This document shows positions 1 through 39,789 of a DNA stretch of 39,789 nucleotides, piece by piece. The stretch is taken from the NCBI GenBank assembly GCA_009885535.1, contig VFKL01000172.1:1-39789 (forward strand), written 5' to 3'. The position numbers were made by a program, and so were the translations under genes. This stretch comes from Chitinophagaceae bacterium. GTDB lineage: Bacteria > Bacteroidota > Bacteroidia > Chitinophagales > Chitinophagaceae. Position 1 is the first letter of the stretch; the number at the start of each line of letters is the position of its first letter. The notes under the pieces are model-generated. The model did not search any database. It had not been told where the DNA came from and saw only the letters and a program-made list of their open reading frames with translations.

Positions 1-1
1 G

Positions 2-1000
2 CTATTTTTAATCTTAATTTTATTATTGCTCTATTTATGGAATTCCAATAAACCATTTTTTTATATTTTAGCAGGATTAGGGATTTTATGGTTGATTACA
101 AGAATCGTAAATCTTGGAAGAATTATTAGTTTTATTGGTTCTCTTTTGTTGCTAGGTTTTATTGGGTATTTTATTTTAAAATTATTCTATGATAGCAGCA
201 AAGGTTTAAAATCTGCTAAAAATAATGATGGAAATATCAAAATTGATCCTCCTAAAAAAACAGATACAAATGGAGATGGTAAAATGGATGATGAAATTAT
301 AGGAAAAGAAGTGAATTGGTACGATTTTTCAAATGTATTTTACTCGGCAAAATACAACACATCTACAACTGTTTTTGAAAATTCAACATCAGAACAAGTT
401 AATTTAAAAAATAAAATAACACAGTATAATTCTTCTTTAGATTTCTATACACAATTCTATGCTGGATTGTTTGAAATGGATCAGGAAAAAATAAGAAAAA
501 TTGCAAAAATATTCAGCGATTCTGCCACTAAAAAGAAAATGGATGCTGCTCAAACTGCTGAAATGGTTACAACCTTTGTTCAAGAAATACCATATTATTT
601 GGTTCATGAAGGTAGTTGTGCCGAAGCCATGCAAAGTGGTAATTCTTTTATGCTTGAGTATCATCAGCAACGCAAACCTTGTTTACCTAATATTGCCGCC
701 GGGGTTCAATCTCCGTATGAATTTTTACATAATTTAAAAGGAGATTGTGATACCAGAAGCCTTTTAGCCTTTTCGATTTTAAAAGAATTAAATATAGCAA
801 GTTCTGTATGGATAAGCGAAGCTTATGGACATAGTATTCTAGGCGTTGGCGTTCCTGTAGGATATGGGATGCATAAAAATGTAAATGGAGTTAAACATTA
901 TGGTGTAGAATTAACTGCCAAAGGTTTTAGGTTGGGTATGGTGTCCCCGGAACATAACAATACAAACAATTGGGATGTAAGTATCTATTTTAATCATTAA
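2..1000 (+). CDS. Membrane-anchored transglutaminase-like cysteine protease domain protein, 5' end truncated by window edge
   Basis: Frame is open to the window edge; the listed start at 26 is a TTG. Hydrophobic N-terminus (two TM segments), then a transglutaminase-like motif: GDCDTRSLLAFSILKELNI...HSILGV (Cys and His). Confidence 0.6.
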   Translation, partial: LFLILILLLLYLWNSNKPFFYILAGLGILWLITRIVNLGRIISFIGSLLLLGFIGYFILKLFYDSSKGLKSAKNNDGNIKIDPPKKTDTNGDGKMDDEIIGKEVNWYDFSNVFYSAKYNTSTTVFENSTSEQVNLKNKITQYNSSLDFYTQFYAGLFEMDQEKIRKIAKIFSDSATKKKMDAAQTAEMVTTFVQEIPYYLVHEGSCAEAMQSGNSFMLEYHQQRKPCLPNIAAGVQSPYEFLHNLKGDCDTRSLLAFSILKELNIASSVWISEAYGHSILGVGVPVGYGMHKNVNGVKHYGVELTAKGFRLGMVSPEHNNTNNWDVSIYFNH

Positions 1001-1066
1001 TTACAATAATTTATAAAAAGCTTTAGACTGTATTAAATAAACATAAAAAATTAAATAAAAGTAAAA

Positions 1067-1573
1067 ATGAAATCAATTATCATTATTCAAGTTATCATTG
1101 CATTTGTTTCAGGGTTAGCTGCACTTTTTTTGTTGTACAGACTATTGAATTATTTTATGCGGAAAAGATTTCAGATTGAAGAAACGAATACCGCATTCGC
1201 TATTTTTCAGGTAGGTATTATTTTGTCGGGGTCGTTAATTTTGTCATCCGTGTTAAGTGCTGCAGTAAATGCCATTCAATATTTAAATAAAACTGGTGCT
1301 TTTAATATGCAAAGCTTTCTTATTTCATTAGCATACGTGGTCGTTTTTGTAATCATTGGAATATTTTTTACACTTGTAGTAATAGCATCTTCTGTTTTTA
1401 TTTTCTTTCAGCTAACACAGATAAATGAGTGGGAGCAAATTAAACTTAATAATATTCCAACAGCTTTAATTTCGGCAGCCTTGATTTTAGGTCTATCAAT
1501 GATTATGGATGACTATATTGGTCATTTATGCGAAGCACTTATTCCATATCCATCTATATTGCAAATTCGATAA
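1067..1573 (+). CDS. DUF350 (YjfL-like) integral membrane protein
   Basis: 168 aa, four hydrophobic segments; pattern NTAFAIFQVGIILSGSLILSS resembles DUF350 repeats. Confidence 0.6.
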   Translation: MKSIIIIQVIIAFVSGLAALFLLYRLLNYFMRKRFQIEETNTAFAIFQVGIILSGSLILSSVLSAAVNAIQYLNKTGAFNMQSFLISLAYVVVFVIIGIFFTLVVIASSVFIFFQLTQINEWEQIKLNNIPTALISAALILGLSMIMDDYIGHLCEALIPYPSILQIR

Positions 1574-1598
1574 TATTTGAAATTTTAAATTAAAAGGA

Positions 1599-1916
1599 AT
1601 GCTTTTCAGAATTTTGTTAATGCTTTTGAGTGGGTTGTATCTAAATACATCCTCTGCCCAATCTGTAAAATTCATCAAAAATCAATACCAGGCAAAATAC
1701 CGCGTATTCATCACCAATAATCCCAAAGAAGCCAATCAATGGATTTATAAAGTACCTGGCCCAACAGATATCAGAAAGCCTGGCGAATGGTACATTGTAA
1801 AGAATCAGCAACTTTTCAGAGATGCGGTCAGTCTATTTAAAGTGAATAAAAAAGATGAAGCGGATATTATTGTATATTATGTTTCAACAAGAGATTCTGC
1901 AAAAATAATTCAATAA
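1599..1916 (+). CDS. Small secreted protein, DUF6150-like
   Basis: Signal peptide followed by a short domain ending KKDEADIIVYYVSTRDSAKII; family recognition by memory only. Confidence 0.4.
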   Translation: MLFRILLMLLSGLYLNTSSAQSVKFIKNQYQAKYRVFITNNPKEANQWIYKVPGPTDIRKPGEWYIVKNQQLFRDAVSLFKVNKKDEADIIVYYVSTRDSAKIIQ

Positions 1917-1922
1917 GAAAGT

Positions 1923-3263
1923 ATGAAAAATACAAAAGTTAATCAAAGTATAATCAAAATTGTTGGGCTTCTTGGAGAATTTCCAACAAAAAAAAGAAAA
2001 GATTTTCAATTTGATTTACTTAAAAATGGGTACAAAGAAGATACTAATTCTGCGGATTGCAATAATATACTTAAAGATATTTTTTATCCTGATTTTAGAG
2101 GTTTGATGTTTGTAAAAAATGATGATAAAAATGAAAATGAATTATTAAGTAGGAGATTTTATTCTGAAGAGAAAAAAAATATTGTTTTTGTTAAAAGGGT
2201 CTGGGAATCAAAAAAAATATCGGATCATTTCAATGCTGATGTAGTAAAGTCAGAAATCTTTCTTTTTGGAGACCAAATTGGCTTGTTTGCACTGACTTTG
2301 CAAATTGATGAAGATGATCATAATCTTCCCTTTATAAGCAACTTGATCAATCAATGCAGAAATTTCGACTCTGAAATCAATCTTAATCTTTCTGATGAAA
2401 ATATAGGCCTTAGATGGCATGAATGGATTACTCAAAATTATTTGTGCGGAACGAAACTTAGAGACGAAAAGAAAAAAATTAAAGTTGATGAATTTAGTGG
2501 GTCTAAATTCAAAGTGTTTAGTGTTTTTGATTGTGATATATCACAAGCTGACAGAAAAAACTTGCTTTTCGATTTAGGAACTTCTTCGCCACTTAATAGC
2601 TCAATAGGTGAAGGTAATTTAGCCCCACATCCTGATTACTTTAATGAAGTCATGAAAAATAAGATTTCCATTTTTAATAACTGGGACTCTTTGTGTTTGT
2701 TTGATAGTTTTACAACAATTGGAAATAACATCCTGAAAAACGAAAGAGTAAAATGGGATGATTCTTATTTCAGAATTTATTTGTTTCGTCTTTTTTTTAA
2801 GTACAACCTATACCGCTATAATTCTGACTTGCATGACAATACTGTAAAACTCAGAAACCAATTTGAAAAATTTCTCAATAACTATAATTTAAGCCATATT
2901 TCTTTTAATTTCCTTCCTAATGAAATTTTCAACAAAATAGGAGATGCCCTTCATTTGGAAGAGGAATTAAATACTTTTCAAAGTCGGATAAATAGAATTT
3001 CATCTGCAATACAAGAGGAAAAGCAATCACGAACAAATGCGTTACTTCAATTTGTTACTGTGCTTGGAGGTCTGGGAGCTGTTCAGCCTGTGTTTGAAGG
3101 TTTGTCATTGGCGCAAAAACATTTGGGTTGGAGTAATCTTGTATTTTACTCTTTGTTGATATTTATTTTATTGGGGATCGGTCTTGGTTTATTGGCTTTC
3201 CTCATGCCCGAACTTGTAAAAAAAATCAAGAAAAATATATTTACTAATAAGTCTGATTTGTAA
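1923..3263 (+). CDS. Hypothetical protein with C-terminal helical segment and two TM helices (CorA-like topology)
   Basis: 446 aa ORF; C-terminus EELNTFQSRINRISSAIQEEKQSRTNALLQFVTVLGGLGAVQ...FYSLLIFILLGIGLGLLAFLMPE predicts coiled coil plus TM hairpin. Confidence 0.55.
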   Translation: MKNTKVNQSIIKIVGLLGEFPTKKRKDFQFDLLKNGYKEDTNSADCNNILKDIFYPDFRGLMFVKNDDKNENELLSRRFYSEEKKNIVFVKRVWESKKISDHFNADVVKSEIFLFGDQIGLFALTLQIDEDDHNLPFISNLINQCRNFDSEINLNLSDENIGLRWHEWITQNYLCGTKLRDEKKKIKVDEFSGSKFKVFSVFDCDISQADRKNLLFDLGTSSPLNSSIGEGNLAPHPDYFNEVMKNKISIFNNWDSLCLFDSFTTIGNNILKNERVKWDDSYFRIYLFRLFFKYNLYRYNSDLHDNTVKLRNQFEKFLNNYNLSHISFNFLPNEIFNKIGDALHLEEELNTFQSRINRISSAIQEEKQSRTNALLQFVTVLGGLGAVQPVFEGLSLAQKHLGWSNLVFYSLLIFILLGIGLGLLAFLMPELVKKIKKNIFTNKSDL

Positions 3264-3309
3264 ATAGGCTGAAACGCAGTTTGGTTAATTGCATTAAAAT
3301 CATTTTTTC

Positions 3310-3891
3310 ATGATCGAAATTCAATCTATAAAATATACCCCCCAATCACAATTTCACATGCTTCGGCATTTTGAAACGGTGGATGATGCTATACTACAAC
3401 TTCTGCACAATAACGGCTACACCCAAAATCAAATCCAGCAAGAATTATCCTTACCCGGCTCCAAATTCTTCTCCCATTTTGCAAATAATATAAAAGAACT
3501 GTTAGAAAAAATCTTGCTTCATCCTTATCAAAAATCAACCGGCTTAAATGGCAATCACATCATAGAATCAACTTTGCCAATTGAGGAATATCCAATTGGA
3601 ATTGGAACTAAAGCTGTTGTGTCTCTTGCAGAGATTTCTTCAGCGCAAAAAGCTCAAATATTTATAGAGAAAAATCGAAATCATGCTTTGGCGCATATTC
3701 TGCTTGATACATTACCCATAACCAACCAATGTACCTTAATTTTAAAACCCATCCACGAAGGGTACGCATTTATTACCGCTTTCTCTGGTGAGTCTGCGAT
3801 GCCTATCCCAGATTTCAAAATGCCGAAATCACAATTTGATGCTTGTAAAGCTTTTTGGGATGGTCATGTTTTTTTGAAGAAAATTATATAA
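3310..3891 (+). CDS. Hypothetical protein, 193 aa
   Basis: Long ORF with start codon and normal codon composition; no family recognised. Confidence 0.5.
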   Translation: MIEIQSIKYTPQSQFHMLRHFETVDDAILQLLHNNGYTQNQIQQELSLPGSKFFSHFANNIKELLEKILLHPYQKSTGLNGNHIIESTLPIEEYPIGIGTKAVVSLAEISSAQKAQIFIEKNRNHALAHILLDTLPITNQCTLILKPIHEGYAFITAFSGESAMPIPDFKMPKSQFDACKAFWDGHVFLKKII

Positions 3892-3963
3892 ATCTCCTGA
3901 GTAGGATTATTAATCCTACTTCTTATTTTTTAAAAATTTAATAATTATTTATTTTTCAAAATG

Positions 3964-3984
3964 ATAGTAATACTATTACATTTG
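3964..3984 (+). promoter_or_regulatory. Putative TetR operator/promoter: palindrome ATAGTA-A-TACTAT followed by Bacteroidota-type -7 box TACATTTG
   Basis: Palindrome at 3964-3976, TAnnTTTG match at 3977-3984, immediately upstream of the TetR-family ORF start (4001). Confidence 0.45.
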
Positions 3985-4000
3985 CAGTTAATACAATCAA

Positions 4001-4678
4001 ATGGACAATTTGTTACCCAATTTAAAGATCAAAGTAAGCGATGGATTATATCAAATAGATCCGTTTTCAAGTAAATTAGGAAAGACAATTATTTTTCATT
4101 CAGTTGAGATGATTACGGAACTTGGATTTGAAAAGTTTACGTTTAAAAAACTTGGCGATGCTATAGGCTCACCTGAAGCGTCTATTTATAGGTACTTTAA
4201 AAGTAAAAATCAACTGCTTTGTTATCTAATTTCTTGGTACTGGGGATGGATGGAATGTAGATTGATTTTGGAAATCGCCAATATATCTTCTCCAATTGTA
4301 AGATTAGAAAAATCTATAGCCTTGGTTCTGTCTAATGCTAACGAGAATTTGTTAATTGAGGACGTTGAAATTTATAAATTACATCAAATTATAATTTCTG
4401 AATCCATAAAAACATACTTGAATAAAGATGTTGACTTGTCTAATAAAGAAGGCGCATTTTTAAATTACAAACAGTTTGTTGAAAGGGTTTCTAAAATCAT
4501 TAATGAAATTAATCCGAAATATAAATACCCTCAAATGCTGCTGACTACCATTTTTGAAGGCGCGCATTTACAAGTTTTTTTCGGAGAACATTTGCCTCGG
4601 TTAACAAACAAACAAAATTCGCCAGATTACATTACAAATTTTTACATCAATCTTGCACATCAATCAATAAATGGATAA
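4001..4678 (+). CDS. TetR/AcrR family transcriptional regulator
   Basis: N-terminal HTH: TIIFHSVEMITELGFEKFTFKKLGDAIGSPEASIYRYFKSKNQLLCYL. Confidence 0.85.
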   Translation: MDNLLPNLKIKVSDGLYQIDPFSSKLGKTIIFHSVEMITELGFEKFTFKKLGDAIGSPEASIYRYFKSKNQLLCYLISWYWGWMECRLILEIANISSPIVRLEKSIALVLSNANENLLIEDVEIYKLHQIIISESIKTYLNKDVDLSNKEGAFLNYKQFVERVSKIINEINPKYKYPQMLLTTIFEGAHLQVFFGEHLPRLTNKQNSPDYITNFYINLAHQSING

Positions 4679-4681
4679 TTT

Positions 4682-6337
4682 ATGAAAACACCTTATCAAC
4701 GTTTTTGGCTTTTGCTAAAACCCGATAGTAAAGAGATTTATCAAGTTTACACGTACGCTTTTTTTAAAGGTGTTATCGCGCTTTCTTTACCAATTGGAAT
4801 TCAATCCATCATCAACCTCATTCAAGGCGGGGCCGTTTCTGTTTCTTGGATGGTACTTGTTTTTATAGTAACACTTGGTATTGCTTTAGGCGGTTACATG
4901 CAACTCATGCAAATGAGAATAATTGAAACCATCCAACAAAAAATATTCACGCGTGCTGCATTTGATTTTACGTACAGGATTCCGAAAATAACTTTTGAAC
5001 AAATTTACCAGCATTATGCGCCCGAACTTATGAATCGATTTTTCGATGTGCTCACTTTACAAAAAAGCCTATCGAAAATTATTATTGATTTCTCAACAGC
5101 TATCCTCCAGATAATTTTTGGTTTAATCTTATTGTCGTTGTATCATCCTTTCTTTATTTTATTTAGTATTCTACTAATTGTTCTAGTTTTTAGCATTATA
5201 AAATTAACCAGTAAAAAAGGTTTGGAAACGAGCTTAAATGAGTCGAAATATAAATACAAAGTTGTTTCCTGGTTGGAAGAATTGGCTAGAGTGAAAGACA
5301 GTTTTAAACTTGCGGGTGTTTCAGATCTTCCTGAATCAAAAACGGATGAAAGGGTTTTAGGGTATTTAGAATCTAGAGAAAATCATTTTCAGGTGCTTAA
5401 AAAACAATACGTTTTGCTTTTACTATTCAAAATAATAGTAGCACTGGGTTTGTTGATTGTTGGTGGTTTGTTGGTGCTAAATCAACAAATGAATATTGGT
5501 CAATTTGTGGCTGCGGAAATTATCATCTTATTGGTAATTGACTCTTCTGAAAAAATAATTATGAATCTTGAAAATGTTTTTGATATCCTTACATCTTTAG
5601 AAAAATTAGGACAAGTAACAGATTTGGAGTTGGATAATCAAAGCAACAATTCAACTTTAAATCATGATATTCATTCGCCAATTCAAGTTGAAATTAAAGA
5701 CCTGAGTTTTACATATCCCGGAAGAACAAAGTCCATCATAAAAAATGTTAATTATCAATTCAAAGCAAATCACAATTATTGCATCACCGGAAATAACGGT
5801 TCTGGAAAATCTACACTTGTACATTTAATTAGTGGATTGTATCAGCCTCAATCTGGTAGAGTTTGTATTAATGATTTGCCCATAAACAATTACAACATTT
5901 CCCAGCTTTACAAAGTAGTTGGAAATGGCTTGTCAGAAGAATCCATATTTGAAGGGACATTGTTAGAGAATATTACATTAGGCAGGGAGTTTGTAAAGAT
6001 TGAAGACGTGCTTTGGGCTGTTGAACAAGTGTATCTTTCTGAGTTTGTAAAAGAATTGCCTAAAGGATTAGATACTTTAATTGATATTGGCGACAGACTT
6101 TCAAAGAGTGTGGTTCAAAGAATTATTATTGCCAGAAGTATCGTTAATAAACCAAAATTATTGTTGCTTGAAAATCAAATCGAATTTATTAATGAAAATG
6201 AAAGAAATAAAATTATTGATTTTTTGACCAACAAATCAAATAGTTGGACATTAATCAGTATTTCTAATAATAAATATCTTCAACAAAAATCAGATTCAAT
6301 AATTGTCATGAAAGACGGAGGGATTTTAAATACTTAA
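4682..6337 (+). CDS. ABC transporter, fused TM domain and ATPase (type I export type, no peptidase domain)
   Basis: TM region then ATPase with Walker A GNNGSGKST; signature, Walker B and H-loop regions are degenerate. Confidence 0.85.
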   Translation: MKTPYQRFWLLLKPDSKEIYQVYTYAFFKGVIALSLPIGIQSIINLIQGGAVSVSWMVLVFIVTLGIALGGYMQLMQMRIIETIQQKIFTRAAFDFTYRIPKITFEQIYQHYAPELMNRFFDVLTLQKSLSKIIIDFSTAILQIIFGLILLSLYHPFFILFSILLIVLVFSIIKLTSKKGLETSLNESKYKYKVVSWLEELARVKDSFKLAGVSDLPESKTDERVLGYLESRENHFQVLKKQYVLLLLFKIIVALGLLIVGGLLVLNQQMNIGQFVAAEIIILLVIDSSEKIIMNLENVFDILTSLEKLGQVTDLELDNQSNNSTLNHDIHSPIQVEIKDLSFTYPGRTKSIIKNVNYQFKANHNYCITGNNGSGKSTLVHLISGLYQPQSGRVCINDLPINNYNISQLYKVVGNGLSEESIFEGTLLENITLGREFVKIEDVLWAVEQVYLSEFVKELPKGLDTLIDIGDRLSKSVVQRIIIARSIVNKPKLLLLENQIEFINENERNKIIDFLTNKSNSWTLISISNNKYLQQKSDSIIVMKDGGILNT

Positions 6338-6439
6338 TGGTTAAAATTATTATTCAATGATAAATGTGTTTAAATCATTGGATTCTTTTCGAAAAAGATA
6401 TTATTATTAATAAATCAGTTTTTATCTATAAAATAAATT

Positions 6440-7807
6440 ATGCTCAACATTACACACAATACCATAAAAGATAAGTCTTATTTGGAGAATTTAAGTTCTT
6501 TCAAATTATTGTCTGCACGAATAAATAATAGAAAGTTAATTAAATTCCTCTATGTACTTGGAGCGATTGTTTTGCTTATTCTTTTTTTACCATGGACTCA
6601 AAACATTCGATCGAATTCAAAGGTAACTGCACTTAAGCCAAACCAACGTCCACAAACCATTCAATCCATAATTGCAGGAAGAATTGAAAAATGGTATGTT
6701 CAAGAAGGACAATTCGTTAAGCAAGGAGATACAATTCTTTTTATTAGCGAAACCAAATCTGAGTATCTAGATCCTAATTTAATTGAAAATACAGATCAAC
6801 AATTAAAATCAAAAGAATTTGCAGTGAAATCTTATATGGAGAAAGTAAAGGCAAATGATAATCAAATTGATGCAATGACTAAAGCGCGTAAATTAAAATA
6901 CGAGCAGGCGGAAAATAAACTTATACAAGCTAATTTAAAAGCTAAAATTGATAGTACAGAACTTTATGCTTCACAAGTGAATTATAAAATTGCAAAAGAG
7001 CAATTGGTGCGGATGGAAGAGCTGTATAAAGAAGGGTTGAAATCATTAACAGAACTGGAAACCAGAAGATTGAAATTACAGGAAACACAGGCTAAGGTTA
7101 TATCTCAAGAGAATAAATACATTACCACTAAAAATGAAATTTTAAATGCTAAAATTGAATTACAAAGCATCAATGCAGATTATATGGATAAGATTTCAAA
7201 ATCTGAAGCAGATAAATTTGCTACGCTTTCAAACATGTATGATGCGGAAGCTACTGTTACAAAATTGCAAAATCAATTTGTGAATTACAGTATTCGATCT
7301 GGGATGTATTATATTTTAGCTCCCCAAGATGGATACATTACTCAAGCGATACAATCTGGCATTGGCGAAACAATTAAAGAAGGAGATGAAATTATAAGTA
7401 TTATGCCTTCAGATTTTGAATTGGCCATTGAAATGTATGTAGAACCAATGGATATTCCTTTATTGGAAATTGGTCAGCATGTGCAAATTCAATTTGATGG
7501 TTGGCCATCAATATTTTTCTCAGGCTGGCCAGGAATTTCTTACGGAACTTATGGTGGAACAATTGTTGCAATTAATAATTTTACCAATGAAAATGGAAAA
7601 TATAGGGTACTCGTTTCACACGATAAAAATTATCCTGCTTGGCCAAAGGAAATAAGAATTGGTGCAGGGGCTAAATCCATGACGCTTTTGAAAGAAGTGC
7701 CTATTTGGTATGAGTTATGGCGTCAAATCAATGGATTTCCTGCAGATTATTACAAACAAAATACAAATCAAACTAAGGATAAAAATAAAAATAATGCTAA
7801 GAAGTAA
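6440..7807 (+). CDS. HlyD-family periplasmic adaptor/membrane fusion protein
   Basis: N-terminal TM, lipoyl half motif (GRIEKWYVQEGQFVKQGDTILFI), long coiled coil, second half motif (APQDGYITQAIQSGIGETIKEGDEIISI). Confidence 0.88.
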   Translation: MLNITHNTIKDKSYLENLSSFKLLSARINNRKLIKFLYVLGAIVLLILFLPWTQNIRSNSKVTALKPNQRPQTIQSIIAGRIEKWYVQEGQFVKQGDTILFISETKSEYLDPNLIENTDQQLKSKEFAVKSYMEKVKANDNQIDAMTKARKLKYEQAENKLIQANLKAKIDSTELYASQVNYKIAKEQLVRMEELYKEGLKSLTELETRRLKLQETQAKVISQENKYITTKNEILNAKIELQSINADYMDKISKSEADKFATLSNMYDAEATVTKLQNQFVNYSIRSGMYYILAPQDGYITQAIQSGIGETIKEGDEIISIMPSDFELAIEMYVEPMDIPLLEIGQHVQIQFDGWPSIFFSGWPGISYGTYGGTIVAINNFTNENGKYRVLVSHDKNYPAWPKEIRIGAGAKSMTLLKEVPIWYELWRQINGFPADYYKQNTNQTKDKNKNNAKK

Positions 7808-9203
7808 ATGTGGATTTATTTTAATGTTGGTTGTAATTGCATTAAATGGTTTTGGGCAATCAGATACAAGTATGAAATTAAGTTACCCTAATTTTCTACA
7901 ATTGGTGAAGCAAAATCATCCTTTAGCAAAGCAAGCGAATTTAATTCCTAAAACTGCCAATGCAAATACACTTCTGGCACGTGGCAGTTTTGATCCGAAG
8001 TTGTTTTATGAATTCAATAATAAGTTTTTCGATAAAAAAAACTATTACGAATTGGGTAATGCAGGATTTAAAATTCCAACTTGGTATGGAGTTGAATTTA
8101 AAACGGGTTTTGAAAGAAATCAAGGTGTCAATTTAAATCCTGAAAATACGACGCCAAATCAGGGATTGTTTTATTCTCAAATTTCAGTTCCACTTTTACA
8201 AGGTTTAATTATTGATGAAAGGCGTTCAACCCTTAAACAAGCCAAATTGTTTCAAGAATTATCTGCATTTGAAAAAGTAAACACTATAAATGAGTTGCTG
8301 TACAAAGCCGGAAAAGTATACTGGGATTGGCAATTGTCGTTTACAAATGTAGAAGTATTTCAAAATGCGGTAAAGCTAAGTCAGGAAAGGGTTGATGCAA
8401 TAAAAGCCACATCGAATCTAGGAGATAGGCCTGCAATAGACACGGTTGAAGCCATCATTCAACTTCAAGATAGAATTATTGCATCTCAACAAGCACTAAT
8501 GGATTATAGAACAAAATCATTGCTTCTTTCAAATTTTTTGTGGCTTGAAAATGACGTTCCTATTGAGTTGACAGAAAAAACAATTCCTGAAATTTCGGCT
8601 GAAAATTATGAAAATGAAAATGCGCTTTTAGTTAATCTAACTAAATTGGATAGTTTAATCAATAATCATCCAAGCATCAAAATGTATGATTTTAAACTGC
8701 AACAATTATCTATTGAAAGAAAGTTTAAGAAAGATAAATTAAAACCCAATTTGAATTTCAATTACAATCCATTATTTGATGCAAAGAATTTGTCTGCTGG
8801 TTTTCAAAACAACTACAAGTGGGGATTGCTAGTTGGGTTTCCAATATTGTTGAGAAAGGAGCGTGCTGATTTACAACTCACCAAAATAAAAATTGAAAAC
8901 ACCACCTTTGAAACACGTAACAAACGAAACGAGCTTGTGAATAAAGTAAAGGCAACGTTTAATGAATTCAATACTTTTAAAAATCAAATAGATTTATATA
9001 GCAAAAATGTGCTCAACTACAAACGTTTATGGCTATCGGAAAAGCGGATGTTTGATTCGGGTGAAAGTTCTTTGTTTATGATCAACAGCCGAGAAATGAG
9101 TTACATCAATGCCCAAATTAAATTAAATGAAATCATCAATAAAAGTAAAAAAGCAGGATTGGATGTAGAGTACTCTTTTGGGGTGTTGAGTTCGATGTAT
9201 TAG
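7794..9203 (+). CDS. TolC-family outer membrane efflux protein
   Basis: Likely start MLRSKCGFILMLVVIALNGFGQ (signal peptide) at 7794, overlapping the hlyD-like end by 14 nt; coiled-coil TolC-like pattern. The track start at 7710 is over-extended. Confidence 0.8.
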   Translation: MLRSKCGFILMLVVIALNGFGQSDTSMKLSYPNFLQLVKQNHPLAKQANLIPKTANANTLLARGSFDPKLFYEFNNKFFDKKNYYELGNAGFKIPTWYGVEFKTGFERNQGVNLNPENTTPNQGLFYSQISVPLLQGLIIDERRSTLKQAKLFQELSAFEKVNTINELLYKAGKVYWDWQLSFTNVEVFQNAVKLSQERVDAIKATSNLGDRPAIDTVEAIIQLQDRIIASQQALMDYRTKSLLLSNFLWLENDVPIELTEKTIPEISAENYENENALLVNLTKLDSLINNHPSIKMYDFKLQQLSIERKFKKDKLKPNLNFNYNPLFDAKNLSAGFQNNYKWGLLVGFPILLRKERADLQLTKIKIENTTFETRNKRNELVNKVKATFNEFNTFKNQIDLYSKNVLNYKRLWLSEKRMFDSGESSLFMINSREMSYINAQIKLNEIINKSKKAGLDVEYSFGVLSSMY

Positions 9204-9347
9204 TAGGTGTTGAAAAGTTTAAGTGTTTAATTCGCTGCGCGGGTTTAAAGGTTGGGAGAAAATGTCAGCGTGAAAATGAGCGTGAAAGCGAATATTGATT
9301 TTTGATTTTTTTCTTCATACACATTCTGTTTTCCGCTCTAAATAATA

Positions 9348-9380
9348 CTTTGTGTCTTCGTGACTTTGTGCCTTCGTGTC
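9348..9380. repeat. Degenerate 'CACGAAGRCACAAAG' intergenic repeat
   Basis: ctttgtgtcttcgtgactttgtgccttcgtgtc; reverse complement matches the array at 15631-15751. Confidence 0.55.
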
Positions 9381-9388
9381 AAAAAACA

Positions 9389-9422
9389 CTGCCGATGTTG
9401 GTGTTATCACCAATCATCAAAG
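9389..9422 (+). repeat. REP-like hairpin copy 1
   Basis: ctgccGATGTTGGTG-TTAT-CACCAA-t-CATCaaag: 6-bp inner stem plus 4-bp outer stem around a bulged T. Confidence 0.75.
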
Positions 9423-9430
9423 TAGATTAG

Positions 9431-9457
9431 GCCTAAGGCGTTTAATATGTTTTAGAT
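9431..9457 (+). repeat. 9-bp period repeat (GTTTNANNN) preceding REP copy 2
   Basis: gcctaaggc|gtttaatat|gttttagat|gttgagaattttcgtctgcc. Confidence 0.55.
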
Positions 9458-9470
9458 GTTGAGAATTTTC

Positions 9471-9507
9471 GTCTGCCGATGTTGGTGTTATCACCAATCA
9501 TCAAAGT
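9471..9507 (+). repeat. REP-like hairpin copy 2
   Basis: gtctgccGATGTTGGTGTTATCACCAATCATCaaag, identical core to copy 1. Confidence 0.8.
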
Positions 9508-9541
9508 GGAGTATGCTTTTTTATTTGTAATCAAATTATAT

Positions 9542-10050
9542 TCAACCTGTCATTATCCCAAAATAATCATCACCACAATTGTAGTAACTTGCGGAAGAAT
9601 ATTTGTAATCTTCAGGAAATATACATTTCCCCGCTTTCACGGGATTGTCATGTATATAATTCATTTTTTGTACAAAGAATTTTTCAGAAAACAACTCAAC
9701 TGATAGAGCATTCTTTTTCCAAAACTGAAATACACGATCATCTTTTTTTACTTTGAAATCTTGTAAATAATAATCATCAGATTTCATTAACTCGAACTTC
9801 ATTTGTTGGACTGTAAATTTCATGAAATTATGTATTATTTTATTATGAATATTTCACCTAAAACTAGCCAAATCAAATGGATATGATTATCCATAATAAC
9901 TAAAGCGTGAAGTTTGATTTTTTTATTATCTACTAGATATTTAAGACTAGAAATAATGATGTTTTTAAAAATGTTATTATCGAGTAAAAATTTCCAGTCA
10001 ATGATTGTTGCGGTATAGAATTGAGGCCAATGAATTGAATAATTATTCAT
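9542..10050 (-). pseudogene. REP-associated tyrosine transposase (Y1/HUH, RAYT-like), frameshifted
   Basis: Two minus ORFs (10050-9835 and 9823-9542). HUH motif HALVIMDNHIHLIW in the first; DDRVFQFWKKNALSVELFSEKFFVQKMNYIHDNPVKAGKCIFPEDYKYSSASYY in the second. Adding one nt near 9850-9854 joins them as ...LVLGENIHNKIIHNFMKFTVQQ.... Confidence 0.85.
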
Positions 10051-10121
10051 TTTTTAATTAAAAATAAATAGCCATTAATTCAATTTAGTGTTTTTTTACT
10101 TCGTTTAAAAATAGAAAATAT

Positions 10122-10151
10122 CGCCGATTTGTTGGTGAAAACACCAACAAA
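10122..10151. repeat. REP-like hairpin copy 3 (variant)
   Basis: TTTGTTGGTG-AAAA-CACCAACAAA perfect 10-bp stem at 10128-10151, preceded by gccga. Confidence 0.7.
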
Positions 10152-10162
10152 AACAAAGCATC

Positions 10163-10254
10163 GAAAGAGATTTTCAGAAAACAACTCAACTGATAGTGCT
10201 TTCCTCTTCCCAAACTGAAATACACGATTATCTTTTTTTACTATGAAATTTTAA
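10163..10254 (-). pseudogene. Second, fragmentary copy of the RAYT transposase C-terminal region
   Basis: 10170-10254 aligns with 9680-9764 at high identity (first 26 nt identical); minus translation KDNRVFQFGKRKALSVELFSENLF versus DDRVFQFWKKNALSVELFSEKFF. Confidence 0.8.
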
Positions 10255-10332
10255 GTAAATGGAGATGATAAATGATTATGTTTCATAAATTGCGCACAAA
10301 AGTATATTTATGGGTAATAAAATACACGTTAC

Positions 10333-10647
10333 ATGAAAACGAAACAAGTAATAATGCCTAAAAACCTAAAGCTACTTACCACCTTGGGTGAAAATATAAA
10401 GTTAGCTCGCTTAAGGAGAAAACTATCTGCAGAACAGGTAGCAGAAAGGGCAGGAATAGGCAGAAAGACATTGTACAGTATTGAGCTTGGAAGTCCATCG
10501 GTTTCGATGGGTAATTATCTCCAAGTACTTTTTGTTTTAGGTCTTCAAAATGATATTGTACAAGTTGGAGCAAATGATACATTAGGCAGAAAGTTACAGG
10601 ATGCAGGAATTTTAATTAAAAAAAGAGGCGCAAAAAGAATGCTTTAA
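10333..10647 (+). CDS. XRE-family HTH regulator, HipB-like antitoxin
   Basis: HTH: LGENIKLARLRRKLSAEQVAERAGIGRKTLYSIELGSPSVSMGNYLQVLFVLG; overall length and following HipA-like remnant. Confidence 0.75.
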   Translation: MKTKQVIMPKNLKLLTTLGENIKLARLRRKLSAEQVAERAGIGRKTLYSIELGSPSVSMGNYLQVLFVLGLQNDIVQVGANDTLGRKLQDAGILIKKRGAKRML

Positions 10648-10650
10648 GTT

Positions 10651-10747
10651 ATGGCAATTCAAGAAAAATTTATGGGTTTATGCAGATTGGTTTGATTTGT
10701 TTATTCACCACAATCTCTTGCTTCTCCTACATTTCAGCGGAAAATAA
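10651..10747 (+). pseudogene. Truncated, frameshifted hipA-like N-terminus
   Basis: ATG GCA ATT CA.. then, after a 1-nt shift, KKNLWVYADWFDLFIHHNLLLLLHFSGK* (from 10661); the VYADW motif is typical of HipA N-termini. Confidence 0.6.
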
Positions 10748-10776
10748 AAATGGTCAACCTACACAGATTGACCAAA
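10743..10776 (-). terminator. Rho-independent terminator for tmRNA
   Basis: Minus strand TGGTCAA...TTGACCA stem (10751-10757 / 10768-10774) followed by TTTTTATTTT. Confidence 0.65.
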
Positions 10777-10785
10777 ATTCTCGCT

Positions 10786-11157
10786 GGGTGGAGCTGCAGG
10801 GAATCGAACCCTGGTCCAAACATATTCGCCATAAGCTTTCTACATGTTTATTCTGTAATTATTTGTAGGGAAAATACAGGGAACAGACAAACCAATATTT
10901 TCCTTAGATGAATGGTCTTAAGCCAACGTCACATCATTCGCGGGCAGCAACCTGTGTTTGTTTTGAGTCGGCGGCGGAGCATGGTAACAGATAAACCTGC
11001 TCGGCGGCCCGAATGGATGCTAATCTATCGATTAAGCAGCCATGGCATACGAAGTATTGCCATTTAGAGTTTGAATATTCAGATTTAAGTGCTAATTATC
11101 CAACGCACTACATGCTTACACTTACAAAGATCTATGCTGTCAAAACCGGTCAGCCCC
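10786..11157 (-). ncRNA. ssrA: tmRNA (transfer-messenger RNA)
   Basis: Minus strand 5' GGGGCTGACCGGTTTTGACAGC; 3' GGACCAGGGTTCGATTCCCTGCAGCTCCA; acceptor halves GGGGCTG/CAGCTCC. Internal reading frame GGC AAT ACT TCG TAT GCC ATG GCT GCT TAA (GNTSYAMAA*) at 11061-11032. Confidence 0.95.
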
Positions 11158-11343
11158 GTTTTATTTTGATGCACGAAGATAATTAATTATTTGTGCTCAT
11201 TTCGATAAAATTTCAGGCATTTTGTTAATTAATCCTTGATTTTTTTATAAATACTTTTGAAAACAATATTCAACCCTTTTTCAATGGTAGATTAATAAAA
11301 ATCTTTGTGCTCAAACTACTTTTTTCTACCTATTTTCGTGTTT

Positions 11344-12108
11344 ATGCATATTTTAAAAAAATCTTTCAATTTCCTTTTCAACGTCTACTGCGGATTAACT
11401 TTATTACTTGTTTTCGTTGTAATGTTTCCCATTGCGTTATCCTCCGTTTTTTTGTCGCCTAAAAATAGAAGCGACTTCATGTACAATACTTGTAGAATTG
11501 GTTTTGATATTTTATTCTTTTTGTGGGGAATCAATCACAAGAATATTTATGAAACTCCACACGATTCATCTAAGCCTGTGATTTTTGTGTTTAATCACAT
11601 TTCTTATATGGATGCAATGGTAATTTTAAAGGCAATTCGTAATCAAGCAATCAGGGGTTTGGGTAAGGTTGAAATTTCGAAAATACCCCTGCTCGGATTT
11701 ATGTACAAACATGCCGTTATTATGGTTAAGCGTGAAGATGCCGAAGATAGAGCCAGAAGCGTTGCTGATTTAAAAGCGGCAATTAACGACAATATTTCTA
11801 TTATTCTCGCGCCAGAAGGTACATTCAACATGACACCAAAGCCACTTACCCGTTTTTATGATGGTGCGTTTCGTATTGCTATTCAAACCCAAACACCCAT
11901 AAAGCCATTGTTGTTTTTAGATACTTACGATCGATTAAATTACAACTCCATTTTTTCAGTAAAACCTGGAAAATCTCGTGTGGTTTATTTAGATGAAGTT
12001 TCTGTTGAAGGTTTTACCATTGATGATGTGGCCGTTTTACGCCAAAAGGTATATGATATTATGGAAGCCGCTTTAATTAGATATAACGCTTCGTGGATTA
12101 AAGAATAA
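11344..12108 (+). CDS. plsC: 1-acyl-sn-glycerol-3-phosphate acyltransferase
   Basis: NHISYMDA (NHx4D) and APEGTFN motifs. ATG at 11344 preferred over TTG at 11305. Confidence 0.85.
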   Translation: MHILKKSFNFLFNVYCGLTLLLVFVVMFPIALSSVFLSPKNRSDFMYNTCRIGFDILFFLWGINHKNIYETPHDSSKPVIFVFNHISYMDAMVILKAIRNQAIRGLGKVEISKIPLLGFMYKHAVIMVKREDAEDRARSVADLKAAINDNISIILAPEGTFNMTPKPLTRFYDGAFRIAIQTQTPIKPLLFLDTYDRLNYNSIFSVKPGKSRVVYLDEVSVEGFTIDDVAVLRQKVYDIMEAALIRYNASWIKE

Positions 12109-12114
12109 AAATGT

Positions 12115-14592
12115 ATGTGCCCTCAAAATGAAATATCATTTCCTGATTCATCATCCAATTATTGGGTTGAAGTTATTTTGCCCTTGGCACTTCCTATTGT
12201 ATATACTTATCACGTTCCTGCTCATTTAATTTCGGAAGTAAAAATCGGTTGCAGAGCTGAAGTGGTTTTTGGAAAAAATAAACGTTATTCTGGAATCATA
12301 AAATCCATTTCAAATACAGCGCCTCAATTTCCAACGAAACCAATATTAAGTGTCATTGATGAATCGTCAATTCTGTTTTCTGTTCAACTGAAATTTTGGG
12401 ATTGGATTGCATCTTATTATATGTGCAGTTTGGGTGAAGTAATGGCAGCAGCTTTGCCAACGAATTTTAAATTGAATAGCGAAACCATCTTGATTTATAA
12501 CGATGATATTGATGATGATTTTAGCCATTTAAATGGCGATGAGTTTTTAGTTGCGGAAGCGTTATTAATTCGCAAACAATTGCAGCTTGTTGAGATTCAG
12601 CAGATTTTACAACATACCAATATTTATGTAATTATAAAATCACTTATCGATAAAAACATTTGCTTCATTTGGGAGCAGCTAAACGAAAAGTACAAACCCA
12701 AAAAAGAATCTTTCGTTACCCTTGATCCTGCATATGAAAACCCAGAATCGCTCGAGACTTTGTTTGCTGATTGGAGTGGTGCACCCAAACAAATGAATCT
12801 ACTTTTGGCATTTTTACACTTGCAAAAAACGAATGGAGAAGTGATTCAATCCGAGTTGTTGAAAAAAGCAAATGCAAGTGCCGCGCAATTAAACGCACTT
12901 AAAGAAAAGAAAATCCTCGTTGTTGAAAAACGAAAAATAAATAGAATTGCCACCAAAGAAAAAAACATTTTCATTGATTTCGAATTGTCTGAGTTGCAAT
13001 CGAATGCGCTTGTTCAATTAAATCAAGTGTTTGAAGAAAAGAACATTTGTTTATTGCATGGTGTTACCGGTAGTGGAAAAACCTTGCTTTACATCAAAAT
13101 GATTGAGCAGTTTATCAAACAAGATAAACAGGTTTTGTATCTATTGCCGGAGATCGCACTAACGTCGCAGATTATACGCAGATTGCAAATTCATTTTGGC
13201 GGGCATGTGGCGATTTATCATTCTAAATTTAATGATCAGGAACGGGTAGAGCTTTGGAATAAAGTAAAAAACAATGAAGTGAATGTATTGCTGGGCGCTA
13301 GAAGTGCATTGTTTTTGCCATTTCAAAATTTAGGATTAATTGTTATTGACGAAGAGCATGATGCATCTTATAAACAACAAGATCCTGCACCAAGATATAA
13401 TGCCAGAGATGCGGCTATTTATTATGCTTCATTGTTTGGCGCAAAAGTTTTATTAGGAAGTGGTACACCATCTCTTGAAAGTTATCAAAATGCTTTGCAA
13501 AATAAATATGGTTTGGTTACCCTTACTGAAAGATTTGGCGGAATTAAAATGCCATTGATTGAAGTGGTGAACACAAGACAAGCTGCACTTCTAGGTAAAG
13601 TAACCATCAGCGAATCGTTGAAAGAAATGATTTTGCAAACCATTGAAAAAAAGAAACAGGTTATTTTATTTCAAAACAGAAGAGGGTATAATCCATATTT
13701 GATTTGTGGTACTTGTGGTTTTATTCCTCAATGCAATCATTGTGATGTATCGCTCACGTTACATAAATACAGTAATAAATTGCACTGCCATTATTGTGGA
13801 AGCACTTATCCCAAATTGGTTACTTGTGTAGCATGTGGTACTAATAAATGGGTGGAGAAAAATTTTGGCACCGAAAAAATTGAAGAAGAACTTGAAACAG
13901 ATTTTCCTCAATATAGAATTGCACGAATGGATGTGGATAGTATTAGAGGTAAAACAGCGCATGATACTTTAATTCAACAATTTGAACAGCAACGAATAGA
14001 TATTTTGGTGGGCACACAAATGGTGGTTAAAGGCCTCGACTTTGAAAGCGTTGGATTGGTAGGTATTTTAGATGCTGATGGTTTATTAAGCTTTGCAGAC
14101 TTTAGGGTAAATGAACGTGCATTTCAATTGATGGAACAGGTGAGTGGGAGAGCGGGCAGAAAAGGGGAGCAGGGGAAAGTAATTATCCAAGCCATTAATG
14201 TAAAGCATCCCATTATTGAATTGGTAAAACAACATGACTTTCTTAAGTTTTTTAAATTAGAAATAGAAAGTAGGAAAACATTTTTTTATCCTCCTTTTAG
14301 TAGATTGATTTTGCTAACTTTAAAACATAAACAAATTGAAACAGTAGAACAAGGCGCTACTCATCTAGCCAATTCATTAAGGATAGATTTTAAAGATGGG
14401 GTAGTAGGTCCCGCAAAGCCAGTTATAGGCAGAATGAGAAATCAATATATAATGGAAATCATGTTGAAGTTGCCGAAGGATATCAAATCTGTAAATCATG
14501 CAAAAATGGCTATAGTTCACCACATTAATTTGATGCTTGCAGAAAAGCCATTCAAAGCCATTTTAGTCATTGTAAATGTAGATCCGGTTTAA
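12115..14592 (+). CDS. priA: Primosomal protein N' (replication restart helicase)
   Basis: GVTGSGKTLLY Walker A, DEEHDASYKQQDPAPRYNARD, paired zinc-binding CxxC motifs, GTQMVVKGLDFESVGLVGILDAD. Confidence 0.97.
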   Translation: MCPQNEISFPDSSSNYWVEVILPLALPIVYTYHVPAHLISEVKIGCRAEVVFGKNKRYSGIIKSISNTAPQFPTKPILSVIDESSILFSVQLKFWDWIASYYMCSLGEVMAAALPTNFKLNSETILIYNDDIDDDFSHLNGDEFLVAEALLIRKQLQLVEIQQILQHTNIYVIIKSLIDKNICFIWEQLNEKYKPKKESFVTLDPAYENPESLETLFADWSGAPKQMNLLLAFLHLQKTNGEVIQSELLKKANASAAQLNALKEKKILVVEKRKINRIATKEKNIFIDFELSELQSNALVQLNQVFEEKNICLLHGVTGSGKTLLYIKMIEQFIKQDKQVLYLLPEIALTSQIIRRLQIHFGGHVAIYHSKFNDQERVELWNKVKNNEVNVLLGARSALFLPFQNLGLIVIDEEHDASYKQQDPAPRYNARDAAIYYASLFGAKVLLGSGTPSLESYQNALQNKYGLVTLTERFGGIKMPLIEVVNTRQAALLGKVTISESLKEMILQTIEKKKQVILFQNRRGYNPYLICGTCGFIPQCNHCDVSLTLHKYSNKLHCHYCGSTYPKLVTCVACGTNKWVEKNFGTEKIEEELETDFPQYRIARMDVDSIRGKTAHDTLIQQFEQQRIDILVGTQMVVKGLDFESVGLVGILDADGLLSFADFRVNERAFQLMEQVSGRAGRKGEQGKVIIQAINVKHPIIELVKQHDFLKFFKLEIESRKTFFYPPFSRLILLTLKHKQIETVEQGATHLANSLRIDFKDGVVGPAKPVIGRMRNQYIMEIMLKLPKDIKSVNHAKMAIVHHINLMLAEKPFKAILVIVNVDPV

Positions 14593-14603
14593 ATTAATTC
14601 ATA

Positions 14604-15620
14604 GTGCAAATTCAAGAAAACATATCGTTAAAGAAGTACAATACATTTGGAATGAATGTATCGGCAAAATATTTTTATCGGTTTTCTACAGTTGATCAAA
14701 TGCAAGAAATTGGAGCATCAGAAACCTTTAAACATAATCCTGTATTGATTTTAGGTGGAGGAAGCAATATGTTGTTAACTACAAATTTTGAAGGGCTTGT
14801 TTTAAAAAATGAAATCCCTGGTATTGAACTTGTATCAGAAGATGAAGAACATTATTTTGTAAAAGTGGGTGCTGGTGTGGATTGGCAGGAATTTGTTTTG
14901 TATTGTTTAGAAAAAAACTATGCAGGTGTTGAAAATCTAGCTTTGATTCCAGGGAAAGTAGGTGCGTCACCCATGCAAAACATTGGCGCGTACGGTGTAG
15001 AATTGAAAGATGTTTTTCATTCGCTAGAAGCCATTAACGTTAATGATTTAAATGTAGTTACTTTTTACAATGGGGATTGTGAATTTGGATACAGAGAAAG
15101 CATTTTTAAAAATAAATGTAAAAATCAATTTGTAATTACGTCAGTTACTTTTAAGTTAAACAAGATTCCGGTATACAAAACGGCTTACGGTGCAATTGAA
15201 GATGCGCTTCAAGAAATGAAAGTAGATGCATTATCCATTCAACATATTGCACAAGCGGTAATGCATATACGCAATAGCAAACTCCCCAATCCCAATGTTA
15301 TCGGTAATGCGGGAAGTTTTTTTAAAAACCCTGAAATTGAAGCTTTTCAATTCGAATCATTGAAAAATTATTTCCCAAATATCAATGGTTATCCTACAGA
15401 TTCCGGTAAAATTAAAATTGCTGCGGGTTGGTTAATCGAGCAAGCCGGTTGGAAAGGCTATCGTAAAGGTGATGCGGGTTGTCATGATAAACAAGCCCTA
15501 GTATTGGTTAACCATGGAAAAGCAACAGGTACAGAAATTTTTGAATTGAGTGAAAATATCATTTCATCTGTGCATGATAAATTCGGGATTTTTTTACATC
15601 GAGAAGTGAATATTTATTAA
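14604..15620 (+). CDS. murB: UDP-N-acetylmuramate dehydrogenase
   Basis: NTFGMNVSAKYF, LGGGSNMLL, NLALIPGKVGASPMQNIGAYGVE, GNAGSFFKNP. GTG start. Confidence 0.97.
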   Translation: MQIQENISLKKYNTFGMNVSAKYFYRFSTVDQMQEIGASETFKHNPVLILGGGSNMLLTTNFEGLVLKNEIPGIELVSEDEEHYFVKVGAGVDWQEFVLYCLEKNYAGVENLALIPGKVGASPMQNIGAYGVELKDVFHSLEAINVNDLNVVTFYNGDCEFGYRESIFKNKCKNQFVITSVTFKLNKIPVYKTAYGAIEDALQEMKVDALSIQHIAQAVMHIRNSKLPNPNVIGNAGSFFKNPEIEAFQFESLKNYFPNINGYPTDSGKIKIAAGWLIEQAGWKGYRKGDAGCHDKQALVLVNHGKATGTEIFELSENIISSVHDKFGIFLHREVNIY

Positions 15621-15630
15621 AGGGGGTAAA

Positions 15631-15751
15631 CACGAAGGCGCAATGAAAAGAAACACGAAGGCACGAAGTTTTTGTTTCACGCAAAGAACGCAAAGGAGCA
15701 AAGACGCAAAGGCAGGAAACACGAAGGCACAAATCCACAAAGTTTTTTAAC
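15631..15751. repeat. Degenerate CACGAAGGC / CGCAAAGA intergenic repeat array
   Basis: cacgaaggcg...aaacacgaaggcacgaag...cacgcaaagaacgcaaaggagcaaagacgcaaaggc...acacgaaggcacaaatccacaaag. Confidence 0.65.
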
Positions 15752-15800
15752 CAAAAAGGCAAAAACGTAAAACATTTCCAAAAAATTGAACATCTATCTC

Positions 15801-15836
15801 CTTTGATGATTGGTGAAAACACCAACATCGGCAGAC
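15801..15836 (-). repeat. REP-like hairpin copy 4
   Basis: ctttgatgattggtgaaaacaccaacatcggcagac (reverse complement of the family core). Confidence 0.8.
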
Positions 15837-15849
15837 GGAAATTCCCAAC

Positions 15850-15885
15850 CTCTTGAACATATTGAATATATTGAACCTTTTGAAC
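15850..15885 (-). repeat. 9-bp repeat array, 4 units (NNNTTGAAY) between REP copies 4 and 5
   Basis: ctcttgaac|atattgaat|atattgaac|cttttgaac. Confidence 0.8.
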
Positions 15886-15895
15886 ATCTATCTCA

Positions 15896-15930
15896 TTTGA
15901 TGATTGGTGAAAACACCAACATCGGCAGAC
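15896..15930 (-). repeat. REP-like hairpin copy 5
   Basis: tttgatgattggtgaaaacaccaacatcggcagac. Confidence 0.8.
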
Positions 15931-15943
15931 GAAAATCTCCAAC

Positions 15944-16018
15944 CTTTTGAACTTATTGAACCCATTGAACCTTTTGAACAACTTCAAAAACCTCACAAAC
16001 ATCTAAAACCTCAAAAAC
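15944..16018 (-). repeat. 9-bp repeat array, 4 + 4 units separated by a 3-nt offset
   Basis: cttttgaac|ttattgaac|ccattgaac|cttttgaac|(aac)|ttcaaaaac|ctcacaaac|atctaaaac|ctcaaaaac, ending 3 nt before the stop codon of the minus-strand MoxR-like gene. Confidence 0.8.
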
Positions 16019-16021
16019 CTC

Positions 16022-17539
16022 TTAGAAATCCCCTTCATTAAAATCTTCCTCCGAAAAATGCTGCGATCCCATGTTTATCATGCTCCCCATTAAATCTTTA
16101 AACTCAATTTTACCGTCTAATACTTTTTTGCTTATTAATGAATAACTCGATAATCCATGCAATACGAATTCCATCAATAAACCTGTTTCCATTTCATTGA
16201 TGTTTGGATAAGTCTTTTTTACTAAAGCATACAATCCATCTACAGTGTATAATAAATGTATTTTATCCGCATCTTTTGTTTCTAAAAATACATTTAGATT
16301 GTTTCCCGAATCAAACCATTTTGTAATTGGTGCGTAAGGGTTTTCTGCTTTTTGATTCTCTTTATTTTTTTTCTTTTTTAACGTATCTGGATTCGGGAAA
16401 TAAGTAATGAACAATGCTCTTATGGCTTTATCTACTAGGTTGTATGCAACTTGATATGGCCCTTCTTGTTCGCCTTCATACACCAGTTCTACTTTACCGG
16501 TTATAGATGGAATGATGCCTGTTAAATCACTTATCCAAACTTGCGTTTTTTCTTCCTGATTGATAATAGCCCTTCTTTCTGCAGCACTTACAGCATTTTC
16601 ATATGCAGATATCGTCAAACGAGCACTTACGCCACTTTTCTTATCCACCATTTCACTATTTCTTGCTTCAAAAGAAACTTGCTCTATCAATCGTTTGATT
16701 AAATCGCTTACGTCTACGCGTTGCTGTTGGGCGTCTATTTTGTTTGCCTCCTGTTCGGTTATCGCTAATGATGTTTCTACTGATTTTGGATAATGCGTCA
16801 AAATCTGGCTTTGTATTCTGTCTTTTAATGGGGTTACAATGCTTCCGCGATTGGTGTAATCCTCGGGGTTGGCAGTAAACACAAATAATATATCAAGTGG
16901 TAGTCTTAATTTGAACCCTCTAATTTGCAAATCACCTTCTTCCAAAATATTAAACAACGACACTTGAATCCTTGCTTGTAAATCGGGTAGTTCGTTTATC
17001 ACAAATATGCTTCTATTGCTTCTTGGAATAATGCCGTAATGTAACACGCGTTCATCTGCAAAACTTAATTTCAAATTTGCTGCTTTTATTGGGTCGATAT
17101 CGCCAATTAAATCTGCTACACTCACATCTGGAGTGGCTAGTTTTTCGCCATAACGTTGAGATTTATGCAACCAATTTATAGGGGTTTTATCGCCATTTTC
17201 TTCAATCAAATCTATCGCATATCTAGATATCGGATGGTAAGGGTCATCGTTGATTTCGCTGCCTGCAATTACAGGAATGTATTCATCTAGCAAATCAACC
17301 ATTTGACGTGCCATACGCGTTTTTGCCTGTCCGCGAAGTCCCAAAAACAATATGTTGTGTCTGCTTAATAATGCGCGTTCTGTATCCGGAATTACTGTGT
17401 CTTCGTAACCCATTATTCCAGGAAATGGATTTTCTTTTTCTGTTATTTTTTTTATAAGGTTATTTCTGATTTCATCTTTTATTGATTTAGATATCCATCC
17501 ACTTTTTATAAGTTCACCTAATGTTGATATTTGATTCAT
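16022..17539 (-). CDS. MoxR / Mg-chelatase subunit I-like AAA+ ATPase
   Basis: Walker A GLRGQAKTRM, Walker B-like IFVINELPDL, FNILEEGDLQIRGFKLRLPLDILFVFTANPEDYTNRG...PLKDRI. Confidence 0.85.
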   Translation of the reverse strand: MNQISTLGELIKSGWISKSIKDEIRNNLIKKITEKENPFPGIMGYEDTVIPDTERALLSRHNILFLGLRGQAKTRMARQMVDLLDEYIPVIAGSEINDDPYHPISRYAIDLIEENGDKTPINWLHKSQRYGEKLATPDVSVADLIGDIDPIKAANLKLSFADERVLHYGIIPRSNRSIFVINELPDLQARIQVSLFNILEEGDLQIRGFKLRLPLDILFVFTANPEDYTNRGSIVTPLKDRIQSQILTHYPKSVETSLAITEQEANKIDAQQQRVDVSDLIKRLIEQVSFEARNSEMVDKKSGVSARLTISAYENAVSAAERRAIINQEEKTQVWISDLTGIIPSITGKVELVYEGEQEGPYQVAYNLVDKAIRALFITYFPNPDTLKKKKNKENQKAENPYAPITKWFDSGNNLNVFLETKDADKIHLLYTVDGLYALVKKTYPNINEMETGLLMEFVLHGLSSYSLISKKVLDGKIEFKDLMGSMINMGSQHFSEEDFNEGDF

Positions 17540-17624
17540 TTAAGCTGATTTTTTATTTCCCTGAAAGAGAAGATGATATTGATTGATTTTTTGTCTTTTT
17601 TTAATTTTCAGTTTAACTTTTAAA

Positions 17625-18722
17625 TTACATCAACGTTTTGCTTCTGCCGCTTTCGAAATCTTTAAATATAAAAGCGCCGAGATTATCTAGTGAAGCAAAG
17701 AAAGCTTTTCCATGATTGGTTTCTGTAAATTCTTGTACAAATTTTTGTAAATATGGATCACTGGCAATCATAAATGTTGTAATTGGAATTTTTATTTTTT
17801 TACATTGAGCGGCAAGATTCATACAACGATTCAATATTTTCCTATCGATACCAAAGCTATTTTTATAATAATTTTTTCCTTGTTTTAAACAAGTAGGTTT
17901 ACCGTCCGTAATCATGAATATTTGCTTATTGGGATTGCGTCTTTTTCGAAGCAATTCCATGGCAAGCTCAAGCCCAGCAACAGTATTGGTATGGTATGGA
18001 CCAACTTCCAAATAGGGGAGGTCTTTAATTTCGATTGTCCATGCATCGTTGCCAAATACCAAAATGTCGAGTGTATCTTTTGGATATTTTGTTTTTATCA
18101 ATTCGCTCAGCGCCATGGCTACTTTCTTGGCTGGCGTAATTCTGTCCTCGCCATACAATATCATCGAATGCGAAATGTCTATCATCAATACTGTTGATGT
18201 TTGCGCTTTATAATCAGTCTCTCTGATTTCTAAATCATCTTCATGTATTCTAAAACTATCGATACCATGATTTACTTGTGCGTTTCGAATGGAAGCGGTA
18301 AAATCAATTTGTTCCATCGTATCGCCAAATTGAAATGGACGAGTTTCTGGATTTATTTCATCGCCAGTTCCCGCCTTAAACGTTTGGTGATTTCCTTGTT
18401 TCGATTTTTTTATTTTGCCGAAAATTTCATCCAAACTTTTTTTACGAATGCTTTGCTCCGTTTTAGAAGTGATTTTTATTTTGCCATCAGGATTATTATT
18501 ATCGATATAACCTTTTGCTTTTAAATCTTCAATGAAGTCCCCAATCCCATAATCATCGTCTGTTAATTTATATTCTTTGTCAAGTTCTGTAAGCCATTGA
18601 ATAGCTTCATTATAATCACCATTGGTATAGGTGAGGAGTTGTGTAAATAAATCAAACAGTTTTTCAAAACTGCTTTTTTCATTTATTCGAGGGTCATATT
18701 TTGAGAAGTAAAAACTGCGCAT
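17625..18722 (-). CDS. VWA domain-containing protein (Mg-chelatase subunit D / CoxE-like)
   Basis: MIDAS motif LMIDISHSMILYGEDR, TNTVAGLELA, FMITDGKPT. Confidence 0.85.
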   Translation of the reverse strand: MRSFYFSKYDPRINEKSSFEKLFDLFTQLLTYTNGDYNEAIQWLTELDKEYKLTDDDYGIGDFIEDLKAKGYIDNNNPDGKIKITSKTEQSIRKKSLDEIFGKIKKSKQGNHQTFKAGTGDEINPETRPFQFGDTMEQIDFTASIRNAQVNHGIDSFRIHEDDLEIRETDYKAQTSTVLMIDISHSMILYGEDRITPAKKVAMALSELIKTKYPKDTLDILVFGNDAWTIEIKDLPYLEVGPYHTNTVAGLELAMELLRKRRNPNKQIFMITDGKPTCLKQGKNYYKNSFGIDRKILNRCMNLAAQCKKIKIPITTFMIASDPYLQKFVQEFTETNHGKAFFASLDNLGAFIFKDFESGRSKTLM

Positions 18723-18806
18723 TTTATTTTCAGAAGTGTTTTAATTGTACACAATATAAACAACAAAATGCGGGGTTTAAAGTTTAAAAAAATGATTAAG
18801 AATAAT

Positions 18807-19808
18807 TTAAACTTCCAAAACTTTATCCAAGGCATTTTGTAACATCTTTTTATCTGGTAAATACAATTGATATTTACTTAAAAGAACTTTATTCGTAATG
18901 CTATCTGTAGCATATTCTACTAAAATATGGTTTTCTTTTGTTCCAAGAATTATTCCAATGGGTTCGTTGTCGCCTTCACTCGCTTCTTCTTTTTTGAAAT
19001 AGTTGAGGTAGAGATTCATCTGTCCTACATCCAAATGGTCTATTTCCCCTCGTTTTAAATCTACCAATACAAAACATTTCAATATTCGGTGATAGAAAAG
19101 CAAGTCTAAATGAAAATGTTTTCCTCCAATACTCATTCGGTATTGTCTACCGATAAAAGCAAATCCTTTTCCAATTTCCATTATAAATTGCTGTAGATTA
19201 GAGATAATCTTCTCTTCTATATCACTTTCTAAATATTGGTTTTGCTCTGGGATATTTAAAAATTCCAATACAAATGGGTCTTTCAATAAATCTTCCATGG
19301 TTTCTACTATATGCCCTTCTTTTGAGAGTTTCAATATACCTTCTTTGTCTTTACTCAATGCCAAACGTTCAAACAATGAGCTTTTCATTTGGCGTTTCAG
19401 CTCACGCACGATCCAACGTTCGTGCTCGCATTGTTTACAATAAAAACCAATTTCCAATGGGTTATCAGCTTTTAAAATTTCAAAATAATGGCTCCATGTC
19501 AATAAGTGAGACAGCGTCTCACTTATTGGGAAATGTTGGTATAATTTGCGCATATACAGTAAGTTAAATCTACTAAATCCTTTGCCATACGCACTAGTTA
19601 AATCTTTTGAAAGCCGTTCAAAAAGCTGGGTGCCATACTCGGCTCGTTCATTTCCCTTTTGCTCAAACTCAACAATTTGCTGACCAATGTGCCAGTAAGT
19701 TTGAACCAAAATGGTATTAACAGACTGAAGGGCTTGTTGTCGGCCGTTTTTCAATAAACTACCAATTTGAGTGATGAGTTTTTTGTATGAGGTTTTATCT
19801 ATCTTCAT
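18807..19808 (-). CDS. PDDEXK nuclease domain protein (DUF1016/YhcG-type)
   Basis: N-terminal ILVQTYWHIGQQIVEFEQKGNERAEYG...LSKDLTSAYGKGFSRFNLLYMRKLYQHFP; nuclease core FHLDLLFYHRILKCFVLVDLKRGEIDHLDVGQMNLYLNYF. Confidence 0.88.
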   Translation of the reverse strand: MKIDKTSYKKLITQIGSLLKNGRQQALQSVNTILVQTYWHIGQQIVEFEQKGNERAEYGTQLFERLSKDLTSAYGKGFSRFNLLYMRKLYQHFPISETLSHLLTWSHYFEILKADNPLEIGFYCKQCEHERWIVRELKRQMKSSLFERLALSKDKEGILKLSKEGHIVETMEDLLKDPFVLEFLNIPEQNQYLESDIEEKIISNLQQFIMEIGKGFAFIGRQYRMSIGGKHFHLDLLFYHRILKCFVLVDLKRGEIDHLDVGQMNLYLNYFKKEEASEGDNEPIGIILGTKENHILVEYATDSITNKVLLSKYQLYLPDKKMLQNALDKVLEV

Positions 19809-19910
19809 GTTTTAAGTTTTTAAATATTTCATCCTAAATAATTATTGATTTCTCAATTTGAGTATAAATGACTAAAGTAAAATATTAAACACTTAATTTT
19901 CTTTAGTAAC

Positions 19911-19941
19911 AAAAAAAGCCTCACATTTCTGTAAGGCTTTC
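19911..19941 (-). terminator. Rho-independent terminator of the DUF2723 gene
   Basis: Minus strand AAAGCCTTAC-AGAAAT-GTGAGGCTTTTTTT (10-bp stem with one wobble, then T-run). Confidence 0.8.
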
Positions 19942-19964
19942 TTTTATGATCTAAAAATTATTCT

Positions 19965-22900
19965 TTATGGTTTTGCTGTATCTGTAGGAGCTACATTTTG
20001 TACAGGTTGACTGTTTAGTTGTTGATTCATCATTTTAAACTGATCTTTCAATTGACTAATTCCTTTGAGCATGTTATCATTACGTTCGATTTCTTGACTT
20101 AAGCTTTCTCGTTTGTTATCTGGTAATGATCGATAATAAGATGCTTGTTGTTCCATATCCTTTAAAAGCAATTTACTTATTTTTTCAGCCATTTTAGTTT
20201 CACCAGCTTTGTAACAAGCATAAAGCATTTGCATTGATATTTGATTATGTTGTTGATAACGTCCTGGCATTGCATATGGATGCACGTCTTGACCAAGCAT
20301 TGAATCGCATCTTTGGATTAATTTAATGGCATCTTCTTTTCTGTTTTGATCAGCCAAAGAGCTTGCCGCTTGTGCATAAGCCAAACGAATGCTATTCAAA
20401 TGACGGCGGTTTTCTTCGTCATAATAAACAGATCCTTTTGGTGCTTTACTGAATGAAAATTTATTCATCATTTTGTCCATAACCCAATCTCCATTGGCTT
20501 GCGTACCGGTTCCACCATTGTCAATTGGTACCAAACGATAGGTCATACCATCTTGACGTAAATAGTTTTCAAATCCCAACTCTCCGTATGGTGATGTGAA
20601 ATATATTGGGCGTTTCCATTTATTAGCAGCTATGATATTTAAGATAGCCGCATCATTTTTATAAATGTAATTTTTGTTTATTTTAAATGAAACTTTACTT
20701 ACAATTTTGTCATTTTTATTTACCGTTCCATTCTTTAAAACAAGTTGTGAATCAACAGGGATAAAAACATTCTGACTTGGGAAAATATTCATGGCATCAC
20801 CATTATTATTTTGCTGCACTTTTGACTCGTCATCAGAACCTGCATAGTCTTTCATCATGGTGTATAAATCCATGGATTGATTGGGATCAATTCCTGTGTT
20901 GGCAGAAGAGAATTGAAGCACATCTCTTTTAGATCCTTCAATTTGATCCGCACTCCAAATCGCATCTATTGGATCGCTTTCATTTAATTTATAACGCAAC
21001 TGATTGATGTACCAATCTGTTCCCAATAAGCTGCTGTTGATTACACGAACATCTTTTCTTACACCTTCTACTTCCTGTGCATACCAAAGCGGGTAAGTAT
21101 CATTATCGCCAAATGAAATTAGAATTGCGTTTGGCGCACAACTTTCTAAATAGTTTTTAGCCAAATCACTCGCAATGGTTTTTTGACTTCTATTATGATC
21201 ATCCCATTCTTGACTAGCCATTAAAACGGGTACAGCCAAAATACAAACAGCTCCTGAAAGCAAACTCGCCATTTGATTGTTTTTTAAAGGTGCCATCAAA
21301 AGATCTCTGATGTACAAAACGCCAAGCCCAATCCATATTGCAAAAGCATAGAATGAACCTACAAATGCATAATCACGTTCACGTGGCTGATTGCCGGCTT
21401 GGTTTAAGTATAGTATAATGGCTAGACCTGTGAAGAAGAAAAGAAGTGTGGTTACAAGTGCATCATTCTTATCTTTTTTAACTTGGTAAATGATACCCAA
21501 GATTCCTAGAATGAAAGGCAACATATACAAATTGTTGTTCGCCTTGTTATTTTTCAATGTATCTGGTAAAGACTTTTGATTTCCCAGACGAACTTCATCA
21601 AAAAACGAAATGCCTGTTTTCCAGTTTCCATCTCTAACATTACCCATGTTTACCCCTTGTACATCATCTTGTTTTCCAGCAAAATTCCACATGAAATATC
21701 TGAAATACATCCAATTTATTTGATAGCTCATAAAGAATCCAATGTTTTCAGACATGGTAGGTTTTCTATTCCAATTGCCATCTTGTCCTCGCTCAATTGG
21801 ATCATCAGGACTAACAGAATTTATCCATGAAGTATAGTAATCTGCGTGGCCTTGATCATTACTTTGATCCCACATTCTAGGGAAAATATGTTTGTCTTCT
21901 GGAGCGTAAACGTACTCAACTTTTTTACCGTTTTTCTCATACTTACCATTTGATTTGATATAAGTATCTGTTGTTTTTGCATCAATAATTTGAGCCGTAT
22001 AATCTTGTCCCATAAGTATTGGCCAATCTCCATATTGCTCACGACTAACATATCCAACCAAACTTACCGGGTTGTCTACATTAAACATATCTACACTAGG
22101 ATCAGCGTTACTTCTTACTAAGGTTGTAAAATAAGTAGAGTATCCCAATATCATAAATGTAAATGACCACAAACCCAATCTTAAAAAGTTCCAGTTATTT
22201 TTAACCGCGATTCTTAATCCGAAGAAAACCAAAGCGGCAAGTAAAACAAAAAAGAAAGCAAATCCACTAAAATAGGGTAGTCCAAAATCGTTTACAAACA
22301 TGATATCCATATTTCCAGCACCTGAAATGCTCCATTGGATAACTGCTTTTTGAACCACACCAGTAATTACACAACCCAATAAAAAAGCGCCTATGGTACC
22401 CCAAGTGGTTGTTTTATATCTTTTAAAATAATAGATTACTACAATAGCAGGAATGGTTAATAAGTTCAATAAATGCACCCCAATTGAAAGTCCCATTAGA
22501 TAGAATATTAGGATAATCCAACGGTCAGCTTTCGTAAAATGACCTTTAATGCCTTCTGCTTGTTCGTCTGTAACTGCTTGTTCCCATTTCAACATTGCCC
22601 AAAAAACGATGGCAGTAAAGAAAGAAGAAAGTGCATAAACTTCACCTTCTACAGCACTATACCAAAAAGAATCGGAGAATGTATAAGCAAGTGCACCAAC
22701 AATACCGGCAGACATAACAGCGATTATTTTACCATTGTCCATTTCAGTGCCGTCTTTCTGTACAATTTTTTTAGCGAAATGCGTAATCGACCAAAACAAA
22801 AACAATATGGTAAATCCACTTGCCAACGCACTCATGGTATTGATACCAGTAGCAGCGTGTTGAGGATCAAAAGGGATCATAAATAACCTTCCAAGTAAAA

Positions 22901-23069
22901 CAAATAACGGTGCTCCTGGTGGATGCGGAATTTGAAGTTTGTAGGCGCTAGAAGCAAACTCGCCACAATCCCAAAGACTGCCAGAAGCTTCCATTGTCAT
23001 TAAATAAACGGCACAGGCAACGATACATATCGCCCATCCTGTTATCGTGTTGATCTTCTTGAATTGCAT
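19965..23069 (-). CDS. DUF2723 family membrane protein (predicted glycosyltransferase)
   Basis: N-terminal MTMEASGSLWDCGEFASSAYKLQIPHPPGAPLFVLLGRLFMI, many TM segments, RDYAFVGSFYAFAIWIGLGV. Confidence 0.9.
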   Translation of the reverse strand: MQFKKINTITGWAICIVACAVYLMTMEASGSLWDCGEFASSAYKLQIPHPPGAPLFVLLGRLFMIPFDPQHAATGINTMSALASGFTILFLFWSITHFAKKIVQKDGTEMDNGKIIAVMSAGIVGALAYTFSDSFWYSAVEGEVYALSSFFTAIVFWAMLKWEQAVTDEQAEGIKGHFTKADRWIILIFYLMGLSIGVHLLNLLTIPAIVVIYYFKRYKTTTWGTIGAFLLGCVITGVVQKAVIQWSISGAGNMDIMFVNDFGLPYFSGFAFFFVLLAALVFFGLRIAVKNNWNFLRLGLWSFTFMILGYSTYFTTLVRSNADPSVDMFNVDNPVSLVGYVSREQYGDWPILMGQDYTAQIIDAKTTDTYIKSNGKYEKNGKKVEYVYAPEDKHIFPRMWDQSNDQGHADYYTSWINSVSPDDPIERGQDGNWNRKPTMSENIGFFMSYQINWMYFRYFMWNFAGKQDDVQGVNMGNVRDGNWKTGISFFDEVRLGNQKSLPDTLKNNKANNNLYMLPFILGILGIIYQVKKDKNDALVTTLLFFFTGLAIILYLNQAGNQPRERDYAFVGSFYAFAIWIGLGVLYIRDLLMAPLKNNQMASLLSGAVCILAVPVLMASQEWDDHNRSQKTIASDLAKNYLESCAPNAILISFGDNDTYPLWYAQEVEGVRKDVRVINSSLLGTDWYINQLRYKLNESDPIDAIWSADQIEGSKRDVLQFSSANTGIDPNQSMDLYTMMKDYAGSDDESKVQQNNNGDAMNIFPSQNVFIPVDSQLVLKNGTVNKNDKIVSKVSFKINKNYIYKNDAAILNIIAANKWKRPIYFTSPYGELGFENYLRQDGMTYRLVPIDNGGTGTQANGDWVMDKMMNKFSFSKAPKGSVYYDEENRRHLNSIRLAYAQAASSLADQNRKEDAIKLIQRCDSMLGQDVHPYAMPGRYQQHNQISMQMLYACYKAGETKMAEKISKLLLKDMEQQASYYRSLPDNKRESLSQEIERNDNMLKGISQLKDQFKMMNQQLNSQPVQNVAPTDTAKP

Positions 23070-23089
23070 AAATGTTATTTAAGTAGTGG

Positions 23090-23097
23090 CAAATATA
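23090..23097 (-). promoter_or_regulatory. Candidate -7 box (TATATTTG) for the DUF2723 gene
   Basis: Minus strand TAnnTTTG match about 20 nt upstream of the start codon; no clear -33 box identified. Confidence 0.35.
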
Positions 23098-23300
23098 CTT
23101 ATGTTTGTTTTTATTTTTTACATAATACATACAGAAATTCAAAATTCAATTATGTTGTTTGTAGATAGTCTCAAAATAGTTTAAAAAATGTCTATTTTGA
23201 TGGATTAGTATTATACATTGATAATTAATTCAATTAAAGAAAGTTTAATTTCATTTACAGTAATGTGGAATTAATAAATTCCTGTTAATACGATTCATTT

Positions 23301-24191
23301 ATGCCAAAAACTTGCATTATTATTTCTGGACCTACAGCTGTTGGTAAAACCTCGGTTGCTGTTGAACTTGCTTCACATCTTGATACAGAAATAATTTCTG
23401 CGGATAGTCGACAATGTTATAAAGAGTTAAACATTGGGGTTGCTAAACCTGAAGAAGTGGATTTGCAAAAAGTGAAACATCATTTCATCAGCTCTCATTC
23501 CATTCATGAATCCATTACAGCGGTTGAATTTGAAAAGTATGCATTAAACGCTATTGAAACTATTTTCGAAAATAATGATGTCGCTGTTTTAGTTGGAGGA
23601 ACAGGTTTGTACATAAAAGCTTTTTGTTCAGGATTTGATCCCATTCCGCCTGTTGCAGCTGAAATTAGAAATTCAATTATTCAACAATACGAATTGCTAG
23701 GCATGGATTGGCTTACGGAATCATTAATTCAAAAAGATACAGATTTTGCTAAAACGGGTGAAATGAAAAACCCTCAACGAATGATGCGTGCGCTTGAAGT
23801 AATTGAGTCAACAGGGAAATCCATTTTATCTTTTCAATCTCAACAAAAAAAAATAAGAAATTTCAATATAGTAAAATTTGGTTTGGAATTGCCTCGCCAA
23901 GAATTGTATGACAGGATTAATTTGCGTGTTGATTTAATGATGGAATCCGGGTTGTTGAAAGAGGTTGAATCACTTTTGCCACATCACAAATTAAATGCAC
24001 TACAAACTGTTGGTTATAAAGAGCTTTTCGATTTTGTAAATGGTCATAAAACATTGGACGAAGCGGTGAATTTGATCAAGCAAAATAGTCGCCATTATGC
24101 AAAACGACAAATGACATGGTTTAAAAAAGATGAATCTATTTCTTGGATTGAGCCAGACGTTAAAACATTGCTTTCAAAAATTCAATTGTAA
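23301..24191 (+). CDS. miaA: tRNA dimethylallyltransferase
   Basis: ISGPTAVGKTSVAVELA, ISADSRQCYKELNIGVAKP, VLVGGTGLYIKAF. Confidence 0.97.
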   Translation: MPKTCIIISGPTAVGKTSVAVELASHLDTEIISADSRQCYKELNIGVAKPEEVDLQKVKHHFISSHSIHESITAVEFEKYALNAIETIFENNDVAVLVGGTGLYIKAFCSGFDPIPPVAAEIRNSIIQQYELLGMDWLTESLIQKDTDFAKTGEMKNPQRMMRALEVIESTGKSILSFQSQQKKIRNFNIVKFGLELPRQELYDRINLRVDLMMESGLLKEVESLLPHHKLNALQTVGYKELFDFVNGHKTLDEAVNLIKQNSRHYAKRQMTWFKKDESISWIEPDVKTLLSKIQL

Positions 24192-24192
24192 T

Positions 24193-25737
24193 TTAAAATT
24201 TCAATCCAAACGTAGCGTAAATATTGCCAAGGGTTTGTGTGGTATTGGCAAATGTATTTGCACGATCAGATAAACGGTAGGGTAGGTCAACATCTTTTTT
24301 TATGGAATGTACATAAGTAAGGTCGATAAAATAACCATTGTTTCGATATCCCAATCCACCACTTAAGCGCATATTATTTGCTTTAAATGCAAGGTCTTTA
24401 TAAGGGTTTGAATAATATGCAAATCCAAGTCGAGTCATGATTACATTGAATTTTAATTCGCCACCTATTCTGAAATTTATGGTGCTTTTATATTCGTTTT
24501 TTACCACTTTATTTAATTGGTCATAATAACTGGTTTCGCTTTTATTGGGATTTTCATTGTTGCTAAAAAACCGACTTGCCCTATGTCTAATGTACTCAAG
24601 ATCTGCTGATATAAATGCACGTTGCTTTTTTACATTTTCTATTTCTCTAAATACATACGAACCGCTTATTATCGCTTTCCAAGGCATGTTGAAAGCGTAT
24701 TTACTTTTTCCTGGTTTGTCGTTTGTAAATGTGGTTGAGCTTATAGAATAGGTTTCTATTGGGTTTTCCAATGCCGTTGTTAAAGTTGTTGTTCGAGTAT
24801 CGGTTAATGACATAAAGTTAGGTGTATGAATAGCCAAGCCCAATCTAATGTATGGTTTTGGTCGATATATTACACCCATTTTAAAATTTATACCCGAGCC
24901 ATAAGTTTCGAAATTATCGGTATAAGTAAAAGAATTAAAACCATTTGATGTGTCGCCCGATACGTCTGATTCTGTAAAAATGGTATTGCTTTTATAATTT
25001 ATGATAGGAATACCAAGTGTTACACCATAAAGCCATTTTTCTTCATAATTAGAAGCATAGCTAATGGCAAATTCATAGATGCCACCATTTGTAGTTTTTT
25101 GCATGTCCTGCAATAATGATACACCAGAATCGAGTAAATATTCTGGCGCCGTTTTTACTTGTATGAATCCGTTTACGGTAACAGTATCCATTAGATAAGT
25201 GTATAATGCGGGTGCTGATGTGTACGGTAACGTTGAATTACTCGACAATACATCATTTATACTCAAATTACTTTTTGCAAATTCTTCTGCAAATTGCTCA
25301 CTGAAAGAACTATAGTTATTTATTCCGCTGTAACGCAAATGGTTGTTAAAACTGGCATTTTTATTAAAAGCAAATGTGATTGAACTGCTATTTGCAGAAT
25401 TGTTTAAATGAGGGATTCCTATAATTACACCCATTGGCCCAAACTGTAAAGCGTTTTTATTACTTTCGCTATTTGTTGATCTGTAATTGGTTTTGTTTTT
25501 TGATTGATTAAGAAATGGAGAGAAAACAAATTCACCGGTTTTGAAAAGTCCAAGTCCTGCGGGGTTTACATAAGCTGCAGTGATTTCTCCACCCAAAGAG
25601 CCCATTACACCACCCGTAGCCATAAATCTTGCCGAACCATTTAATGGTTGCCAACTATATCGAATGGCATCTTCAGGCAATTGAGCAAAGGTTTTTAAAC
25701 AAAAAAGTAATGAGAATATAAGTAGCAATTGTTTCAT
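24193..25737 (-). CDS. Outer membrane beta-barrel protein, OmpP1/FadL-like
   Basis: Signal peptide; ARFMATGGVMGSLGGEITAAYVNPAGLGLFKTGEFVFSP; barrel-like C-terminus ending in F. Confidence 0.7.
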   Translation of the reverse strand: MKQLLLIFSLLFCLKTFAQLPEDAIRYSWQPLNGSARFMATGGVMGSLGGEITAAYVNPAGLGLFKTGEFVFSPFLNQSKNKTNYRSTNSESNKNALQFGPMGVIIGIPHLNNSANSSSITFAFNKNASFNNHLRYSGINNYSSFSEQFAEEFAKSNLSINDVLSSNSTLPYTSAPALYTYLMDTVTVNGFIQVKTAPEYLLDSGVSLLQDMQKTTNGGIYEFAISYASNYEEKWLYGVTLGIPIINYKSNTIFTESDVSGDTSNGFNSFTYTDNFETYGSGINFKMGVIYRPKPYIRLGLAIHTPNFMSLTDTRTTTLTTALENPIETYSISSTTFTNDKPGKSKYAFNMPWKAIISGSYVFREIENVKKQRAFISADLEYIRHRASRFFSNNENPNKSETSYYDQLNKVVKNEYKSTINFRIGGELKFNVIMTRLGFAYYSNPYKDLAFKANNMRLSGGLGYRNNGYFIDLTYVHSIKKDVDLPYRLSDRANTFANTTQTLGNIYATFGLKF

Positions 25738-25759
25738 AAAATAATAATTTAGTCAAAAG

Positions 25760-25815
25760 TTAAAAGTCAAAAGTTAAAAAATGTTGTTTTAAATTACTTC
25801 ACTTTTGACTTTTAA
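25760..25815. repeat. Perfect 15-bp inverted repeat of an AAAGTCAAAAGT-type element
   Basis: TTAAAAGTCAAAAGT (25760-25774) and ACTTTTGACTTTTAA (25801-25815) with 26-nt loop. Confidence 0.8.
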
Positions 25816-25816
25816 T

Positions 25817-26407
25817 TTAATTACCCCTCGTTGGTCGAGATATCGTATTTCCAGAACCAGATGAAGAACTTGATGAAGGCGTATAACTTCTGGTATTATT
25901 TTCGGTTGAATTATTGTTTGGAGAAATGTATTCCCTTGTATTGTCTCTCGAATTGCTATTATTATAAGACCTTGTAGAAGTGTTATATTTAACTGGACTT
26001 GTATTGTATTTAGGGTTTACCGTGTTTGTATTGTTAAACTGGTAACTTGATAAATTAGTAGTTCTAGGTGTTGAATTGGTTGTTGAGAAATTTAATCCAT
26101 TATTGTAAATCGGATAAGCGTAGTAGTAAGGATTGTAATAATAACCGTATCCATATCCATAAGCGTAAGGACTATAACTGTAATCGTAATTTCCATTTAT
26201 TGTTCTCCATCTGCTGTCATATCTACTCATGGTAATTTCTCGATTGTCCGAATTTTCTGAAGTTTTATCTTCTTTATCCACTAAATCATTCATTTCGCGA
26301 ACAGGCGAATAATACACATCATCGGGAGTTTGAGATACTTTATAAATGTGGCTACAACTGATTAAACAGAAACATAAACAAGTAAATAATAAAAAATTTA
26401 AGCGCAT
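25817..26407 (-). CDS. Putative lipoprotein, Tyr/Asn/Ser-rich low-complexity
   Basis: Lipobox-like CLISCSH; DDVYYSP motif; YGYGYGYYYNPYYYAYP and poly-Asn/Ser tail. Confidence 0.6.
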   Translation of the reverse strand: MRLNFLLFTCLCFCLISCSHIYKVSQTPDDVYYSPVREMNDLVDKEDKTSENSDNREITMSRYDSRWRTINGNYDYSYSPYAYGYGYGYYYNPYYYAYPIYNNGLNFSTTNSTPRTTNLSSYQFNNTNTVNPKYNTSPVKYNTSTRSYNNSNSRDNTREYISPNNNSTENNTRSYTPSSSSSSGSGNTISRPTRGN

Positions 26408-26569
26408 AATCTCAAGTTTAAAAGGATTGTAAATTGAAGTTATTACTTTTGTGCGATTATCGAATTGAAATTTCTGTACAAATCTAATTGTTGAATGGAT
26501 AGATTTTGTTTATAGTTTGTTAATTTGATGATTTTTGGAGTACTAATTTTTAATGTTTACAAATTAAAT

Positions 26570-28048
26570 ATGAGCAAAGAAATAACAACGAGAGAAGCGG
26601 ATTATTCCCAATGGTACAATGATTTAGTGATTAAAGGCGAACTCGCCGATCATTCATCGGTTAGAGGTTGCATGGTTATTAAACCTTATGGTTATGCACT
26701 TTGGGAAAACATGCGCGATCAATTGGATAAAATGTTTAAGGCAACTGGACATGTTAATGCATACTTTCCATTGTTTGTACCTAAAAGCTTATTTGAAGCA
26801 GAAGAAAAAAATGCAGAAGGTTTTGCTAAAGAATGTGCAGTGGTTACCCATTATCGTTTAAAAAATGACCCCAATAATAAAGGAAAATTAATTGTTGATC
26901 CTGATGCCAAACTTGAAGAAGAGTTGGTTATTCGTCCTACCAGTGAAGCCATAATTTGGAACACGTATAAAGGTTGGATTCAATCATACCGTGATTTACC
27001 TTTATTAATCAATCAGTGGGCAAATGTGGTACGCTGGGAAATGCGTACAAGATTATTCTTACGCACAGCAGAGTTTTTGTGGCAAGAAGGACATACCGCA
27101 CATGCTACAAAAGAAGAAGCAATTGAAGAAACAACAAAAATGTTGGATGTATACGCTGAATTTGTAGAACATTATATGGCGGTGCCTGTAATTAAAGGGG
27201 TGAAAACACCAAACGAACGTTTTGCTGGTGCGGAAGACACCTATTGCATTGAGGCTTTAATGCAGGATGGTAAAGCACTTCAGGCGGGAACCTCGCATTT
27301 TCTTGGACAAAATTTCGCGAAAGCATTTGATGTTCAATTTTTAAATAAAGAAAATAAAAAAGAATTTGTTTGGGCTACCAGTTGGGGTGTTTCTACAAGA
27401 TTAATTGGTGCTTTGATTATGGCACATAGCGACGATCAAGGATTGATTATGCCTCCGCGTATCGCACCGTTGCAAGTGGTTATTGTGCCTATTTATAAAG
27501 GCGAAGAAAGCAAACCCATCATCGATGAAAAAGTAGCTTCTTTGATTAAAGATTTAAAAGCCTTGGGCGTTTCTGTAAAATACGACAATAGCGAAAATGC
27601 TCGTCCAGGTTGGAAATTCGCAGAGTATGAATTAAAAGGTGTTCCTGTTAGAGTAGCCATGGGGTTGAGGGATATCGAAAATAATGTAGTAGAATTGGCT
27701 CGTCGGGATACCAAAGAAAAATCAACGGTTTCTTTTGAAGGCTTGGCATTACATATTTTACAATTGTTGGAAGAAATACAACAACAAATTTTCAATAAAG
27801 CGCTTGCGTTTAGAAATGAAAATATCCGTGAAGCAAATACTTGGGATGAATTTGTTGACATTTTAGACAATAAAGCAGGGTTCGTTTCTGCACATTGGGA
27901 TGGCAGTAGCGAAACAGAAGATAAAATTAAAGAGCAAACCAAGGCCACCATTCGTTGTATTCCAATTGATAATAAACAAGAAAGTGGTAATTGCATATTA
28001 ACTGGAAACCCAAGCACACAAAGGGTTTTATTTGCTAGGGCGTATTAA
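26570..28048 (+). CDS. proS: Prolyl-tRNA synthetase (archaeal/eukaryotic-type)
   Basis: [52 protein letters not shown]. Start at 26570 (MSKEITT) preferred over 26525. Confidence 0.95.
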
Positions 28049-28065
28049 TGTATTAAAAATTTGTT

Positions 28066-28863
28066 TTGAATAATAAAGGAAGTTACCGATCTAAATTTAA
28101 TGCCAGAAGCGAATCTGTTCCTGCTGATTCAGATGCACCTAAACGCGCATTTGTAAAAATAAATGCAGAAACATTAACTGCTTTTGAGGAAGGTAAAGTG
28201 TTGTTAATTGATAAAACCATGCATTGGACTTCTTTCGATGTAGTTAAAAGTATCCGCAGTTATTTAAAAGTTAGAAAGGTTGGACATGCGGGTACCCTAG
28301 ATCCGCTTGCTACAGGATTGTTGATTATTTGCACTGGGAAATTCACGAAGAAGATTAATGAATTTATGGCTTTGCCAAAAGTGTACACCGGTAGTTTTAC
28401 GCTTGGTGCGATTACACCTACATACGATTTAGAAAGTTTGCCCGAATCACCGAAAGAATTTTCTCATTTTACAACTGATGAAATTACAAATGCTACTTCA
28501 GCTTTTTTAGGTGAAATCGATCAAATACCGCCAATGTACTCCGCCATTAAAAAGCAAGGAATAGCCCTGTACGAATTGGCTCGTAGGGGAGAGGATGTTG
28601 ATTTGTTGCCTCGAAAAATTCACATTCAACAATTTGAAATCACATCAATTGAATTGCCTTTGATTCATTTTAAAATAGAATGTTCAACAGGTACGTATAT
28701 TCGAAGTTTGGCACATGATTTCGGTCAAGCGCTTGGTTGTGGTGCTTTTTTAAGTGCGCTAAGAAGAACCAATATCGGTGAATTTGATGTGAAGGACGGT
28801 ATGTTAATGGATGGTTTTTTGGATATGATTGAGGAAATGCAAAAGGATAATACTGCTCAATAA
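28066..28863 (+). CDS. truB: tRNA pseudouridine(55) synthase
   Basis: KVGHAGTLDPLATGLLIICTGKFTK; PPMYSAIKKQGIALYELARRG; TTG start. Confidence 0.96.
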   Translation: MNNKGSYRSKFNARSESVPADSDAPKRAFVKINAETLTAFEEGKVLLIDKTMHWTSFDVVKSIRSYLKVRKVGHAGTLDPLATGLLIICTGKFTKKINEFMALPKVYTGSFTLGAITPTYDLESLPESPKEFSHFTTDEITNATSAFLGEIDQIPPMYSAIKKQGIALYELARRGEDVDLLPRKIHIQQFEITSIELPLIHFKIECSTGTYIRSLAHDFGQALGCGAFLSALRRTNIGEFDVKDGMLMDGFLDMIEEMQKDNTAQ

Positions 28864-28874
28864 AACTTTTTTCA

Positions 28875-31310
28875 TCAAAAGGAATAACCTATTCCAATCG
28901 TGAAATTAAAATTCTCATAACGCCATTTTTTATAGACGTCATTTTCTCCTCTTGTAAACAGTTTTTTCAACAAATCATTGAAGCCAATATCCGGCATTTT
29001 CCATCCATCATTGATATAATAAAATTCTGGCCGTTTAAATCTAAAGCCGAAGTCCAATCTTAATACAATGTAATTGAAATCTAAGCGCAATCCCGTTCCT
29101 GCTGCTACGCCCAATTGCTGATAAAATGTTTTGAAATTAAATTGAGTGCTATCTGTACTTCCATCAGTTTTTGTACTTCGGATATTCCAGATGTTGCCAA
29201 TATCTGTAAACACTGCGCCACGAAGGGTTAGCGTATTGGGGATAATTCGTGCGATATCATAACGGTATTCGATATTCGCTTCCATTTGCATGTCGCCTGT
29301 TCTGTCGTTAAATATTGTTTTATTTGAAGAATATGGAATTAATGGTCTTCCACCAGGACCAATGCCGCGCACCGGCCAAGCCCTCATACTATTGCTGCCG
29401 CCCCCAAAATATTGTTTAAAAAATGGTAAGGTTCTATTGGTATCAGAGCCCAATAAAGGAACGCCAACCCCAAGAAATCCACGCATTGCCAAGGTTGAAC
29501 GATTGTAAACAATGGTATGTTTTATTTCAAAATCTGTTTTTATGTATCTACGTTTTATTTTTTTGAATACAGGAATCAAACCCCAAGTTAATCCCGATTC
29601 TTCTGTGTTCATTACTATAGTCATTTCCTTTGATAAGGAATTGGGATGAGAAAATTGATTCATGGTTTTTGAAAAACTAACCCGCATGCCATTCACCAAT
29701 GCGGTATTATACGAATAATTTAAAAAGGGATTATCGTTTAATATTTTTCTAAAACTATCACTCGGGTTGAGCAAATTACTATATCCAATATTTATTGGCG
29801 ACCAAACCCATTTCCATTTTTTCCTGTTGATCCCTGTCCAACCTAACCCTGCATTTATAGTTCTTAAATTAAATAAATCAAGTCTTGTATTATACGCAAC
29901 ACCAAGATTGATGAACGTTTCACCATTGTTGTAATTCGACTTTTTATTAAACAAATTTGGTAAGCCTGGATAGATTAATCTTGGAAACGAAGTGGAGTTG
30001 GTATATCCGATTTCATTTGAATTGATAAACTTGTTTTTTACCCCTGAATTATTATTGAATTCAATACCGGCTCTTACATTGTGTGTCATTCGAATTGCTT
30101 CTTTAGCCAAGTTTCTGTTTAACAAAGAAATGTTTCCAGATAACCCAAATAAATTACCTGCTAAAATATTACTCGTATTGCTTGCGGCAGAATAACTTAT
30201 TTCCAGTGCTGTTTCAAACCCCAGCTTTTTTAGTGGAACCAATTCTATGTAAACATCAACTAAATGATTGCTGTCTTTTACATCCATCAATTGAATGTTT
30301 ACAGATTGCCAAACCCCTGATTTAGTAAAGTTATAAATCGTTTGGTTGTAGGCGTTTTGATTAAAAACACTCCCTTTAATTATCTGAAGATTCTGCTCAA
30401 TCAATTTCGTTTTATAAAGAGGATAATGGTATTTTAAATTAAATCTTGAGGTAATTACTTCTTTTAAATTTTTATTGTCAAATTGGTCGCCAGGTCTGTA
30501 ATCAATGAAAACAAAAATATTGTTTACTTTGTATTGTTGTAATCTAGAACTATCTAGAGTGGGATTTAAAGTAAAGGTCAGTCGTATAGTTGGGATGTCT
30601 TTTTTTAATTGTGCTTCGTTTATTAATCGAAGTTGCTCAAAAGGATCACTGTTTAAAGTTGATAACGCTTCTAATGTAGTGTCTCCCAATAATTTCAGTT
30701 CCGATGAAGTGAATTTATAATAACCATTGTTTCTAAAACTATCTACCAGCCTAGATATTTCTGTAATAACGCCAGCTTTAGTAATAGGTTGATTTAATTG
30801 TAGATAACTATCTTTTTCAAATTTTTTGATTAAAGTTTGTAATTCTGGTTTACTGATTTTATAATCGATGCTTTCTACAATGGTGGTTCTGCCTGGCGTA
30901 ATGTTATAATGAACTGTGATTTTTTTATGAAAAGTGTCTGTGTGAAAACCAACATCGGATTGATAATAACCAAGGTGAAATAAAGAGCCACGCATATTTT
31001 CACTAGAAGCGATGGTGTAATTGGTATCGTAAGTAACAGGTTTTTTTAACAATTTTAAAATGCCCCATTTTTTTGTAATTTTTATTTTTGAACTATCTGT
31101 TAATTGGCCGAGCAATCTATTTTCAAGTGTTTTTTTTTCTGATTTGCTAAGTTTGACTTCATTAACTTCGATTTTATTTTTGTAGAGGTAGAATTTATTG
31201 GCAGGTGGATTTTTTACAAATGGTTTTCCGCATGATGCTAAAGCCAATATCCCTAAAAGATATAAAAATCTTGAAAAATAAACTATGTTGAATTTAAAAA
31301 TTGATGGCAT
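28875..31310 (-). CDS. BamA/TamA-family outer membrane protein with lipobox-like N-terminus
   Basis: POTRA-like N-terminal half, C-terminal barrel with FFKQYFGGGSNSMRAWPVRGIGPGG and ending FTIGIGYSF. Confidence 0.85.
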   Translation of the reverse strand: MPSIFKFNIVYFSRFLYLLGILALASCGKPFVKNPPANKFYLYKNKIEVNEVKLSKSEKKTLENRLLGQLTDSSKIKITKKWGILKLLKKPVTYDTNYTIASSENMRGSLFHLGYYQSDVGFHTDTFHKKITVHYNITPGRTTIVESIDYKISKPELQTLIKKFEKDSYLQLNQPITKAGVITEISRLVDSFRNNGYYKFTSSELKLLGDTTLEALSTLNSDPFEQLRLINEAQLKKDIPTIRLTFTLNPTLDSSRLQQYKVNNIFVFIDYRPGDQFDNKNLKEVITSRFNLKYHYPLYKTKLIEQNLQIIKGSVFNQNAYNQTIYNFTKSGVWQSVNIQLMDVKDSNHLVDVYIELVPLKKLGFETALEISYSAASNTSNILAGNLFGLSGNISLLNRNLAKEAIRMTHNVRAGIEFNNNSGVKNKFINSNEIGYTNSTSFPRLIYPGLPNLFNKKSNYNNGETFINLGVAYNTRLDLFNLRTINAGLGWTGINRKKWKWVWSPINIGYSNLLNPSDSFRKILNDNPFLNYSYNTALVNGMRVSFSKTMNQFSHPNSLSKEMTIVMNTEESGLTWGLIPVFKKIKRRYIKTDFEIKHTIVYNRSTLAMRGFLGVGVPLLGSDTNRTLPFFKQYFGGGSNSMRAWPVRGIGPGGRPLIPYSSNKTIFNDRTGDMQMEANIEYRYDIARIIPNTLTLRGAVFTDIGNIWNIRSTKTDGSTDSTQFNFKTFYQQLGVAAGTGLRLDFNYIVLRLDFGFRFKRPEFYYINDGWKMPDIGFNDLLKKLFTRGENDVYKKWRYENFNFTIGIGYSF

Positions 31311-31322
31311 AAATTCTTGTAA

Positions 31323-32072
31323 ATGTTAAGCAAAGCAACAATCAAAGATATTCAAAGTTTACAGCACAAAAAATTTAGAAATGAAAGTAAGGTTTTTGCT
31401 GCCGAAGGGCCAAAGGTTGTTGACGAATTATTAACCACTGGATATTTTGATTGTGAACAGGTTTTTGCAAGCTCAAAATGGAAAGGGTGGCTAGATGAAA
31501 AATTGCTAGTTTCATTAGGCGAAAAAGCACAGCTTATAGAAGAATTTGAACTTGAAAAGATTGCTGCCTATACCACACCCAATCAAGTTGTGGCATTATT
31601 TAAAATACCAGAGGTTTCTTCAATTAAGGCTGAAAAGAATTCAATTACAATTATATTAGATTCCATTCAAGATCCAGGAAATCTGGGAACCATCATCAGA
31701 ACCGCAGACTGGTTTGGCATAAAAAACATTGTTTGTTCAGAAAATACAGTGGATCAATTTAACAATAAGGTAGTACAAAGCACAATGGCCAGTTTAGGAA
31801 GGGTGAAAGTGGGGTACACGAATCTTGAAAAATGGGTTGACGAAAATCACCACGTTCCAATTTTAGCAGCCGTATTGGATGGAAAACCTATTGGCTCTTT
31901 GGCACCAATTAATGAATGTATAATCATGATTGGAAATGAAGCCAATGGATTATCAAAAGCATTAATTGAAAAAGCTGATGAACGGATTACGATTCCAAGA
32001 TTAGGAGCAGCCGAATCGCTTAACGCTGCAGTGGCAACGTCTATTTTCTTGTACGCACTTACAATAAAATAA
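31323..32072 (+). CDS. TrmH/SpoU-family RNA methyltransferase
   Basis: DSIQDPGNLGTIIRTADWFGIKNIVCS; IMIGNEANGLSKALIEKADERITIPRLGAAESLNAAVATSIFLY. Confidence 0.95.
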   Translation: MLSKATIKDIQSLQHKKFRNESKVFAAEGPKVVDELLTTGYFDCEQVFASSKWKGWLDEKLLVSLGEKAQLIEEFELEKIAAYTTPNQVVALFKIPEVSSIKAEKNSITIILDSIQDPGNLGTIIRTADWFGIKNIVCSENTVDQFNNKVVQSTMASLGRVKVGYTNLEKWVDENHHVPILAAVLDGKPIGSLAPINECIIMIGNEANGLSKALIEKADERITIPRLGAAESLNAAVATSIFLYALTIK

Positions 32073-32075
32073 ACT

Positions 32076-33305
32076 TCATCGAAAAGCAATTGCCTTCACC
32101 GGATTTATTTTTTTTATTAAAAAAGTAGGGATGATTAAAGTGATGAAGCATACGATTAATGTAACTACATCTATCAACAAAATTTGCCACCAAACAATCA
32201 TCACCTTTGCCTCAGAAATAAAATAGGCTTCTTCGTTTAATCGTATAAAGCCCGTTTTTATTTGAAGCCAGCATATAAATAATCCAAGAATGGTGCCTAA
32301 AAGAATTCCAATACCCGCAATTAATGTGGCATTGTACAAAAATATTTTCTGGATTTCCCAATTGCCAGCACCCAACGCTTTTAAAATCCCCGACATTTTT
32401 GTTCTTTCTAAAACTAAAATTATCAAACATGTAGTAAGGTTTACGATTGCTACAATCAGCATTATCATCAGTAAAATGTTTTTAATTTGTCCTTGCAAAT
32501 TGAGCCAGTCAAATATGTTTGGGTATATTTCTTTAATGTTTCTACTGTACCAACTTTGTGGTAAATTTTCATAAGTTAATCGGGTTATACTATCAGCTAA
32601 AGTATAATCGTGTAAAAAAATCTCGTAACCAGCAATTTGAGTGGGTTCCCAATTATTTAATCGTCTAATTAAATTCAAATCGCAAATTGCAAAATTCTTA
32701 TCGTATTCATCGATTCCTGTTTTAAATATTCCAGATATTTTTAGTTTTCTTGCATTTCTAGATCCGTCTTCTTTAAAGAAAAATACAATCAAGCTATCGT
32801 TTGTTTTTAAGTTTAATTGCTTTGCAGTAAAAGCACTGACCATCATCTCTTTGCTGTAACCATTGTCTTTAAATTCAATCCAACTTCCAGAAATTAAGAA
32901 ATCACTCATTCTACTAAAGTCAAAACTTTGGTCGATGCCTTTAAGTAGAACGCTTTCAATATCGGAGCCGTATTTAAGTATGGCAGATTTTGTAGCGTAT
33001 CTTTCAACAGATTTTATTGATTTTATTTTTTTAAGATATTGTTCTACTGAATCATTTTTATAGATGGGATATTCTTCTGAAATTCCTCCACTGGTTTCTA
33101 AATTTTGTTGAATTCTAACATGTCCCCAAAAGCTAAATACTTTATTACTGATGGTTTGTTGAAACCCATTTACAAAACTCAATGCCACAATCATTGCAGC
33201 CACACTCATGCAAGTAGCACCAATAGCCAAATTGATGATAAACCTAGAAAAACTTTGTTTGTTTTTTAAGGCGATGCGTTTTGCAATAAAAAGTGATGTA
33301 TTCAA
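32076..33305 (-). CDS. ABC transporter permease, LolC/LolE (FtsX-like) type
   Basis: [48 protein letters not shown]-terminal FtsX region with [26 protein letters not shown]. Confidence 0.88.
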
Positions 33306-33353
33306 TCAGTAATTTTTTGCTATCTTTCAAAAGTAAAATATTTAAGTTACTAA

Positions 33354-34646
33354 ATGAATGTCAATTTTAAACTTGCGGTTATTTTTTTACTGAATTTTTG
33401 TATGAGTGTTACCCTTGTTCACGCACAAGTATCAGAACAGATTTACAAACCCTACATTCGTACGGCTCAGTTGTACGTTTATGGTGATCAACAAAGCTTA
33501 CCGGTTATTGCGCTTAATTCTAATACGAAGTTGGAGTTGGAATTTGATGATATGGACGGCAATTATAAAAATTATTATTACACGTATGTGCTTTGTGATT
33601 ACAATTGGCAACCTGCTAAATTAAGTGCCTTTGATTTTATAAAAGGATTTACGCAAAACCGTATCAATACTTATCGATATTCAAATATTGCGTATAAAAA
33701 ATATACCCATTATCAAGCGTTTTTGCCCGATCAAAATTCGATGCCTTCTAAGTCTGGAAATTATTTGTTGAAAGTTTATTTGGATGGTGATACGTCTAAA
33801 TTGGTTTTTACCAAACCATTTTTAGTGTTTGAGCAAAAAGCAAATATCACCGCTACCGTAGTGCAACCATTCACGCCTGAAAAGTTTTATTCACATCAGC
33901 GGATTCGATTTTCGGCTACTTTGAAAGACGTAAATTCATTTAGTGCTGCACAACAAGTAAAAGCGGTCATCTTGCAAAATAATCGTTGGGATGTGGCAAA
34001 AAAAGACATCGCTCCCACATTTGTTAGGGGAAATGTAATGGAATACAATAGCGAAAGTGTTGGTGTTTTTCCTGCTGGCAAAGAATGGCGTTGGCTGGAT
34101 TTGAGGAGCTTTAGATTGCAAAGTGATAAAGTAAAATCAGGGGAGTATTCGGTTGATAAAGCCGAATTTTATTTGAAAACAGAATTCGATAGAACCGGCG
34201 AACGTTACCTTTATTTTCCTGATTATAATGGCATGTACAATATTGTTACCTACGAAAGCATTAATCCATTTTGGCAAGGTGATTATGCAGACATTCATTT
34301 TTCATTTGCTCGAAAAGATGCACAACCATATTTGGATAAAGATATTTATTTGTTGGCTGCTTTCACAGGTTATGGGCTAAATGATAAATGGAAAATGATA
34401 TACAATACAGAAACGGAAACCTATGAATTAAACACCCCATTAAAACAAGGGTATTATAATTATACGTATGTGGCGGTTGATAAAAAAAATATAAACGATA
34501 AAGTGGAATTGGAAGGAAATTACTGGGAGTCGGAAAACAGCTATACCATTTTGTTGTATTACAAATCATTTACCGATAGAAATGATCAACTCATTGGCGT
34601 TTCAACCATTGATTCCAGATCGGATAAGCCAGGGTTTTCTTTTTAA
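33354..34646 (+). CDS. DUF5103 protein, type IX secretion system plug protein-like
   Basis: LYVYGDQQSLPVIALNSNTKLELEFDDMDGNYKNYYYTYVLCDYNWQPAKLSAFDFIKGFTQNRINTYRYS. Confidence 0.85.
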   Translation: MNVNFKLAVIFLLNFCMSVTLVHAQVSEQIYKPYIRTAQLYVYGDQQSLPVIALNSNTKLELEFDDMDGNYKNYYYTYVLCDYNWQPAKLSAFDFIKGFTQNRINTYRYSNIAYKKYTHYQAFLPDQNSMPSKSGNYLLKVYLDGDTSKLVFTKPFLVFEQKANITATVVQPFTPEKFYSHQRIRFSATLKDVNSFSAAQQVKAVILQNNRWDVAKKDIAPTFVRGNVMEYNSESVGVFPAGKEWRWLDLRSFRLQSDKVKSGEYSVDKAEFYLKTEFDRTGERYLYFPDYNGMYNIVTYESINPFWQGDYADIHFSFARKDAQPYLDKDIYLLAAFTGYGLNDKWKMIYNTETETYELNTPLKQGYYNYTYVAVDKKNINDKVELEGNYWESENSYTILLYYKSFTDRNDQLIGVSTIDSRSDKPGFSF

Positions 34647-34668
34647 AAAGTAAAAAGTAAAAAGTGAA
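34646..34668. repeat. Short A-rich tandem repeat (AAAAAGT)n
   Basis: aaaaagtaaaaagtaaaaagtg directly after the DUF5103 stop codon. Confidence 0.6.
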
Positions 34669-34750
34669 AATTCATGACTGCCTTAGAGAATAAAATTTCG
34701 AAAGTAGTATCATCATTTTTTAATTTTAATTTTGAATTAAAAATTATAAC

Positions 34751-37696
34751 ATGAACAAATTAATCAGCTTTCTATTTTTTGCATTGATGCACACTGGTGT
34801 TCAAGCACAAATAAATTATGTAGAAGACGTGAATCCGTTTATTGGCACTGGTGGACATGGGCACACGTATCCCGGCGCTACATTGCCGCATGGGATGGTA
34901 CAACTTAGTCCAGATACGCGACTTGAAGGTTGGGATGGATGCAGTGGTTATCATTATTCAGATAGTTTTATTTATGGATTTTCGCATACACATCTAAGTG
35001 GTACGGGTTGTAGCGATTATGGCGATGTTTTAATTATGCCAGGAAACGGAATTCCAAATCCCTTGCAATCAAAATATCGTTCTGCATTTAATCACCGTAA
35101 AGAAAAAGCAAGTCCTGGTTATTATGCGGTGCATCTCGAAAAAGATGATATTTATGCAGAATTAACAACAACAGAGCGTGTAGGATATCATCATTACTTA
35201 TTCAATTCAAAAAAAAATAATTTTGTAATCATCGATTTAAAACATCGGGATGAAGTCATTGAATCTTCCATAAAAATTGAAGACAGTGTAACCATCACAG
35301 GATTGAGGCGCAGTAAGGCTTGGGCAAATAATCAGTTCGTTTATTTTGTGATGAAATTTTCTCAGCCGATTAAAAATTGGGGCATTTGGGAAAATGACAT
35401 TGAAGATGAAAAACAAAAAAATGAAGCGTCTGGAAAAAACATCAAAGCATATATCTATTTCGAACGATCTGTTGCGAATGACTTGTTTATAAAAGTGGCC
35501 ATTTCTCCCGTAAGTATAGAAGGTGCAAAAAAAAATCTGGATGCCGAAATTGGAAACCAATCCTTCAACGAAATTAAAAACATTGCAGCACAAAAATGGA
35601 ACCAGGAGCTGTCTAAAATTGATGTAAAATCTACAGATAAAAATCAAAGAAAAATATTTTATACGGCTTTATATCATACCGCCATTGTGCCCAATATCAA
35701 TATGGATGTAGATGGAAGTTATCGTGGTATGGACAATGAAATTCATCAGGCAAAGGGCTTTACATATTATTCTGTGTTTTCTTTATGGGATACGTATCGA
35801 GCTGCGCATCCTTTATACACTATAATTGATAAAAAAAGAACACTGGATTATATCAAAACATTTTTGGTGCAATATCAACAAGGTGGAAGGTTGCCGGTTT
35901 GGGAATTGGCATCTTGCGAAACTGATTGTATGATTGGATATCACAGTGTGCCTGTAATAGTGGATGCATACATGAAAGGCATAACAGATTTTGATACTAA
36001 ATTGGCATTGGAAGCCATGTTGAAATCTGCAAAATGGAATCATTTGGGATTGCCCGCATTTATTAATCAAGGCGTGATAAATATTGAGGATGAACATGAA
36101 AGCGTGAGTAAAAATTTGGAGTATGCTTATGATGATTATTGTATTGCCATTTTTGCAAAATCTTTGGGGGATGATAAAACTTATCATGAGTTTTTAAAAC
36201 GGGCACAAAATTATAAGAATCTATTTGATATTAAAACGGGGTTTATGCGCCCCAGAAAAAATGGCGGTTGGTTAAATCCTTTTGAACCAAGAGAAGTAAA
36301 CAATCATTTTACAGAGGCGAATAGTTGGCAATATTCATTTTGTTTTCCTCAAGATATAAATGGGTACATAAAAATGATTGGAGGTAAGAAAAATCTGGAG
36401 AAAAAGTTAGATGCATTATTTAATGAAAATTCAAAAACAACGGGAAGAGATCAAAGCGACATTACGGGCTTGATTGGTCAATATGCCCATGGGAATGAAC
36501 CAAGTCATCATATTGCGTATTTGTATAATTACACCAATCATCCTTCAAAAACACAATTTTATGCAAATAAAGTAATGAAGGAATTCTATAAAAATGAGCC
36601 AGATGGATTAATTGGAAATGAAGACTGTGGGCAAATGAGTGCTTGGTATGTATTGAGTGCATTGGGTTTTTATCCAGTTACACCTAGTGATAACACATAC
36701 ATGATTGGCTCGCCACAATTTAAAGAAGCAACCATTCATTTGGAAAACGGGAAGCAATTTTTGATAAAAGCGACAGGTGTAAATGAAAAAAATATTTTCG
36801 TACAATCCGCTAATTTAAACACATCAAATAAAAACAATTCGGTAAAATTGAAATTGGATTATTTAAATCATGCAGATATTTCGAATGGTGGAAATTTGGA
36901 TTTTAAAATGGGAGGCAAAAAGAAAAATAGTTTACAAATGGTTGAAATTAAAAAACCATTAAATGAATGGATGGGTGGAAGTTTTGTAGTAAATCCAACG
37001 ATTGAAAGCCGAAATATTTCATTTAGAGATACACAATGGATATCAATAAATACATTCGAGTCAAATGTAAAATTATATTATACCACAGATGGAGCAGAAC
37101 CTTCAATAGAATCTAAATTTTATACCAAGTCGTTTTTGATTGATAAAACCACAAACATTAAAGCTATTGCAATAGATGAAAATGGCAATAAAAGTTTTAT
37201 AACTACGGCTACATTTAAACAATCCATTAATAATTGGGAAGTTAAATTAAACACGCCATTTGAACCACAGTATGAAGGAGGCGGCGCATCGGGTTTGATA
37301 GACGGAATTTACGGAACTACAAATTGGCGAATGGGTAATTGGCAAGGATATCAATTGAATGATTTTGATGCAGTTATTAATTTAAAAGAAGTGAAAAATA
37401 TTTCAAAAGTTACAGCCAGTTTTTTGCAAGATATTCGCCCATGGATTGTAATGCCAAAGCAAGTTTTAGTAGAGGTTTCTTTTGATGGAAAAGAATTTCA
37501 TCAAGTATATAGTGGAACCGATTTTTTAAAGATTGAAGATACAAATCCACAGGTAAAAAAAGTAGAAGCCACATTTAAAAATCAGCCGGTTCAATATATT
37601 CGAGTTATAGCCAAGCAATATGGCAAACTTCCATCTTGGCATGAAGGCGCAGGTGGTGATACGCATTTGTTTGTGGATGAGATTACAGTGGAGTAG
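34751..37696 (+). CDS. GH92 family glycosyl hydrolase (alpha-mannosidase-like) with C-terminal chitobiase-C-like and F5/8-type-C-like region
   Basis: VNPFIGTGGHGHTYPGATLPHGMVQLSPDTR; GYHYSDSFIYGFSHTHLSGTGCSDYGD; YYTTDGAEPSIESKFYTKSF; IRVIAKQYGKLPSWHEGAGGDTHLFVDEITVE. Confidence 0.93.
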   Translation: MNKLISFLFFALMHTGVQAQINYVEDVNPFIGTGGHGHTYPGATLPHGMVQLSPDTRLEGWDGCSGYHYSDSFIYGFSHTHLSGTGCSDYGDVLIMPGNGIPNPLQSKYRSAFNHRKEKASPGYYAVHLEKDDIYAELTTTERVGYHHYLFNSKKNNFVIIDLKHRDEVIESSIKIEDSVTITGLRRSKAWANNQFVYFVMKFSQPIKNWGIWENDIEDEKQKNEASGKNIKAYIYFERSVANDLFIKVAISPVSIEGAKKNLDAEIGNQSFNEIKNIAAQKWNQELSKIDVKSTDKNQRKIFYTALYHTAIVPNINMDVDGSYRGMDNEIHQAKGFTYYSVFSLWDTYRAAHPLYTIIDKKRTLDYIKTFLVQYQQGGRLPVWELASCETDCMIGYHSVPVIVDAYMKGITDFDTKLALEAMLKSAKWNHLGLPAFINQGVINIEDEHESVSKNLEYAYDDYCIAIFAKSLGDDKTYHEFLKRAQNYKNLFDIKTGFMRPRKNGGWLNPFEPREVNNHFTEANSWQYSFCFPQDINGYIKMIGGKKNLEKKLDALFNENSKTTGRDQSDITGLIGQYAHGNEPSHHIAYLYNYTNHPSKTQFYANKVMKEFYKNEPDGLIGNEDCGQMSAWYVLSALGFYPVTPSDNTYMIGSPQFKEATIHLENGKQFLIKATGVNEKNIFVQSANLNTSNKNNSVKLKLDYLNHADISNGGNLDFKMGGKKKNSLQMVEIKKPLNEWMGGSFVVNPTIESRNISFRDTQWISINTFESNVKLYYTTDGAEPSIESKFYTKSFLIDKTTNIKAIAIDENGNKSFITTATFKQSINNWEVKLNTPFEPQYEGGGASGLIDGIYGTTNWRMGNWQGYQLNDFDAVINLKEVKNISKVTASFLQDIRPWIVMPKQVLVEVSFDGKEFHQVYSGTDFLKIEDTNPQVKKVEATFKNQPVQYIRVIAKQYGKLPSWHEGAGGDTHLFVDEITVE

Positions 37697-37705
37697 GAGG
37701 AAGAT

Positions 37706-37741
37706 GTTTGAGAGGTTTAAAACGTTTAAGACGTTTAAGAT
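37706..37741 (+). repeat. 9-bp repeat array, 4 units (GTTTRARNN)
   Basis: gtttgagag|gtttaaaac|gtttaagac|gtttaagat then gttggcattttcgtctgcc. Confidence 0.8.
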
Positions 37742-37753
37742 GTTGGCATTTTC

Positions 37754-37785
37754 GTCTGCCGATGTTGGTGTTTTTACCAATTATC
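37754..37785 (+). repeat. REP-like hairpin copy 6
   Basis: gtctgccGATGTTGGTG-TTTT-TACCAA-t-TATC; the changes keep G.T wobble pairs. Confidence 0.75.
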
Positions 37786-37830
37786 ACACAAAGGAGGTTT
37801 GGGAGGTTTTCAAACTTTCAAATGTTTGCT

Positions 37831-37881
37831 GGCGCCGGTTTCCAAACCGGTGTCTTTTTAAACATTCGGTTTCTAACCGAA
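37831..37881. repeat. Two tandem stem-loops (possible terminator or second repeat family)
   Basis: GGCGCCGGTTT-CC-AAACCGGTGTC (37831-37854) followed by TTTTT; TTCGGTT-TCT-AACCGAA (37865-37881). Confidence 0.65.
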
Positions 37882-37892
37882 AAGATTGAATA

Positions 37893-38069
37893 AACCCGGA
37901 TTTTGCAGTTGGAATCGTGATGAAAGGAAAAAAGGCAATAAAGACGGGTGTTTGAGCCGATTTTTTGGTTGATAACATATTGAAATATGGCAATATCAAA
38001 AAGTCAAGCAAACGCTTGTATTTGCAGCATTTTTTTCTTGTAATAGATTTCAACTGCAAAATTTGGGTT
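37893..38069. mobile_element. MITE-like element with imperfect 24-bp terminal inverted repeats
   Basis: AACCCGGATTTTGCAGTTGGAATC (37893-37916) versus reverse complement of 38046-38069, AACCCAAATTTTGCAGTTGAAATC: 21 of 24 positions match. Confidence 0.5.
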
Positions 38070-38114
38070 AAACCATTAAACAATAAACCAGCGAAGCGAT
38101 TTAAACCTTTTTCC

Positions 38115-39698
38115 CTACTTCACCCCCTTCGCCTTCTTAATCATTTCATCATCAACATTTACAGCTTCGTAATACCCTTCTTTATTCCAAATAAATCGGG
38201 CGATTGAGGACTTTAAAAATTGAATGATATATTTTTTTTCTGAAGTAGAAATGCCAGAAATGTCAACTGAATCTTTTTTTGAAAAGTTGGTGAAATCATT
38301 CCAATCGTTATCAGAAAAAATAAATTTTTCGGCAAATGAATTTGGGCTATTGAATTGCTTTAATGTAGATTCGAAACGAGTGCTATAAATCAATGCGTAA
38401 TGGTTTGCCAGTCCCTTTGAAAAAAGTAATCGAATTGCTTTGCTTAAGTAAGCAGTGTCCGAGACTTGATAAATATCTGGCGTAATACCACCGCCATCAT
38501 ACAATTTTTTACCTTTGGGTGTGGTGAATATTTTATTTTTATTTGTGGTTCCCACATATTGAATAGAGTCGTTTCCGTTTATATATCTTTCTTCAATTTC
38601 TTCGTAATAAGCCTTTCCTCCATTTGCATAAGAACGCTGAATGCATCTGCCCATTGGGGTGTAATATCTGGCAACTGTTAATCGAAGCGCATCGCCATTA
38701 CTTAAATCGTATTGTTCTTGTACCAAACCTTTCCCAAAGCTTCGTCTACCGATTATCGTTGCTCTATCCCAATCTTGCAAAGCGCCCATCAGCACTTCAC
38801 TTGCACTAGCCGATCCTTCATCACTAAGTACAACTAAACTTCCTTTTTCAAATTGCCCTAATCTTCTACAACGGTATTCTTTTTTTAGTCTGTGTTTTCC
38901 TTCTGTGTATGTAATTAATTTGTCTTCAGTTAAAAACTCGTCTGCAATTTCAATAGCTTCGTCCAAAACGCCACCACCATTATCTCTAAGATCAAGAATT
39001 AATTTGTGCATGCCTTTTTTATTCAATTCGGTTAATGCCGTCATGAATTCTTTATAGGTGTGTGTTGAAAATTTATTGATTTTGATGAAGCCAGTTTCAC
39101 GGTCAAGCATATACGAAGCGTCGATGCTATTGATTGGAATTAGATTTCTTTGTATGGGAATAGAAATTAATTTTTTGTCTCTCAATACTGTAACTGTTAA
39201 TTTGCTTTCTCTAGATCCTCTCAATAAGTTTCTTATGGAATCAACATCCATTTTAGCACCCGCAATTACGATGTTATTTGCTTTTATAAATTGGTCACCA
39301 GATAAAATACCTGCTTTCTGTGCTGGCCCATCCTTTAAAATTTGAGAAACATTCAAAGTGTCATGAAAAAAATCGAATTCAATTCCAATGCCATAAAAAT
39401 TACCTTCAATGTCGTTGTTGATGTCTTCCAATTCTGTTGCAGGAATATACACGGAATGCGGGTCAAGTTTTGTCAGCAATGCTTCAATAGCAGTATCCGA
39501 AAGTTGCTTCATTTTTACATCATCCACATATCGTTCTTTAATCAAACCCATGATTTCATTAAATGGAGAAGCTTTTTCAACAGAAAAAAATGGATTGGAT
39601 GGAAATTGATCACGCATTTTAAAACCTATAAAAATGCCAATGGCCATGGAAATACTAAAAAGTAAAGGAAGCAAAACTTGTGTTTTTTTGTTACTCAT
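38115..39698 (-). CDS. S41 family C-terminal processing peptidase with PDZ domain
   Basis: YGIGIEFDFFHDTLNVSQILKDGPAQKAGILSGDQFIKANN (PDZ); LVVLSDEGSASASEVLMGALQDWDRATIIGRRSFGKGLVQEQ (Ser/Lys catalytic region). Confidence 0.95.
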   Translation of the reverse strand: MSNKKTQVLLPLLFSISMAIGIFIGFKMRDQFPSNPFFSVEKASPFNEIMGLIKERYVDDVKMKQLSDTAIEALLTKLDPHSVYIPATELEDINNDIEGNFYGIGIEFDFFHDTLNVSQILKDGPAQKAGILSGDQFIKANNIVIAGAKMDVDSIRNLLRGSRESKLTVTVLRDKKLISIPIQRNLIPINSIDASYMLDRETGFIKINKFSTHTYKEFMTALTELNKKGMHKLILDLRDNGGGVLDEAIEIADEFLTEDKLITYTEGKHRLKKEYRCRRLGQFEKGSLVVLSDEGSASASEVLMGALQDWDRATIIGRRSFGKGLVQEQYDLSNGDALRLTVARYYTPMGRCIQRSYANGGKAYYEEIEERYINGNDSIQYVGTTNKNKIFTTPKGKKLYDGGGITPDIYQVSDTAYLSKAIRLLFSKGLANHYALIYSTRFESTLKQFNSPNSFAEKFIFSDNDWNDFTNFSKKDSVDISGISTSEKKYIIQFLKSSIARFIWNKEGYYEAVNVDDEMIKKAKGVK

Positions 39699-39789
39699 GA
39701 AAATTGATGTAAGCGATTTGAATATTTGTAAAAGCCCAAAGTTAATTTTTTGTTTCCAACTGAATTATATTTCTGACAATTGAATAGAA

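Follow-up and report, generated by a model that had tools for sequence, protein, structure and literature searches.

A probable BIME-like mosaic of a RAYT-associated REP hairpin and a separable nine-base-pair intergenic array in a freshwater Bacteroidota genome

The intergenic repeats described here, from a lineage of freshwater Bacteroidota, are best read, with a probability that we place at about 0.6, as a BIME-like mosaic, composed of two repeat families independent of each other, in which a REP belonging to a RAYT (REP-associated tyrosine transposase) became joined to an older, constrained intergenic minisatellite. The two parts, a hairpin and an array of nonamers, are separable. The window, i.e. 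the whole stretch of 39,789 nucleotides that was analysed, is contig C195 of a 2.57-Mb assembly (210 contigs, 91.8% complete), and its MurB gene is 87–89% identical to those of the nearest named relatives, which are metagenome bins of Chitinophagaceae or Bacteroidetes.

Results

Make-up of the arrays and hairpins

The arrays and hairpins that a preliminary description had placed in the window were found there. Those outside the transposase region are as follows:

15786..15980, minus strand: tandem duplication of the array-plus-hairpin composite (94 bp, 2.1 copies, 91% alike)
15805..15836, minus strand: second copy of the REP hairpin, recognized by stem match
15850..15885, minus strand: second GTTCAANNN array, four units, one of them ATTCAA
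15899..15930, minus strand: REP hairpin, GTCTGCC head followed by GATGTTGGTG-TTTT-CACCAATCATC, predicted fold -7.7 kcal/mol, z -4.5
15944..15979, minus strand: GTTCAANNN array, four units (AAG, TGG, TAA, AAG); the orthologous site in L072, L073 and L075 has the same block
15980..16021, minus strand: leading [GAGGTTTNN]n block of variable unit number, whose first base directly adjoins the stop codon of the gene at 16022-17539 (minus strand); orthologues in three relatives differ in units
37706..37741, plus strand: GTTYRANNN array, four units, beginning 9 nt downstream of a stop codon (37694-37696); conserved in L213, L214 and L217
37754..37785, plus strand: copy of the REP hairpin behind the preceding array, recognized by stem match

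Three consecutive GTTYAANNN units, with up to three mismatches, occur 13 times in the window against 1.2 expected, and the hairpin stem TCTGCCGATGTTGGTG six times against 0.1 expected. Tandem Repeats Finder (TRF) returned the 9-bp arrays together with the 94-bp tandem repeat of array and hairpin at 15786-15980, and Rfam returned only the tmRNA, the gene for which lies at 10786-11157 (minus strand) and specifies the tag GNTSYAMAA. The array consensus is GTTCAARAG-GTTCAATRN-GTTCAATRN-GTTCAAAAG-GTTGG, often with a variable [GAGGTTTNN]n block in front. The arrays had been called exact; they are not, since the array at 15850-15885 contains an ATTCAA unit, the one at 37706 begins with GTTTGA and the one at 9431-9457 is poor. 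Neither is the array near 16.0 kb separated from a stop codon by 3 nt: the minus-strand GAGGTTTNN block begins right behind the TAA of the 16022-17539 gene. The 3-nt offset noted at this site is present, and corresponds to a shortened unit, GAAGTT|GTTCAA; two of the three relatives compared have it at the same site, and it is therefore old. Variation in unit number of the kind seen in a VNTR was found between species for the leading GAGGTTTNN block; the GTTCAA block usually retains three to five units.

Arrays with an 8-bp period (ACACGAAGGC...; CTTYGTGN), located at 15640-15730 and 9347-9378, fill much of the array-bearing gaps, and in one class of arrays they lie behind the nonamers via a GGAAGYATTTTCC...TTTATAAAAAA linker.

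The hairpin consists of a KTCTGCC head and an imperfect stem, GATGTTGGTG/CACCAATCATC. The head reads GTCTGCC/GGTCTGCC and not GTAG/GTRG, the stem begins with GA and the tail is AAAG; the AT stem start and CCA tail of the CGTC REP superfamily are absent. A CGTC tag precedes most copies, and GGTC precedes several. With about 38 copies in the genome (39 matches at up to two mismatches), the element is a short imperfect palindrome that is intergenic and highly repeated, as REPs are. A further hairpin, GGCGCCGGTTTCCAAACCGGTG, is found at 37829-37850, just behind the one at 37754..37785, and is the REP of another RAYT of this genome, L071.

A cognate RAYT

The hairpin is linked to a RAYT gene, of which a decayed copy lies in the window and an intact orthologue in a relative:

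9388..9418, plus strand: copy of the REP hairpin, ACTGCC head, located 3' of the RAYT pseudogene
9440..9463, plus strand: degenerate array, two to three units
9471..9502, plus strand: copy of the REP hairpin, adjoining the pseudogene at its 3' end
9542..10050, minus strand: decayed RAYT between hairpin copies, with a frameshift between 9823 and 9835
10128..10151, plus strand: variant hairpin TTTGTTGGTG-AAAA-CACCAACAAA, located 5' of the pseudogene; also in L240, at about 2161
L240:1571-2080, minus strand: intact RAYT orthologue of 169 aa in the relative G455

Because of its frameshift, the gene at 9542-10050 was missed by the Pfam profile. The intact gene of G455 (L240) is flanked by three TCTGCC hairpins on its 3' side, all without a nonamer array, and by the variant hairpin (TTGGTG...CACCAA) on its 5' side; both it and the window pseudogene are flanked by the same hairpin. 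GCCGAT occurs on the same strand on both sides of the RAYT, and the inverted REP pair of the gammaproteobacterial type is absent. Hairpins of the TTGGTG/CACCAA type are also present in the flanks of three related RAYTs (L322, L324, L325). Judged by these features, the hairpin belongs to the REP-type elements and has a cognate RAYT.

The L240 protein carries both catalytic motifs of TnpA-Y1 subclass 2.6 (NH[LIV]H and YIH[QN]NP), as NHIH and YIHNNP, and its SS motif, as YKYSS; the clade of L240 has FWK or FWE where the WQ motif is expected. On these motifs it resembles subclass 2.6, which equals RAYT group 5. The match to the Pfam Y1_Tnp domain (E 2.8e-4, 21.4 bits) falls just below the 23-bit cut-off, and a PDB search with the RAYT gave no match. 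Homologues were found in 42 of 59 same-genus genomes. No intact RAYT of the 9542-10050 type was found in the window's own genome (91.8% complete), hence present mobility is doubtful there. The RAYT-like genes that Pfam had found first (L069-L071) were rejected as the cognate transposase on account of their different hairpins; L069 and L070 are two more Y1 transposase genes with hairpin families of their own (CGCTCCTCTGGAGCTA and GCTCCATAGGAGCGACCTGTTT). A second, partial copy of the 3' part of the RAYT lies beside the pseudogene at 10165-10260.

Array and hairpin are joined but separable

Genome-wide, a run of GTT every 9 bp precedes the hairpin with at least three units in 29 of 38 cases and at least two units in 32 of 38. 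Composites of array and hairpin recur in tandem at spacings of 91, 93, 93 and 94 bp, so that, as in a BIME, REPs and another short motif form repeated units of about 93 bp; the hairpins are direct tandem copies, and the alternating orientation of BIMEs is absent. Array and hairpin therefore do act as the composite repeat unit that had been proposed, and the hairpin is a REP. It had been reasoned that the composite would fall if most hairpins elsewhere lacked nonamers, or if nonamers occurred independently with equal frequency; most hairpins have them, and the independence holds in one direction, the nonamers being commoner than the hairpins and often alone. What found no support was the proposal that the nonamers are a structural part of the REP. 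When 78 arrays were anchored at the 3' end, a hairpin came next in 23; of the 55 without one, 27 continued as a GGAAGYATTTTCC-like tail and 28 as other sequence. In the same genus, G005 gave 9 array matches and G011 gave 27, and neither genome matched the hairpin at up to one mismatch. At the orthologues of the 16.0-kb site, the array stands alone in L072 and L075 and is followed by one hairpin in L073, compared with two hairpins in the window. Across the orthologous sites, a hairpin was seen in 12 of the 24 partners where the probed site bears one, versus 2 of 43 where it does not. The 3' tails read GGTTGGAAGYATTTTCC without the hairpin and GGTTGGRRATTTTC|GTCTGCC with it, a comparison which suggests, without proof, that the hairpin inserted at ATTTTC.

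Distribution of the arrays

The array occurred in a few species of a single genus. In the window's own genome, 312 three-unit matches were counted, against none in the reversed control. The three-unit GTTCAA array was present in 4 of 36 same-genus genomes (the window's own, G005, G011 and G017, the last being G456, since the match lists are identical), and among 396 genomes across the phylum it was absent except for three single matches. The GAGGTTTNN arrays were present in 6 of 58 same-genus genomes.

Other repeats were noticed as well. A repeat of about 180 bp at 37880-38075 is 85–92% alike to many copies in G011, whereas the genes of that genome are only about 68–70% identical to those here; it has spread recently and is perhaps a MITE. 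The GGGGTTGAAAATATTCAACCCTTAC palindrome, seen in L215 and many gaps, often stands directly 3' of a stop codon and before the nonamer array. Another repeat, AAAAGTCAGAGCGAAAATGAG...GACTTTTTTCATCATTTTCATTCTGTTTCTCGCTCT, occurs in several genomes and takes the place of arrays at orthologous sites (the gaps of sites 2 and 29).

The arrays are intergenic and lie at gene ends

Location was surveyed over 720 kb of G457 (with which G467 was taken to be the same genome, their C3 contigs being equally long), using runs of at least four GTT and gaps of at least 60 bp. A control on reversed sequence was discarded for this survey, as GTT runs arise from reversed arrays too. Outside genes lay 54 of the 55 arrays, and a coding origin was accordingly rejected. 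Arrays occupied 15 of 49 convergent gaps versus 23 of 282 other gaps (p = 6e-5), and they were present in divergent gaps as well. Behind a stop codon, 18 of 31 began within 12 nt of the stop; behind a start codon, the figure was 1 of 22. In tandem gaps, arrays were co-oriented with the genes 11 times and anti-oriented 13 times in G457; the counts were 16 and 12 in the biased sample from the window's own genome. A dedicated role in the 3'-UTR was rejected in view of this lack of orientation bias. Ten GAGGTTT sites on one contig are all on the same strand; a polarity with respect to replication is not claimed, as independent sites over the 720 kb were distributed 27:15 (p = 0.09), with the replication strand of G457 judged from GC skew only.

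The array is conserved at orthologous sites

The coding flanks of 30 array sites of the window's own genome (G000) were used as probes in three relatives. With the G000 sites picked for having arrays and alignment requiring 68% identity, the array was kept at 47 of 67 orthologous sites, compared with 0.2% in coding controls. Most of the missing arrays that were inspected had been replaced by other repeats at the orthologous site. Between orthologous arrays the GTT letters differ at 2–6% and the NNN letters at 15–32%, and 4-fold coding sites differ at 43% (a set that partly overlaps the orthologous-array set). All 18 core letters were retained in 36 of 67 relatives, versus about 3% when neutral decay was simulated at 0.2 per site; this estimate of constraint covers arrays still recognizable in the relatives, from which strongly decayed ones would drop out. 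The array thus persists vertically under position-specific constraint, and its persistence, the slow change of GTT, the faster change of NNN and the 43% at 4-fold sites point to a constrained DNA element.

The logo of paralogous arrays, in which the final GGTTG is the anchor and so is fixed by construction, has 0.01 and 0.16 bit at the third N of the middle units, and mostly 1.5–2 bits in the GTT and CAA columns beside it. Overall, the third N mismatches at 0.315 between orthologues and 0.467 between paralogues. Since orthologues share more of the N letters than paralogues do, wholesale conversion is not the source of the similarity. The unit number of the leading GAGGTTTNN block differs between species.

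Discussion

The course of events that we favor is the following: (i) the nonamer array would be an older, lineage-specific intergenic minisatellite, whose GAGGTTTNN block expands and contracts while the GTTCAA block is presumably held by selection on sequence; (ii) a RAYT transposase, now a pseudogene in the window, probably spread the hairpin as single-stranded DNA, as judged from its family; (iii) the REP would have become attached to the array at its 3' end (GGTTGGRRATTTTC|GTCTGCC); and (iv) the joined unit of about 93 bp may then have spread and been duplicated in tandem. Because its orientation ignores transcription, the array most likely has its role at gene boundaries in the form of DNA and not of RNA; it may be a boundary or a putative platform for binding where genes end, the REP being a passenger. 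More tentatively, the GTTCAA-TRN array is a candidate DNA platform recognized by its sequence (a nucleoid protein with a contact at each GTT, 9 bp apart, would be one example) that could have been selected at dozens of orthologous gene boundaries in one Bacteroidota lineage, with the RAYT-REP docked on its last unit. We infer both the transposition route and the existence of an array-binding protein. The last unit, TCAANNNNTTG, fits what we take to be the IHF core, and serves as a lead only.

Purely selfish or neutral repeats, which originate by slippage, are copied by recombination and come to lie near stop codons as deletion trims the gaps, would need no function at all. Such repeats would account for the narrow and patchy spread (4 of 36 same-genus genomes, the window's own included, and almost none of the 396 in the phylum), for the variable unit number and for the many other repeat modules that swap for one another in the same gaps. 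They do not account for conservation that is position-specific between species, nor for arrays retained at 47 of 67 orthologous sites when coding controls gave 0.2%, and we consider this explanation rather unlikely.

An element acting in RNA at the 3' end of messages, such as a terminator, an RNase barrier or a Rho-related site, is less probable still. Enrichment in convergent gaps and the frequent start right behind a stop codon could fit such a role, and REPs elsewhere have been reported to act at mRNA ends (PMC2817692, PMC3733652). However, arrays in tandem gaps show no preferred orientation (16 vs 12 in the own genome, 11 vs 13 in G457) and occur in divergent gaps too, the array itself does not fold, and a terminator scan of 15600-16100 called neither hairpin. 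That the array is an integral structural component of the REP and travels with it has become hardly credible, and is already largely refuted: the array that precedes 29 of 38 hairpins with at least three units (32 with at least two) and the tandem composites at 91–94 bp would be expected of such a part, but not the 55 of 78 hairpin-free arrays, the hairpin-free G005 and G011, the array-free hairpins inside the G455 RAYT locus or the comparison of filled and empty sites, where the array stands without the hairpin.

A Bacteroidota REP family is here linked to its RAYT and, if the mosaic is indeed a REP joined to a constrained minisatellite, an older minisatellite can acquire a REP. The system also offers a natural data set: about 80 arrays were sampled in a single genome, the sister species are suitably distant, and each 9-bp unit has both free and fixed letters. 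With it, selection on intergenic repeats, which are commonly written off as junk, can be put to a direct test.

Comparison with known systems

The mosaic resembles the known mosaic repeats of E. coli but has different parts. Short-period intergenic arrays similar to the nonamers, but with 7-bp units, are the short tandemly repeated repetitive (STRR) sequences of cyanobacteria, for which we know of no REP partner. No account joining REPs with nonamer arrays was found in open-access text.

The CGTC-tagged REPs, which include dRS3 of Neisseria (PMC3733652), are likewise short intergenic hairpins, often behind CGTC, and the family is reported from Bacteroidetes among others. In the present hairpin, CGTC is not invariant (several copies have GGTC), the AT stem start and the CCA tail are lacking, and a cognate RAYT exists. 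As for the transposase, TnpA-Y1 subclass 2.6, or RAYT group 5, is described as mostly from Bacteroidetes and as having atypical flanking structures (PMC6006769). The RAYT reported here shares with the subclass the Bacteroidetes host, the NHIH, YIHNNP and SS motifs and atypical flanking hairpins with copies elsewhere in the genome; it differs in having FWK in place of the WQ of the published table, and nonamer arrays are unmentioned in the parts of that description consulted (PMC6006769).

The nearest described kinds are BrickBuilt, a minisatellite-MITE of Porphyromonas gingivalis (PMC4596501), and the BIMEs and REPtrons of E. coli and Stenotrophomonas (PMC2817692), and the mosaic differs from both. 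BrickBuilt is also an intergenic tandem repeat of Bacteroidota, with strain-variable unit number and with conserved and variable positions in its unit; unlike the nonamer array, it has a 23-bp unit, a leader and a tail with IS5-like inverted ends, a proposed DDE-type mobilization and no REP hairpin (PMC4596501), while around the nonamer array no terminal inverted repeats were noticed by eye. BIMEs and REPtrons are intergenic mosaics in which non-palindromic sequence separates REP hairpins, their RAYT gene is flanked by the same hairpins and their composite units multiply (PMC2817692), all of which applies here. In contrast to these, the present hairpin is without a GTRG head and the hairpins at the RAYT locus are in one orientation and not inverted. 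In BIME-1 the sequence between the REPs binds IHF (PMC2817692); in the mosaic described here, the non-palindromic part is an array of 9-bp period that is mostly found without a REP.
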